From Buchnera aphidicola (Mindarus keteleerifoliae) (GTDB lineage: Bacteria > Pseudomonadota > Gammaproteobacteria > Enterobacterales > Enterobacteriaceae): a DNA stretch of 64,000 nucleotides. Below, in pieces: positions 1-64,000 of this stretch. A program made the translations under genes and the position numbers. Each line of letters starts with the position of its first letter. Positions within the stretch are counted from its first letter, which is position 1. The notes under the pieces are model-generated. The model did no database searches and was not told the origin of the DNA. It saw only the letters and a list, made by a program, of their open reading frames with translations. The stretch spans positions 372,001 to 436,000 of the forward strand of contig NZ_CP135027.1 of assembly GCF_039392895.1 (NCBI RefSeq). The letters are read 5' to 3'.

Positions 1-1
1 G

Positions 2-166
<165 letters not shown>

Positions 167-199
167 AAAACATTTTTTATTTAAAATAGACATGCCGTT

Positions 200-232
200 C
201 TGCTATTTATTTAATATAAATAGCAGTTTTTT
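200..232 (+). terminator. Rho-independent terminator of eno
   Basis: A perfect 10-bp inverted repeat (CTGCTATTTA at 200-209, TAAATAGCAG at 217-226) encloses a 7-base loop and is followed at once by six T residues (227-232). It lies 34 bases after the eno stop codon and before queE. It is the best canonical terminator in the window. Confidence 0.8.
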
Positions 233-301
233 ATAAAAATAAATTAATTTATTTTTATATTTTTTTTAACTTATTATTTATTTAGGATAAAAATTAGACT
301 A

Positions 302-970
302 ATGAAATATCCAATTAATGAAATATACGAAACTATACAAGGAGAAGGATTCTATGCCGGACAACCTTCTATTTTTATCCGAATACAAGGTTGTCCTATT
401 CATTGTAGTTGGTGCGATACTAAATATACATGGAATTTATTAAAACAAAATGAAACTGATACTGAAAATGTAATTAACAAAAAAAAATCAACGAAAAATT
501 GGGCTTTTTTTAATGTCTTTGACATCATTAATATCATTCAAAAACGTCGATGGAAATCAAACCATATAGTTATAACAGGCGGCGAACCTTGTATTTTTAA
601 TCTTACTTTTCTTACTAAAAAACTAGAAAAAATGGGATATTCCTGTCAGATTGAAACTAGTGGAACGTATACTATTTATTGTTCTAAAAAAACCTGGGTA
701 ACAGTATCTCCTAAAATAAATTTTTCTAATAAAATAATCAAAAACTCTATTCTTAGAGCCAATGAAATTAAATATCCTGTGTTAAAAAATACTGACATAT
801 CCGAATTAGAAATTCTTTTAAAAAATTCAAAAAATGATCTTAAATCTAAATTAATTTTTTTACAACCTGTTGATCAAAATAAAAAAGCTACTGAACTTTG
901 TATTAAATTATGCTTAATAAAAAACTGGAGATTATCAATACAAATACAAAAATATTTGATGATTCCTTAA
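302..970 (+). CDS. queE: 7-carboxy-7-deazaguanine synthase QueE (radical SAM)
   Basis: A 222-residue protein, almost exactly the length of E. coli QueE. It carries the radical-SAM cysteine motif C31-x3-C35-x2-C38 (CPIHCSWC) after the family N-terminus NEIYETIQGEG, and an ITGGEP motif further on. QueE rearranges 6-carboxy-tetrahydropterin to 7-carboxy-7-deazaguanine in the preQ0/queuosine pathway. It is convergent with queD (the preceding pathway step), with only six bases between the two stop codons. Other queuosine genes are not in the window. Confidence 0.95.
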   Translation: MKYPINEIYETIQGEGFYAGQPSIFIRIQGCPIHCSWCDTKYTWNLLKQNETDTENVINKKKSTKNWAFFNVFDIINIIQKRRWKSNHIVITGGEPCIFNLTFLTKKLEKMGYSCQIETSGTYTIYCSKKTWVTVSPKINFSNKIIKNSILRANEIKYPVLKNTDISELEILLKNSKNDLKSKLIFLQPVDQNKKATELCIKLCLIKNWRLSIQIQKYLMIP

Positions 971-976
971 TGTTTT

Positions 977-1336
977 TTATTCTTTATAAATACATCCAGA
1001 TTCAAAAGTTTCATTAATTTTAACTAAATATAATGCATTTAACCGAGGTTTTAATTTTTTCCAAATCCATCTAGATAATATTTCTACAGTAGGATTTTCT
1101 AAGCCCTTTATTACATTGAGATAAGAATGATTTAACTGCAATCTAATAGGTTTAAATGCATTATCTATTTCATCATAATCAATTACCATACCTGTCTCTT
1201 CATTAATTTTACCTTTTACATATATACGAACTAAAAAAGAATGACCATGCAAAAAATAGCATTTATGTTCTTTTTTAACATAAGGTAACTTATGTGCAGC
1301 TTCAAATCGAAAGTTTCTAAATAAAGTAGTACTCAT
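977..1336 (-). CDS. queD: 6-carboxy-5,6,7,8-tetrahydropterin synthase QueD
   Basis: A 119-residue member of the PTPS family, close to the E. coli QueD length. The zinc histidines are visible as H15 (EAAHK) and H30/H32 (LHGHS), and the catalytic cysteine is C26 (HKC). The NPTVEIL and GCIYKE elements near the C-terminus also match. It makes 6-carboxy-tetrahydropterin, the substrate of QueE encoded on the opposite strand. The E. coli motif LDHHYLN reads LNHSYLN here, so one family His is replaced by Ser. Confidence 0.95.
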   Translation of the reverse strand: MSTTLFRNFRFEAAHKLPYVKKEHKCYFLHGHSFLVRIYVKGKINEETGMVIDYDEIDNAFKPIRLQLNHSYLNVIKGLENPTVEILSRWIWKKLKPRLNALYLVKINETFESGCIYKE

Positions 1337-1517
1337 TATTAGTTTTCTCTAAAAAATTATGATAATTTTTAATTGATTTATTTTTAAATTTCATTCATAT
1401 GTTATGCTTATTTCTACATATATTTGATGAATATATTATATAAAAAATAAACTTTAAAATATTTTTTATTTGTACAAAATTGTTTTCTAAAAAATTTACG
1501 ACGTATTTTTGTAAAAA

Positions 1518-1760
1518 ATCTAATTAAATAAATGTTAAATATTTAGCCATTTTATTCAAAATAAACACTTAATTTATCAATACGATTTATGATATTTTTA
1601 TTTCTTCAATTCAATTTAAAATTTTTTTATCATTAATTACATTTATTTACTTATATAAAAATAATTAATCAATCCATTTTTTCTAAACTAAATAGGAGTT
1701 TAAAACCAAAAAAAATTAATAATATTAAAAATAACTTAACTATTAAAAAAACCTTCTCAT
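1518..1760 (-). pseudogene. ftsB: Eroded ftsB (cell-division protein) pseudogene
   Basis: The 438 bases between cysC and queD hold no intact gene. Read on the minus strand after a candidate ATG at 1760, they give KLFLILL, then LLFSLE, then KNGLINY. This follows FtsB (KLTLLLL ... KNGIHDY) almost residue for residue. The match needs one added base in the T7 run near 1745-1751 and one in the T6 run at 1677-1682 (plus-strand view). Further stops follow. A weaker echo of the FtsB C-terminus (ELSM...TFYRL) lies near 1520-1560. Position and strand agree with E. coli, where ftsB lies downstream of cysDNC. The call rests on eye alignment and synteny. Confidence 0.6.
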
Positions 1761-1774
1761 ATATAAAAAGTTAT

Positions 1775-2380
1775 TTAATTAACATTTTTAAGAAAAATTT
1801 TATTTTTAATAAAAAAAAATATTTTTTTTAATATGATTTCTAGAGACTCTTCTCCATTTATGTGTAAATCTGGAGATTTTGGAGGTTCGTAACTGGAATC
1901 AAATCCTGTAAAATTATCAATTTTTTTATAAACGTTTTGTTTATACAATCCTTTTGGATCTCTTAATTTACATATTTCAAAAGGTGTATCGACAAAAATC
2001 TCTATGTAATTTTTTACCCCTATAATATTTTTAATTGCAATTCTATCTTTTTCATATGGTGTTATAAGAGCACATAACACTACTAATCCTGCTTCAAGCA
2101 TTAACTTGGAAACTTCAGCCACCCTACGAACATTTTCAGTTCTATCCTTATTACTAAAAGCAAGATCACTACACAAACCTAACCGCAAGTTATCTCCATC
2201 TAACAAATAAGTCTTGATCCTTTGTTTATATAAAATATTTTCTAAACTTCCAGCAATAGTAGATTTTCCTGAACCGGATAATCCTGTAAACCATAATACT
2301 TTTGAATTATGTTTGTTTGAAAGTTCTCTTTTTTTTCTACTAATAATATGTTTTTGAAAAAAAATATTTTTTTGATTCAT
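1775..2380 (-). CDS. cysC: Adenylylsulfate (APS) kinase CysC
   Basis: A 201-residue protein matching E. coli CysC end to end. It has the P-loop GLSGSGKST at residues 33-41, the LLDGDN element, and the downstream motifs DRTENVRRV, DTPFEIC, RDPKGLY and FTGFDSSYE. It phosphorylates APS to PAPS, the second activation step of sulfate assimilation. It is the last gene of the minus-strand operon cysJ-I-H-G-D-N-C and starts 27 bases after the cysN stop. Confidence 0.97.
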   Translation of the reverse strand: MNQKNIFFQKHIISRKKRELSNKHNSKVLWFTGLSGSGKSTIAGSLENILYKQRIKTYLLDGDNLRLGLCSDLAFSNKDRTENVRRVAEVSKLMLEAGLVVLCALITPYEKDRIAIKNIIGVKNYIEIFVDTPFEICKLRDPKGLYKQNVYKKIDNFTGFDSSYEPPKSPDLHINGEESLEIILKKIFFFIKNKIFLKNVN

Positions 2381-2407
2381 ATATTTTATACTACTTTTAT
2401 AAATTAA

Positions 2408-3835
2408 CTAAAAAATGTTTTTTATCCCCCAATGAGGAAAATGTTTAGATATTAAAGAACGTAATTCTAATTCAAAGTTATTGTTTAAAAAATTTTCTTT
2501 TATATTTTCTTTTTCTTTTTTTAAACCCTCAAATATACCTGCAGCAACAGTATTATTATTCAATAAATCAATAAAAATCATACTTCCCATAATTTTATTT
2601 TTTCTAAAACTATCAAAAAAAACAGGTTCTTCAACCATAATTTCTATTAATCCTATTTCATTTAGAATAAGTTGATCAGATTTATTTTTTTTTAGTGATT
2701 TTATATTTATTTTATAAACAATATTCTTAACGAAGGCTCTTACTTTTTTAGTTGCAGTTTTTACATTATAAATTTTTCCAGCAACTATTGGATCTTTAGA
2801 CATTGATATAAGCTTAACAAAAATATTTTTTTTCGAAAATATTGAAGAAGATGAATCTACGAATAAGTCTCCTCTACTTATATCAATATTTTCTTTTAAT
2901 AAAACAGTAACACTTTGACCGGCATTTGCTTGAACTAAGTTATCATCATATGTAACTATTTTTGAAACTGTGGCAAAAATATTAGAAGGGAAAATTTTAA
3001 TTTTCTGTCCTACTGATATTGAGCCTTCAACTATTGTTCCCGAATAACCTCTAAAATTTGTATTAGATCTATTAACACATTGAACAGGAAATCTTAAATT
3101 TTTTTCTATGTTATTTATCTTAGTTCTTTTTATAGTTTCTAAAAAATCTAATAAAGAGGGACCTTTATACCAATCAATTAAAAATTTATTACTAACTATA
3201 TTAATCCCTAATAATGCAGAAATTGGAATAAAAAATACATTTAATTCAATTGAGAGTTTTTTTATAAAAATCGAAAATTCTTCTTTTATTTTTTTAAAAA
3301 TATTTTTTTCATAATTTACTAAATCCATTTTATTAATAGCAATAATTAAATATTTTATTCCGAAAATAGAATTAATAAAAAAATGCCTATATGTTTGCTC
3401 TGAAAGACCTTTTTTTGCATCTACAAGAATAATTGATAAATCACATTTTGATGCTCCTGTCACCATATTACACGTGTACTCTTTATGTCCTGGTGTATCA
3501 GCCATGATAAATTTTCTTTTTTCTGTAGAAAAATATCTATAAGCTACATCAATTGTTATCCCTTGTTCTCTTTCTGATTGTAATCCGTCCACTAACAATG
3601 CAAAATCTAATTTGTTTCCTTGAGTTCCATGCTTTTTACTATCTTTAGACAACAATTCTAATTGATCATCATAAACTTGATTTGTATCATACAACAATCG
3701 ACCTATCAGAGTACTTTTTCCATCATCTACACTACCACATGTTAAAAATCTAAAAATATCTTTATCTTTATTACAAAAAAACCACTTTTTTTTACTAAAA
3801 TCATTTTTATTATTAATATCTGTTTCTTTTTTCAT
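2408..3835 (-). CDS. cysN: Sulfate adenylyltransferase subunit 1 (GTPase) CysN
   Basis: The large GTP-binding subunit of ATP sulfurylase. It shows the G1 motif GSVDDGKST, the effector region REQGITIDVAYRYF, DTPGHKEYT (G3) and NKMDLV (G4), followed by EF-Tu-like beta-barrel domains and the C-terminal HFPHWG. The ATG at 3835 gives 475 residues, the same as E. coli. The open frame extends to a TTG at 3847, which would add only four residues directly after the cysD stop. CysN couples GTP hydrolysis to APS formation by CysD. Confidence 0.96.
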   Translation of the reverse strand: MKKETDINNKNDFSKKKWFFCNKDKDIFRFLTCGSVDDGKSTLIGRLLYDTNQVYDDQLELLSKDSKKHGTQGNKLDFALLVDGLQSEREQGITIDVAYRYFSTEKRKFIMADTPGHKEYTCNMVTGASKCDLSIILVDAKKGLSEQTYRHFFINSIFGIKYLIIAINKMDLVNYEKNIFKKIKEEFSIFIKKLSIELNVFFIPISALLGINIVSNKFLIDWYKGPSLLDFLETIKRTKINNIEKNLRFPVQCVNRSNTNFRGYSGTIVEGSISVGQKIKIFPSNIFATVSKIVTYDDNLVQANAGQSVTVLLKENIDISRGDLFVDSSSSIFSKKNIFVKLISMSKDPIVAGKIYNVKTATKKVRAFVKNIVYKINIKSLKKNKSDQLILNEIGLIEIMVEEPVFFDSFRKNKIMGSMIFIDLLNNNTVAAGIFEGLKKEKENIKENFLNNNFELELRSLISKHFPHWGIKNIF

Positions 3836-3847
3836 TTCAATACCCAA

Positions 3848-4756
3848 CTAAAAATAACCTTGTCGTTTTTTTAATTCCATAGAACTAGATCGATCATGAT
3901 CTATTAATCTTCCAGTTCTTTCACTAGTTCTAGAAAATGTCATTTCTTTAATAATATCAAAAACATTTTTTGCATTAGATTTTATTGCTGAAGTAAAAGG
4001 CCAGCAGCCTAATGTCCGAAATCTAACATTTTTAATTTCTATTTTTTCATTAGACTTTATCTCTATTCGATCATCTTCAACTGAAATTAACTTTTCATTC
4101 CTATTTAAAATTGATCTTTTTTTAGAAAAATATAAAGGGACAACTTTTATATCTTCTAAAAAAATATACTCCCAAACATCTAACTCTGTCCAATTAGACA
4201 AAGGAAATATTCTCATACTTTCTGAAAAATTAATTTGTCCATTATAAATGTTCCATAATTCGGGTCTTTGCTTTTTTGGATCCCATTTATGAAAACTATC
4301 TCTAAAAGAATAAACTCGTTCTTTAGATCTTGATCTTTCTTCATCTCTTCTAGCACCACCAAAAGCAGCATCTATATTATATTTCTTTATAGCTTTTTTT
4401 AATGCTTCAGTCTTCATAATACTAGTAAATTTATCACTACCATGAACAAAAGGGTTAATATTTAATTTTATTCCTTCTGAATTTGTATAAATGATCAAAT
4501 CTAAATTTAATTCTTTGACTATTTGATCTCTAAATTCATACATTTCTTTAAATTTCCATCCAGTATCTACATGTAATAAAGGAAATGGAATTTTTCCTGG
4601 AAAAAAAGCTTTTTTCGCTAAATGTAGCATAACTGAAGAATCTTTCCCTATAGAATATAACATAACAGGATTTTCAAACTCTGAAAATGCTTCTCGAATA
4701 ATAAAAATGCTTTCAGCTTCTAATTCAGACAAATAAGAGAACAACTTTCTTTTCAT
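3848..4756 (-). CDS. cysD: Sulfate adenylyltransferase subunit 2 CysD
   Basis: A 302-residue protein, the E. coli CysD length. It has the PP-loop signature [13 protein letters not shown], then [46 protein letters not shown] and the GCWPFT motif with the RLIDHD tail. It forms adenylyl sulfate from ATP and sulfate together with CysN. The stop codon is followed after 12 bases by the preferred cysN ATG. Confidence 0.97.
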
Positions 4757-4795
4757 TTCACCCCTTTTTTATATTTTAAAAAAAAATAAATATAT

Positions 4796-6196
4796 TTAAA
4801 GCAAACTATTCTGATTAGTATCTGATTTAAACCATGATAAATTTTTAGATAAAGAAACTACTTTTCCAAGAATTAATAATGTTGGGCTTTTCATTAAAAA
4901 TAATAAACTTTTAAGATTTTTAAAAATTCCAATAACAGTTTTTTGATTTAAAGTAGTTCCTTGTTCTATTAAAGCTATAGGCATATCTAAAGGATAATCA
5001 TTAGCTTTTAATTCATCAAAAATATAAGTAGATTGTAATCTAGGCATATATATAACTATGGTATAATTTTTTAATCTTGATATAGATTTCCAATTTTGTT
5101 TGCCTTCTATTTCATTTTTTTTGCATCCATTTATAATAATTATACCACTAGAATAATTTCTATGCGTTAATGGTATTCCGGCATATGAAGAAACTCCTAT
5201 AGCTGATGTTATACCTGGAATTACCTGGAAATTAATTTTAAACTTTTTAGCTACTTCTAATTCTTCTCCTCCTCTACCAAAAATAAACGGATCCCCTCCC
5301 TTTAAACGAACAACTTTTTTTCCTTTTTTAGCCATTTTAATTAATATTAGATTAATTTCTTCTTGTGAAATACATAATTTTTTTGCTTCTTTTCCTACAT
5401 AAATTTTTTTAGCATCTTTTCGAATCAATGACAAAATTTCAGAACTCACTAAATTATCGTACAAAACTACATCGGCTTTTTGAATGACTTGTAACCCTTT
5501 TAAGGTTAATAAACCACCGTCCCCTGGACCTGCTCCTACCAAAGAAATTTCACCTTTAATTACTTTTTTTCGTTTAATTTCATTATTTAATACTTTAATA
5601 GCTTTTTTAAAATTTCCATTTAAAACGTGATTAACAAACATTCCTTCAAAAATTTTTTCCCAAAAATGGCGACGATAAATACTTTTTTTAAATTTTAATT
5701 TAACATGAGATCTCCATTTTTGAGCTAACAAAGCCGATTTTCCTAAATTCATCGGTAACGTAGATTCTATCTTTTCTTTGATCATTTTAGTTAATACAGG
5801 TGCTGTTCCTCCAGAAGAAACAGCTACTATTATTGGAAACCGTTCTACTATGGAAGGAAAAATAAAAGTGCACTTAGAACGATCATCAACAACATTAACT
5901 AATATTTTTTTTTGTTTTGTTTTTTCATATATATATTTATTTAAAGAATTATTATCTGTTGCAACAATAACCAAAAAAATTTTTTTTAATTGATTTTCAA
6001 AAAAATTAGTATCTATCCAATCAATTTTTTTTTCTCTATGTAATTTAATTAAATTATTAGAAATTTTTCTAGATACAACTATTATTTGAGCATTCATTTT
6101 AATTAAAAAAAAAATTTTTCTAACAGCAATTTTACCTGCTCCTACAAACAAAACTTTTTTATTATCTAAATTTATAAAACAAGGAAAATAATTCAC
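4796..6196 (-). CDS. cysG: Siroheme synthase CysG (trifunctional)
   Basis: A 466-residue fusion of a precorrin-2 dehydrogenase/ferrochelatase module and a uroporphyrinogen-III methyltransferase. The N-terminal NAD site reads VLFVGAGKIAVRK, followed by the AVSSGGTAPVL active-site region. The C-terminal SUMT module has LVGAGPGDGGLLTLKG, VRLKGGDPFIFGRGGEE and the PGITSAIG and GIPLTHR elements. The start is a GTG at 6196; it aligns with the E. coli N-terminus and no better ATG exists. Siroheme is the cofactor of the CysI sulfite reductase encoded two genes upstream. Confidence 0.96.
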   Translation of the reverse strand: MNYFPCFINLDNKKVLFVGAGKIAVRKIFFLIKMNAQIIVVSRKISNNLIKLHREKKIDWIDTNFFENQLKKIFLVIVATDNNSLNKYIYEKTKQKKILVNVVDDRSKCTFIFPSIVERFPIIVAVSSGGTAPVLTKMIKEKIESTLPMNLGKSALLAQKWRSHVKLKFKKSIYRRHFWEKIFEGMFVNHVLNGNFKKAIKVLNNEIKRKKVIKGEISLVGAGPGDGGLLTLKGLQVIQKADVVLYDNLVSSEILSLIRKDAKKIYVGKEAKKLCISQEEINLILIKMAKKGKKVVRLKGGDPFIFGRGGEELEVAKKFKINFQVIPGITSAIGVSSYAGIPLTHRNYSSGIIIINGCKKNEIEGKQNWKSISRLKNYTIVIYMPRLQSTYIFDELKANDYPLDMPIALIEQGTTLNQKTVIGIFKNLKSLLFLMKSPTLLILGKVVSLSKNLSWFKSDTNQNSLL

Positions 6197-6291
6197 AAGT
6201 ACCTTAAGAAATCAAAAATATTTTTCTTAATTTTACTTCAATTAAAAATTATAAGTAAAACATTTTTTCAATATTTTTTATAATAAATAAA

Positions 6292-7029
6292 TCATTTTAT
6301 ATGGTGTAAACCACATTCTCTTTTTAAACCAAAAAATCTAGTTTTTTCCTTAGATGTTCCTTTAACATATTTACTTGTCGTATGCACATCTCCAACAGAA
6401 ATATACCCTTTATTTAGTAAAGGATGATTAGGTAAATTATGATCTTTAATATAATTAAAAATTTTAAAATCAGACCAATCTAAAATTGGAAAAAATTTAA
6501 AAAAATCTTTTTTTATTTCTAAATAATTTAAATTATTCCTACTCTTAGATTGTTTTCTTCTTAATCCAGCTATCCACGTTCTTACCGAAAGATCTTTTAA
6601 AGCATATTTCATTGGTTTCACTTTATTAATAGAATTATATTTCTCTATACCTTTTATTCCTTTCTTCCATAATTTTCCATACCTACTTTCTTGCCAAGCT
6701 GGCGAAATACTAGCGCTATAGATTTTTATGTTTAAATTAAATTTTTTTGTCAATAGATCAATAAATTTATAAGTTTCTAAAAAAAAGTATCCTGTATCTA
6801 TTACTATAATGGGAATATCAGATTTTTGTTGAATAACTAAATGTAATAAAACTACCGATTGTATTCCAAAACTTGAAGATAAAACAAATTTATTAGATAA
6901 ATTCTTGAATGCCCAAGCAATTCTGTTCTCTGCAGATAATTTATTTAAAAAAACATTATTTTTTTTTAAATATTGATTTTTTTGATCTGAACTCCAATTC
7001 TGAACTTCTAAAAAATCTAATATTGACAT
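6292..7029 (-). CDS. cysH: PAPS reductase (thioredoxin-dependent) CysH
   Basis: Reduces PAPS to sulfite. The protein has [35 protein letters not shown] and the C-terminal ECGLH motif with the catalytic cysteine at residue 239, as in E. coli. The ATG at 7029 gives 245 residues, one more than E. coli. The frame extends upstream to a TTG at 7059 that would overlap cysI by 13 bases, and the homology starts only after the ATG, so I prefer 7029. Confidence 0.96.
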
Positions 7030-7046
7030 AATTAATAATTTTCCTT

Positions 7047-8759
7047 TTATTTCTTCCAAAAATTGCTAGGAAAGTTAGAAACATTCTTTATTATTTTAAC
7101 ACGAATTAAAAAATCTCCAAAACACTCATTAGATAGCCTCTCTAAAGACCATCGTTTAATCATAGGATTAATAACTTTTATAATTTTAGATAAACTATAA
7201 TTCTCTCGATATAATCTAGGTATTCTAGTACCTATTTTATTACCTCCTATATACAAATCATATCGATCTAATGATTTTCCTATTAAACCTATTTCTGCTA
7301 ACAAAGATCTAGCACATCCATTTGGACATCCGGTAATTCTAACTATAATAGTTTCTTCAACTAAATTATACTTTTCCATAATTTTATCTATTTTTTGAAT
7401 AAAAGAGGTTAAAACACGTTCCGCTTCAGCCATAGCTAACGGACAAGTTGGAAAAGAAACACACGCCATCGACATTTTTTGTAATTTTGAAATATCGTTT
7501 ATTTTCATATGTTCAAAAATAATCTTTTCTATATTGCTTTTATTTTTTTCTGAAATTCCATAAATAATTATGTTTTGATTAGCTGTAATCCTAAAATCCC
7601 CATCGTGTATAAGTGCTATTTTAAATAAACCTGACTTAATTTTTCTCTTATCTTCTATCAAACGTCCGTTTTCAATATATAAAGTATAATTCCATTTTTT
7701 ATTAATGTTTTGATTCCAACCAAATGAATCTCCTCTATTACTAAAAATATATGGTTTTATAACTTTAAATTTTGTTTTTGATCTGAATTCAACTTCAGCT
7801 ATAAATTTTTTTATTCCAAATTTATGTAATGTATAACGAGTTTTAGCGTTTTTTCTATTAACCCGATTTCCCCAATCTCGTTGAACTGTAACTATGCCTT
7901 CAAGTACTTTCAGTATGTCAGATAAATTTACAAAACCAAATTCCATGGCTAAAGAAGGCCATGTATTATGATTTTTATGTTCAATGGATAATCCCCCCCC
8001 TACTAATACGTTAAAACCTAATAATTCTTCATTTTTCGAAATTGCTATAAGTGCAATATCATTAGCATGAAAATCAACGTCGTTATTTGGAGGAATAGCT
8101 ATTGCTATCTTAAACTTTCTGGGAAGGTAAGTTTTTCCTAAAATAGGTTCCTTTTCATCAATAACTATCTTTTTTTTATCTAGCCAAATTTCAGCATAAG
8201 CGTTTGTTTTCGGTAAAAAATGTCTAGAAATTTTTTTAGCCCATTTATATGTAAATTTATGTATTGAAGAAACTGTTAAATCAGAAGTACATATAACATT
8301 TCTATTAACATCATTAGCAGTAGCAAATGAATCTAATCCTATTTTAGAAAGCATTTGATGAACTTTTTTTAAATCTTTTTTAAAAATTCCATGAAATTGA
8401 AATGTTTGACGATTAGTTAGTCGTATAGTTTTATAAATGGTATTTTCATTAGAAAATTTATCAATTTCTAACCATTGATATGGTTTAACAATTCCCCCTG
8501 GAATTCTACATCGCAACATCATAGCGTGACGAGGTTCTAACTTTTGGTCCATTCTCTCTTTTCGTATGTCCCTATCATCTTGTTGATACATTCCATGAAA
8601 TCGAATTAATGAATAATTGTCACCAGTAAAGCCATTGGTTATTGTATTTTTAAGATCTTTTAAGATAGTTCCTCTTAAATAATTACTATTATATTTTATT
8701 TTTTCTGCTTCACTAAATAAATTTTTAGTTAAATTATTTTTTTCTTTTTTTTGTTTCAT
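7047..8759 (-). CDS. cysI: Sulfite reductase hemoprotein beta subunit CysI
   Basis: A 570-residue protein, identical in length to E. coli CysI. The 4Fe-4S/siroheme cysteines are in CVSFPTC and GCPNGC near the C-terminus. [17 protein letters not shown] and the GGGLSIEH element are also present. It reduces sulfite to sulfide with six electrons from CysJ. Its ATG overlaps the cysJ stop by one base (TAATG), so the two are probably translationally coupled. The GGGLSIEH codons include a run of eight G residues (C8 on the plus strand at 7993-8000), unusual in so A+T-rich a gene. Confidence 0.97.
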
Positions 8760-10567
8760 TAGTATACATCTCGTTGATATCGCTTTTTTTCTTTCAAGTT
8801 AAATAAAAAACTTTCTGCTGAATTTTGATCCATATGTCCATATTTCTTAAAAATTGTTAAAAACGTTTGTTCTACTTTTTTTTCCATATTAATGCTTCCA
8901 CAAACATATATATATGCTCCTAACGTAATCCATCTCCAAATTTCTAAACTATTTTCATAAATCTTATCTTGTACATATATTCTTTTTTTTTGATCTCTTG
9001 ACCAAGCTAAATCGATCTTAGTTAATAATTTATTTCTAAAATATTGTTGCCATTCAACTTGATACAAAAAATCTTCCGTGAAATATTGATTTCCAAAAAA
9101 TAACCAATTTTTACCTTTAGATTTATTATTTTCTCTTTCTTGCAAAAAAGCTCTAAATGGGGCAATCCCTGTTCCTACAGATATCATTATTATCTGAGAA
9201 TCAATATTTTTTGGTAAACGAAAATTTTTATTTTTTTTAACAAAAATTGAAATTTTTTCTCCCTCTTTTAATTCATTAATTAAATAGTTAGAAGCTCCTC
9301 CTGTATATAATCGATTATTAATCCAATATTTTAATAATCCAACTGTAAGATGAACTTCATCATTAATTTCTTTCTGAGAAGAAGAAATAGAGTATAGTCT
9401 AGGAGTTAGTGGCCGTAATATACTAACTAATTGATCTGCGGTTATTTCGATAGGATTTTGATGTATCATCTCCAAAAAAGAAAAATTTTTGACATACTTT
9501 TTTATTTTAGAATTATCGGAAATAATTTCCTCTAACTCATTTGATTTTGCAAAAACATTATATGATTGCACAATTTTTTTCGTATTAACTGTTATTTCTA
9601 ATTTTTTCTTAAGTAAATCAAAAATATTTTCTTTTTTACCTTTGTAAAAAACCATTGAATTCGAATCTATTTTTAATTTTCTTAATAAATTTTCAATCAA
9701 AATAGAATCATTTTTAAACCAGACGCCAATAACATCTCCAGGTTTATATTTTATTCCTGAATCACTTAAATCTATTTCAATATGATTAACAATCTTATTA
9801 GAATTTCTTCCTGTAATTTTTTTATTAAACAAAACTGTTCCAAAATATGGATTTTCTTTGTCATAAAATTTTACATTTTTATTATTTTTATACTTAAATT
9901 CTTCAAAATCTTTTTTATCTAATTGAATCTTCGAAAAAAAATTTTTTTTAATAATTATCGATAATTTTTCACCCCACTTATGCACTAATTCTGAATATTC
10001 AATATCCGCATCAACTCTATCTAATAACCTTTTCCCTCCTAATTCTGATATTCGGTTATCGAAATCTTTTCCTGCTTGACAAAAAAAATCATATGAACTG
10101 TCTCCTAATCCGAATACAGCATAGTGCACCTTACTCATATCAATCGATTTTCTAGAAAATAAAAATCTATGTAAAAATAACGCTTCTTCTGGAGGTTCTC
10201 CTTCCCCTTGAGTCGAAATAATAAGAACTAATATTTTTTCTTTACTAATATTTTTTACTTTATAATCACTAACATTAATTAATTTTGATGATAGTTCATA
10301 ATTCTTAAACACTTTTTGCACAGATTTAGAAACAATTCTTGAATTTCCTGTTTGAGAAGCACATAAAATAGTAATTTGATAGCTATTTTTATTTTTAAGA
10401 TTATTTAAATTTAAACTTTTATTTTTAGAATAACTTGATATTCCCCAAAAATAACCTGAAAGCCATATTCTCTTTTCATCAGATAAATCTTTAACTAGAG
10501 TATCCAAAATTTTTCTTTCCGATTTATTTAATGGATGAAAAAAATTTAAATTATTTTTAGTTTCCAT
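8759..10567 (-). CDS. cysJ: Sulfite reductase flavoprotein alpha subunit CysJ
   Basis: A 602-residue diflavin reductase. In order it shows the flavodoxin FMN loop (ASQTGNSR; STQGEGEPPEE; FGLGDSSYDFFCQAGKDFD), the FAD motif RLYSISSS, a GASNYL element, the NADPH motif SVGTGIAPFRAF, and the C-terminal RYQRDVY. That tail is the E. coli terminus and contains the FAD-stacking region. It passes electrons from NADPH to CysI. As the promoter-proximal gene, its upstream gap of 135 bases before mutS probably holds the operon promoter, although no clear -35/-10 pair stands out. Confidence 0.97.
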   Translation of the reverse strand: METKNNLNFFHPLNKSERKILDTLVKDLSDEKRIWLSGYFWGISSYSKNKSLNLNNLKNKNSYQITILCASQTGNSRIVSKSVQKVFKNYELSSKLINVSDYKVKNISKEKILVLIISTQGEGEPPEEALFLHRFLFSRKSIDMSKVHYAVFGLGDSSYDFFCQAGKDFDNRISELGGKRLLDRVDADIEYSELVHKWGEKLSIIIKKNFFSKIQLDKKDFEEFKYKNNKNVKFYDKENPYFGTVLFNKKITGRNSNKIVNHIEIDLSDSGIKYKPGDVIGVWFKNDSILIENLLRKLKIDSNSMVFYKGKKENIFDLLKKKLEITVNTKKIVQSYNVFAKSNELEEIISDNSKIKKYVKNFSFLEMIHQNPIEITADQLVSILRPLTPRLYSISSSQKEINDEVHLTVGLLKYWINNRLYTGGASNYLINELKEGEKISIFVKKNKNFRLPKNIDSQIIMISVGTGIAPFRAFLQERENNKSKGKNWLFFGNQYFTEDFLYQVEWQQYFRNKLLTKIDLAWSRDQKKRIYVQDKIYENSLEIWRWITLGAYIYVCGSINMEKKVEQTFLTIFKKYGHMDQNSAESFLFNLKEKKRYQRDVY

Positions 10568-10702
10568 ATATTTAAATATCCAAATATTATTTTAGTTGTA
10601 AAAAAATATTTTTTTAAAAAACAAATATCAAAATATTATATCAATACTTAACTAAAAACTACATCTAAAAAAATAAACTCTTTTGAAAAAATAAAAATGA
10701 AA

Positions 10703-13216
10703 TTATTTTTTTTTAAAAAAGAAATATTTTAATTTATTTAATTTTTTAATCATAAAAGAAAAGAAACTATTATTATATGAATAACCTATAACTGAATCAT
10801 TCATCATTTTTTTTTTTAACTTTATCTCCTTTAATTTTTTTTTAGCTAAATTTATTACTTCAACTGGAAATCCAGAAAGAGAAGCTATTAATATTCCATA
10901 ACTTTTGTTCATAGAACCTAATTTTAATTTGTATAAAAAAGAAATCTTTTTATTGTATTCAATCGTTGTAAAAAAAACATTTTTTATATTTTTAACCTCA
11001 TTTTTTAATTTTGTTAATTCAAAATAATGAGTAGAAAATAAAGTTATAGATTGCACATACTTAACTAAATATAAAGAAACTGCCCAAGCTAAAGACAATC
11101 CATCATTAATCGATGTTCCTCGTCCAATTTCATCTATTAAAACTAAACTATTAGAAGTAGCATTATTTAATATATTTGCAGTTTCAGTCATTTCTACCAT
11201 AAAGGAAGATTTTCCTCCTGATAAATCATCAGAAGACCCAATTCTTGTAAAAATTTGATCTATATTTCCAATAATAGCTTTTTCTGCTGGAACAAAACTT
11301 CCGATCCATGCCATAATTACAATTAGTCCTATTTGTCGCATATATGTACTTTTCCCACCCATATTAGGACCAGTAATAACTAACATTCTATTTTTTTTAG
11401 ATAAATCAACGGAGTTAGGAATAAATGAATGAGTTAACAACGATTCTATAACTGGATGTCGACTATTCTCTAAATTAATTTTGATTTTATTTGTTAAATC
11501 TGGACAAACGTATTTTAATCGTACTGCTCTTTCTGAAAAATTTGTTAATACATCTAATTCAGAAACTGCTTTTGAACTATTTTTTAACGATGGTATATAA
11601 ATTAAAATTTCTTCTAATAACTTAATATATAAATAATTTTCTAATTCCAAAACTTGAAATTTAGAAGACATAACTTTTTTTTCAAAATCTTTTAATTCTA
11701 AAGTTGTATAACGATTATACAATTTTAATGTTTGTATTTTAATATATCTTTTAGGCACTAAACTTTCATACTTTTTATTTATTTGAACATAATAGCCAAT
11801 AATTTTATTAAAACCTATTTTTAAAGAATCTACTTCTATCTTTCTTTTTTCAGTAGTTTCAAATTTTCTAATAGCAGACAAAGAATTTTTTGAAATATTT
11901 TTTAAATCATCCAATTTTTTATTATAACCTTTCGAAATAACATTTCCACTCTTTAATGAAACTAATGGATCTTCATTAAGAAATGATTCTAATAATGAAA
12001 TTAATTTTTTATTATTACCTAAATTATCAATGATTTTTTTTATATTTTTCTCTTGAATATGTTTTAAACAATTTTTAATTTTAATAAATTCTATTAAAGT
12101 TAATTTCATTTTAATTAAATCTAATGGGCTTGCTTTAAAAGTAGCTACTCGAGAACAAATTCTTTCTAAATCACTAACATTTTTTAATAGAAATTGAAGC
12201 TCTATGAATTTATTTTTTAATTCTTTTACACTATTTTGTCGATTCTTAATAATTTCAATGTCTCTTAATGGAGCATGTATCCAACGTTTCAACATTCTGA
12301 TACCCATGGAAGTCATACATCTGTTCAAAATAAAAGAAAGAGTATTTTTATATCCCCCTAATACATTTTTCGTTAATTCTAAATGAATCCTAGAAATCTT
12401 ATCTAGCAAAATGTACTTTTTAAAGGAATTTATTTTAATTGATTGTATATTTTGTAAAAGAATCGTTTGAACAGATTTAATATATTGTAATAAACATCCT
12501 GCCGAACCTATCCCTAAATGATCTTTTTTTAAACCAAAACCTTCTAAGTTTTGAGTGTTAAAATGCAAAATAAGTTGTCTATACGAACTTTCTAAATCAA
12601 ATTCTAAAACAGATCTATATTCAATTGAAATTTTCATATTCATGTGACTATTAATATCTGTAAAGTTATCACTACATAGTAATTCTACCGGATTAGTTCT
12701 ATATAATTCAGATAAAAAAGAATCTAAAGTATCGTGTTCAGAAACATAAAAATCCCCAGAAGAAACATTGATATATGCATATCCAAACTTATCTTTTTTT
12801 TTCCAAACAGAACCTAAAATATTATCAGAATCGTTATTTAAAAAAAAATCTTCTATGACTGTGCCAGGAGTTATTACTTGTACCACCTCTCGATTAATTA
12901 ATTTTTTTTTGTTAAAATTATCTTTTTTATTTTGTTCACATATAGCTATTGATTTTCCAACATTCAATAATTTTTTCCAATATCTTTCTGAAACATGTAC
13001 TGGAATTCCTGCCATGGGAACTTTTTTACCTGCAGAATATCCTCTATTAGTCAACACTATTTTAAGTATATCTGAAACTAATATAGCATCATCATAAAAC
13101 AATTCATAAAAATCTCCCATTCTAAAAAAAAGAATAGTATTAGGATACTTTTTTTTTATTAATAGATACTGTTTAATTACCGGAGTATGCGAAATTAAAT
13201 TATTTTTATTTTTCAT
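10703..13216 (-). CDS. mutS: DNA mismatch repair ATPase MutS
   Basis: The mismatch sensor. The N-terminal mismatch-binding motif is FFRMGDFYELF (the F-x-E wedge). The C-terminal ABC-type ATPase has Walker A GPNMGGKSTYMRQ, the LSGGKSSF signature, Walker B with DEIGRGTS, and the STHYFELT H-loop. The ATG at 13216 gives 837 residues and puts HTPVIKQYL where E. coli has HTPMMQQYL. An in-frame ATG at 13255 would add 13 residues without homology, and neither start has a strong ribosome site. It is divergent from polA. Confidence 0.95.
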   Translation of the reverse strand: MKNKNNLISHTPVIKQYLLIKKKYPNTILFFRMGDFYELFYDDAILVSDILKIVLTNRGYSAGKKVPMAGIPVHVSERYWKKLLNVGKSIAICEQNKKDNFNKKKLINREVVQVITPGTVIEDFFLNNDSDNILGSVWKKKDKFGYAYINVSSGDFYVSEHDTLDSFLSELYRTNPVELLCSDNFTDINSHMNMKISIEYRSVLEFDLESSYRQLILHFNTQNLEGFGLKKDHLGIGSAGCLLQYIKSVQTILLQNIQSIKINSFKKYILLDKISRIHLELTKNVLGGYKNTLSFILNRCMTSMGIRMLKRWIHAPLRDIEIIKNRQNSVKELKNKFIELQFLLKNVSDLERICSRVATFKASPLDLIKMKLTLIEFIKIKNCLKHIQEKNIKKIIDNLGNNKKLISLLESFLNEDPLVSLKSGNVISKGYNKKLDDLKNISKNSLSAIRKFETTEKRKIEVDSLKIGFNKIIGYYVQINKKYESLVPKRYIKIQTLKLYNRYTTLELKDFEKKVMSSKFQVLELENYLYIKLLEEILIYIPSLKNSSKAVSELDVLTNFSERAVRLKYVCPDLTNKIKINLENSRHPVIESLLTHSFIPNSVDLSKKNRMLVITGPNMGGKSTYMRQIGLIVIMAWIGSFVPAEKAIIGNIDQIFTRIGSSDDLSGGKSSFMVEMTETANILNNATSNSLVLIDEIGRGTSINDGLSLAWAVSLYLVKYVQSITLFSTHYFELTKLKNEVKNIKNVFFTTIEYNKKISFLYKLKLGSMNKSYGILIASLSGFPVEVINLAKKKLKEIKLKKKMMNDSVIGYSYNNSFFSFMIKKLNKLKYFFFKKK

Positions 13217-13255
13217 AATATTGAATAAAATATTTTTTTTAATTTTATTATTCAT

Positions 13256-13613
13256 TCTTAATTTGCAAAAAAATAGAAAATCTAAAGATTTTTATTAAAA
13301 ATATTTAAAATGAACAATTCAAAAAATTAATGGGTATTTCACTTATAACAACATTTTTTTATGTTTATCAAAAATTTTTAAATAATTCCACAAAAAATTG
13401 TGGAACAATCAAAATTTAAAATATTAATAATTTTTTTTAAGAAATAAAATATTAACTGTTCTTTTTATAAGAATTTTAATTTATTTTGAAAATTTCAATA
13501 AATATATTTAAATTAAATATTTTAACTATGTTAAATTAATGATTAAAAACTATTTAAATTTGACTTATTAAAATTAAACAAATTTAACTAAAAACTTTAA
13601 AAATTGAAATTTC
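13256..13613 (+). other. mutS/polA divergent intergenic region
   Basis: Non-coding A+T-rich spacer of about 360 bases between the divergent genes mutS and polA. I found no RNA gene or gene remnant. Its one distinct element is a hairpin, TTCCACAA (13386-13393) and TTGTGGAA (13398-13405) around an AAAA loop. There is no T run next to it, so it is not a canonical terminator. The region presumably holds the promoters of both genes. Confidence 0.5.
13386..13405. repeat. 8-bp inverted repeat between mutS and polA
   Basis: A perfect 8-bp stem, TTCCACAA/TTGTGGAA, with a four-A loop. It contains several G-C pairs in a spacer otherwise nearly free of G and C. It could be an operator-like palindrome or a transcript hairpin, and the sequence does not decide between these. 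Confidence 0.5.
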
Positions 13614-16325
13614 ATGAATATAAAAAAAGAAAAAAAGCAATTAAATCCAATCATTTTAATTGATGGAAATATATATATATACCGATTTTATCATGCTCTT
13701 CCTAAATTAAAAAATTCTTTTGAAGAACCATCCAATGCAATATACGGAATGGTAAATATGTTACTTAATCTACTAAAAAAATATAAACCTAAAAAAATAA
13801 TAGTTATATTCGATTCCCATAAAAAAAATTTTAGACATTCTATTTTTAGAAACTACAAAAATAATAGAACATCTATGCCAGAAAACTTAAAAGTTCAAAT
13901 TTCTCCGCTAAAATCAGTTATTAATATGTTGGGAATACCCACAATTTCTATACCTACAATAGAAGCAGATGATATTATAGGAACTATTGCTAAAAAAGAA
14001 TCTAGAAAAGGAAATACCGTTTTAATTCAAAGCTATGACAAAGATATGATTCAACTAGTAAAAAAAGAGATTAAAATTATTTATTCAACTAATAGTGAAA
14101 TTATCGATTCAAATAAAATAAAAGAAAAATACGGTTTTTCTCCCAAAAAAATTGTAGATTTTTTATGCTTAATAGGAGATAAATCAGATTCTATACCGGG
14201 AATTTCTGGAATAGGAAAGAAAACAGCCTCAATACTTATTAGTAAATATGGATCAATTGAATCTATTTACAAAAATTTAAAAAAAATAACACCCTCTGTT
14301 GTAAGAAATTCAAAAAAAATTATTTCTTCTTTAATAAAATATAAAAAATCAGTATTTTTATTTAAAAAAATTATAACTATAAAATCAGACATTTATTTAA
14401 ATATAGAAGAAAAATTGAAATTTTCTAATCCAAAAATTTTAAATTTATACCTTTTTTTTAAATATTACAATTTTAATACATGGATAAAAAAAATTAAAAA
14501 CTTTAATTTTTTTTATCAAAAAAAATCAATAATAAAAAAGAAACCTTCCAACTTTATAATTTTTTCAAAAAAATTAAAAAAAAATTTTCATGAAATAATC
14601 AATACAATAGAAAAATCTTTTTCCATATCTTTTTTTTTACATTTTGATAACTATAAAAAAAAGAAAAAAAGTCTAAAAGGTATAGCTTTTTCAACAAACG
14701 AAAAAAAAACTATTTATTTTCCTTTTAAAGAAAACATTTCAATCAATGACTTTCAAAAAATTTTTGAAAATAAAAAAATTAAAAAAATTAGTAAAAATTT
14801 GAAAGAAGATAGAAAAGTTTTAAAAGAAAATAAAATAACTTTAAAAGGTGATCAATACGATATTTTTGTTGAATCATATATATTAAATAGTAAATTCGGT
14901 GAAAAATGTAATTTATATGAATTAAAAGAAAAATGGATAAAAAATAAAATAATAAATAAAAACGAAAAAAAAGAAAAAACTTTCGATAATACTAAAAATA
15001 ACAAAAAATATACTTTAAGAAAAAATGATGTAATGATTCAAACTGAGATAATTTTTAAATTACATCAAAAACTATCAAACTTTTTTAAAAAAGATAAATA
15101 TAATTTATTTATTTTAAATAATATTGATCTACCTTTGATCAAAGTAATAGAAAAAATAGAAAATAATGGAGTTTTAATTGATCAACATTTACTAAAAGAA
15201 CAGTCTCAGAAAAATGCGCTGAAATTAATTGATCTCAAAAAATTAGCTCATAAATTATCTAATTCATCTTTTAATTTATTATCGAATAAACAACTACAAC
15301 CTATTCTTTTTAAAAATGAAAAATCTAAAAAAATTAAAAAGAACAAAAATGGGAATTTTTCAACCTCAAAAACTGTGCTAAAAGCATTATCCTTTGAAAA
15401 TCCTTTAGCAAAAATTATTCTAAATTACCGAAAATTAAAAAAATTACAATCAAATTATTTAGACACATTACCTAATATGATCAATCCAAAAGACAATAGA
15501 ATTCATACATCTTATCATCAAACTTTAACATCAACAGGGAGACTTTCCTCAAAAAATCCAAATTTACAAAACATTCCAATTCGAACAAAAGAAGGTAACC
15601 TTCTTAGAAAATCTTTTGTTGTTCCTCCTAAAAGTATTATTACAGCTATAGATTATTCTCAAATAGAATTAAGAATTCTAGCTCATCTATCAAACGATCC
15701 ATATTTAATTAATGCCTTTAAAAAAAATAAAGACATTCATGTTTTAACTGCTTCAGAAATTTTTAATGTTCCAATCTTTAATGTTACAAACGAACAAAGA
15801 CAAAAAGCTAAAGTAGTTAACTTCAGTCTAATTTATGGAATGACCACCTTCGGATTATCAAAAAAAATTAATGTTACTTTAAAAGAAGCTGAAAAATATA
15901 TTCAAGTCTTTTTTGAAAAATATCAAAAAGTAAAAGAATATATTAAAAAAAATCAAGAATTTGCTTTTAAAACAGGTTTTGTTTATACTGTACTAGGTAG
16001 AAAATTATATCTACCTAATATTAATTCAAAAAATATATTTTTAAAAAAATCAGCAGAAAGATCCTGTATTAATGCTCCTATGCAAGGAACTGCTGCAGAT
16101 ATTATTAAAAAATCAATGATAGAAATAGATAAATATCTATCTAAAAAAAAACTCTTTAGTAAAATAATTATGCAAATACATGACGAATTAATATTCGAAA
16201 TAAAAGAAAAGGAATATGAAAAATTATATCCTAAACTAATTTATATTATGGAGAATGTAATTACTTTAAAAGTTCCATTAAAAGTATCTATTAAATCCGG
16301 TCAAAACTGGGGAGAAATATATTAG
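13614..16325 (+). CDS. polA: DNA polymerase I PolA, proofreading site degenerate
   Basis: A 903-residue protein with all three domains of Pol I. The 5' nuclease (about 1-290) keeps IEADDIIG, SYDKDM and GDKSDSIPGISGIGKKTA. The polymerase domain keeps motif A DYSQIELR, motif B RQKAKVVNFSLIYG and motif C HDELIFEI. In the middle 3'-5' exonuclease domain, the metal-binding DTE of motif I (E. coli D355-T356-E357) is replaced ungapped by F341-L342-H343. Motif II keeps D399 (NLKEDR), and motif III has no clear Y-x3-D. So the protein probably polymerises and removes primers but does not proofread. It is unusually rich in lysine and asparagine. Confidence 0.95.
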   Translation: MNIKKEKKQLNPIILIDGNIYIYRFYHALPKLKNSFEEPSNAIYGMVNMLLNLLKKYKPKKIIVIFDSHKKNFRHSIFRNYKNNRTSMPENLKVQISPLKSVINMLGIPTISIPTIEADDIIGTIAKKESRKGNTVLIQSYDKDMIQLVKKEIKIIYSTNSEIIDSNKIKEKYGFSPKKIVDFLCLIGDKSDSIPGISGIGKKTASILISKYGSIESIYKNLKKITPSVVRNSKKIISSLIKYKKSVFLFKKIITIKSDIYLNIEEKLKFSNPKILNLYLFFKYYNFNTWIKKIKNFNFFYQKKSIIKKKPSNFIIFSKKLKKNFHEIINTIEKSFSISFFLHFDNYKKKKKSLKGIAFSTNEKKTIYFPFKENISINDFQKIFENKKIKKISKNLKEDRKVLKENKITLKGDQYDIFVESYILNSKFGEKCNLYELKEKWIKNKIINKNEKKEKTFDNTKNNKKYTLRKNDVMIQTEIIFKLHQKLSNFFKKDKYNLFILNNIDLPLIKVIEKIENNGVLIDQHLLKEQSQKNALKLIDLKKLAHKLSNSSFNLLSNKQLQPILFKNEKSKKIKKNKNGNFSTSKTVLKALSFENPLAKIILNYRKLKKLQSNYLDTLPNMINPKDNRIHTSYHQTLTSTGRLSSKNPNLQNIPIRTKEGNLLRKSFVVPPKSIITAIDYSQIELRILAHLSNDPYLINAFKKNKDIHVLTASEIFNVPIFNVTNEQRQKAKVVNFSLIYGMTTFGLSKKINVTLKEAEKYIQVFFEKYQKVKEYIKKNQEFAFKTGFVYTVLGRKLYLPNINSKNIFLKKSAERSCINAPMQGTAADIIKKSMIEIDKYLSKKKLFSKIIMQIHDELIFEIKEKEYEKLYPKLIYIMENVITLKVPLKVSIKSGQNWGEIY

Positions 16326-16351
16326 AACTGAAAAACAATTATGATTCCTTC

Positions 16352-16378
16352 ATTTCATTACATTTAATTTAATGAAAT
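16352..16378. terminator. Possible bidirectional terminator, polA/engB
   Basis: The inverted repeat ATTTCATTA (16352-16360) and TAATGAAAT (16370-16378) forms a 9-bp stem with a 9-base loop between the convergent ends of polA and engB. It touches the engB stop codon. There is no strong T run on either side, so the call rests on symmetry and location. Confidence 0.4.
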
Positions 16379-16971
16379 TACTTGTTCCATTTTTCCAGTT
16401 CTTTTTTTAAATTATCAATTCCATTTTTTTTTAAGGAAGAAAAAATATAAATTTTAATAAATTTTGAAATAGAAAAAATATAATTCTTAATAATTAAACA
16501 CTGTTTTTTTTGAAAAGATATTGAAACTTTATCAGATTTATTTAATAAGATTAAAATCTTAATATTTTTTTTAATTGCAAACAAAATCATTTTTAAATCT
16601 GATGATTTTAAAGGATTTCTTATATCCATTATAAGTACCAAACCTATTAAACATTTTCTACTGTTTAAATAATTAAATATCAATATTTCTATTTTTCTTT
16701 TAATTAATTTTGATACTTTTGAAAATCCATATCCTGGAAGATCTACTAAACGAAAATTATTAGTAACCTCGAAAAAATTTATTAATTGTGTTCGACCTGG
16801 AATTTTACTTGTACGAGAAATTTTTCTTTTATTTGCTATACAGTTAATAGTTGTAGATTTTCCAGAGTTAGTAGCTCCAACAAAAGCTACTTCAATTCCA
16901 TTAAAAATGTCTAATTGGGAAATATCTGAAACACTTTTTAAAAAAAATGTTGAATCAAATTTAATTTTCAA
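16378..16971 (-). CDS. engB: Ribosome-biogenesis GTPase EngB (YihA)
   Basis: A 197-residue small GTPase. It has GIEVAFVGATNSGKST (G1), SKIPGRTQLINFFEV (G2), DLPGYGFSKV (G3), LLNKSDKV (G4) and FSSLKKNGID (G5). E. coli has GRSNAGKS at G1; here the Arg is lost but GxxNxGKS remains. The start is a TTG at 16971 preceded four bases away by a strong GGAGGA ribosome site, and no upstream in-frame ATG fits better. EngB is needed for 50S subunit maturation. In E. coli it also follows polA. Confidence 0.93.
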   Translation of the reverse strand: MKIKFDSTFFLKSVSDISQLDIFNGIEVAFVGATNSGKSTTINCIANKRKISRTSKIPGRTQLINFFEVTNNFRLVDLPGYGFSKVSKLIKRKIEILIFNYLNSRKCLIGLVLIMDIRNPLKSSDLKMILFAIKKNIKILILLNKSDKVSISFQKKQCLIIKNYIFSISKFIKIYIFSSLKKNGIDNLKKELEKWNK

Positions 16972-17369
16972 AATTCCTCCTTTTAATAATAAAATTTAAC
17001 TTTTTGAAAAACATTTAAAATTTACAAAAAAATTTTTATCAATTGAATTGATATATTTAAAACCTTATAATAAATGACTTCAATTATCTATTCTTTAAAA
17101 TTATTTTTAATTTTTTAATATCAGGAAGCATATTATCATCGATCTTAATTAATAGATAAAGATCACTAATTAATTTATCTATGTGTAGATGTATAATGAT
17201 GAAATTAATATTTTTATTATTATTTTTTTTTTAAATTCTCTTAATTGAAAATTATTAATCTCTATTTATTAATATCTTACTATTTATAGCTTAAAAAAAT
17301 AAAAAATTCGGATGTCTATTTAAACAAAAATTTAATAATTTTAATTTTTAAAACTAAAAGGAAAAAATA
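16972..17369 (+). other. engB/typA divergent intergenic region with repeats
   Basis: Non-coding spacer of about 400 bases. I see no tRNA, small RNA or gene remnant. It contains an inverted repeat, ATAGATAAA (17152-17160) and TTTATCTAT (17174-17182). Overlapping it are two copies of a GATC...TAATTAAT unit starting at 17141 and 17161. Promoters for engB (minus) and typA (plus) should lie here. typA has a good AAGGA ribosome site just before its ATG. Confidence 0.5.
17152..17182. repeat. 9-bp inverted repeat upstream of typA
   Basis: A perfect 9-bp stem ATAGATAAA/TTTATCTAT separated by 13 bases, about 190 bases before typA. It sits inside a direct repeat of GATC-n(1-2)-TAATTAAT. It has no terminator-type T run. 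An operator or a relict regulatory element is possible, but this is inference. Confidence 0.4.
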
Positions 17370-19184
17370 ATGCAAAAAAAAATAAGAAATATAGCTATTA
17401 TTGCTCATGTTGATCATGGAAAAACTACTTTAATAGACAAATTACTACAACAATCTGGAACTTTTCAAAATCATGAAGAAACTACAGATAGAATTTTAGA
17501 TTCTAATGATTTAGAAAAAGAAAGAGGAATTACCATCTTAGCTAAAAATATATCTATTAATTGGAAAGGATATAAAATAAATATTATTGATACTCCCGGA
17601 CATGCAGATTTTGGAGGAGAAGTAGAAAGAGTTATATCTATGGTAGATTCTGTACTACTTGTAGTAGATGCTTTAGATGGACCTATGCCTCAAACCAGAT
17701 TTGTAACACAAAAAGCTTTTGAAAATAGAATTAAACCTATAGTAGTCATAAACAAAATTGATAGAAAAAATGCTAGACCTGATTGGGTTGTTGATCAAAT
17801 TTTCGATTTATTTGTAGAATTAAATGCTACAGATGAACAACTAGATTTTCCAATTATTTATACTTCTGCATTGTTTGGTACATCCGGGGTTAATTATAAA
17901 AAAATGGACAAAAATATGAACCCGCTTTATGAAGCTATTGTTAAATATGCACCAGCTCCTAAAAATAATTCTAATGATTTTTTTCAAATGCAAATTTCAC
18001 AATTAGAATATAACAATTATTTAGGGGTTATTGGAATAGGAAGAATTCTAAAAGGTACTATTAGACCTAATCAAACAGTTTCTGTCATAAAGAAAAACAC
18101 CGTAAAAACTGGAAAAATTAATAAGGTGCTTAGTTATATAGGATTAAAAAAAATAGAAACTATGTCTGCAAGTTCTGGAGATATTGTAGCATTAACTGGA
18201 CTAAATGATATTAGCATTTCTGATACAATATGTGATCCAAACCACCTAAAACCATTACCTCGTATAAAGATAGAAAATCCTACAGTAAAAATGATGTTTT
18301 GTGTTAATACTTCTCCATTTTCTGGAAAAGAAGGAAAATTTATTACTGCTCGTCAAATTTTTCAAAGATTAAAAAAAGAAGCAATTAATAATGTTGCTCT
18401 AAAAGTAAAAGAAACAGATGATGCTAATGTATTTTTTGTTTCTGGAAGAGGAGAATTGCATTTATCTATATTAATAGAAAATATGAGAAGAGAAGGATTT
18501 GAACTAGAAGTTTCAAGACCTAAAGTAATTTTTAAAAAGATTAAAGAAAAAATTTATGAACCATTAGAACAAGTAATTGTAGAAATCGATAAAAAACATC
18601 AAGGATCTGTTATGTCTATGATAGGAGAAAGAAAAGGCGAATTAAAAAATATGATGACTGAAAAAAATGAAAGAATTCGTTTAGAATATATTATTTCTAG
18701 TAGAGCATTAATTGGTTTTCGTTCAAATTTTATGAATATTACTTCAGGAAGAGGAATCTTTTATTCTTCTTTTAGTCATTATGACATTACTCATGGAACT
18801 AATATCGGAGAACGAAGAAATGGAGTAATGATATCGAACAAAACTGGAACTGCTGTTGGATTTTCGATCTTTAATTTACAAGATAGAGGGAACTTGTTCA
18901 TATCTCATGGAGAGAAAATTTATGAAGGACAAGTTATTGGTATTCATAATAGAACTAATGACTTAACAGTAAATTGCTTAACAGGGAAAAAATTAACCAA
19001 TATGAGAGCGTCTGGAACAGATGAAGCTATTACTTTAATTCCGCCATTAAACATAACCTTAGAATATGCAATAGGATTCATAAATGAAGATGAATTAGTA
19101 GAAATTACTCCTAAATCTATCAGGATTAGAAAAAAACATTTAACAGAAAGTTCTAGAAAAACTGCTTTTAGAAACACTCGATAA
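17370..19184 (+). CDS. typA: Ribosome-associated translational GTPase TypA/BipA
   Basis: A 604-residue member of the translation-factor GTPases, nearly the E. coli length. It has G1 AHVDHGKTT, the RGITILAKN switch, [14 protein letters not shown] (G3) and NKIDR (G4). EF-G-like domains follow ([18 protein letters not shown]) and then the BipA-specific C-terminal domain. It acts on the ribosome in 50S assembly and stress adaptation. An AAGGA site precedes the ATG. It is convergent with gmk with eight bases between them. The dense homology suggests strong purifying selection. Confidence 0.96.
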
Positions 19185-19192
19185 AAACTTTT

Positions 19193-19816
19193 TTAGCAAT
19201 TTAACAACTTTTTAATTAAATTATTTTTCTTTTGTTTTTGATAAGATGTTCGTAATCTATTTGCTAATATAATATTACTTAAATCAAATAAAGCAGTTTT
19301 TAATTTATTATTAACAACAATATAATCATATTCATGATAATGACTAATTTCAGAAACTGCTTTTTTCATTCTTTTTTTGATTACAAGATCACTATCTTGA
19401 CCTCTATTTTGTAATCTTCTATGCAATTCTTTTTTAGAAGGAGGAAGCAAAAAAATACTTTTCGAATTTGAAATTCTTTTTCGAATATTTTGAGCTCCTT
19501 CCCAATTAATAATCAAAAAAATATCAAATCCTAACGATAAAAATTTTTTTACTATTAATTTTGAGGTGCCATAATAATTATTAAAAATTTTTGCATACTC
19601 TAAAAAATATTTCTTTTTAATCATATTTTTAAACTCTTTTTTTGAAACAAAATAGTAATGCTCTCCATCTTTTTCTCCCTTTCGCATTGATCTTGTAGTA
19701 TGAGAAACAGAAACGGCTATTTTATTCAAAATTTTTTTTTTAAAAATTTGCTGCATCAAAGTAGATTTTCCTGTTCCACTAGGTGCTGAAATAATAAATA
19801 AGGTACCTGTATACAT
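19193..19816 (-). CDS. gmk: Guanylate kinase
   Basis: A 207-residue protein, the family length. It carries the P-loop SAPSGTGKST, SVSHTTRSMRKGEKDGEHYYFVS (the GMP-binding lid), and LIINWEGAQNIR, where E. coli has DIDWQGAQ. It phosphorylates GMP to GDP. In E. coli gmk lies with rpoZ and spoT, which are not here, so it stands alone in this neighbourhood. Confidence 0.95.
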   Translation of the reverse strand: MYTGTLFIISAPSGTGKSTLMQQIFKKKILNKIAVSVSHTTRSMRKGEKDGEHYYFVSKKEFKNMIKKKYFLEYAKIFNNYYGTSKLIVKKFLSLGFDIFLIINWEGAQNIRKRISNSKSIFLLPPSKKELHRRLQNRGQDSDLVIKKRMKKAVSEISHYHEYDYIVVNNKLKTALFDLSNIILANRLRTSYQKQKKNNLIKKLLNC

Positions 19817-19914
19817 TAAATTTGGTTATATTTCTTTATGTTTTAACACAAGTTATATATAAGTTATTATGCCAGAAAATGCATGAGTTATACATATTTT
19901 TTTTAATATACTTA

Positions 19915-20895
19915 TTAAATATAAAAAACTTTTTTTAAAAATAATTCTTCATACTTTTTAAAAAAAACTCGAAATTTATAGTTTTTATCTATTTTTTTGT
20001 TCAAAATAGCCTGAATCCAAAAAAAATTGTTGTCGATTGAAGTGAAATAAATAATTTTTCCAATAGAAATCCATTTATTTTTAACTTTTACTTCTATTTT
20101 TAAATTTTTTTTCAAAATGTTTTTTTTAAATGAAATCATCCAACATAAAAAATTATTCTTTATTTTTTTAAAATAAGCTCTAGAAATAACCTCTTGTCCC
20201 TGATAACAACCTTTAAAAAAATTAATTGCAAAAACTCTTTGTAATCCTAATTCTTGCGGAAGAAATTTTTCTTGAACATTTTTTTCTATTATAGGAAACC
20301 CTAATTCTATATCTAAAAAATTCCAATATTCAAAACCTTTGATGATTATATCTTTGACTAATATTTGATATAAAAAATTTCTTTTTTTATGAGGAAAAAT
20401 TAACAAATACCTTTTTTTAGTATTATTTATTAAAAATAATATAATATCGTTTTCAATAACTAATGGGTTTTCTTCATTTGGAATATTAAGAAAAAAATTC
20501 TTTAAAAAATCATCTGAACTTTCACCTATTAAACCAATAATTTTTAAATTTCTTTTTACATCAATCGATACTTTTGAGAAAATAGAATATTTTACCAATT
20601 CTTTAACCTGAGAATTAATCGCTTTTTTCTTAATTAAATATCCATATTTTCCATTAAATTGAAACAATCTTAACAACGCTATAACCCTACCATTAATCGA
20701 GCAATGAGCAGCAATATAATGCTTATTTAACTTTAATTGATCCATATCTATAGTCAATTTACTTTGTAAATATTTTTTAGAATCCTTTCCTTTTACCACC
20801 ACTACTTTCCAATCATTTAAGATTACTAAATTAGGTTTTAAAGTCTGATAATAAAAAAAATCTGTTTTTTTTGTAATAGCAATGTCAAATTTCAT
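19915..20895 (-). CDS. ygfZ: tRNA-modifying / Fe-S maintenance protein YgfZ
   Basis: A 326-residue folate-binding protein of the GcvT-like family. The diagnostic motif K-G-C-Y-x-G-Q-E appears as FFKGCYQGQEVISR, including the redox-active Cys. YgfZ supports folate-dependent activity of Fe-S enzymes such as the methylthiotransferase MiaB, which is encoded about 5 kb away. The C-terminal beta-barrel is shortened and very lysine-rich. It is divergent from prfB, as in E. coli, where the ygfZ and prfB-lysS regions are also close. Confidence 0.9.
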   Translation of the reverse strand: MKFDIAITKKTDFFYYQTLKPNLVILNDWKVVVVKGKDSKKYLQSKLTIDMDQLKLNKHYIAAHCSINGRVIALLRLFQFNGKYGYLIKKKAINSQVKELVKYSIFSKVSIDVKRNLKIIGLIGESSDDFLKNFFLNIPNEENPLVIENDIILFLINNTKKRYLLIFPHKKRNFLYQILVKDIIIKGFEYWNFLDIELGFPIIEKNVQEKFLPQELGLQRVFAINFFKGCYQGQEVISRAYFKKIKNNFLCWMISFKKNILKKNLKIEVKVKNKWISIGKIIYFTSIDNNFFWIQAILNKKIDKNYKFRVFFKKYEELFLKKVFYI

Positions 20896-21034
20896 CTAAA
20901 GTATGACCAATTTTTTATAAAAAATATTTTTAAAAGTTAATCAATGATTATATAATAATCTTTTTGTTACATAAATAAAAATTATTTTTTCCAAAATTTT
21001 ACAAAAACTGAAAATATTTTTAAATAGGATCTTT

Positions 21035-22130
21035 ATGTTCGAAATAACTATGATTAAAAATCAAATTAAAAACTGCGAAAAAAAAATAAATAATTTTAGG
21101 AGGATTCTTTGATTATGATAAAAAAAGAAATTTAATGAAACAAATAGATTTACAATTAAACGATCCTACAATCTGGAATAATCCAAAAAAAATTAACAAA
21201 ATAAACAAAGAAAAAGCTATCTTAAAAAAGGATCTATTTAAAATTGATAAAATTGTTACTACAATGGAAATCATTAAAAAAAAATTTAGACTAAATCTAA
21301 AGAAAAAAAATAGAAATTTTGAAAAATTATTATCTATATTAAATGAATTAAAAATTATGATAAAAAAAATGGAAATTTATTTTTATTTTTCAAAGCTAGA
21401 AGATAGTTATAATTGTTATATTGACATACAAGCTGGTTCTGGAGGAATAGATGCTCAAAATTGGGCGAAAAAAATGCTTAGAATGTATCTAAAATGGTTA
21501 GATCAGAAAAAATTTAAAGTTGAAATTATTCACGAATCTATAAGTGAAATTTCAGGAATAAAATCAGTCACTGCTCGTGTTATAGGATCTTATGCTTTTG
21601 GATGGCTAAGAACAGAAACTGGGATTCACAGATTAGTGAGAAAAAGTCCTTTTAATTCTGGAAGTAAGAGACATACTTCTTTTGTTTCAGTTTTTGTATA
21701 TCCTGAAGTTAAAGAATCAACAAATATTGAAATAAAAAATTCTGACTTAAGAATAGATGTATATAGATCTTCAGGAGCAGGAGGTCAACATGTTAACAGA
21801 ACTGAATCTGCTGTAAGAATTACTCATATTCCTACGGGAGTTACAACTCAATGTCAAAATAACAGATCACAACATAAAAATAAAGAAATTGCTCTTAAAC
21901 AAATTAAAAGCAAACTCTATCAATTAGAATTAAAAAGAAAAAACAAAAATAAAAAAAATATTGAAAAAAATAAATCAAATATTGCGTGGGGAAATCAAAT
22001 ACGATCTTATATATTAGATGATTCTAGAATTAAAGATCTAAGAACAAAAGTAGAAACAAGAAATATTCAGAACGTACTAAATGGAGAATTAGATCAATTC
22101 ATCGAAAGTAGCTTAAAACTTGGTATATAG
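21035..22130 (+). CDS. prfB: Peptide chain release factor 2 (programmed +1 frameshift)
   Basis: The first 25 codons start at the ATG at 21035 (MFEIT, as in E. coli MFEIN) and end in CTT followed by an in-frame TGA at 21110-21112. Slipping one base resumes at 21111 as LDYDKKR, matching E. coli LDYDAKK, and the +1 frame runs to 22130, for 364 residues in all (E. coli 365). An internal ribosome-like AGGAGG at 21098-21103 precedes CTT-TGA, the classic autoregulatory arrangement. The protein keeps the SPF anticodon-like motif (KSPFNSG) and the catalytic GGQ (SGAGGQHVN). RF2 ends translation at UGA and UAA. lysS follows after eight bases. Confidence 0.96.
21098..21112 (+). promoter_or_regulatory. 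RF2 programmed frameshift signal
   Basis: AGGAGG, then ATT, then the slippery CTT-TGA. The internal Shine-Dalgarno-like hexamer lies three bases before CTT, as in E. coli prfB. When RF2 is scarce, the ribosome stalls at UGA and shifts +1, so the protein controls its own synthesis. The base after TGA is T here, whereas E. coli has C, which can affect termination strength. Confidence 0.9.
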
Positions 22131-22138
22131 AGGAAAAA

Positions 22139-23665
22139 ATGAATTATCAAGAAAAGAAAAATATTTCTGAAACTAAAACAAAAATTGACCAAAAAAAAAT
22201 TAGAAGAAAAAAGCTAGATTTTATATGTTCTAAAGGGTTTAATTTTCCTAATAAATTTAAACCAACTATTTCAGTTAAAAAAATAATTGAAAATTATAAT
22301 AATATAGAAAGCGTAAAGTTAAAAGAAAATAATGTAGCTGTTAAAGTTGCTGGAAGAATTATCAGACAAAGATTTATGGGCAAGGCAGCATTTATTGTAC
22401 TTAAACAAGGTTATATGGAAATTCAAATATATATAACACAACAAATAATTTTATCTAATAAATACATTGATAAATTTAAAGATTTAGATCTAGGTGATAT
22501 CATAGGAGTAAAGGGAATATTATTTAGAACTAAAACTAAAGAATTGTCTATTTATTGCAAAGATATTGAATTATTAACTAAATCATTACGTCCTTTTCCT
22601 AATAAATACCATGGGTTACTAGATCAAGAAACACGTTATAGAAAAAGATATTTAGATTTAATTAGTAATAAAAAAATTTTTACTATTTTTGAAACTCGTT
22701 CAAACATTATAAGTAAAATTCGTAGTTTTATGAAAAAAAACAAATTCTTAGAAGTAGAGACCCCTATGATACAAACTATTCCTGGAGGAGCAGATGCCCG
22801 TCCTTTTATAACTCATCACAACACTTTAAACATGAATATGTACTTAAGAATTTCTCCAGAACTATATTTAAAAAGACTAATTGTAGGGGGGTTTAACAGA
22901 ATTTTCGAAATAAATAAAAATTTTCGGAACGAAGGAATTTCTAATAGACACAGTCCAGAATTTACTATGATGGAATTATATTCTTGTTTTGATACTTATA
23001 AAGAGATGATGATCATCATTGAACAACTAATAAAAGAATTAGTTTGTAAAATATCCAAAAAAAAAATTATTACTTATGGAAAAAATGAAATAAATTTCAA
23101 AACACCATATAAAAAAATTAGTATTAAAAATGCAATTCTTAAATATAATCCTAATATTAATTCTTCAGATTTAGAATCACTTTCTTCAATAAAAAAAATT
23201 TCAAAAAAGTTAAATATAGAAATGAAAGAAGACTGGATGATTGGGAAATTTATCATTGAAATTTTTGAAAAAACTGTAGAAAAAAAAATAATTCAACCTA
23301 CTTTTATAACAGAATATCCTATTGAAGTTTCATTATTAGCAAGAAAAAAAAATTCTAATAAAAACATTGCTGAAAGATTCGAATTTTTTATTGCAGGCTA
23401 TGAAATAGCTAACGGTTTTTCTGAACTTAATGATGCTATAGATCAAAAAAAAAGATTTAAACAACAAATAAACAAAAAAAATATAGATAAATCAAACATT
23501 TTTTTTTATGATGAAGATTATATTAAAGCTTTAGAATATGGTTTACCTCCAACAGCTGGACTAGGACTTGGAATAGACCGCTTAATAATGTTATTAACCA
23601 ATCAAAAAAATATTCGAGATGTAATTTTATTTCCTATATTAAAAAATATATCAGAAAAAAAATAA
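22139..23665 (+). CDS. lysS: Lysyl-tRNA synthetase (class II)
   Basis: A 508-residue class II synthetase. The N-terminal OB-fold anticodon domain (AGRIIRQRFMGKAAF) precedes class II motif 1 near FLEVETPMIQ, motif 2 FRNEGISNRHSPEFTMMEL and motif 3 GLGLGIDRLIMLL. It charges tRNA-Lys. It follows prfB by eight bases with a GAGGA ribosome site inside that gap, and the prfB-lysS pairing is conserved from E. coli. Confidence 0.97.
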   Translation: MNYQEKKNISETKTKIDQKKIRRKKLDFICSKGFNFPNKFKPTISVKKIIENYNNIESVKLKENNVAVKVAGRIIRQRFMGKAAFIVLKQGYMEIQIYITQQIILSNKYIDKFKDLDLGDIIGVKGILFRTKTKELSIYCKDIELLTKSLRPFPNKYHGLLDQETRYRKRYLDLISNKKIFTIFETRSNIISKIRSFMKKNKFLEVETPMIQTIPGGADARPFITHHNTLNMNMYLRISPELYLKRLIVGGFNRIFEINKNFRNEGISNRHSPEFTMMELYSCFDTYKEMMIIIEQLIKELVCKISKKKIITYGKNEINFKTPYKKISIKNAILKYNPNINSSDLESLSSIKKISKKLNIEMKEDWMIGKFIIEIFEKTVEKKIIQPTFITEYPIEVSLLARKKNSNKNIAERFEFFIAGYEIANGFSELNDAIDQKKRFKQQINKKNIDKSNIFFYDEDYIKALEYGLPPTAGLGLGIDRLIMLLTNQKNIRDVILFPILKNISEKK

Positions 23666-23734
23666 TTTTGTAAAAAAATATTTTTAATTTCTTAATTAAA
23701 ATTTTGTTCACAATTAAATTAACTGAGGAAAAAT

Positions 23735-24982
23735 ATGTCTCAATTTAAAAATAATCTCTTTATAAATATTGAAAAAGAAAAAATAAAAAAAATTATAAAT
23801 TTATATAATACCCCCTTATGGGTGTATAATTCTGAAATTATTGAATCTAAAATTAGAAAACTAAAAAAGTTCGATACTATTCGTTTCGCTCAAAAAGCTT
23901 GTTCTAATATCCACATTCTTAAATTAATGCGAAAAAACAAAGTCAAAGTTGATGCAGTATCTGAAGGGGAAATACATAGAGCTCTATTTGCTGGATTTAA
24001 ACCAAAAAATAATGAAATTATTTATACTGCTGATATTTTTGAAAAAACAACATTAACTACTGTTAAAAAATTAAACATTCCTGTTAATATTGGATCAATT
24101 GATATGTTGATTCAGCTTGGAAAAATTTCTCCTAATCACCCTGTTTGGTTAAGAATTAATCCTAAATTTGGACATGGACACAGCAAAAAAACAAATACTG
24201 GAGGAGAAAACAGTAAACACGGTATTTGGGATCCAAATACAGCAATTAAAATAATAAAAAAATATAATTTAAAATTAGTTGGGTTACATATGCATATAGG
24301 ATCTGGAGTTGATTACAGTCATTTAAAAAATGTTTGTAATGCCATGGTTGAATATGCTATTAGCTTAAATCAAAAAATAAGTAGCATTTCAGCTGGAGGA
24401 GGATTATCAATTCCTTATCGAAATAAAGAAAAACCAATAAATGTAGAACATTATTATTTCTTGTGGAATAAAGCAAGAAATACTATATCTAAATTTTTAA
24501 ACCTTAATATTGAATTAGAAATTGAACCTGGAAGATTTTTAGTTGGAGAATCAGGCATTCTAATCACTGAAGTAAGAGCTGTTAAAAAAATGGGACATAA
24601 TAATTTTGTATTAGTTAATGCTGGTTTTAATGATTTAGTCCGTCCTGCTATGTATGGAAGTTATCATAGTATATCAGTACTTAGCGGATCCAAAAAACCC
24701 ATTAACTATCAAAAAAAAATTCAAACAATAGTTGCTGGACCTCTATGTGAATCTGGTGATATATTTACTCAATTTGAAAATGGAAATATTGAAAAAAGAT
24801 TATTACCTGTAGTTTCACCAGGTGATTTTTTAATTTTTCATAATACGGGAGCATACGGTGCTTCTATGTCTTCAAATTATAACAGTCGTCCTTTAATACC
24901 TGAAATTCTATTCAAAAAAAACATTTTTCATTTAATTAGAAGACGACAAACTATACAAGATTTAATTGCATTAGAAATTTAA
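23735..24982 (+). CDS. lysA: Diaminopimelate decarboxylase LysA
   Basis: A 415-residue PLP enzyme of the alanine-racemase fold. It shows the PLP lysine in RFAQKACSN, HMHIGSG, the phosphate-binding SAGGGLSIPYR, EIEPGRFLV, and the substrate-contacting GPLCESGD and HNTGAYG. It converts meso-diaminopimelate to lysine, the last step of lysine synthesis, which fits provisioning of essential amino acids. A GAGGA ribosome site precedes the ATG. In E. coli lysA has a divergent regulator, lysR, and none is present here. Confidence 0.96.
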   Translation: MSQFKNNLFINIEKEKIKKIINLYNTPLWVYNSEIIESKIRKLKKFDTIRFAQKACSNIHILKLMRKNKVKVDAVSEGEIHRALFAGFKPKNNEIIYTADIFEKTTLTTVKKLNIPVNIGSIDMLIQLGKISPNHPVWLRINPKFGHGHSKKTNTGGENSKHGIWDPNTAIKIIKKYNLKLVGLHMHIGSGVDYSHLKNVCNAMVEYAISLNQKISSISAGGGLSIPYRNKEKPINVEHYYFLWNKARNTISKFLNLNIELEIEPGRFLVGESGILITEVRAVKKMGHNNFVLVNAGFNDLVRPAMYGSYHSISVLSGSKKPINYQKKIQTIVAGPLCESGDIFTQFENGNIEKRLLPVVSPGDFLIFHNTGAYGASMSSNYNSRPLIPEILFKKNIFHLIRRRQTIQDLIALEI

Positions 24983-25025
24983 AAGATGATAATTTTCATT
25001 ATATTACATTTATAAATTTTAAAGA

Positions 25026-25052
25026 AAGTTTTTTATAAAAACTAAAAAACTT
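25026..25052 (+). terminator. Possible terminator after lysA
   Basis: The inverted repeat AAGTTTTTTA (25026-25035) and TAAAAAACTT (25043-25052) forms a 10-bp stem with a 7-base loop, 44 bases after the lysA stop. No T run follows directly and the stem has only two G-C pairs, so it would be weak. Confidence 0.35.
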
Positions 25053-25175
25053 ACCTTTACATTTCAAAAAGATTAAAATTTAAAAAAATAATTAAAAATT
25101 AAGAACAGTAATTTTTACTAATATAAACTTTTATAAAAAATATCAATATTTTTAAAAACATTGTAAACAAAAAAA

Positions 25176-25970
25176 ATGAAACTTTACTTAAATTTAATAA
25201 AATATATTTTAAAATTTGGAAAAAGCAAAAATGATCGAACAGGAATAGGAACATTATCCATATTTGGATATAACATAAAGATTAATTTAAAAAACGGATT
25301 TCCATTAATTACAACAAAATGTTGTCATACAAGATCAATAATTTATGAATTGCTATGGTTTCTTAAAGGTAAAACTAACATTAAGTATTTAAATCAAAAA
25401 AAAGTATCAATTTGGGACAAATGGGCTAATAAAAAAGGGGATTTAGGTCCTATATATGGAAAACAATGGAGATCTTGGGAAGATAAAAAAGGGAAAAAAA
25501 TAGACCAAATAAAAAATTTAATAAACGAAATTAAAAATAACCCAAATTCTCGTAGAATGATTGTTTCTGCATGGAATGTAGGAGATATTAACAAAATGGC
25601 ATTACCTCCATGTCATACCTTATTTCAATTTTATGTTTTGAAAAATACTTTAAGTTGTCAGATTTATCAGCGTTCTTGTGATGTTTTTATAGGGTTACCT
25701 TTTAATATTGCTAGTTATTCTATACTTTTACATATGATTTCACAACAATGTAACCTATATCCAGGAAATTTACTTTGGACAGGAGGAGATGTTCATTTAT
25801 ACAAAAATCATGTTTCTTTAGCTAAACAACAAATTCTTAGAAAACCTAGAAAATTACCCAAATTGATCCTAAAAAATAAGCCAAAATCCATTTTTCTTTA
25901 TAAATTTAACAATTTTAAAATTATAGGATATCAGCCTTATCCTTCAATCAAAGCAACAATAGCAGTATAA
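25176..25970 (+). CDS. thyA: Thymidylate synthase
   Basis: A 264-residue protein, exactly the E. coli length. It has the N-terminal NDRTGTGTLSIFG-like segment, the catalytic cysteine in [35 protein letters not shown] and the YQPYPSIKA tail. It methylates dUMP to dTMP with methylene-tetrahydrofolate. In E. coli it is preceded by lgt in one operon. Here the 193 bases between lysA and thyA hold no recognisable lgt. Confidence 0.97.
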
Positions 25971-26090
25971 AAAAAACATTTTTTTTAAAATATAGAAAAT
26001 ATCTAATCTAAATTAGACAAATAACTAATAATGAAATATCATTTCTGTAAATATTTTTAAAGTGCATAATACTTTTAATGTATAATCAAA

Positions 26091-27428
26091 ATGAAAAAAA
26101 TACATATTAAAACTTGGGGATGTCAGATGAATGAATATGATTCATCTATAATTTCCAATCTTTTTTTATTAAATAAAAAAAAATATTGCTTAACAGATAC
26201 TCCTTTTAAAGCAGATGTATTGATTCTCAATACGTGTTCTATTAGAGAAAAAGCAAAAGAAAAATTATTTCATCAACTTGGAAGATGGAAAAAAATAAAG
26301 GAAAAAAATCCAAAAATAATCATTGCCGTAGGTGGTTGTGTTGCAACACAAGAAGGTAAAGAAATTTATAATAGAGCCAATTATGTTGATATTATTTTTG
26401 GAACTCAGACTATACATCGATTGCCTAATATGATAAATGAAATTCAAAAAAATAAAACTTTTCTTATCGATATTAGTTTTCCTACAGAAGAAAAATTTGA
26501 TTCGTTACTAGAACCTAGAGTGTCAAAATTATCTTCTTATGTCTCTATAATGGAAGGATGTAATAAATATTGTTCTTTTTGTATTGTACCTTACACTAGA
26601 GGGGTGGAAGTTAGTAGAAAATGTGATGATGTATTATTTGAAATCGTTTCTTTAGCAAAAAAAGGAATCAAAGAAATTCATTTATTAGGGCAAAATGTAA
26701 ATGCTTACAAAGGGGAAACGGCGTATGGAGGTATTTGTTCTTTTTCAGAATTAATTGAACTGATAGCTGAAATTAAAGAAATAAAAAGAATTAGATTTAC
26801 AACTAGCCATCCTGTAGAATTTACAAGAAAAATTATTAACGTTTATGAAAAAGTACCTAAATTGGTTAATTTTCTTCACTTACCAGTACAAAGCGGCTCA
26901 AATCGAATTTTGAAATTAATGAAAAGAGGACATACTATATCGGATTATAAAAAAATAATTTCAGAATTACTTTTAATTAGACCTAAAATGCAAATTAGTT
27001 CTGATTTTATAGTAGGATTTCCTGGAGAAACTAAAAAAGACTTCTATAAAACAATTAAATTAATTGAAGAAATTAATTTCGATATGAGTTTTAGTTTTAT
27101 ATATTCTCCAAGACCAGGAACACCAGCCTCTATTATGAAAGACAATGAAACAAGTTATTCTGAGAAAAAAATCAGACTTGATCTACTGCAAAAAAGAATA
27201 AGAAAACAAGCATTAAATTGGACGAAAAAAATGATGAACAGCATTCAAATTATTTTAGTTGAAGGAGTTTCTAAAAAAAACATTTCTGAATTATATGGAA
27301 AAACAGAAAATAACAGAACTGCTTATTTTCAAGGATTATCTACAATGATTGGAAAATTCGTTAAAATAAAAATCACAAATACATTTATTAATTCTGTTAG
27401 AGGTATATTTATAAATTATGTTAATTAA
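26091..27428 (+). CDS. miaB: tRNA-2-methylthio-N6-isopentenyladenosine synthase MiaB
   Basis: A 445-residue radical-SAM methylthiotransferase. The N-terminal UPF0004 domain supplies the auxiliary cluster cysteines ([24 protein letters not shown]). The radical-SAM domain has CNKYCSFC with the C-x3-C-x2-C spacing. LHLPVQSGS and [11 protein letters not shown] follow, then a C-terminal TRAM domain. It adds the methylthio group to i6A37 of tRNAs reading UNN codons. The E. coli order miaB-ybeZ-ybeY-ybeX-lnt is kept except that ybeZ and lnt are missing. Confidence 0.96.
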
Positions 27429-27490
27429 TCTAGTTTACTAAAAAATACTAAAAAATTTAATACGAGATAAAAAACTATTTTATAAAAAAT

Positions 27491-27941
27491 ATGATTATTA
27501 TTAATTTGCAAAATATAACTAAAAAAAAACAATTTTGTCCTAAAAAAATAGAATTTATAAATTGGGCAAGACAGTTTCCTTCTAAAAAAAAAAATCGTAA
27601 CAATTAGAATTGTTAATACATTAGAAATAAAAAAATTAAATTTTATTTATAGAAAAATAAAAAAACCAACAAATATACTCTCATTTCCTTATAATGTTAC
27701 TTTAAATAATAGTAAAATCCTTTTAGGAGATTTAATAATTTGCAGCGAAATAATGACAATAGAAGCAAAAAAACAAAAAAGAAACATCAAGGAACATTGG
27801 GCACATATATTTATACACGGAATATTACATCTACTAGGACACGATCATACTAATAGACAAGAAACAAAAAAAATGGAATCATTAGAATGTAAAATAATGC
27901 ATAAATTAGGATTTAAGAATCCATATATAAGCAATATGTAA
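27491..27941 (+). CDS. ybeY: Endoribonuclease YbeY, frameshifted at an A11 tract
   Basis: A rRNA-maturation nuclease split over two frames. Frame one starts at the ATG at 27491 (MIIINLQNI) and reaches the 11-A run at 27584-27594, after which it hits a stop within four codons. Reading one base fewer (A10) continues as IVTIRIVNT (E. coli VTIRVVDT), NILSFPY, LLGDLIIC, EHWAHIFIHGILHLLGHDH (the zinc H-x3-H-x5-H motif) and a normal C-terminus. The corrected protein has 149 residues, against 155 in E. coli. Apart from the tract, the gene is fully conserved, so RNA polymerase slippage on the A run probably restores some product. The alternatives are a sequencing error or a recent pseudogene. Confidence 0.88.
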
Positions 27942-27989
27942 CTTACATTACAATTTTTTGTAAAAAAGCAAGAGATATACTAAAATTTT

Positions 27990-28865
27990 ATGAACGATTC
28001 CTTCTTAAAAAATATTAATAAAGATAATAAAAAAGGATTTTTTTCGATTTTATTACATCAAATCTTTAATGATGAACCAAAAAATAGAGAAGAATTACTA
28101 AAGTTAATACAAGAATCGAAAGAAAAAGAATTAATTGATCAAACTACTAAAAATATGCTAGAAGGAGCAATACTTATAACAAAAAAAACAGTTAAAGAAA
28201 TAATGATTCCTAGAACTCAAATGATTACTTTAAATTTAAACTATAATTTGAACAAATGTTTAGAAATTATTATCAAATCTGCTCATTCTAGATTTCCTGT
28301 TATGAGTAAAGATAAAAATTATATTGAAGGTTTTTTAATAGCCAAAGATTTATTATCCTTTATATACAAAGAAAAAAAATTATTTTTCATAAAAAAATTT
28401 CTTAGACCTCCTATTGTTGTACCTGAAAGTAAACACCTTGATAAAATGTTAAAAGAATTTCAATTAAAAAGAAATCATATGGCTATAGTTATAGATGAAT
28501 TTGGAATTGTGTCAGGATTAATTACAATCGAAGATATACTAGAATTAATTGTAGGAAAAATTGAAGATGAGTTTGATAATGTTAAAGAAATGAATATTAG
28601 ACAAATAAACCAATTTACCTTCTTAATCAAAGGATTAACTCAAATTAAAGAATTTAATGAAAAATTTAATACAAATTTTTTCGATAAAGAAGTTGATACT
28701 ATTGGAGGTCTAATTATAAAAAAAGTAGGATATGTACCTAAAATAAACAAAATAATTTGTATCGATAATTATCAATTTAAAATATCTACAATAGATAATA
28801 GAAAAATTTTAACAATTCATGTAAAAATTCCTAAAAATTTACTTTTACCTTCTTTAAAAAAATAA
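27990..28865 (+). CDS. corC: CBS-domain protein YbeX/CorC
   Basis: A 291-residue protein of the CorC/HlyC family. After an N-terminal linker (GFFSILLHQIFNDEPKNREEL) it has paired CBS domains with IMIPRTQM, SRFPVMSKDKNYIEGFLIAKDLL and MAIVIDEFGIVSGLITIEDILE, then the CorC_HlyC domain (VDTIGGLI). The family is linked to magnesium/cobalt efflux and, through ybeY, to ribosome function. In E. coli lnt follows; here leuS follows directly after 116 bases. Confidence 0.92.
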   Translation: MNDSFLKNINKDNKKGFFSILLHQIFNDEPKNREELLKLIQESKEKELIDQTTKNMLEGAILITKKTVKEIMIPRTQMITLNLNYNLNKCLEIIIKSAHSRFPVMSKDKNYIEGFLIAKDLLSFIYKEKKLFFIKKFLRPPIVVPESKHLDKMLKEFQLKRNHMAIVIDEFGIVSGLITIEDILELIVGKIEDEFDNVKEMNIRQINQFTFLIKGLTQIKEFNEKFNTNFFDKEVDTIGGLIIKKVGYVPKINKIICIDNYQFKISTIDNRKILTIHVKIPKNLLLPSLKK

Positions 28866-28981
28866 ATATTATATTAAACATTCTTAATAGCAGTACTTTT
28901 ATCAATTTTAAATTTTTCAAAAATAGATGTTTTTTACCAATAAAATTTTTATTAAAAACTTATAGAAAGATATAAAACTAA

Positions 28982-31528
28982 ATGAATATAACATATCAAG
29001 CAAAAAAAATAGAAAAATATGTCCAGAAATATTGGAAAGAAAAAAAAACTTTTAAAGTTTATGAAAATCCTGAAAAAATAAAATATTATTGCTTAGTAAT
29101 GCTTCCATATCCTTCCGGAAGTTTACATATGGGACATATAAGAAATTACACTATTGGTGATGTGATATCTAGATATCAAAGAATGCTAGGTAAAAATGTA
29201 TTACACCCGATAGGATGGGACGCTTTTGGACTACCGGCTGAAATTGCAGCTATAAAAAATAATACTCATCCTATGGAATGGACATATAAAAATATAAAAT
29301 CAATGAAAAAACAACTAAAAAAAATGGGGTTTAGTTATGATTGGGATAGAGAATTAACTACTTGCAAACCAGATTATTATAAATGGGAACAATGGTTTTT
29401 TACAGAAATTGTTAAAAAAAAATTGGCTTACAAAAAAATTGATCTCGTTAACTGGTGTCCTACTGATAAAACAGTTCTTGCTAACGAACAAGTAATTGAT
29501 GGACTATGTTGGAGATGTCAAACAAGAGTTATTAAAAAAAATATTCCTCAATGGTTTATTAAAATTACTAAATATGCTGAAGAATTGCTAAAAGATTTAA
29601 AAAATTTAAAATTTTGGCCTGAAAAAGTAAAAAATATGCAAAAAAACTGGATAGGAAAAACTATAAATATAGAAATTAAATTAAAGGTTAAAAACTTAAA
29701 TACTATTTTCACTGCTTATATCAAAAACTTAGAATGTATTATGGGCGCAACTTTCATTATCATGTCTACAGAACACAAATTAACTAAATTTTTATCTAAA
29801 GTAGACAGCTCAATCAAAAACTTTATCAATGATAATAAAAATTTTTTTGATAAAGAAAATTTTTTTTTTATGAAAGGAAAGAAAACAAACCTAACTGCAA
29901 TTCATCCTATTAATAAAAAAAAAATTCCAATATGGATAAGTAATTATGTTAAAAATAAAAATAATAAAAAAAGTTTTTATATTGGAATACCTGCTCATAA
30001 TAAGAAAGACTGGACATTTTCTAAGTTTAATCAAATTAAACCTAAATTTGTATTATTAAATCTAAATGGATGTAAACCAAATTTTGGCAATGTTTCTATA
30101 TTAAAAAAGGGATACTTATTTAATTCAAATAAATTTACTGGATTAAGTATTAAAAAAGGATTTAACATCATTTTTAACTTTTTAAAAAATCAAAAAATAG
30201 CTAAAAAGCTAATATCTTATAAATTAAAAGATTGGGGAATTTCGAGACAAAGATATTGGGGAACTCCTATACCGATAGCCATTACAAAAGAAAATAAAAA
30301 TATTTGCATACCTAAAGAATTACTTCCTTTAATTTTACCAAAAAAAAACTCTATATCTTCCAGATCTATTATCATTAATAAAAAAAAGAACGTTTGCGAA
30401 ACGGACACTTTTGACACATTTATTGAATCTTCTTGGTATTATGCAAGGTATACTTGTCCTAAATTCAAACAAGAAATGATTAATTTTGATGCCGCTAAAT
30501 ATTGGTTACCAGTAGACCAATATGTAGGCGGGATTGAACATGCTACTATGCATTTACTATATTTTCGATTCTACCACAAAATGCTTAGAGATTTTAAATT
30601 AGTTCCTTATAATGAACCAGTTATAAGACTTTTGTGTCAAGGAATGGTTTTATCTGATGCTTTCTATTTTTTTAACGAAAAAAAAGAAAAAATTTGGATA
30701 TCTCCCAATGAAATTAATATTTCACGAGATAAAAAGGGAAAAATTATTCAAGCGTATACAAAAAATAAAATTAAAGCATTCCATGCTGGCATGATAAAAA
30801 TGTCAAAGTCCAAAAATAATGGAATAGATCCTGAATCAGTTATAAAAAACTATGGTGTTGATACTTTAAGATTATTTATTATGTTTTCAGCTCCCCCAGA
30901 AATTTCAATTGAATGGAATCCATCTTCTATAAAAGGAATGAGTCGATTTATTCACAAACTTTGGAAGTTTTGTCTTAAAAATATTAAAAATAAAGACTCG
31001 ATTAAAAAAATAAAAGTACAAAATCTCAATTTTTGTCAACAATCATTTTATATTAGCTTAAATCAAACTATCAAAAAAGTTACTGAAAATATAGATGAAA
31101 GACAAACCTTCAACAATGCCATAGCAGCTATTATTAAATTTACGAAAAAAATAATTAATTTTCCTATTAAAGAACCCGAAGATAAATACTTAGTAAGATT
31201 TGCATTAATTAATATCATAAAAATGCTATATCCGTTTATTCCTCATTTTAGTTTTGTTATTCTTGAAAGAATAACTTCCAGAAAAAAAATAGATTTCGTT
31301 AAATGGCCTACGTTCGATAAAAATTTTTTAGAAAAAACAATTTTTCAAATTGTAATTCAAATAAATGGAAAAAAAAAGAAAACATTAAATTTTTTAAAAA
31401 ATGAAAGTAAAAAAAATGTTATTTCTAAAATTTTAAAAAAAAATATTATTGAAAATTTTTTAAAAGAAAAAAAAATAAAAAAAATATTTTTTATTCCTAA
31501 CAAAATAATTAATTTTGTTGTAAAGTAA
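28982..31528 (+). CDS. leuS: Leucyl-tRNA synthetase, editing site degenerate
   Basis: An 848-residue class I synthetase. The synthetic site is intact: HMGH (YPSGSLHMGHIRNYT), the zinc module VNWCPTDK...CWRC, and KMSKS (IKMSKSKNNGIDPE). The C-terminal domain is also kept. The CP1 editing domain is not. The threonine-rich TTRPDT of E. coli (247-252) is IKNLEC here at the same residue numbers, and the universal editing aspartate of GHDQRD (D345) is N340 in AHNKKD. The rest of CP1 is lysine/asparagine-rich with poor similarity. Leucylation should work, but hydrolysis of mischarged tRNA-Leu probably does not. Confidence 0.96.
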   Translation: MNITYQAKKIEKYVQKYWKEKKTFKVYENPEKIKYYCLVMLPYPSGSLHMGHIRNYTIGDVISRYQRMLGKNVLHPIGWDAFGLPAEIAAIKNNTHPMEWTYKNIKSMKKQLKKMGFSYDWDRELTTCKPDYYKWEQWFFTEIVKKKLAYKKIDLVNWCPTDKTVLANEQVIDGLCWRCQTRVIKKNIPQWFIKITKYAEELLKDLKNLKFWPEKVKNMQKNWIGKTINIEIKLKVKNLNTIFTAYIKNLECIMGATFIIMSTEHKLTKFLSKVDSSIKNFINDNKNFFDKENFFFMKGKKTNLTAIHPINKKKIPIWISNYVKNKNNKKSFYIGIPAHNKKDWTFSKFNQIKPKFVLLNLNGCKPNFGNVSILKKGYLFNSNKFTGLSIKKGFNIIFNFLKNQKIAKKLISYKLKDWGISRQRYWGTPIPIAITKENKNICIPKELLPLILPKKNSISSRSIIINKKKNVCETDTFDTFIESSWYYARYTCPKFKQEMINFDAAKYWLPVDQYVGGIEHATMHLLYFRFYHKMLRDFKLVPYNEPVIRLLCQGMVLSDAFYFFNEKKEKIWISPNEINISRDKKGKIIQAYTKNKIKAFHAGMIKMSKSKNNGIDPESVIKNYGVDTLRLFIMFSAPPEISIEWNPSSIKGMSRFIHKLWKFCLKNIKNKDSIKKIKVQNLNFCQQSFYISLNQTIKKVTENIDERQTFNNAIAAIIKFTKKIINFPIKEPEDKYLVRFALINIIKMLYPFIPHFSFVILERITSRKKIDFVKWPTFDKNFLEKTIFQIVIQINGKKKKTLNFLKNESKKNVISKILKKNIIENFLKEKKIKKIFFIPNKIINFVVK

Positions 31529-31663
31529 TACTATTCATATATAAAATGAAATAACTAAATAAATTATTTTTCAATTAATTTTTCTTAAATTACTTAATTT
31601 CTTTTAAAAATATAAAAAATAATCTAATGTTATTTTTTATAAAAATATAAAATATTAACTATT

Positions 31664-32667
31664 ATGTTTAACATAAAAAAAATTTATCTAAATCAAATCC
31701 ATATCATTAATGAAAAAAATTTTTACTACTATTACTTATTAATTGGAAAAGAATTAATTTTATTAGAAGAAGCTAAAAAAAAAATATTCAAAATAGCTAA
31801 AAAAAAACATTATTTTGAAAAAAAAACATTTTTTATTTCGTCAAAATTTAATTGGAACAAAATATTTTTTTTGTTAGAAAACAAAAATATTTTTAACTTT
31901 AAAATGATAATAATATTAATTATAAAAAATGAAAAAAAAATGTTTTTTCTAAAACCTAAGCTTACAAAAATATTTTTTTTATTGAGCAAAAAAAATATAA
32001 TTGTTATTCAACACGATAATTTTTATTATATAAAAAACAAAATTCTTAAAAAAAAAAAGATCTTGGAGGAATTTCAATTTTTTGTTCATTTTCTAATAAA
32101 TCAAACAAAGAATTATGGATGAAAAGAAAAATATTGCTTGTTAATCCAACTTTGTCAGAAAAAGTTCAGACAAAAATACAAAAAAAATATGAAAATAATT
32201 TATCTATTTTTGAACAAATACTAAATATAATAGAACTTTTTTATTTAAAGAACAAAAATATTACATTAGAAGAAATTGATCAATTAGTTGTTAACAATGA
32301 AGAAACGTTCCCTGTAACATGGAGTAATTCGATTCTTTCTGGAGACATAAAAAAATCAGTAAAAATTATAAATGAAATTATATATAAAAAATATAATCCC
32401 TTAAATTTAATTAGATTTTTTCAAAAAGATTTATTACTTTTAATAAAGTTTTTCTTTCAAAATAAAAAAATAGAATTTTTTTTAAAAAAAGAAAATATAA
32501 AAAATAATCGTTTTATATATTTTATGCGTTGCCTTAAAAAAAACGATCTCAAAAAATTATATTTTGCGTTATCATTACTAATTAAAATAGAAATAAATAT
32601 CAAAAGTAATGAAAAAAAATTTTTAATTTGGAGTAAATTACAAAATTTATCTATCTTTCTATCGTAG
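31664..32667 (+). CDS. holA: DNA polymerase III delta subunit HolA, frameshifted at an A11 tract
   Basis: The clamp-loader delta subunit is split over two frames at an 11-A run (32048-32058). The first frame (from ATG 31664) matches the HolA N-terminus: YLLIGKELILLEEA against E. coli YLLLGNDPLLLQES, and FNWNKIFFLL. After the run the homology continues in the other frame as ISIFC (E. coli VQVTC), then KELWMKRK, then ENNLSIFEQILNIIE and TWSNSILSGD. One extra A joins the halves into 334 residues (E. coli 343). The original frame instead runs on to a stop at 32122. Transcript slippage at the A run is the likely rescue. As in E. coli it follows leuS, though lptE is missing between them. Confidence 0.87.
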
Positions 32668-32731
32668 CATTTTTAAAATATATCTTTTAATTTTAATCAA
32701 AATTAAGATTTTAAAAAAATTTTCAAGTTTT

Positions 32732-32768
32732 TTAAAAACATACTTTTTTCAAAAAAGTATGTTTTTAA
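32732..32768. terminator. 18-bp perfect palindrome after holA (probable terminator)
   Basis: A hairpin of 18 bp, TTAAAAACATACTTTTTT (32732-32749) paired with 32751-32768, around a single central C. In RNA the innermost pairs would open to form the loop. It lies 64 bases after the holA stop and about 100 before tusA. The right arm contains GTTTTTAA, which can act as a T tract. It is the longest perfect inverted repeat I found in the window. Confidence 0.6.
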
Positions 32769-32874
32769 CAATAAACTTAACATATTACAAATATTTTTTT
32801 TAATAAAAATTATTTTCTTATTTTTTTTACTTTATAAAAATTATTTTTTAAAATTAAATTTAGGAATTTATAAA

Positions 32875-33108
32875 ATGATCAAAAAAAAACTAGATTTAAG
32901 AAATTTTCGATGTCCAGAAAATATTATGTTATTGCGAAAAAAAGTTAGAAACATGAATTTTGGAGAATATTTGTTAGTAATTTCCAATGATTTTTCTTCA
33001 AAAAGAGATATACCAAAATTTTGTCAATTTATGAATTGCAAATTAATTAATGTAGAAAAAAAAAATTCTACTGATTATCATCTTCTAAAAAAAAATAATG
33101 AAATGTAA
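32875..33108 (+). CDS. tusA: Sulfur carrier protein TusA
   Basis: A 77-residue protein of the SirA/YhhP/TusA family. The signature LDxxxxxCPEN reads LDLRNFRCPENIMLLRKKV and holds the persulfide-forming cysteine. A GEYLLVISND strand and a DIPKFCQF helix follow, as in E. coli TusA (81 residues). TusA takes sulfur from IscS and passes it toward TusBCD, TusE and MnmA for 2-thiouridine in tRNA. TusE is also in this window. An AGGA ribosome site precedes the ATG. It is convergent with asd with two bases between the stops. Confidence 0.93.
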   Translation: MIKKKLDLRNFRCPENIMLLRKKVRNMNFGEYLLVISNDFSSKRDIPKFCQFMNCKLINVEKKNSTDYHLLKKNNEM

Positions 33109-33110
33109 AA

Positions 33111-34220
33111 TTATTTAATTAAAAATTTTAACATTCTTCTTATTGGTTCTGAAGCTCCCCATAAAAGCTGATCACCAACCGTAAAAGCTGATAGGTATCT
33201 AGAACCAATTGTTAATTTACGTATTCTTCCTATTGGAATATCTAAAGTACCAGTAACAGCAATAGGGTTTAAATATAAAAGCGTATCTTTTATAGTATTA
33301 GGTACAACTTTTACCCAAGGATTATGAGAAGATAAAATATTTTCTATTTCCAAAATAGAAAGATCTTCTTTTAATTTTATTGTAAATGATTGACTATGAC
33401 AACGTAAAGAACCTATTCGAACACAAGTTGCATCTAAAAGTATAGGATTGTTAGATCTAGATAAAATCTTATTAGTTTCAGCTTGAACTTTCCATTCTTC
33501 TTTACTTTGACCACTGTTCATTTCTTTATCTATCCAAGGTATTAAACTATACGCTAATGGAGCTTTGAAATTTTTAGTAGGAAAATGAGAAGATCGGATA
33601 GTTAAATTTATTTTTTTTTCAATTTCCAATACACTTGAACTTTTAAGAACATCAGAAATATTATTCAAAATCACTCCTGTTTGTTGTATCAACTCTAACA
33701 TACTTTCTGCTCCACTTCCAGAAGCAGCCTGATAAGTATGAATTGTGCTCCATTCAATTAAGTTATTAGAAAATAAACCACCTAAAGCCAATAACATTAA
33801 ACTAACAGTACAATTAGAGCCAACATAAGTTTTAATTCCTCTTCTTATAGATTCTTCTATAAAGAAATTATTTATAGGGTCTAACACTATAACACTATCT
33901 TTTTCCATTCTAAGAGAAGCAGCTGCATCTATCCAATATCCTTTCCAATTTCTTTTTCTTAGTTCGTAATATACTTTATTAGTATATTCTGTTCCTTGAC
34001 AAGTAACAATAATATCCATCTTTTTCAAATCATCAATGTCGTATGCATTTTTGATATCATCTAAAGATATTTTTTGAACAAGCGAGTTTTTTTTTCCAAT
34101 TTGAGAAGTAGAAAAGAAAATAGCATCTATATTTTCAAAATCTTTTTCTTCTAACATTCTTTGCATTAATACTGTTCCTACTGTTCCTCTCCAACCAACA
34201 AAACCTACAGATTTTTTCAT
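33111..34220 (-). CDS. asd: Aspartate-semialdehyde dehydrogenase
   Basis: Reduces aspartyl phosphate to the semialdehyde on the route to lysine/DAP, threonine and methionine. It has GFVGWRGTVGTVLMQRM (NADP site), FFSTSQIGK, GSNCTVSLMLLALGGLF (catalytic Cys), TYQAASGSGAESM and RIGSLRCHSQ. The ATG at 34220 gives 369 residues and aligns with E. coli MKNVGFIGW. An in-frame ATG at 34238 would add six residues. It is divergent from yhgN, its E. coli neighbour. Confidence 0.96.
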   Translation of the reverse strand: MKKSVGFVGWRGTVGTVLMQRMLEEKDFENIDAIFFSTSQIGKKNSLVQKISLDDIKNAYDIDDLKKMDIIVTCQGTEYTNKVYYELRKRNWKGYWIDAAASLRMEKDSVIVLDPINNFFIEESIRRGIKTYVGSNCTVSLMLLALGGLFSNNLIEWSTIHTYQAASGSGAESMLELIQQTGVILNNISDVLKSSSVLEIEKKINLTIRSSHFPTKNFKAPLAYSLIPWIDKEMNSGQSKEEWKVQAETNKILSRSNNPILLDATCVRIGSLRCHSQSFTIKLKEDLSILEIENILSSHNPWVKVVPNTIKDTLLYLNPIAVTGTLDIPIGRIRKLTIGSRYLSAFTVGDQLLWGASEPIRRMLKFLIK

Positions 34221-34238
34221 AATTTTTTTTACGGTCAT

Positions 34239-34606
34239 TTTTTTTTTTAATATAAAATATTCATACTTTATTCAAAAAATAAAAAATTTTTCCCATCTCC
34301 TAAAAAATAAAATTAAAATTTTTTTGTTTAACTAAAAATAAAAATTTAATATTTTTAATACAAAAAATATTTTGATTCAAAAATAAAAATTAAAATGAAC
34401 AAAAATTTTCTATAATATAGAAAACATAAAAACATTATCGATAACATATATACAAAAATATTTTTTGTTAAATATTACATTGTAATATTTAATTATTACA
34501 TTTTTATATACTAAAGGTAGATTACATTTTATTTAAATTTTAAAAAAGTTACAATAGACAGTATACTACTTTAAGTAACTTAAATTAAATAAAACAGGAA
34601 ATAGAA
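34239..34606 (+). other. asd/yhgN divergent intergenic region
   Basis: Non-coding spacer of about 370 bases. I see no RNA gene or gene remnant. It holds a near-palindrome, AAATATTACA (34470-34479) and TGTAATATTT (34481-34490) around one T, in an A/T stretch that would be a plausible promoter or operator area. yhgN has a CAGGA ribosome site just upstream of its ATG. Confidence 0.45.
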
Positions 34607-35203
34607 ATGAAAGAAATGGTATCCACCGTAACATTATTAATTTTAATAATGGATCCTCTAGGAAACCTTCCTATTTTTATGTCAATATTAAAAGATCTTC
34701 CTCGAAGAAGACGTCGGTTTATCTTGTTGAGAGAAATGATAATTTCTCTTTTAGTTATGTTATTATTTTTGTTTTTAGGAGAAAAAATACTTACTTTTCT
34801 TAATTTAAGAACAGAAGTTGTTTCAATATCAGGAGGAATTATTTTATTCTTAATATCAATAAAAATGATTTTTCCAGAACAGTCTCTTATTAAAGAATCA
34901 AAAAAAAATACTCAAGAAGAACCATTTATAGTTCCATTAGCCATACCCTTAGTTGCTGGTCCTTCATTATTAGCAACTCTTATGTTAATGTCACATCAAT
35001 ATCCTGAAAAAATTTTTCTATTATCTGCTTCTTTAATTTTTTCTTGGTTTTTTACTTTAATTGTTTTGTTACTTTCAGGATTTTTTTTAAAAATATTGGG
35101 TTCAAAAGGAGTAAATGCTTTAGAACGTCTAATGGGATTAATTTTAATTATGTTATCGGTTCAAATGTTTCTCGATGGAATAAGTGTTTGGTTTAAATTA
35201 TAA
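34607..35203 (+). CDS. yhgN: MarC-family integral membrane protein YhgN
   Basis: A 198-residue hydrophobic protein with about six membrane segments. The family element MDPLGNLPIFMSILKDLP is near the N-terminus. ISGGIILFLISIKMIFP and the second-repeat PLAIPLVAGPSLLATLM follow, and the last helix is ERLMGLILIMLSVQMFLDGI. The family's transport substrate is unknown, so only an inner-membrane protein of the MarC/YhgN family can be stated. Its position next to asd is as in E. coli. Confidence 0.9.
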   Translation: MKEMVSTVTLLILIMDPLGNLPIFMSILKDLPRRRRRFILLREMIISLLVMLLFLFLGEKILTFLNLRTEVVSISGGIILFLISIKMIFPEQSLIKESKKNTQEEPFIVPLAIPLVAGPSLLATLMLMSHQYPEKIFLLSASLIFSWFFTLIVLLLSGFFLKILGSKGVNALERLMGLILIMLSVQMFLDGISVWFKL

Positions 35204-35218
35204 AAAATATAATTTAAA
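35192..35218 (+). terminator. Possible terminator overlapping the yhgN stop
   Basis: An 11-bp inverted repeat, TTTAAATTATA (35192-35202) and TATAATTTAAA (35208-35218), with a five-A loop that spans the yhgN stop codon. It is all A/T and has no adjacent T run, so its stability would be low. Confidence 0.3.
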
Positions 35219-35296
35219 TAAAAAGATATTTTTTAAAAAAATTTTTTTGAAAAACAAATATCAAAACAATTTTCATTTTTACAAGGAAATTTATAA

Positions 35297-36496
35297 ATGC
35301 CTGTCATATCAATGAAAGAATTAAATTTGTATAACAAAAAAGTATTAATTAGATTAGATTTAAATGTACCAATAAATGATCACGGAAAAATTACTTCACA
35401 TGCTCGAATTACAGCTTCTATTCCAACAATAGAGTTAGCTATTAAAAAAAGAGCAAAAATAATTATTTGTTCTCATTTAGGAAGGCCTAAAGAAGGAAAT
35501 TTTCAAAAAAAATTTTCTTTGCTTCCAATTTTTCAATATTTAAAAGAATACTTTAATTCAGTAAAAATTACTTTTAGTAAAACATTTTCATTTAAAGAAA
35601 TTGAAAAAAGTGAAATAATAATGCTTGAAAATGTTCGATTTAACATAGGAGAAAAAAAAAATTGCAGTTTATTATCAAAAAAATACGCTTCTTTATGCGA
35701 TGTATTTGTCATGGATGCTTTTGGAACAGCTCACAGATCAGAAGCTTCAACTTGTGGAATTGGATATTTTTCTAAAATAGCTTGCGCAGGACCTTTATTT
35801 TTATCCGAACTTTCATCGTTAAAAAAAGCGTTAAAAAATCCTGTTCAACCTGTTGTTTCTATTATCGGGGGATCAAAAGTATCTACTAAATTTAAAATTT
35901 TGCAATCTTTAGGAAAGATATCAAACACCATAATTGTAGGAGGAGGAATTGCTAATACTTTTATAGCTACTGATAAAAAAATTGGAAAATCCTTGTTTGA
36001 ACGTGACTATTTGCATCATGCAAAAAAATTAAAATCAAAATTTAATATCTTGATTCCAACGGATTCAAGAGTTGGAACAGAATTTTCTAAAAATGCCGTT
36101 GCTAGAGTAAAAAATACTTCTGATATTAAAGAAAATGAAGAAATTATGGATTTCGGAGATAAAACTATATCAAAAGCATTAAAAATAATCAAATTAGCAA
36201 AGACAATTATTTGGAATGGACCTGTAGGAGTATATGAATTTAAAAACTTTCAAAAAGGAACTAAATCGATCGCTTTAGAAATTTCTAAGAGTAATGCTTT
36301 TTCTCTTGCTGGAGGAGGTGATACTTTGGCTGTAATTGAAATGTTAAAGATAAAAGAAAAGATTTCCTACGTATCAACCGGAGGAGGTTCATTTTTATCA
36401 TTTATTGAAGGAAATACATTACCGACTATTAGTATGTTACAAAAAAAATATTTTAAAATAGATAAAAAAAAACAAATTAATTCCACTAATACTTAA
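35297..36496 (+). CDS. pgk: Phosphoglycerate kinase
   Basis: A 399-residue glycolytic enzyme. It shows RLDLNVPI at the N-terminus, CSHLGRPKEG, MLENVRFNIGEKKN, VMDAFGTAHRSEAST, the hinge and nucleotide-binding IIGGSKVSTK, WNGPVGVYEF and the C-terminal GGGDTLAVIE. It produces ATP from 1,3-bisphosphoglycerate. An AAGGA site precedes the ATG. fbaA follows after 26 bases, the same pair as in E. coli. The C-terminus has about a dozen extra polar residues. Confidence 0.97.
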   Translation: MPVISMKELNLYNKKVLIRLDLNVPINDHGKITSHARITASIPTIELAIKKRAKIIICSHLGRPKEGNFQKKFSLLPIFQYLKEYFNSVKITFSKTFSFKEIEKSEIIMLENVRFNIGEKKNCSLLSKKYASLCDVFVMDAFGTAHRSEASTCGIGYFSKIACAGPLFLSELSSLKKALKNPVQPVVSIIGGSKVSTKFKILQSLGKISNTIIVGGGIANTFIATDKKIGKSLFERDYLHHAKKLKSKFNILIPTDSRVGTEFSKNAVARVKNTSDIKENEEIMDFGDKTISKALKIIKLAKTIIWNGPVGVYEFKNFQKGTKSIALEISKSNAFSLAGGGDTLAVIEMLKIKEKISYVSTGGGSFLSFIEGNTLPTISMLQKKYFKIDKKKQINSTNT

Positions 36497-36522
36497 ATTT
36501 TTTTAAAAATAGAGAATTTCAA

Positions 36523-37602
36523 ATGAAAAAAAAATTAAATTTTAAAAAAACAGGAGTTTTGTCCGGAAATGAAGCAAAAAAATTATTTTTGTTTGCTAAA
36601 AAAAATAATTTTGCAATTCCAGCAATTAATTGTACCGGAATAGATTCTATAAATACTATTTTAAATTCTGCAGAAAAAATAAATTCTCCCGTTATTATTC
36701 AACTTTCATATGGAGGATCTGAGTTCATAGCAGATATTAAATCTAAAAAAATTAAGAAGGAAAAAAAAGCTGTTTTAGGTGCTATATCTGCGGCTAAACA
36801 TATACATCTAATTTCTTCCTATTATAATATTCCTATTATATTACATACAGATCATTGCCCAAAATCAAGATTATTTTGGATTGATGAATTGTTAGATGAA
36901 GGAAAAAAATATATTAAAAATCACGGACATCCTTTATTTACATCGCATATGATTGACTTATCTAAAGAAAAAATTAAAGAAAATATCGACACTTGCTGTA
37001 AATACTTAAAACATATGCATGATTTAAATATGTTATTAGAAATAGAATTAGGTTGTACTGGTGGAGAGGAAGATGGAATCGATAATTCTCTTATCAATAA
37101 AAAATTGTTATATACTCAACCTATTGATGTTTTATACGCTTACGAAAAATTATATGCTACTAGTAAAAATTTTACAATAGCAGCTTCATTTGGAAATGTT
37201 CATGGGGTTTATCAACCAGGAAATGTTTTTTTAAAACCTAAAATACTTAAAAAATCTCAAGAAATTATTAAAAAAAAATATGGTCTATCTTTTAATCCTT
37301 TAAATTTTGTATTTCATGGAGGGTCAGGTTCTTCCGAAAAAGAAATAAAAGAAGCTATTAAATATGGAGTTGTAAAAGTTAATATTGATACTGATATTCA
37401 ATGGGCTAATTGGAAAGGAATTCTAAACTTTTATAAAAAAAATAAAGAATATCTACAATCTCAACTAGGTAATCCAGAAGGAAAAAATATCCCTAATAAA
37501 AAATATTACGATCCTCGTGTTTGGATTGAATGTGGAAAAATTTCAATGAATGCTTATTTAAAAAAAATCTTTAAAAAATTAAACGCATTTAATGTATTAT
37601 AA
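36523..37602 (+). CDS. fbaA: Fructose-bisphosphate aldolase, class II
   Basis: A 359-residue protein, exactly the E. coli FbaA length. Zinc-binding histidines are visible in ILHTDHCPKS and GNVHGVYQPG. LEIELGCTGGEEDG, the phosphate-binding FHGGSGSSEKEI, and VNIDTDIQWANW also match. It splits fructose 1,6-bisphosphate in glycolysis. It probably shares a transcript with pgk. The next gene, mscS, also follows fbaA in E. coli. Confidence 0.97.
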   Translation: MKKKLNFKKTGVLSGNEAKKLFLFAKKNNFAIPAINCTGIDSINTILNSAEKINSPVIIQLSYGGSEFIADIKSKKIKKEKKAVLGAISAAKHIHLISSYYNIPIILHTDHCPKSRLFWIDELLDEGKKYIKNHGHPLFTSHMIDLSKEKIKENIDTCCKYLKHMHDLNMLLEIELGCTGGEEDGIDNSLINKKLLYTQPIDVLYAYEKLYATSKNFTIAASFGNVHGVYQPGNVFLKPKILKKSQEIIKKKYGLSFNPLNFVFHGGSGSSEKEIKEAIKYGVVKVNIDTDIQWANWKGILNFYKKNKEYLQSQLGNPEGKNIPNKKYYDPRVWIECGKISMNAYLKKIFKKLNAFNVL

Positions 37603-37650
37603 TTTTTTTAAATTACTCTACTTATTTCCTTTATTAAAATATTAAATAAA

Positions 37651-37682
37651 TACGGAGAATAAATGCAATCTTATTCTTCGTA
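37651..37682 (+). other. Hairpin enclosing a Shine-Dalgarno and ATG, fbaA/mscS gap
   Basis: TACGGAGAATAA (37651-37662) pairs with TTATTCTTCGTA (37671-37682) as a 12-bp stem with one G-U pair and an 8-base loop. The left arm carries GGAG and the loop begins with ATG, giving the tiny frame ATG-CAA-TCT-TAT-TCT-TCG-TAA (MQSYSS). There is no T tract after it. It could be a terminator relic for pgk-fbaA or a structured leader of mscS; the sequence alone does not decide. Confidence 0.4.
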
Positions 37683-37806
37683 ATTAATATGTATCTGAAA
37701 ATCAAAAATTAACTTTATGTACCAATTGAATATTTAACAGATAAAAATTTCAAATAAATATTGAAAATATTTGACTTATCCAAAAATCTAATATATGGAA
37801 ATAAAA

Positions 37807-38652
37807 ATGGAAGAATTAAATGTAGTAAGCGATATTAATCATGCAGGAAATTGGATTATACGAAATCAAGAACTTTTGTTTGATTACATAATAAATCTTA
37901 TGTCATCTATTACTGTTTTAATAGTAGGTTTATTTATAGGAAAAATCATTTCTAATGGAGTAAACAAACTTTTAATTAATAGACATATTGATGCTACTAT
38001 AGCTGGTTTTTTATCTACTCTAGTAAGATACGTTATTATTACTTTTACAATAATAGCAGCATTAGGTTGCATAGGAGTTCAAACAACTTCGGTTATTGCT
38101 ATATTAGGAGCCGCTGGGATGGCTATAGGATTAGCATTGCAAGGATCGTTATCAAATTTTGCTGCTGGAGTTTTATTAGTTACATTGAGACCACTAAGAA
38201 CTAATGAATATGTAGATTTAGGAAATGTAGCTGGAACTGTTTTAAACGTTCATATATTTTATACTACATTAAGAACATTAGATGGAAAAATAGTAGTTGT
38301 TCCTAATGGAAAAATTATTGCTGGCAACATTATTAACTATTCTAGAGAACCAGCTAGAAGAAACGAATTTATTATTAGTGTTGCTTATGATTCAGATATT
38401 GATAAAGTAATAGAAATATTAAGAGAAGTAGCAAAAAATGAAAAAAGAGTTTTACAAGAAAGGGGGATAGTAGTTGGATTAAGTGAATTAGCTCCTTCCT
38501 CTTTAAACTTTATCGTTAGATGTTGGAGTAAAATTGATGATTTAAACTTAGTTTATTGGGATTTGATGGCCAAATTTAAAAAGGCACTTGATGCTAATAA
38601 AATTAATATTCCTTATCCAAAAATAGATGTCCATATTTGCAAAAAAAAGTAA
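37807..38652 (+). CDS. mscS: Small-conductance mechanosensitive channel MscS
   Basis: A 281-residue channel that aligns with E. coli MscS without major gaps. [16 protein letters not shown] is the N-terminus. TM1-TM2 follow, then the pore helix TM3 [26 protein letters not shown] with the Gly/Ala packing pattern, then the beta domain ([37 protein letters not shown]). It gates under membrane tension to protect against osmotic downshock. I chose the ATG at 37807 because it matches the E. coli start. An in-frame ATG at 37795 adds four residues. Confidence 0.95.
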
Positions 38653-38698
38653 TTTTAAGACATATAAAAAACAAAAACATTTTTTAAAAAAGGTTTTT

Positions 38699-41600
38699 AT
38701 GATTTATTTATACACATCTAACAATCTAAATTCAATTATTATAAAATGCTTAAAAATAATTAAAAAAAACCCTCTTAAAAATCCCTTAGAAAAAGAATAT
38801 TTTCTAATAGAAAATGAAAATATGGAAGAATGGATCAATATTTTTATTGCAGAAAGAGAACAAATTAGTGCTAATATTGAATTCAAAAATATGTATAATT
38901 TTATATGGAAAATATTTAAAAAAAATTTCAATTTTAGATTTCAAAAAGATGAATTTGAACAAGATTCTTTAACTTGGAAATTAATGAATATTTCGTCAAT
39001 AGAAAAATTTATAAGCAATTTTGGAAAAATTGACACTCAAATAAAAAAAATTCATTTTTGTACTTTTATGGCTGATTTATTTTCAAAATATTTATTGCAT
39101 CAAAATAAATTAATTATTAACTGGGAAAAAAATATTCTTTTAGATAAGAAAAATTCTTCTGAAAAATGGCAAAAAAAATTATGGAATGAAATAACTAAAA
39201 ATAACCGTTTGCATTTTTTAAATTTAACTAATTTGCTTTTTAAAAAAATAAGATCTAAAAAATTTAAACATACATTTTTTTCTAATCGTATTTTTATAAT
39301 AGGAATACATCATTTATATGAAAATTACCTAAAAATCTTGAATCAAATTAGTCCTTATTTAGATATTCACATTTTCATAATTTCTCCTTATAAAATAAAA
39401 AACATATCTTTTTCTAAAAAAAATATAGTTTTTAACACTTATATAAATAGAGAATTTAAAAAAAATATTTTATATAATTCATTATTTTCATTAACAAAAT
39501 ATGCTTACAAAAAACTGTTTTTATTTAAAAAAATTCCAATTAAAAAATATACGTCACTGGCTAAAAAAATAGAAAATCCTAAAAAAAAATTATTATTCTA
39601 TATACAAAATGAAATTTTTTTCTTAAAAAACGAAATATTTTCTTACAAAAAATTAAAACAAGAAATATCAAAGAAAGATTTTTCTTTATCAATACATTGT
39701 TGTCATAACATTAGAAGAGAAGTTGAAAATCTACAAAATAATTTATTAAAAATTTTAAATGAAAACAAAAAAATTTTCCCTCAAGATATTTTAGTTCTTG
39801 TTTCAAACATAGATAATTACTCGGCAACAATAAGATCTGTCTTCAATAAAAAAGGTGAAAAGAATTTTCTTCCTTTCACTATTTTGAATCAAACTTCTAA
39901 AGAAAATAGAACTATTTTATACCTATTAGAAAAGCTATTTAAACTTCATGATTTTAAATTTTGTAATATAGATGTATTAGAGTTATTACAATTTAAATTT
40001 ATATCAAGAAAATTTAACTTTTCAAAGAAAGAACTAGAAATTTTGAAAGTTTGGATAAAAAATACTAATATCAGATGGGGATTAAACAATAACCATTTAA
40101 ATAAATTAGGTTTGAATTTGACCGATAAAAACACCTGGGAAAATGGCATTAAAAAATTACTACTTGGTTATGCTATGAACGATTATGATAAATTATGGAG
40201 AAACATATCTCCATTTAAAATAACAGAAAAAAAAGAAATAAATGTTTTAGAAAAATTAATTCAGTTTATGACCACTTTAAATAAATGGAAAAAAATTATT
40301 TCAAAACCGAAAAAATTCAAAGACTGGTTACCTATTTTTAAAAAAATGATAGTATATTTTTTTTTAAAAGAAGATCTAATTTTAAAAAAAAAATATATTA
40401 TTTATGAAAATATTTGGAAAAAAAATATTTATTTTGCAATTAATCAAAATTACAAAAAAAAAGTTTTTATTAATATTTTTGTTAAAAAATTTCTAATCAG
40501 TGTTAAAAATTTTTTTAAAAAAAAATATTATTCAACAAAAAAAATAACTTTTTTAAGTTTATATAATTTTAACATCATTCCATTCAAAGTAATTTACATA
40601 CTAGGTTTAAATAAACATATCTATCCTAGAATTAAACCTAATAAATACTTTGATCTTTCAGAAGAAAAAAAATATAAAAATCATGAAAATTTAATAGAAA
40701 AAGATTCTTATACCTTTTTAGAAATTTTAGCATCTTCCAAAAAATATTTTATTTTAAGCTATATTAATTATTGTCCAAATAATAATTTAAAATCTGCTCC
40801 ATCTATTTTAATAGAAAAATTATTGAATTATATTAAAAATAACTTTTTCATAAAAGAAAAATCAAAAAAACAAGAGATACTAAAACATATTCATTTATTT
40901 CATTCAACAAATTCATTTGACACCGAAAACTTTAGTAAAACGAATAAATATCAAAGTTTTGACGCTGATTGGTTTAAAATTTTATCCAATAAAAATAAAA
41001 ATGAATTTAATTTTTTTAAGAAAATGAATCTTTATTTCGAAAAAAAAATTGAATTAAAAAAACTAATTTTATTTTGGAAAAATCCTGTTCGATTTTTTTT
41101 TCAAAATAGACTGGAAATTGTATTTCCAACTGAAAATGAAAATTTAACTAAAAATGAACCTTTCGCTTTAAATTCACTTGAAATTTACAGCTTAAACGAA
41201 AAAATTTTAAATGGATTAATTAAAAAAAAATCCATAAAAAAAATTTTAAAAGATTTTCAATTCTCAGGAAGATTACCTTATAATTTTAATTATTTTTATA
41301 TATATAAGGAAAAATATGAAGAATTATTAATTCTATCAAAAAAAATTTTAGAAAATAAAAAAAAATTAGAAGATAAAAAAATATATTTTTGTTTATCTAA
41401 AAACACAATATATGGAACGTTAAATAACGTACAAGAAACAGGTATTTTAAAATGGAAATCAACCCTATTAAATTATAATGATATGATATCATTGTGGTTA
41501 GAACATTTAATATACTGTATTTCAGGAGGTAAAGGAACTTCTGTTTTATATGGAATAAAAAACAAAAAGTATTTATTTTTAACAATTGAAAAAAACATAG

Positions 41601-41920
41601 CTATATCATATCTTGAATATTTTATTCAAGGATATTTAAAAGGATTAAATAGTCCTATTTTATTAACAAAATCTGGATTTTCTTGGATGAAAAGGATTTA
41701 TAATACAACTCAAAAAACTATGTTTTTAGATAAAAAAAATATTAAACAGGCAAAAAAAAATTTTCTACAAACCTGGTATGGAAATATGATTATTTCTGGA
41801 GAAAAAGATGATCTTTACATTAAAAAGATTATTCCTGAAATAACCGAAGAATTAATTCAAAAAATGTGCAAAGTTTGTGAAAAATGGATTGTTCCTATTT
41901 TAAATCAAATTAACTATTAA
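38699..41920 (+). CDS. recC: Exodeoxyribonuclease V gamma subunit RecC
   Basis: A protein of about 1073 residues that tracks E. coli RecC along its whole length. Matches include MIYLYTSNNLN at the start, WKLMNISSIEKF, FIIGIHHLYENYLK, CHNIRREVENLQNNLL, WGLNNNHLNKL, IPFKVIYILGLNKHIYPR and WLEHLIYCISGGKGTS. RecC is the Chi-recognition scaffold of RecBCD. The frame opens at an ATG at 38627 inside mscS, but homology begins at the ATG at 38699, which has an AAGG site seven bases upstream. Lysine, asparagine and isoleucine dominate, yet no frame break is seen. Confidence 0.95.
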   Translation: MIYLYTSNNLNSIIIKCLKIIKKNPLKNPLEKEYFLIENENMEEWINIFIAEREQISANIEFKNMYNFIWKIFKKNFNFRFQKDEFEQDSLTWKLMNISSIEKFISNFGKIDTQIKKIHFCTFMADLFSKYLLHQNKLIINWEKNILLDKKNSSEKWQKKLWNEITKNNRLHFLNLTNLLFKKIRSKKFKHTFFSNRIFIIGIHHLYENYLKILNQISPYLDIHIFIISPYKIKNISFSKKNIVFNTYINREFKKNILYNSLFSLTKYAYKKLFLFKKIPIKKYTSLAKKIENPKKKLLFYIQNEIFFLKNEIFSYKKLKQEISKKDFSLSIHCCHNIRREVENLQNNLLKILNENKKIFPQDILVLVSNIDNYSATIRSVFNKKGEKNFLPFTILNQTSKENRTILYLLEKLFKLHDFKFCNIDVLELLQFKFISRKFNFSKKELEILKVWIKNTNIRWGLNNNHLNKLGLNLTDKNTWENGIKKLLLGYAMNDYDKLWRNISPFKITEKKEINVLEKLIQFMTTLNKWKKIISKPKKFKDWLPIFKKMIVYFFLKEDLILKKKYIIYENIWKKNIYFAINQNYKKKVFINIFVKKFLISVKNFFKKKYYSTKKITFLSLYNFNIIPFKVIYILGLNKHIYPRIKPNKYFDLSEEKKYKNHENLIEKDSYTFLEILASSKKYFILSYINYCPNNNLKSAPSILIEKLLNYIKNNFFIKEKSKKQEILKHIHLFHSTNSFDTENFSKTNKYQSFDADWFKILSNKNKNEFNFFKKMNLYFEKKIELKKLILFWKNPVRFFFQNRLEIVFPTENENLTKNEPFALNSLEIYSLNEKILNGLIKKKSIKKILKDFQFSGRLPYNFNYFYIYKEKYEELLILSKKILENKKKLEDKKIYFCLSKNTIYGTLNNVQETGILKWKSTLLNYNDMISLWLEHLIYCISGGKGTSVLYGIKNKKYLFLTIEKNIAISYLEYFIQGYLKGLNSPILLTKSGFSWMKRIYNTTQKTMFLDKKNIKQAKKNFLQTWYGNMIISGEKDDLYIKKIIPEITEELIQKMCKVCEKWIVPILNQINY

Positions 41921-41936
41921 TTTATTTGTCAAATAT

Positions 41937-44900
41937 ATGGAAGAAAATAAAAAAATAAAAGATATAATGAAATTTTCATTAACTGGAAAAAAAATAATCG
42001 AAGCCTCTGCTGGAACAGGAAAAACTTTTTTTATAGTCGTAACTTATATCAGATTAATATTAGGCATTAACTATAAAAATAATAATAAACCTTTATCAAT
42101 AAACGAAATTCTTGTATTAACTTTTAACAAATCAGCAAAAGAAGAAATTTTAAATAGAATAAAAAAAATTATTCAAAATCTAAAGTATGCTTGCTTTAAA
42201 AAAAATATTTATGATGCATATGTAAATATGATTTTAAATCAAGTTCAAAATTTAAAATCAGCTTATCTTTTACTTTTAAAAGCAGAAGAAGATTTAAATC
42301 AAGCAAAAATTTTTACCGTAGACAGTTTCTTTTATAGAATACTAAATCATTTTTCTTTTCATATAAATCCTATAAATAATTTTAAACAAAATATGAATGA
42401 AAAAAATATATATCTAAAAGCAACTATAAATTTTTGGAGAAAAAAATGTTATTTTTTTTCAAAGGAACTATTAAATATTATTTATAAAACTTGGAAAACA
42501 CCTTTAAATTTATTTAAAGAAATTGAACCTTGGATTTTTTACAAAAAAAATAATCCTACTTTTAAAATAAAAAAAATTCCAAATTTAGAACATTTACATA
42601 AAAAAAATATCAAAAAAATTAATTTTTTTAAAAAATCTTGGTTAGGAATTAAAAACAAAATATTCCTTTTAATTGATAATATTTCCAATAATAAAAAATT
42701 TTTGGGCAAAAAAAACAAGAAAAAATGGATAAATACCATAAATTTTTGGGCAAAACAAAAAACAATCGATTATTTTATTCCTAATGAACTAATTTATTTT
42801 CAAAAAAAAATAAATGTAAAAAATAAAAAAAATAAAAAAATGCACAATTTTTTTATTTATATAAACTTTTTTTTAGAACAAAAAATATCTATAAAAAAAG
42901 AATTCATTCTAACATCTATCAAAAATATACTTTCATATGTTAATTTTGAAAAAAAAAATACTGGAAAATTGGAATATTCTGATTTTTCAAAATTACTTTT
43001 TAAAGAATTAAAAAAAAGAAAAAATAATTTTCTAAAAAAAATAAGTAAAAAATTTTGTTCAATATTAATCGACGAATTTCAGGATATTAATCTACAACAA
43101 TATAAAATCATTAAAAAAATATTTTATAAACAAAAAAATATATTTTTACTATTAATAGGAGATCCAAAACAATCTATTTATAATTTTAGAGGAGCAAGTA
43201 TACTTTCTTATTTACAATCAAAATTTGAAATTAAATCACATTTTTTTCTTGATACAAATTGGAGATCTACACCTCATATAGTTAAAAATATAAATTTATT
43301 TTTTTCTAGAGTTCAGAATCCATTTTTAACTTCAAAAATAAAATTTATTCCTTCTGTTTATTCAATAGAAAATAAAAAAAATTATTTTAGAATAAAAAAT
43401 TCTATTCAACCTTCTTTCTCTATTTTTTTTAATTCAAAAGAGACAATTTCTAAAAAAAATTATGAACAATGGATTTCTAAAGAATGCGCTAAAAGCATTT
43501 TTTATTGGCTCGAAACAGGAAAAAGAAAAAGTTCAATTTTATCTATTAAAAACAAAAAAAATTATGTTTCAGAAAAAGATATCGTTGTAATAGTAAAAAA
43601 TAAAAATGAGGCTTATTCCATACAAAAAGCTTTAAAAAATATAAATATCTCATCAATTTATTTATCTTCTAATAAAAATGTATTTGCTTCGTTAGAAGCT
43701 AAAGAATTTCTTTGGATACTAACTGCTATTTTAGATCCTAAAAATGAAAGAAAAATTAAAAGAGCATTATGTACTAACATTTTAGAAAATAACTCAAATA
43801 AAATAAATAAAATTTTTTTAAATTTTCAAGATTGGTCGTTGATAATAAAAAAATTTAAATATTTTAAACAAATTTGGGAAAAATCAGGAGTTTTTTCTTT
43901 AATAAAACATTTAATAAAAATTAAAACAAAAAAAATATCTTTAAATAAAGAAATGAAAAGTTTTTTTAACATTAATAACTTCTTGCATTTGGCTGAATTA
44001 ATCAATGAAAAATTCTTTTCGTTAAATGAAAAACAATCTCTTGTATATTGGTTAGAAAAAAAAATTAACAATGTTAATTTTTTATCAAAAAATAATTTTT
44101 TTCATATTCCAACTAACAATAATTTTATTAAAATTATTTCTGTGCATAAATCAAAAGGACTAGAATTTCCATTGGTTTGGATACCTTTTATTATGAATTA
44201 TACGGAAAAAAAAATAGGGTTATATTTTACAAAAGAAAAAAAATTAAATCTTAATTTAGATAAAAATTCAAAAAAATCTCATTTAGTTGATAATGAACGA
44301 CTTTCTGAAGATATACGATTATTATACGTATCATTAACGAGAGCAACTATACATTGCAGTTTAGGAATAGCTAGAATTTCTAAAACAAGAAAAAAAAAAT
44401 ACGATATCTTTTCTACGATACACCAAAGTGCTTTTGGATATCTTCTTCAAAAAGGAAAAAAATGTAATTTCCTTAATTTTAAAAAAGAAATTAAAGAAAT
44501 TAAAAATTATAAAAACATTAAATTTTTTTCAAAATTTGAAGAAAAAATTTCTACAAAAATTTCTAAAAAGAACGTAAAAAGTACAAATGTACAAATATTT
44601 CATAGAAATATTAAAAATTACTGGAATATAACCAGTTACTCTCAATTAAAAATTGAAAACATAAATTTAAATAAAAATGAACCCTTCTCCTCAAATAAAA
44701 AAAATACAAATATTATTTCAAATATTTTAAATCCCCATTATTTTCCAAAAGGTAATAAATTAGGATCTTTACTACACAATATTTTAAGAAAATGCGAATT
44801 TTCCAAAGAAATAAAAGAAAAATTCCTAGTTAAAGAAATTAATAAAGAAGAATTAAATGAAAAATGGGTTCCAATCCTAAAAGATTGGATAAATCAAATA

Positions 44901-45449
44901 TTTTTTAGAGAAATTAACAAAGAAAAAATTGTACTATCAAAACTGAAAAAGGGCGAATATTTAAAAGAATTAAAATTTTTTTTCCCTATAAAAAAAATGA
45001 TAAATGATCAAAAATTAAATGAGATAATACAGCTAAATAATTTTAAAAATCAATCCCCCCCTTTTTTTAAATTTAAGAAAAAAAAAGGAATAATTACAGG
45101 ATTTATTGATCTAATTGTATTTTTAAATAAAAAATATTATATTTTAGAATATAAATCTAATTGGTTAGGTATTAATAATAGTTTTTATTGTACAAAAAAC
45201 ATAGAAAAGGAAATAATTAAACAACGATACGATATACAATGTTTGTTATATACTATAGCACTTAATAGATATTTAAATAAAAAAATAAAAAAGTATGATT
45301 TTAATAAAAATTTTGGAGGTTTTTATTTTTTATTTATTAGAGGTATGTACCATGAAAAAAATGCATCTAAACAAAATAGCGGAATTTATCTGTACAATCC
45401 AAAAAAAAAATATGTAAATGAATTGGATAACTTTTTTAAAGGAAAATAA
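41937..45449 (+). CDS. recB: Exodeoxyribonuclease V beta subunit RecB
   Basis: A 1170-residue UvrD-type helicase-nuclease. It has Walker A EASAGTGKTFF, Walker B LIDEFQDINLQQYKI, GDPKQSIYNFRGA, TNWRSTP, SVHKSKGLEFPLVW and LLYVSLTRAT. The C-terminal nuclease keeps GFIDLIVF and YILEYKSNWLG. E. coli has LDYKSN at that second site, so the metal ligand D1080 is Glu here, still a legal PD-(D/E)xK pattern. RecB unwinds 3'-5' and degrades DNA ends. It lies 16 bases after recC; ptrA, which separates them in E. coli, is absent. Confidence 0.95.
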   Translation: MEENKKIKDIMKFSLTGKKIIEASAGTGKTFFIVVTYIRLILGINYKNNNKPLSINEILVLTFNKSAKEEILNRIKKIIQNLKYACFKKNIYDAYVNMILNQVQNLKSAYLLLLKAEEDLNQAKIFTVDSFFYRILNHFSFHINPINNFKQNMNEKNIYLKATINFWRKKCYFFSKELLNIIYKTWKTPLNLFKEIEPWIFYKKNNPTFKIKKIPNLEHLHKKNIKKINFFKKSWLGIKNKIFLLIDNISNNKKFLGKKNKKKWINTINFWAKQKTIDYFIPNELIYFQKKINVKNKKNKKMHNFFIYINFFLEQKISIKKEFILTSIKNILSYVNFEKKNTGKLEYSDFSKLLFKELKKRKNNFLKKISKKFCSILIDEFQDINLQQYKIIKKIFYKQKNIFLLLIGDPKQSIYNFRGASILSYLQSKFEIKSHFFLDTNWRSTPHIVKNINLFFSRVQNPFLTSKIKFIPSVYSIENKKNYFRIKNSIQPSFSIFFNSKETISKKNYEQWISKECAKSIFYWLETGKRKSSILSIKNKKNYVSEKDIVVIVKNKNEAYSIQKALKNINISSIYLSSNKNVFASLEAKEFLWILTAILDPKNERKIKRALCTNILENNSNKINKIFLNFQDWSLIIKKFKYFKQIWEKSGVFSLIKHLIKIKTKKISLNKEMKSFFNINNFLHLAELINEKFFSLNEKQSLVYWLEKKINNVNFLSKNNFFHIPTNNNFIKIISVHKSKGLEFPLVWIPFIMNYTEKKIGLYFTKEKKLNLNLDKNSKKSHLVDNERLSEDIRLLYVSLTRATIHCSLGIARISKTRKKKYDIFSTIHQSAFGYLLQKGKKCNFLNFKKEIKEIKNYKNIKFFSKFEEKISTKISKKNVKSTNVQIFHRNIKNYWNITSYSQLKIENINLNKNEPFSSNKKNTNIISNILNPHYFPKGNKLGSLLHNILRKCEFSKEIKEKFLVKEINKEELNEKWVPILKDWINQIFFREINKEKIVLSKLKKGEYLKELKFFFPIKKMINDQKLNEIIQLNNFKNQSPPFFKFKKKKGIITGFIDLIVFLNKKYYILEYKSNWLGINNSFYCTKNIEKEIIKQRYDIQCLLYTIALNRYLNKKIKKYDFNKNFGGFYFLFIRGMYHEKNASKQNSGIYLYNPKKKYVNELDNFFKGK

Positions 45450-45666
45450 ATTCTTTATCAAAGTTTTTAATTTAACAAAATGGATCAAATATTTTTGATA
45501 TGAAAATATTAAAAATTAAATAATAAATATTATTACTTTTAATTGAATTAAAAAAATTTTTATTAATTAATAATATTAATTATCACTATTCTTTTTCATA
45601 TTCTAAAATATTTGATTTAATAATAAAAAATTTATCCTTTTAAAAAAAATAAATAATGCTTAAAAA

Positions 45667-47508
45667 ATGAAAAAAATACTAAAAGAAGCTGTTAAAAAAA
45701 AAATGATTAGAAACATAGATTTTTATTTTTCTATTTTTGTTTCTAAAAAAAATGAACCTGCTGTTATGTTAGCTGCTGCTTGTACAAGTCATTTTTATGG
45801 AAATGGTAATGCATGTTTACCTATAAAATTATTAAAAAAAAAATATTTTAGAAATCCTAGAAAAAAAATTGTTAAAAACCTATGGAAAATTATAGATTTC
45901 ATAAAATCAACCAAAGATTGGATTAATATTTTAAAAAAAAGCGATGCGATTGGAAAAGAAAATAGTAATAATCCGATTATTTTATCAAACAATAGTTTAT
46001 ATCTTTATCAAGTTTGGAAAACAGAAAAAAAGATAATTGAATTTTTAATTAAAAATAGTAACTTGGAAATAAAAAAAAAATTTTATGAAAATTTTTTAAA
46101 AAAAATAAATTTTAAAAAAGAAAACTATTATCAAAAATTAGCTATTTTAATGACAATGATCAATAAAATTACTTTCATCATAGGGGGGCCTGGAACAGGA
46201 AAAACTACCTTAATATCAAAATTAATTATTTCAATAATTCAACTTTCCAACAACCTTCCCATTATTAAGTTAACAGCAATGACAGGAAAAGCTGCTTCTA
46301 ATTTATTAGATTCAATAAAAAAAAATATTTCTATATCAAATTTAACAAAATCAGAAAAAAAATGTCTTCCAAATTGCTCTTCTACTTTACATCGTTTGTT
46401 AAAAATAAAATCTAATTTTAATTTAAATACAACTCAAAAAAAAAATATTATTTTAGCAGATATATTAATCATTGATGAATCTTCAATGATCGATTTTTTT
46501 ATAATGAACAAATTAATTCAATCTGTATCAGAATCTACAAAAATAATATTTATAGGAGATTGTAACCAGTTACCCCCTGTAGGAACAGGATTTTTGTTAA
46601 AAGATATTTCTTACTTTCATCAATTAGGATATACCAAAAAATTTACAGATTTATTAAAAAAAACAAATTTTTTAAACAAAAAATATATTAATAAAAATTC
46701 AAAATTTATTATTAACAATAATATTTGTGCTCTAGAAAAAAATTACCGATTTTCATCAAAATCAGGAATTAATCAACTTGCTCTGATGCTAAAATTAGGA
46801 AAAACAAAAATAATAAAAAAAATAGTTAACAATGTTTATCCGGATATTAAATATATTTCAGTAACGAATAATAAAGAATATAAAAATATGATATTTTCAG
46901 TTACTAAAAAATACAAAAAATATATTAAAAACATCAAAACAACTCAAAATCCTAAAAAAATTATAACTTTATTTAATAAATATCGACTAATTTGCGTATT
47001 AAAAAAAGGATTTTTTGGAACTAAACATATTAATAAATGCATAGAAAACAAAATGAAAAAACTTTCTTTAATCAAACCTACTATAATTAACAAAAAAAAT
47101 TGGTATGTAGGAAAACCTATTCTAGTTAAAGAAAATAACAAAAATTTAAAAATTTTTAATGGAAATATTGGGATAACTTTATTAGATTCAAATAAAAACT
47201 TTTCAGTTTTTTTTCTTTCTTCAAACAATGCAATTAAAATTGTACCTATTGATCTGTTACCTAAATATGAAACAGCATGGACCATAACTGTTCATAAATC
47301 ACAAGGATCAGAATTTATCCATACAGGACTATTATTACCTTTTAGTTTTGTAAAAACTTTAAACAGAGAATTACTCTATACTGCCATTACAAGATCTAAA
47401 AAAAAATTAACTTTATATGCTAACAAAAACATTTTACATGCAACTATAAAAAATAAAGTTGTCAGATATAGTGGAATTATAAAAAAAATACAAAAACATA
47501 TTGAATGA
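45667..47508 (+). CDS. recD: Exodeoxyribonuclease V alpha subunit RecD
   Basis: A 613-residue SF1B helicase, E. coli length. It shows Walker A IIGGPGTGKTTLISKL, LTAMTGKAASNL, LHRLLKI, Walker B ILIIDESSMID, GDCNQLPPVGTG, LEKNYRFSSKSGI, and the C-terminal TVHKSQGSEF and LYTAITRSKK. RecD is the 5'-3' motor of RecBCD. It starts 217 bases after recB, a gap not present in E. coli, where the genes overlap. The spacer holds nothing I can recognise. Confidence 0.96.
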   Translation: MKKILKEAVKKKMIRNIDFYFSIFVSKKNEPAVMLAAACTSHFYGNGNACLPIKLLKKKYFRNPRKKIVKNLWKIIDFIKSTKDWINILKKSDAIGKENSNNPIILSNNSLYLYQVWKTEKKIIEFLIKNSNLEIKKKFYENFLKKINFKKENYYQKLAILMTMINKITFIIGGPGTGKTTLISKLIISIIQLSNNLPIIKLTAMTGKAASNLLDSIKKNISISNLTKSEKKCLPNCSSTLHRLLKIKSNFNLNTTQKKNIILADILIIDESSMIDFFIMNKLIQSVSESTKIIFIGDCNQLPPVGTGFLLKDISYFHQLGYTKKFTDLLKKTNFLNKKYINKNSKFIINNNICALEKNYRFSSKSGINQLALMLKLGKTKIIKKIVNNVYPDIKYISVTNNKEYKNMIFSVTKKYKKYIKNIKTTQNPKKIITLFNKYRLICVLKKGFFGTKHINKCIENKMKKLSLIKPTIINKKNWYVGKPILVKENNKNLKIFNGNIGITLLDSNKNFSVFFLSSNNAIKIVPIDLLPKYETAWTITVHKSQGSEFIHTGLLLPFSFVKTLNRELLYTAITRSKKKLTLYANKNILHATIKNKVVRYSGIIKKIQKHIE

Positions 47509-47537
47509 TAAGTTATTCTTATCTTCTATTCTTTTTA

Positions 47538-48866
47538 TTAAAAAATATTAAGCTCTAACACTTTTGAACCTCTTTGATAGTTATACATTTTTTTTTTACT
47601 TTCAGGTAAAGAATTAATGTCCGCTAACAAGAATCCTTTTTCCTGAAACCAATGAATACTATAAGTAGTTAATACAAATATTTTTTTTAGATCTAATTTT
47701 TTTGCTTCTTTCTGTATTATTTGCAATAACTTTTCTCCTCTAGAAGATTTTCTATAATCTGGATGAACTACTACACAAGCCATTTCCCCTATTTTTTCAT
47801 CTTGAAAAGGATATAAGGCGGCACATGCTATAGTTAATTCATCTCTTACTATAACAGTAAATTTATCAATTTCAACTTCCAATTGTTCTCTTGACCTCCT
47901 TACTAATATTTTTTTTTCTTCCAAAGGACGAATTAATTTCAAAATTCCACCTATATCGTTAATAGTTGCTTTCCTAATTTTTTCAGAGGATTCCATGACT
48001 ATTTGAGTTCCTATTCCATCTCTCGAAAATAATTCTTGAAGTAAGGATCCATTTTTTTTATAACTAATCAAATGACATCTCCTGACTCCTTCGGTACAAG
48101 ACTTTATAGAAGATTTTAAAAAACGAATAATAGATGCAGAAAAAGAACACTTTCTTTTTATCGAAATCATCTTTTTTACTTCACTAGGAAATAACTCTGA
48201 AAAAAATTTTCCATTTTTATTAATGATTCCTTGAGAACTTGAAAATCCTATTACTTTTTCCGCTTTTAACTTCACCGAAATTTCTGCTGCTATTTCTTCA
48301 GAAATTAAATTGAAACTTTCTCCAGTGATAGATACAGATATTGGACCTATTAAAACAATAGATCGATTTTCCAATTGAGATTTGATATATTCTTTGTTAA
48401 TTTTTCTAACTCGTCCGGTATGACAATAATCAACACCATTATCAACTCCCAACGGTTGAGAAATGACAAAATTACCACTAACTACATTGATATTAGCCCC
48501 TTGAGAAGGAGTATTGGTTAAACTCATCGAAAGTAACGCTGTTATATCTAATTGTAATTTTCCGATCTCTTCTTTAATTAATTTTAATACTTCTGCATTT
48601 GTTACTAAAATATCTTTGTGGTAAAAAAAGTCAATATTGTTACTAATTAAACGTTTTTTAATTTGAGGAGTAGCATCATATACTACGACTAATCGAATTC
48701 CTAAGCTATGCAATAATCCTATATCATTAATTATATGAATAAAATTTTTATGTTTAATTGCTTCTCCTGATAATAAAATTACAAATATTTTTCCTCTATG
48801 AGCATTAATATAGGGAACACTATGTCTAAATTCTTCTACTAAATTAATAATGGGATTTTTGTGCAT
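47538..48866 (-). CDS. argA: N-acetylglutamate synthase ArgA
   Basis: A 442-residue fusion of an N-acetylglutamate-kinase-like domain (FRHSVPYINAHRGK, SQGIINKNG) and a C-terminal GNAT acetyltransferase (MACVVVHPDYRKSSRGEKLL, HWFQEKGF). It makes N-acetylglutamate, the committed and normally arginine-inhibited first step of arginine synthesis. The start ATG at 48866 is preceded by an AGGA site. It is convergent with recD, as in E. coli. Confidence 0.96.
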   Translation of the reverse strand: MHKNPIINLVEEFRHSVPYINAHRGKIFVILLSGEAIKHKNFIHIINDIGLLHSLGIRLVVVYDATPQIKKRLISNNIDFFYHKDILVTNAEVLKLIKEEIGKLQLDITALLSMSLTNTPSQGANINVVSGNFVISQPLGVDNGVDYCHTGRVRKINKEYIKSQLENRSIVLIGPISVSITGESFNLISEEIAAEISVKLKAEKVIGFSSSQGIINKNGKFFSELFPSEVKKMISIKRKCSFSASIIRFLKSSIKSCTEGVRRCHLISYKKNGSLLQELFSRDGIGTQIVMESSEKIRKATINDIGGILKLIRPLEEKKILVRRSREQLEVEIDKFTVIVRDELTIACAALYPFQDEKIGEMACVVVHPDYRKSSRGEKLLQIIQKEAKKLDLKKIFVLTTYSIHWFQEKGFLLADINSLPESKKKMYNYQRGSKVLELNIF

Positions 48867-49053
48867 TATTAAATCCTGAGCATATATCTACATTTTAAAT
48901 ATAAACGTACATAAAAAAAATATTACTTTAACTATTAATAAATGAGAAAAATAGTAATTTACTACTAAATAAAACAGGATTTTTAATTAAGTTTAAAATT
49001 TTTTTAATATTTAAAAGAGAAAAAATGTTAGAAATAACATTTCTATGTATTTT

Positions 49054-49130
<77 letters not shown>

Positions 49131-49399
49131 TTATTGATATATACAATATACATGAAAAAAAATAAAAAAACAATATATTTGAATTAAAAATATTTAAAAT
49201 AAAATTATTAAATTTTAGATAAGATTTAAATCTTTATCTTTTTTATTTTTTAAAACATAAAGAATACTTTTAATTATAAATTAATTATATGAAATTAATG
49301 TTTTATTTTAAAAAAATATTAAAAAATTAATACTTTTATATTGTATAAAAAATAATATAATAAATATCAACAAATTTTTTTATATCTATAGGATGTTAT

Positions 49400-49867
49400 A
49401 TGAACATACTAAATTCAAAAATTATTTCTAAAAGTGCAATTTTTGCTATAATTATTTCTAGATTTAACAATTTTATCAATGATCATCTATTAAACGGAAC
49501 TATTGACACCTTAACTAGAATAGGACAAGTGAAAAAAGAAAATATTTTTATATTTTACGTACCTGGAACTTATGAAATACCAATTATTGCAAAAATTCTA
49601 TGTGAAAAAAAAAAATATGATGCCATAATTACATTGGGGACTATCATAAAAGGGAAAACTCCTCACTATAAATCTATCGTAAATCCTATTTTTTCAAATT
49701 TATCCAATATTAGTATTAAAAATAAAATTCCTATTTTATTAGGAATATTAATTACAAATACAGTTGAACAAGCAATCGAAAGAGCTGGGACTAAATTAGG
49801 AAATAAAGGATCAGAAACTGCATATGCTGCTTTAGAAATGATAAATCTTATCAAAAAAATAAAATAA
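49400..49867 (+). CDS. ribH: 6,7-dimethyl-8-ribityllumazine synthase
   Basis: A 155-residue protein (E. coli 156). It shows SRFNNFINDHLLNG, YVPGTYEIP, LGTIIKGKTPHY with the catalytic His, and VEQAIERAGTKLGNKG. It condenses the pyrimidine and the butanone phosphate to lumazine, the penultimate riboflavin step. Three to four bases of GGA precede the start. ribD, the earlier-step enzyme, follows two genes downstream. No FMN riboswitch-like element is visible upstream. Confidence 0.95.
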   Translation: MNILNSKIISKSAIFAIIISRFNNFINDHLLNGTIDTLTRIGQVKKENIFIFYVPGTYEIPIIAKILCEKKKYDAIITLGTIIKGKTPHYKSIVNPIFSNLSNISIKNKIPILLGILITNTVEQAIERAGTKLGNKGSETAYAALEMINLIKKIK

Positions 49868-49929
49868 TAATTTTAAAAATTATTCAATAATACTGAAATT
49901 TCTTAGATGACCTCAATAAACAAAAAAAT

Positions 49930-50901
49930 ATGATAATTAACGAATTTGAAATCATAAATAATTATTTTAATCATTTTAAAAAAAAAGATAAATATATAAT
50001 GAAAGGAATAGGAGATGATTGTGCAATTTTAAAAATACCAAAAAATAAATTTTTATCTGTTAGTACAGATACTTTAGTTGAAGGAATTCATTTTTTAAAA
50101 ACAATAAATCCTATAGATCTAAGCTACAAAGCATTAGCTGTAAATCTAAGTGATTTAGCAGCTATGGGAGCTGATCCTAAATGGTTAACTCTTTCCATCA
50201 CGATGCCTTATATAAATCTAAAATGGATAAAATACTTCAGCAAAAATTTTATTAAATTAATTTATAAAAACAAAATGAAACTCATTGGAGGAGATACTAC
50301 TAAAGGACCTTTAAGTATTACAATTAGTGCATATGGTTTAATTCCAAAAGGAAAAGCACTATTTAGAAACGGAGCTAAAGTTGGAGATTTAATTTACGTC
50401 ACTGGAACATTAGGAAATAGTGCTGCTGGATTAGAATTATTAACTAAGAAAATTTCAATTACTGATAAAAAAATTTACAATTTTCTGATAAAAAAACATT
50501 TAAGACCTGTACCTAGAATTTTACAAGGAAAAATTTTAAGAAATATTGCTACTTCAGCAATTGATATTTCAGACGGATTGATTATGGATTTAAACCATAT
50601 TTTAAACGCTAGTAAATGTGGTGCTACCCTAAATTTAGATAATTTTCCTATATCAAAAAAATTAAAAAATAATTTTTTTAAAAAAAAATGGATAAATTGG
50701 GCTTTATATTGTGGAGAAGATTATGAACTATGTTTTACAATACCTAAAAAACAAAAAAAAAAGTTAGATGAACTAATGAAATTTAGTGACGTACCCTATA
50801 CTCATATAGGAAATATTACTCCTTTTAAAAAAGGATATCAATTATTAGAATTTAAAAAACCTATAAAACTCAAAAAAATAGGTTTTAATCATTTTTTTTA
50901 A
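49930..50901 (+). CDS. thiL: Thiamine-monophosphate kinase ThiL
   Basis: A 323-residue ATP-dependent kinase of the PurM/ThiL fold. It has IGDDCAIL, STDTLVEGIHF, ALAVNLSDLAAMGADPKW, IGGDTTKGP, SAIDISDGLIMDL and CGEDYELCF. It converts thiamine monophosphate to thiamine diphosphate, the cofactor of Dxs encoded about 3 kb away. In E. coli the order is ribD-ribH-nusB-thiL; here it is ribH-thiL-ribD-nusB, a local rearrangement. No other thi biosynthetic gene is in the window. Confidence 0.94.
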   Translation: MIINEFEIINNYFNHFKKKDKYIMKGIGDDCAILKIPKNKFLSVSTDTLVEGIHFLKTINPIDLSYKALAVNLSDLAAMGADPKWLTLSITMPYINLKWIKYFSKNFIKLIYKNKMKLIGGDTTKGPLSITISAYGLIPKGKALFRNGAKVGDLIYVTGTLGNSAAGLELLTKKISITDKKIYNFLIKKHLRPVPRILQGKILRNIATSAIDISDGLIMDLNHILNASKCGATLNLDNFPISKKLKNNFFKKKWINWALYCGEDYELCFTIPKKQKKKLDELMKFSDVPYTHIGNITPFKKGYQLLEFKKPIKLKKIGFNHFF

Positions 50902-50938
50902 AAAAATACAAAAATGTTATTATAATAAGAGATACTAA

Positions 50939-52045
50939 ATGAAAGATATTTTTTATATGAAAAAAGCTATTGAAATAGCCAAACTAGGAAAGTTTACTAC
51001 TTATCCTAATCCAAATGTAGGTTGTATTATTGTAAAAAATTCAAAAATTGTAGGAAAAGGATGGCACAAAAAATATGGAAAACATCATGCTGAAATATAT
51101 GCTATAAATATGGCAAAAGAACACGCAAGGGGATCCACTGCCTACGTCACTCTTGAACCTTGTTGTCATTATGGAAATACTCCACCTTGCTGTAAAGCAA
51201 TCTTTTTAGCTGGCATATCTAAAGTGGTAATAGCTACAAAAGATCCGAATCCTAAAGTTAACGGTTCGGGTATTCTTTGGTTAAAAAAAAATGGGATTTC
51301 TGTAAAAGAAGGTGTTTTAGAAAATGAAGCGAAATGCATAAATAAAGGATTTTTTAAAAGAATGCAACAAGGAATTCCTTGGATTCGATTAAAATTAGCA
51401 ATGTCTATCGATGGAAGATCCTCTCTTCAAAACGGAAAAAGTAAATGGATTACTTGTAAAAAATCTCGAATAGACGTTCAGTATTTTAGAGCAAAAAGTG
51501 ATGCCATTTTAAGTACAAGTAATACTATACTCAAAGATAATCCTTCGTTAAATGTAAGGTACAACGAATTGAATTATAAAAAATTAAAATCTTATAATAT
51601 AGATAAAAAAAGACAACCTGTTAGAATAATTATTGACAGTAAAAATAAATTAACACCTTTTAACAAATTTATAAATACCAAAGGAAAAATTTTTTTAATT
51701 CGAGTAAAATACGATAATTTTATTTGGCCAAAACATGTTCGTCAACTACTGATTCCATTTTCCAAAAAAAGAATAAACTTAAATCACTTATTTTTAACTT
51801 TAGGAAAATTGAAAATTAATAATGTATGGATCGAATCTGGACCAACTCTTTCAGGTTCATTACTTAAAATGAAATTATTTGATGAACTAATTATTTATAT
51901 AGCCCCTAAATTATTTGGTCATTACTCAAAACCTCTATGTTTTTTAGAAAAATATTCGGAAATTTCAAAAACACCTAAGTTTTTTTTTTCTAACATTCAA
52001 AAAATTGATTCGGATATACGAATTACATTAAAAAAAAAACAATAA
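50939..52045 (+). CDS. ribD: Bifunctional riboflavin deaminase/reductase RibD
   Basis: A 368-residue fusion, the E. coli length. The N-terminal deaminase has HAEIYAINMA and the zinc motif PCCHYGNTPPC. The C-terminal reductase has WIRLKLAMSIDGRSS, SDAILSTSNTILKDNP and VWIESGPTLSGSLL. It performs the second and third steps of riboflavin synthesis. Both domains are in one continuous frame. Confidence 0.96.
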   Translation: MKDIFYMKKAIEIAKLGKFTTYPNPNVGCIIVKNSKIVGKGWHKKYGKHHAEIYAINMAKEHARGSTAYVTLEPCCHYGNTPPCCKAIFLAGISKVVIATKDPNPKVNGSGILWLKKNGISVKEGVLENEAKCINKGFFKRMQQGIPWIRLKLAMSIDGRSSLQNGKSKWITCKKSRIDVQYFRAKSDAILSTSNTILKDNPSLNVRYNELNYKKLKSYNIDKKRQPVRIIIDSKNKLTPFNKFINTKGKIFLIRVKYDNFIWPKHVRQLLIPFSKKRINLNHLFLTLGKLKINNVWIESGPTLSGSLLKMKLFDELIIYIAPKLFGHYSKPLCFLEKYSEISKTPKFFFSNIQKIDSDIRITLKKKQ

Positions 52046-52116
52046 CATTATTAACTTAAACGTTTTTTAAATAAAAAATATAATATATAAAATATATTTC
52101 TATAATAAGAAAAAAA

Positions 52117-52530
52117 ATGAATCCTATAACTAGAAGAAAAGCAAGAGAATGTGCTGTACAAGCCATTTATTCTTGGCAATTATCAAACAATAATATAATT
52201 GATATAAAAAACGAATTTCTAAAGAAAATAACTAAAAAAGAAATAGATATAATTTATTTTTGTCAATTAATAATAGGAATTACAGACCACTACAAATTTT
52301 TAGATAAATTTATAAAACCTTACATATCAAAAAAAATAAAAAAATTAGATCCAATTGAAAAAGCGGTTCTTCGACTTTCTTTATACGAATTGATCAAAAG
52401 AAAAGATATTCCTTATAAAGTAGCAATAAATGAAGGAATAGAACTTGCAAAATTATTTGGGGCTAAAAAAAGTCATAAATTTGTTAATGGAGTATTAGAT
52501 AAAGTAGTTTCTAAATTAAAAAAATCTTAA
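52117..52530 (+). CDS. nusB: Transcription antitermination factor NusB
   Basis: A 137-residue all-helical protein (E. coli 139). It shows [18 protein letters not shown] at the N-terminus, [16 protein letters not shown], the [18 protein letters not shown] element and FVNGVLDKV. It binds boxA RNA with NusE (S10) in rRNA antitermination. It is convergent with dxs, with a clear hairpin between them. Confidence 0.95.
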
Positions 52531-52590
52531 AAAAACTCATTTTTAACTATCTATCCTAAATTTAAAATGGAAAATTAATAAAAATAATCT

Positions 52591-52615
52591 ATTACACTAA
52601 TTTAATTAGTGTAAT
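52591..52615. terminator. Bidirectional terminator between nusB and dxs
   Basis: An 11-bp perfect stem, ATTACACTAAT (52591-52601) and ATTAGTGTAAT (52605-52615), with a three-base loop, between the convergent nusB and dxs stops. It carries several G-C pairs for this genome. The T run is weak on either side. Confidence 0.6.
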
Positions 52616-52638
52616 AAAATTTATATTTCATATAAAAC

Positions 52639-54423
52639 TTAATTTAACCAAGTTTCTATTCTTTCTTGAATTCCTTTTGAATCTAACTTTATTTTTTTTT
52701 TAATTTCGTTTTGACTACCGTGAGATACAAACTTATCAGGTAAACCTATGTTCAAAACAGAAACATTTATTTTATTTAACATTAGCAATTCATTTACACT
52801 ACTTCCTGCTCCTCCTGATACAATTCCTTCTTCTACGGTTATTAAAAAATTATAATTTTTAGCTAATAACAAAATTAAACTAATATCTAAAGGCTTTATA
52901 AATCTCATATCTACTAAAGTAAAATTTAATCTTTTACTTACCTTTTCAACAGATGAAAATAAAGAACCAAAATTTAAAATAGCAGCTTTTTTTCCAATTC
53001 TTTTAATTAATGCTTTACCAATTTTTATAGTTTCTGATGAATAAATAATATCGTTTTTAAATTCTTTTTTCGGATATCTTATTGCAATTGGTTTATTAAA
53101 ATGCAAATATCCCGTATTTAGCATTTTTATAAATTCATTTCCATTACTAGGGGCCATAACAATAAAGTTAGGAATACATCTTAAATAAGTTAAATCAAAC
53201 ATTCCTTGATGTGTCTTTCCATCGTGTCCTACAATTCCTGCTCTATCTATTACAAACAAAATTGGTAAATTTTGTATTGAAACATCATGAATAATTTGAT
53301 CATATGCTCTTTGTAAAAAAGTAGAATAAATAGCTACTATCGGTTTGTATTTTTTAGAAGCTAAACCAGCTGCAAAAGTTACAGCATGTTGTTCTGCAAT
53401 TCCTACATCAAAATATTGTTTAGGAAACAACTTTGAAAATTTTTCGATTCCTGAACCTACCGACATTGCAGGAGTAATAACTAAAACTTTTTTATCTTTT
53501 TTTGCAATTTTACATAACCAGTTTCCAAATATTTTTGAATAAGTAATTTTTTTTTTAATTAAAAAAGAAAAAGTTTTATTTCTTTTATTATTTAAATGAA
53601 CAAAATGCCATTTTGTCGGATTTCTCTCAGCTGGAAAATATCCATTTCCTTTTTTCGTTGTGATATGAAGTAATTTAATCCCTTTAACAAGTTTCAATTT
53701 TTTTAAGAAATTAACTAAAGAAATGATGTTATGTCCATTATGAGGACCATAATATTTGATTCCACATTTACAAATAATTTTATAAAAATCTTTTTTTTTA
53801 AATAAACAACTTTTATTTTTATTAGTTAATATTGAAAAAAAATTTTTTAGCATACCTATGCTGTTACTTATAGACATATTATTATCATTTAGAATGATTA
53901 AAAAGTCAGAAGAAACACTTGCAGCATGATTAATAGCTTCTAAAGACATACCTCCTGCTATAGCTGCATCTCCAATAATAGATATTGTTTTTCTATTTTT
54001 CTTTTCCTTATGAGCAGCTACTGCCATTCCTAAACCAGCACTAATAGTTGTCGAAGAATGTCCTGTTCCAAAGCTATCATATTTACTTTCTTTACAAGAT
54101 GGAAATGGATGTAACCCATTTTTTTTTCCAATAGTAAATATATCTTTAAATCGTCCGGTTAAAATTTTATGAGAATAAGATTGATGTCCTACATCCCATA
54201 ATAAATTGTCAAAAGGAGTATTATACATATAATGAATTGCTATAGTGAGTTCGATTGTTCCTAAGTTAGATGAAAAATGTCCTCCTATTTCATTAATATT
54301 ATTTATTAAATAAGATCGTAATTCAGTGCATAATATTGGCAACTTTTTAATCGACAATAATCTCAGTTTTTGAACAGAATTTACTGAAAATAAAGTTGGA
54401 TAATTTTTTACAAAATAATTCAT
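52639..54423 (-). CDS. dxs: 1-deoxy-D-xylulose-5-phosphate synthase
   Basis: A 594-residue ThDP enzyme (E. coli 620). It has LWDVGHQSYSHKILTGR, FGTGHSSTTISAGLGMA, ILNDNNMSIS, YFDVGIAEQHAVTFAAG (the activating Glu), DRAGIVGHDGKTHQG and ATLVDMRF-like TLVDMRFIKP. The ThDP-magnesium motif GDG is GDA here (IGDAAIAGGM); the Asp is kept. It makes DXP for isoprenoids. In E. coli ispA and xseB lie upstream in the operon. Neither is present here, so the gene stands alone. Confidence 0.96.
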   Translation of the reverse strand: MNYFVKNYPTLFSVNSVQKLRLLSIKKLPILCTELRSYLINNINEIGGHFSSNLGTIELTIAIHYMYNTPFDNLLWDVGHQSYSHKILTGRFKDIFTIGKKNGLHPFPSCKESKYDSFGTGHSSTTISAGLGMAVAAHKEKKNRKTISIIGDAAIAGGMSLEAINHAASVSSDFLIILNDNNMSISNSIGMLKNFFSILTNKNKSCLFKKKDFYKIICKCGIKYYGPHNGHNIISLVNFLKKLKLVKGIKLLHITTKKGNGYFPAERNPTKWHFVHLNNKRNKTFSFLIKKKITYSKIFGNWLCKIAKKDKKVLVITPAMSVGSGIEKFSKLFPKQYFDVGIAEQHAVTFAAGLASKKYKPIVAIYSTFLQRAYDQIIHDVSIQNLPILFVIDRAGIVGHDGKTHQGMFDLTYLRCIPNFIVMAPSNGNEFIKMLNTGYLHFNKPIAIRYPKKEFKNDIIYSSETIKIGKALIKRIGKKAAILNFGSLFSSVEKVSKRLNFTLVDMRFIKPLDISLILLLAKNYNFLITVEEGIVSGGAGSSVNELLMLNKINVSVLNIGLPDKFVSHGSQNEIKKKIKLDSKGIQERIETWLN

Positions 54424-54581
54424 ATTAATACTCTATTTTAAAATAATTTAATTTTATTTAATAATATATCTAATTAGTTAGTGTATTAAAATATTAATAT
54501 ACGAACTATTAATCTTTACTTGTCTCTCATAGTTTTGTTATAATAATTAGATATAATTACTAATAATTTCATTATATCTTT

Positions 54582-54849
54582 ATGTTGATTAAGAAAATAA
54601 AAAAAAAATTATTGTCCCATTGATACTGCTATCTTAGATATACGTTCATATTCAGAGCACGTAGAAGAACCTATAAACATATCTAATATGAAAATATACT
54701 GGATACCATTTTATAAATTAGATAAAAATTTTAAAAATTTAAATCAAAAAATAACTTGGTTACTTTACTGCAAAAAAGGAATTATGAGTAAATTACAAAA
54801 AATTTACTTAGAAGAAAAAGGATTTAAAAATGTAAAATTACTGCATTAA
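54582..54849 (+). pseudogene. thiI: thiI remnant: rhodanese domain only
   Basis: An open plus-strand stretch from 54601 to the stop at 54847-54849 reads CPIDTAILDIRS, then IPFYKL, ITWLLYCKKGIMSKLQ and EKGFKNVKL. This closely follows the C-terminal rhodanese domain of ThiI (FYKL, KTWLLWCERGVMSRLQ, EQGFNNVKV), including the persulfide-carrying Cys. The large N-terminal THUMP/PP-loop part is gone: only about 160 bases separate it from dxs. Upstream, an ATG at 54582 joins the frame if the A10 run at 54599-54608 loses one base, giving about 88 residues. Location and strand match E. coli thiI. Its stop overlaps the yajR stop by a few bases. Confidence 0.8.
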
Positions 54850-56027
54850 TACTTTTTATTATACTTATATTTTTTAAAAAAATAAAAAGAAAAAAATAAC
54901 CAGAAAACATTTATATAAACATTGATTAAAAAGGGAGAAATAAAATAATTCAATTGAAACCAAGCAGTTATGATTCCTCCTAATGATGATCCTAACGATT
55001 GAAAAGTATAATAAATTGATAAAATAGTTCCTTTGTAACTATTATTTGATTCTTGATTAATTAATGATGGTAAACAAGAAGAAAAAGTTATAAATGAAAT
55101 GAAAAAAAGTTGAATAGCTACTAAAATTAGTTTTTTATTTTTAATGAAATTAAAAAAAATAACATTTGAGATTATTAAAAAAATAATAAGCAAAATAAAA
55201 ATTTCAACTAAAAAACTATTTCTTTTAAAAAAATTGATTAAAAAACCACATAAAAACATAGAAAAAACTACTATTATAATATAAGTTTCAAACTGAAAAA
55301 AAGGAATAAAATTTAAAATTTTCATTTTTTTAGGTAATTCTAAAAAAATTGATGTCAAAGTAAAATAAAGAAAAAAGGTCCCTAAATTTAAAAAAACTAA
55401 TTTAAAATTAAACAAAATAGAAAAAAAACTTTTTTTTTTAATTTTCATTCTCTTTTTTAAAACATCAGATTTTTTAAATTTTTTTAAAAAAAATAAAATT
55501 ACTATAATATATAATATAGTAATAAAAAGTATTATCAAAAATAATAAATTTATATTTATGTATAAAAATATTATAGGAGAAAAAATAAAAGCAATAAAAA
55601 AAGAAAAAATAACAGTAAATCCAACAAACATCATAGATTTTGAAAAGTTTTTAGTTTGAACTATATCAGAAAGTAAAGTTATTAAAATAGAAGAAATAGC
55701 TCCTGATCCTTGTAAAGATCTTCCAATAATTACATCCCAAATTGAATCTGTTAACACTAAAAAAACATTTCCTAAAGAAAACAAAAATAACCCTACTATT
55801 AATATTATTGTTCTTCCAAATTTATCTGATAATAATCCGAATATTATTTGAAAAATAGATTGAGTTACTCCGTAGCTACCTATTGCTAAACCAATTAAAA
55901 AAATATTACTATCTTCATACTTTAATCCCTGTAAACCAAAAGAAGTTGTCAAAATAGATAGTGAAAATATTCTTAAAAAAAATAATATACATACAAAAAC
56001 AGTAATCTTAATTTCTTGAATGTTCAT
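54846..56027 (-). CDS. yajR: Major facilitator superfamily transporter YajR
   Basis: A 393-residue protein with about twelve membrane segments. The MFS signatures are FGLLSDKFGRTIILIVGL (motif A, loop 2-3), GRSLQGSGAISSI and YYTFQSLGSSLGG. It resembles E. coli YajR, which has about 450 residues and ends in a soluble YAM domain that is absent here. The substrate is unknown. It lies upstream of cyoABCDE on the same strand as in E. coli. The second half is very low in similarity and rich in Phe, Ile and Lys. Confidence 0.88.
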   Translation of the reverse strand: MNIQEIKITVFVCILFFLRIFSLSILTTSFGLQGLKYEDSNIFLIGLAIGSYGVTQSIFQIIFGLLSDKFGRTIILIVGLFLFSLGNVFLVLTDSIWDVIIGRSLQGSGAISSILITLLSDIVQTKNFSKSMMFVGFTVIFSFFIAFIFSPIIFLYININLLFLIILFITILYIIVILFFLKKFKKSDVLKKRMKIKKKSFFSILFNFKLVFLNLGTFFLYFTLTSIFLELPKKMKILNFIPFFQFETYIIIVVFSMFLCGFLINFFKRNSFLVEIFILLIIFLIISNVIFFNFIKNKKLILVAIQLFFISFITFSSCLPSLINQESNNSYKGTILSIYYTFQSLGSSLGGIITAWFQLNYFISPFLINVYINVFWLFFSFYFFKKYKYNKKY

Positions 56028-56214
56028 TTGTTTACATTTTTTATAATTTTAAAAAAATTGGATGTTAAAAACATCATTTATTAGAAATTTTTTTATATAA
56101 AAAAATTAATAATTTTATATGAATTGTTATATATTGATAATATAAATCTTGACTAAAAGCACATTTCTTTTATATATATATAAAATACTTTATTTAAAAA
56201 CTATTTTTAAAAAT

Positions 56215-56535
56215 ATGAAAAAAAATTTAGAAAATATATTTAATTATGAAGGATACCTATTAAATTACAAAAATTGGAATAAAGAAATAGCAATTAATAT
56301 TGCTACTAAAGAATCTATTAAAATAACAAAAAAACATTGGGAAATTATTTTTTTTATAAGAAAATTTTATTTAAAATATAAAATAACACCCTCAATCAGG
56401 ATGTTAATAAAAACCATAAATAAAAAGAAAAAAATAAATATTGACAGTCAATATTTATTTATTTTGTTTCCTAAGGGACCTGCTAAACAAGCTAGTAAAA
56501 TAGCTGGAATCCCTAAATCTAATAATTGTCTATAA
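56215..56535 (+). CDS. tusE: Sulfur-relay protein TusE (DsrC family)
   Basis: A 106-residue protein (E. coli TusE 109). It has EGYLLNYKNWNKEIAINIA, HWEIIFFIRKFYLKY, TPSIRMLIK, and the diagnostic C-terminus FPKGPAKQASKIAGIPK ending with the penultimate Cys (NNCL), the active cysteine of the family. The frame is open upstream to a TTG at 56149, but homology starts at the ATG at 56215. TusE receives sulfur from TusBCD and hands it to MnmA for s2U34 of tRNA. It is convergent with cyoE, 12 bases apart. Confidence 0.94.
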   Translation: MKKNLENIFNYEGYLLNYKNWNKEIAINIATKESIKITKKHWEIIFFIRKFYLKYKITPSIRMLIKTINKKKKINIDSQYLFILFPKGPAKQASKIAGIPKSNNCL

Positions 56536-56547
56536 TATTTAATAATT

Positions 56548-57414
56548 TTAACTTACATAAAATACAGATATTAGTAAACTAAAAAAAAATATTACAAAAA
56601 TAGAAAATATGAACATAATTTTTGACCATAAAAAAGCATTAATATAATTAATAGTCATGAATCCAAAAAATAACCATATTCCACTAATTATAATAATGCC
56701 AAGAAAATAAAAAAAATTAGTAATATTTATAAAATATAAAAGAACAGAAAAAAAAATAAAAATAATAATAGACATTAATATATTATATTGCGTTTTTCGA
56801 ATTCCTTTAATTACAGAAAAAATAGGTACGCCTGCTAACCGATATTCATCAACCCTAAAAATTGAAATTGAATAAAAATGGGCAACTTGCCAAAATAAAA
56901 AAATTAAAAATAAAATTAAAGAGCATAAATTTATTTTTTTTTCGATAATAGAGTATCCAATTATTGGAGGTAAAGAACCAGAAAAACCACCAATAATGGT
57001 TGAATAAATAGAATTTGGTTTTGCAATTTGACTATATAAAACAACGTATATTAAAAATCCTACGACATTAAGAAATAATACTAATATGTTCGCAAAAAAA
57101 AATAAATATAGCAATCCAATTAATAATAAAAATGTTCCATAAAAAAAAGCGAACTTAATAGATATTTTTTTTTTTGCCAATACTCTATTGTTTGTTCTTT
57201 TCATTTTTTGATCGATATTTCTATCAATAATATTATTAAACACACATCCAGAAGCTATGATTAAAAAAGTACCAATCAAAACATTAAATAATAAAAAAAC
57301 ATTAATATTTCCCCTAGAAGCTAAAAAAAAACCTCCTGCTACAACTATCAAATTACCAAATATAATCCTCGGTTTAATAAGTTCTAAACATTTCTTAAAA
57401 ATTAAAAAATTCAT
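56548..57414 (-). CDS. cyoE: Protoheme IX farnesyltransferase (heme O synthase) CyoE
   Basis: A 288-residue UbiA-family prenyltransferase with about seven to nine membrane segments. It shows KPRIIFGNLIVVAGGF, the aspartate-rich NNIIDRNIDQKMKRTNNR and a second DEYRLAGVPIF element. It makes heme O for the bo3 oxidase. It is the last gene of the cyoABCDE operon, two bases after cyoD. Confidence 0.95.
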   Translation of the reverse strand: MNFLIFKKCLELIKPRIIFGNLIVVAGGFFLASRGNINVFLLFNVLIGTFLIIASGCVFNNIIDRNIDQKMKRTNNRVLAKKKISIKFAFFYGTFLLLIGLLYLFFFANILVLFLNVVGFLIYVVLYSQIAKPNSIYSTIIGGFSGSLPPIIGYSIIEKKINLCSLILFLIFLFWQVAHFYSISIFRVDEYRLAGVPIFSVIKGIRKTQYNILMSIIIFIFFSVLLYFINITNFFYFLGIIIISGIWLFFGFMTINYINAFLWSKIMFIFSIFVIFFFSLLISVFYVS

Positions 57415-57416
57415 TT

Positions 57417-57749
57417 TTAATTATCCATTAAATGATGATTTAAATTTAACATAATCCAAATTGATCCGAATAAAATAATAAAAATAATCAATAAAGAAAA
57501 AATAATAGATATTAAATACCATGGATTCTTCTTAGAAAACTCTAATTTAAAAAAATATCTAAAATGTACTAAAATTTGAAAAATTGCAAAGATGGAAATC
57601 AAAAAAAAAGTGCTAAATTTAGAAAAAATATTAAATATTGTTATAAAAAAAGAAAAAATAGTTAAAATTATAGATAGAAAAAATCCTATTCCATAAATAT
57701 ATATTTCTTTAAAAAACTTTTTTTTTTTATCAGAATTTGATTCTTTCAT
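57417..57749 (-). CDS. cyoD: Cytochrome bo3 oxidase subunit IV CyoD
   Basis: A 110-residue subunit (E. coli 109) with three membrane segments and the terminal motif GSIWIMLNLNHHLM, as in E. coli GSIWIMWNLNYNMM. The start is the ATG at 57749, which forms an ATGA overlap with the cyoC stop. The frame runs upstream to 57794, but that part is inside cyoC and has no homology. Confidence 0.94.
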   Translation of the reverse strand: MKESNSDKKKKFFKEIYIYGIGFFLSIILTIFSFFITIFNIFSKFSTFFLISIFAIFQILVHFRYFFKLEFSKKNPWYLISIIFSLLIIFIILFGSIWIMLNLNHHLMDN

Positions 57750-58354
57750 ACTAATTTTCCCAATAAATAAACAAAAGTAAATATACAAATCCATATTACA
57801 TCAAGAAAATGCCAAAAAAAACCTAAACACTTAACTTGAGTTATAGTTTTTTTAATTAAACCCATTTTTTTAATATTAATTATTAATATTAACATCCAAA
57901 TTAAACCAGAAAAAATATGTATTCCATGAGTTCCTACTAAAACGAAAAAAGAAGATAAAAATGCACTATTTTTTGGAGTATAACCTTTTAAAACTAATGA
58001 ATATAATTCAAAAAATTCTAAAGTGATGAAAGAAAATCCAAGCAAAAAAGTAATTACTAAGAAAAAAAACAAATATTTTTTTTTATTATAATTAACTAAA
58101 ATATTAGCTATTCCATAAGTGATAGAACTGCACAATAAAAAAAAAGTTTCCCAAGCAACAGTCTCTGTATTAAAAAAACTTTTTTCAATCCAAGAATAAG
58201 AAACACTATTTGTCATTACTGCATATACTGAAAAAATTGTTGCAAATAAAATACAATCACTAATTAAATATAACCAAAATCCAAACACTACTTTTTCATT
58301 AACATCTTGTTTTTTAGATATATTTATTTTTTTATTAAAGTTATTAATTAACAT
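57746..58354 (-). CDS. cyoC: Cytochrome bo3 oxidase subunit III CyoC
   Basis: A 202-residue protein (E. coli 204) with five membrane segments. GFWLYLISDCILFATIFSVYAV, ETFFLLCSSITYGIA, GTHGIHIFSGLIWM and FWHFLDVIWICIFTFVYL are the family landmarks. It stabilises subunit I of the quinol oxidase. It starts two bases after the cyoB stop and overlaps cyoD by four. Confidence 0.95.
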   Translation of the reverse strand: MLINNFNKKINISKKQDVNEKVVFGFWLYLISDCILFATIFSVYAVMTNSVSYSWIEKSFFNTETVAWETFFLLCSSITYGIANILVNYNKKKYLFFFLVITFLLGFSFITLEFFELYSLVLKGYTPKNSAFLSSFFVLVGTHGIHIFSGLIWMLILIINIKKMGLIKKTITQVKCLGFFWHFLDVIWICIFTFVYLLGKLV

Positions 58355-58356
58355 TT

Positions 58357-60309
58357 TTATAAACCTAATTTTATATCATTTTTTTTTATATTAATTATAG
58401 TTTTATAATTTTTTTTATAACTATCATTAATCCATATTGAAATAATAATTAAAAATGATAATAATCCCAACCACCAAATATGCCATACTAAAGAAAATCC
58501 TAATAAAATAGAGAAAAAAGAAATTATTACTCCTAGATTAGTATTACTAGGAAGAACAATATTTTTTTGATGCAACATATTAATATTTTCAAAACAACTA
58601 TTTTTTTTAATTCTCCAAAAATCATCTCTTTCTTTAACTTCAGGAAAAGTTAAAAAATTATATGCAGGAGGAGGGGATGATATAGACCATTCCAAAGTTC
58701 TTCCATCCCAAGGATCACCAGTTAAATCAGCATATTTTTTTCTTAAAATAATCGATTTTATTAACTGTACTATTTGACAAATAATACCAATAGCGATCAA
58801 AAATGTACCTAAAGTAGAAATTAACAAAAAAGGATGAAATTCATGTTCTATATTTTGACTTAAACGTCTAGTCATACCTATTATTCCTAAATAATATAAA
58901 GGCATAAAAGCTAAAAAAAATCCAGAAATCCAAAAATAAAATGCTTTTTTACCCCAATATTCATCTAAAGTAAATCCAAATAATTTAGGAAACCAATAAG
59001 TAATACCTGAAAAACAACCAAATACCACTCCACCAATAATTACATTATGAAAGTGAGCTACTAAAAATAAACTATTATGCAAAACAAAATTAATACTAGG
59101 TATAGATAACAATACCCCGCTCATACCTCCTATAGAAAAGGTAATTAAGAATCCAATAGCCCATAACATAGAAGAATGCAATTGAATTCTACCTTGATAC
59201 ATAGTAAATAACCAATTAAAAATTTTAACTCCTGTCGGAATTGCTATGATCATAGTTGCAATGCCAAAAAAACTATTTATATTTGCACCAGATCCCATAG
59301 TAAAAAAATGGTGTAACCAAACAATAAAAGATAAAATTGTAATAGCTATAGTTGCCCAAACTAATGAAGTATATCCAAATAACGTTTTTTTGGAAAAGGT
59401 TGGAACAACTTCTGAAAAAATACCAAATGCTGGAAGAATTAAAATATATACTTCCGGATGTCCCCAAATCCAAATTAAATTAATATACATCATCGGATTT
59501 CCACCAAAAGTATTTGTAAAAAAATGAAATCCTAAATATCTATCTAATGCTAATAAAAATAGAACTGTTGTTAATACTGGAAAAGCAAAAATAATTAATA
59601 TATTAGTACAAAGAGATGTCCATGTAAAAATAGGCATTTTAAACATATCCATACCAACTGTTCTCATTTTTAAAATTGTTACTAAAAAATTGATACCAGT
59701 TAATGTTGTACCTATCCCAGCAATTTGTAAACTCCAAATCCAATAATCAACTCCAACTCCAGGAGTATATTGAACTTCTGATAAAGGAGGATATGCTAAC
59801 CATCCTGTTCGAGCAAATTCGCCAATTCCTAAAGAAATATTCAATAACATAGCTCCAGAAAAAGTTAACCAAAAACTTATGTTATTAAGTTTTGGAAAAG
59901 CTACGTCTCGAGCACCAATTTGTAAAGGAACAACTAAATTCATTAATCCTATAACTAAAGGCATAGCGACAAAAAAAATCATAATAACGCCATGTGCAGT
60001 AAATATTTGATCATAATGATAGGAAGGCAAAAACCCTTGTTTTCCTGAAGAAGCTAACAATTGCTGTAATCTCATCATAAGAGCATCAGCAAACCCTCTA
60101 AATAACATTACAAACGATAAAACTATATACATTACTGCTATTTTTTTATGATCTACTGTACAGCACCATTCCTTCCATAAAATTGTCCATTTTTTAAAAT
60201 AAGTAATTAAAAAAAATACAAATAAGCTTATTAATGCGACTGATAAACAAGTAAATCGAATAATTGGTTCGTCATACGGTATGTCAGATAAAGTTAATTT
60301 TCCAAACAT
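58357..60309 (-). CDS. cyoB: Cytochrome bo3 oxidase subunit I CyoB
   Basis: A 650-residue heme-copper oxidase core (E. coli 663) with about fifteen membrane segments. The heme and copper ligands are present: the heme b His in [10 protein letters not shown], the Cu-B His-Tyr cross-link pair in WGHPEVYI, the His pair LHHFFTMG, and the heme ligands in [11 protein letters not shown]. It reduces oxygen to water and pumps protons. It is highly conserved relative to its neighbours, showing strong purifying selection. Confidence 0.97.
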
Positions 60310-60335
60310 TTTTTTATCTCTTAAAATAAATAAAA

Positions 60336-61223
60336 TTAATCTTTCTTGTAACTATTATTAATATAATTGTTAGGTTTCAAATAACAATTTTGAATTGACT
60401 CTTTGAAAATATTCTGATTTATTCCAGAAAAATACTTTATTTTATAACTTTCACTCGGTTTAAAAATTTTTTTAATATTTTTATTATTATTTAAAGATAT
60501 TCCTTTACTTTTTATTTCTTTTATCCATGAAATAAAAGAAAAGTTATCTTCTTGTACCAAAACCGTAAATTTCATATTAGAAAAATTTTTTCCACTATAA
60601 TTAGATGAAATACCATTATATTTTCCTGAATTGTTTCCCATTAAATTTAAAGTAGTAGACATACAAGGCATTGCATAAATTTGACTTCCAAGAGAAGGAA
60701 TGAAAAAAGAATTCATTACTGAATTAGAAGTTATTCTAAATTGAATTGGAACATTTTTTGGAAAAGATATTTCATTAATAGTTGCTATATCGTATTTTGG
60801 ATAAATAAACAACCATCTCCAATCTAAAGCAATAACATCTATTTTTATTGGCTTATTTTTAGAAATTAAAAGTCTACTAGGTTCTAATTTATGCGTTGTT
60901 TTATATGCTATTATTGATAAACAAAAAATAATTAATACTGGTATTATCCATACTAATAATTCTATATTTCTGGAATAATTCCAATTTGGAGTATATTTAG
61001 AATTAACATTCGATTTTTTGTACTTAATAACAAACCATAAAGTCATGAAAATAACAGGGATAACTACGATCAACATCATTCCTAAAGAAAATAACATTAT
61101 TTTTTTTTGATTTTCTGCTATTTCTCCTTTAGGTTCTAATAAAGAAGCATGACAAAAATTAAGAAATAACATCATTATTACTAACATTATTATAATAATA
61201 CTTTTTTTAATTGAAGATTTCAT
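60336..61223 (-). CDS. cyoA: Cytochrome bo3 oxidase subunit II CyoA
   Basis: A 295-residue subunit with an N-terminal signal and two membrane helices, then a periplasmic cupredoxin-like domain without copper ligands ([57 protein letters not shown]). The lipobox cysteine is kept at residue 24 ([10 protein letters not shown], against E. coli CNSALLDPKG), but the box reads LNFC, with Asn and Phe where small residues are expected. It is the first gene of the operon. The C-terminal tail after the quinol-oxidase core is shorter than in E. coli. Confidence 0.95.
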
Positions 61224-61869
61224 TTTAAAAACCTTAAAAATAATGATTTTTATTATTAATAATAAAATATATTTTTTATGTAAAAAATATATTTTTTAAA
61301 TTCTATCATTATACTTAATTCATTCACATAAAATATTTAAATATTAAACTCTTAATTATAAAAAATAGTTTCCAATTTTTTTATAAAACAATAAAAAATA
61401 TTTTTATATAAACTATAATTTAGAATTTATTTCTTTCTTAAAAGAAGATAGAAACAATATTCTTGTTTTATAAAATTTTAAATAATATAATAATTTTGAA
61501 CAAATTCCTATTTAAAAGATATTTTAAAAAACCACACAGTAAAATCTTTTATTTTTTTTGTAAAAATTTTATATATTAATTGTTCATATTTTATATTTTT
61601 AACATACAAAAAACTAAAATAATAAAAGAATTAAACTTCATTTTATAAAAAATAGATGTATATTTGTACGTATGATAAAAATTATTATATCAAAGTATGG
61701 TAGTTAATATATGCATTTTAAACATTTTTTACTTTCAGTACATAATATCTTAACAACTATGCTTTTAAAAACAAAATTTCTTTTCTATCACTAAATTAAA
61801 AAAATATCTTTCGTATTTTTTATAAAAATAAATAACATAAATTATTATTTATAAGGATAGTAAAATACT
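61224..61869 (+). other. cyoA/tig divergent intergenic region
   Basis: The longest gene-free stretch, about 650 bases, almost entirely A/T. No RNA gene, terminator or intact frame is visible. In E. coli ampG, yajG and bolA lie here. A short plus-strand stretch near 61715 (HFK...LS) faintly recalls BolA but is not convincing. The region should contain the cyo and tig promoters. tig has an AAGGA site before its ATG. Confidence 0.5.
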
Positions 61870-63141
61870 ATGAAAATCAACAAGAATTCAAAAAATTATA
61901 TAAAAATAATAATTCCATATAATGATATTGAAATGGCTATAGAAAAAGAACTATTAGCTTTTAGCAAAACGGTTAAAATAAATGGTTTTCGAAAAGGTAG
62001 AATACCTCTAAAACTAGTTAAAAAAAAATACAAAAATATAGTAGAAGAAAAAGTTTTATTCAAAAAAATGAAAGAAAAATTCCTACACTTTATTTTAGAA
62101 AACAAAATAGTACCTATTAAAGAACCAAAATATTATCCTTCTCAATATATAACCGGAAAAGATTTTATCTATTTTGTAGATACTGAAAAATATCCAACAA
62201 TAAAAATAAAAAAAACTAAATTTGATAATATAAAAAAGATAATTGTTAATTTCGATAAAAATGATACTCAATTTTTCATTGATAATTTCATTGATAACAA
62301 TAACTGGATTGAAAAAGAAAAAAATATAAATATTGGAGATGAAATTACAATTAAATATGATGTTTTTTTAGAAAACAAAAAAATAAATTTAGATTGTTCT
62401 GTTTATCGTTTTTTTGTAGGAAAAAATGAAATTTTAAAAAAAATAGAAAAAAAAATATTTACTTCAAGCAAAAATGAAAAATTTTCTGTGTTTATTAAGA
62501 TAGATGAAAATTACCCTGAAGAAAAAATTCAAGGAAAAAAAATACAAATAGCTATAAAAATATTATCTATAAAAGGAAAAAAGAAACAAAAAATAGATAA
62601 AATTAAGTTAAAATCTATAAACTGGAACGATTCTAAAGAAAACTTTTTAAAAAAAATTAACCAGCAGATGGAGTTAGAAATAAAAAACATAAATTTTATT
62701 TATCTAAAGAAACAAATTATTAACAATTTAATTTTAAAAAACCCTATAAAATTACCTTCTATTTGGATTGAACAAGAACTGAAATCTTTAAAAATTTACA
62801 ATGATTATTTTTTTGAAAAAAATAAAAAAAATTTTTTAATACCTTTACCTTACAATAACATCGTATTGCAATCCAAAAATAGAATAAAAAGTAAATTACT
62901 ATTAAATAAAATTATTGAAAATAATAAAATCAAAATTAACGATAAAAAATTAAAAATATACAATGAAAAAATAATGAAAAAATATAAAAATTTTTCAAAA
63001 AAAGATATAGCAATGAAAAAAAAGAAAATAAAAAATATCTTATTAGAAAATAAAGCAATTGACTTTTTAATTAAACAAGCAAAAACAATAGAGAAAAAAT
63101 GTTCTTTTAAGAAAGCAATTTATTGTGCTTTAAATATATAA
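61870..63141 (+). CDS. tig: Trigger factor
   Basis: A 423-residue chaperone (E. coli 432). The N-terminal ribosome-binding signature is GFRKGRIPLKLVKKKY. The middle FKBP-type domain has GDEITIKYDVFLENK and a shortened, poorly conserved prolyl-isomerase core, and the C-terminal helical arms follow. It is among the most diverged and lysine-rich proteins here. Identification rests on the N-terminal motif, length, and the conserved order tig-clpP-clpX. Confidence 0.93.
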   Translation: MKINKNSKNYIKIIIPYNDIEMAIEKELLAFSKTVKINGFRKGRIPLKLVKKKYKNIVEEKVLFKKMKEKFLHFILENKIVPIKEPKYYPSQYITGKDFIYFVDTEKYPTIKIKKTKFDNIKKIIVNFDKNDTQFFIDNFIDNNNWIEKEKNINIGDEITIKYDVFLENKKINLDCSVYRFFVGKNEILKKIEKKIFTSSKNEKFSVFIKIDENYPEEKIQGKKIQIAIKILSIKGKKKQKIDKIKLKSINWNDSKENFLKKINQQMELEIKNINFIYLKKQIINNLILKNPIKLPSIWIEQELKSLKIYNDYFFEKNKKNFLIPLPYNNIVLQSKNRIKSKLLLNKIIENNKIKINDKKLKIYNEKIMKKYKNFSKKDIAMKKKKIKNILLENKAIDFLIKQAKTIEKKCSFKKAIYCALNI

Positions 63142-63205
63142 ATATAAAAAATATATTTTTTTATATATCAAACATATACTAATTAACTAACTTCAGGAAG
63201 TACTT

Positions 63206-63829
63206 ATGTTCTATGATAGTTTTTTATTATCTAAAAAAAGCAAAAAAATAAATTTTTTACCTACAGTGATAGAACAGACAAACAAAGGAGAGAGATCTTA
63301 TGATATCTATTCTAAATTACTGAAAGAAAGAATTATTTTTGTTACAGGAATAATAGAAGATTATTTGGCTAATTCTGTTATTGCCCAACTCTTATTTTTA
63401 GAATCAGAAAATCCAAACAAAGATATCTTTTTATATATTAATTCCCCTGGCGGTATAATTTCTTCAGGAATATCCATTTACGATACCATGCAATTTATTA
63501 AACCAAACATTAATACCATCTGTATAGGACAAGCTTGTTCCATGGGTGCATTCTTATTATCTTCAGGTACAAAAGGAAAGAGATTTTCCCTACCTAATTC
63601 TAGAATAATGATACACCAACCATTGGGTGGTTACAAAGGACAAGCCTCTGACATTGAAATTCATGCTAATGAAATTATTAAAATAAAAAAGAAATTAAAT
63701 CAAATTTTTTCTATCCAAACTGGAAAATCGATTAAAAGAATAGAAAAAGATACTGAACGAGATTGTTTTCTTTCTGCTAAGGAAGCATTAAATTACGGAT
63801 TAATAGATTCAATTTTAAATCATCGATAA
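63206..63829 (+). CDS. clpP: ATP-dependent Clp protease proteolytic subunit
   Basis: A 207-residue serine protease, the E. coli length. The catalytic Ser is in [14 protein letters not shown], the His in [20 protein letters not shown] and the Asp in [31 protein letters not shown] is the oxyanion region. The ring partners with ClpX, which starts 80 bases downstream. A CAGGAAG ribosome site precedes the ATG. The propeptide region differs from E. coli. Confidence 0.97.
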
Positions 63830-63909
63830 AAATTTTGGTTAATATTAAATAAACTTAAATTATTTCTTTTTTATAAAAAAAAATGAATTGAATCATAGGA
63901 ATATAATTA

Positions 63910-64000
63910 ATGAAAGATAACAATAACATTGAATCTACCAAAAAAATAAATTGTTCTTTTTGCGGGGAAAATCAAAAAGAAACAAAAAAAATAATAGCTG
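63910..64000 (+). CDS. clpX: Clp protease ATPase subunit ClpX, N-terminus (partial)
   Basis: The frame opens at the ATG at 63910, after an AGGA site, and runs off the window after 30 codons. KINCSFCGENQKETKKIIA matches the start of the ClpX zinc-binding domain (YCSFCGKSQHEVRKLIA), including the first C-x2-C pair. ClpX unfolds substrates for ClpP. The rest lies outside the window. Confidence 0.93.
   Translation, partial: MKDNNNIESTKKINCSFCGENQKETKKIIA

Follow-up and report, generated by a model that had tools for sequence, protein, structure and literature searches.

In most host-restricted bacteria by far, the editing domains of aminoacyl-tRNA synthetases are reportedly degenerate. Passages of PMC11020763, PMC7373986, PMC10057733, PMC12362246 and PMC11415595 describe such degenerate editing sites, citing Melnikov et al. 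2018 (PNAS 115:E11505). Li et al. 2011 described editing-defective leucyl- and phenylalanyl-tRNA synthetases (LeuRS and PheRS) from Mycoplasma, as passages of PMC7373986 and PMC10057733 relate. A passage of PMC7373986 states that the loss of three or more editing activities is not known in any Mycoplasma, whereas in the Buchnera genome analysed here four were apparently lost, judging by sequence. Natural loss of editing in a reduced genome, probable for the LeuRS described below, is what it shares with the Mycoplasma LeuRS. The LeuRS of M. mobile reportedly lacks the CP1 domain (its PDB entry, 3ziu, is of 637 aa), whereas CP1 was full length in the LeuRS of this Buchnera.

In E. coli LeuRS, T252 shields cognate Leu-tRNA from hydrolysis (negative catalysis) and D345 promotes catalysis, as set out in a passage of PMC9023258. 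The T252Y mutant of E. coli LeuRS, in which the discriminator Thr is lost, is described in a passage of PMC11327963 as having lowered proofreading; the same Tyr was found to be natural in both congeners of the Buchnera studied here. The E. coli D345A mutant (PMC4932531) differs from our LeuRS, in which D345 was kept and several pocket residues were changed at once.

The window is a 64,000-nucleotide stretch of the Buchnera aphidicola (Mindarus keteleerifoliae) chromosome. Its LeuRS has in common with the degenerate synthetases of host-restricted bacteria a small host-dependent genome, replaced editing residues and a retained aminoacylation site, and nothing fundamental sets it apart from them. 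What the Mindarus-type Buchnera add is detail for each enzyme, including a deletion of the editing domain of prolyl-tRNA synthetase (ProRS). Loss of LeuRS editing here would be a further case of an established phenomenon, and the selective per-enzyme pattern may already have been reported.

The leuS gene and its aminoacylation site

A phmmer search matched the leuS product of the window to E. coli LeuRS (3zgz) between residues 4 and 847 (E = 6.9e-269). Similarity from end to end, the HMGH and KMSKS signatures and a CP1 insertion, by which a bacterial LeuRS is recognised, were all present (Table 1), and both signatures were unaltered, as the initial annotation of this DNA had stated. An AlphaFold2 model of the window LeuRS was of moderate quality (pLDDT 71.4, pTM 0.57) and had a strand at residues 241-247 and helices at 250-255 and 341-349; its best PDB matches were E. 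coli LeuRS structures.

Table 1. Features of the leuS gene, with positions given in the window
Feature	Position (bp)	Strand	Basis
leuS, leucyl-tRNA synthetase, 848 aa, unbroken frame	28982..31528	+	ORF and phmmer
HMGH signature, aminoacylation site, unchanged	29126..29137	+	
CP1 editing domain, unshortened at 192 aa (residues about 224-415)	29651..30226	+	
Residues 247-252, IKNLEC replacing TTRPDT; T252 discriminator is Cys	29720..29737	+	gapless alignment
Residues 327-331, N-N-K-K-S for E. coli Y330-G-T-G-A334	29960..29974	+	MAFFT; gap placement in the loop uncertain
Asn340, at the position of E. coli Asp342 and not of Asp345	29999..30001	+	
Asp343, aligned to catalytic E. coli Asp345, retained	30008..30010	+	
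KMSKS signature, unchanged	30797..30811	+	

At the 14 positions that we take to make up the synthetic site, all 14 residues of the window LeuRS were those of E. coli. Twelve of these positions (40, 42, 43, 80, 493, 496, 499, 527, 530, 532, 533 and 537) were unchanged in 63 of 63 small-genome relatives, whilst positions 41 and 534 were kept in 0.63 and 0.90 of them, respectively. On this assumed list the window LeuRS shows the combination that marks a degenerate synthetase, a conserved synthetic site with replaced editing residues, and the enzyme probably still charges tRNA-Leu. The same counts, which concern first-shell residues, argue against an alternative in which editing was lost and a stricter first-step selectivity of the window LeuRS keeps the translation of Leu codons accurate; a re-tuned synthetic site was looked for at the 14 positions and no change was seen. 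In its favour, some enzymes that have lost an editing domain show higher substrate specificity, for example bacterial-type ProRS without the domain (a passage of PMC11415595). We regard a stricter LeuRS as unlikely, and prefer to read the enzyme as one that probably still charges tRNA-Leu and has a decayed editing site.

Downstream of leuS, the interval up to holA (31529-31663) contained no lptE frame, although E. coli carries lptE there. The holA gene (DNA polymerase III delta; 31664-32667) was split between two frames that overlap, one of 152 aa and one of 182 aa. It is a single frame of 338 aa in genome G002 and a single frame, open for at least 328 aa, in the congener G001. A young pseudogene is one possible reading of the split holA, and a fault in the assembly is another.

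The CP1 editing site

The CP1 domain shared 26% identity with its E. coli counterpart, compared to 50% for the remainder of the window LeuRS. Gapless alignment with E. coli agreed with the initial annotation that TTRPDT at residues 247-252 had become IKNLEC, such that the T252 discriminator was replaced by Cys. The alignment also revealed the loss of the 331-GTG-333 turn, which is N-K-K in the window LeuRS and was absent from the observations of that annotation. The Asn at 340, by comparison, had been taken for a replacement of D345. Alignment of E. coli PGHDQRDYEF with PAHNKKDWTF of the window placed N340 at D342 and D343 at D345; one of the two key residues had been misassigned, as the catalytic Asp is still present. 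T247, T248, R249, T332 and D342 were all substituted, and one of eight LeuRS pocket residues was kept in this genome. Of the features that go with editing competence, the window LeuRS had neither the Thr-rich motif with T252 nor the GTG turn with D342, but it did have the equivalent of D345.

The LeuRS frames of the two congeners were open, at 844 and 847 aa, and were 74-76% identical to the window LeuRS. They read IKKLEY and IEKLEY at 247-252, which places Tyr at 252 in both, and both share with the window LeuRS the Asn that replaces D342 and the retained D345. One of six core residues was kept in all three Mindarus-type genomes. As the congeners show similar replacements in open frames, the change in LeuRS holds across the lineage and does not stem from a sequencing error. 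The possibility that Cys252 is a conserved new nucleophile was ruled out because the congeners carry Tyr.

The initial annotation had allowed that a shifted alignment might restore a Thr-rich motif, and a pattern search of the CP1 domain of the window LeuRS found no TTRPDT-like motif elsewhere in it. Together with the gapless alignment across E. coli 247-252 and 336-348 and the same state in the two congeners, this argues against an artefact of alignment or sequencing that hides a working editing site elsewhere in CP1. Beyond the earlier slip over D345 there was nothing to favour such an artefact, and we consider it so improbable as to be negligible.

Spread among small-genome relatives

The family search covered 295 genomes sampled from a larger group, 70 of which were at or below 700 kb; the LeuRS of 7 were left out. 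The LeuRS alignment comprised 84 rows (82 loci, the window and E. coli) and represented 63 genomes of 750 kb or less, 18 of at least 3 Mb and 3 of intermediate size. The lifestyle of the relatives was inferred from size, and those of 3 Mb or more, E. coli included, were taken as free-living. The editing residues were surveyed in relatives, as the initial annotation had proposed. Of the 63 small-genome LeuRS, 40 lacked T252, 52 lacked D342 and 17 lacked D345; all three residues were present in 18/18 large-genome relatives.

T248, T252, D342 and D345 were found together in 4 of the 63 small-genome relatives, and T248 (or Ser), T252 and D345 in 15 of them. G165 belongs to the latter, having T248 and D345 as well as T252, which is also present in G179. 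Within the set of 13 compared genomes described below, all four LeuRS core residues were kept in two, G046 (with Ser at 248) and G020. On the tree described next, G012 kept 6/6 core residues. Decay of the LeuRS editing site is common but uneven among small-genome relatives, and the Mindarus-type genomes are among the more decayed.

On a tree that left CP1 out and held 71 of the 84 rows, as 13 large-genome rows were dropped, the state at 252 changed at least 11 times, counted irrespective of direction. Such counts are rough because the search was quick, the model plain and many rows of unlike composition. The 40 replacements of T252 were L (12), I (7), Y, F, E and N (3 each), C, S, M and D (2 each) and A (1). 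We make no claim of selection for bulky blocking residues at 252, as AT-biased mutation could yield the same counts.

D345 was kept in 46/63 small-genome relatives (0.73), compared to a mean of 0.38 for CP1 positions that are invariant in large-genome relatives. The retention of its equivalent in the window and in so many relatives, well above the CP1 mean, would suit a residual or altered LeuRS editing activity that persists via Asp343 and perhaps Cys252, as would a CP1 domain of 192 aa. The small genome G032, whose LeuRS also has Cys at 252 in an otherwise near-intact pocket, points the same way, and the retention of core residues in G046, G020, G012, G165 and others means that LeuRS loss is not uniform, which we count, along with the retention of D345, against our main reading. 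Set against residual editing are the Tyr at 252 of both congeners, which leaves Cys252 not conserved, and the replacement of the five residues from T247 to D342 listed above; moreover, an active site without T252 is expected, from a passage of PMC9023258, to expose cognate Leu-tRNA to hydrolysis. We find persisting activity quite improbable. Loss of post-transfer editing by LeuRS is likely given the decay seen in the window, in the congeners and in many small-genome relatives.

Several LeuRS in the alignment were unusual in other respects. L101 and L113, from genomes of roughly 1.76 and 0.94 Mb, already had Asn for D342 and kept TTRPDT or TTRHDT; D342N may be an early, mild step of LeuRS decay. 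The small-genome LeuRS of L161, L158, L155 and L160 had a CP1 reduced to 146-166 aa, which may be a stage on the way to losing it altogether. The leuS genes of L157, L185 and L186 (contigs of 0.26-0.30 Mb) contained 19-24 in-frame TGA codons, which is consistent with TGA being read as Trp.

Other editing sites and expected errors at Leu codons

Seven enzymes with editing sites were compared in 14 hand-chosen genomes and E. coli, and the fractions kept were calculated over 13 small genomes, including that of the window. The pocket residue lists used are our assumption, except for T252 and D345 of LeuRS and D342 of IleRS. In this genome the pockets of IleRS (7/8; TTT, H333 and D342 kept, T246 replaced by Ser), ValRS (10/10; TTRPET, the GTG turn, K277, D283 and D286 kept) and AlaRS (4/4; HxxxH and CxxxH kept) were nearly untouched. 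ThrRS kept 0/4 editing-site residues and PheRS beta 1/5. The ProRS reading frame (L291, L293), preserved across the deletion, was 436 aa, and a short linker stood where E. coli has residues about 219-406. The editing-domain deletion was not shared by the congeners, whose ProRS frames were longer (574 and 567 aa); despite this length, they gave no match to PF04073. Shortened ProRS frames were also found in G205 (440 aa) and G020 (415 aa). With E values of up to 1 allowed, this genome had no match to PF04073 (the YbaK/ProRS editing domain family), and its two congeners had none either. DTD (PF02580), sought with E values of up to 0.1, was found in none of the 13 small genomes; G018, a relative with a large genome, was positive for both.

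The fraction of pocket residues kept was then set beside that of other shared editing-domain positions over the 13 small genomes. The pocket was kept far above its surroundings in IleRS (0.94/0.46), ValRS (0.99/0.53) and AlaRS (1.00/0.52, with most rows partial). It was kept below them in PheT (0.15/0.35) and in ThrRS (0.04/0.48, over 12 genomes as the ThrRS of G186 was not found; the G205 row was without its first 43 residues). For ProRS the values were 0.35/0.22; two pocket residues were used, both of which are kept in G032, and the pocket evidence is weak beyond the three shortened genes. In LeuRS the values were 0.41/0.38, and its pocket residues had not been lost at a higher rate than the remainder of CP1 (p = 0.57); the pocket therefore looks unprotected and not specifically targeted. 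The CP1/body divergence ratio of LeuRS was 1.48-2.05 among the three Mindarus-type genomes and 1.94 between E. coli and G018. Faster evolution of CP1 as a sign of relaxed constraint was rejected, because the ratio does not exceed what large-genome relatives show among themselves. Both this and the even decay of the pocket weigh against our main reading.

By sequence, the editing activities of LeuRS, ThrRS, PheRS and ProRS appear to be gone in this genome, and purifying selection seems to hold the sites of IleRS, ValRS and AlaRS. Three spared and four decayed sites in one genome are hard to square with drift alone. The change in LeuRS is by itself expected in a host-restricted genome and the contrast within the genome is more informative: seven editing sites have been subject to shared drift and mutation bias, with three nearly untouched versus four apparently gone, which lets one ask which translation errors cells cannot tolerate.

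We consider it likely that the LeuRS of the window can still charge tRNA-Leu whilst its CP1 site for post-transfer editing has decayed, as one part of a selective dismantling of editing in this genome. In this, the loss of editing in a host-restricted bacterium that the initial annotation proposed stands as the best reading, without its D345 assignment and with the addition that the state is specific neither to the strain nor to the enzyme. CP1 was probably retained because it is built into the LeuRS fold and its domain movements. With little or no post-transfer editing, mischarged tRNA-Leu, chiefly norvalyl-tRNA-Leu, would be left unhydrolysed. The competitors of IleRS, ValRS and AlaRS, which would have kept editing, are abundant proteinogenic amino acids that may be poorly rejected at the first step, and the main competitor of LeuRS would be a non-proteinogenic by-product, a plausible reason for its loss.

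The initial annotation had named Ile, Val or norvaline as errors at Leu codons. Passages of PMC4932531 on E. coli D345A LeuRS bear out norvaline, found at 8-9% of Leu positions at low oxygen, and not the other two, Ile misincorporation being not measurable and Val only about 0.007%. The same source gives a Leu/norvaline discrimination factor of 1169 for E. coli LeuRS. From the D345A data, norvaline is the error to expect, provided that Buchnera forms it. An IlvA-type C-terminal domain (PF00585) was not found in 13/13 small genomes, with G018 positive, which fits 2-oxobutanoate coming from elsewhere. A broader proposal, which we offer tentatively and think rather doubtful, is that at least four of seven cis-editing sites are disabled together (Leu, Thr, Phe and Pro) with DTD and YbaK not found, which would go past the two-enzyme limit given for Mycoplasma, that selection holds Ile, Val and Ala editing nearly invariant, and that, with leuABCD on the plasmid, host 2-oxobutanoate could lead to norvaline at Leu codons and a constitutively ambiguous proteome. 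Among the matches listed in a literature search, judged by title and the start of the abstract, no paper was dedicated to LeuRS editing or norvaline in Buchnera; in the sections of PMC6389857 retrieved, norvaline and Buchnera occur in unrelated passages.

The genome as a whole was of the reduced, host-dependent kind, at 551,674 bp in three contigs with a chromosome of 542,511 bp. The second contig encoded repA and frames that we read as leuABCD, and was a pLeu-type plasmid with 99.8% identity to NZ_CP135025.1.
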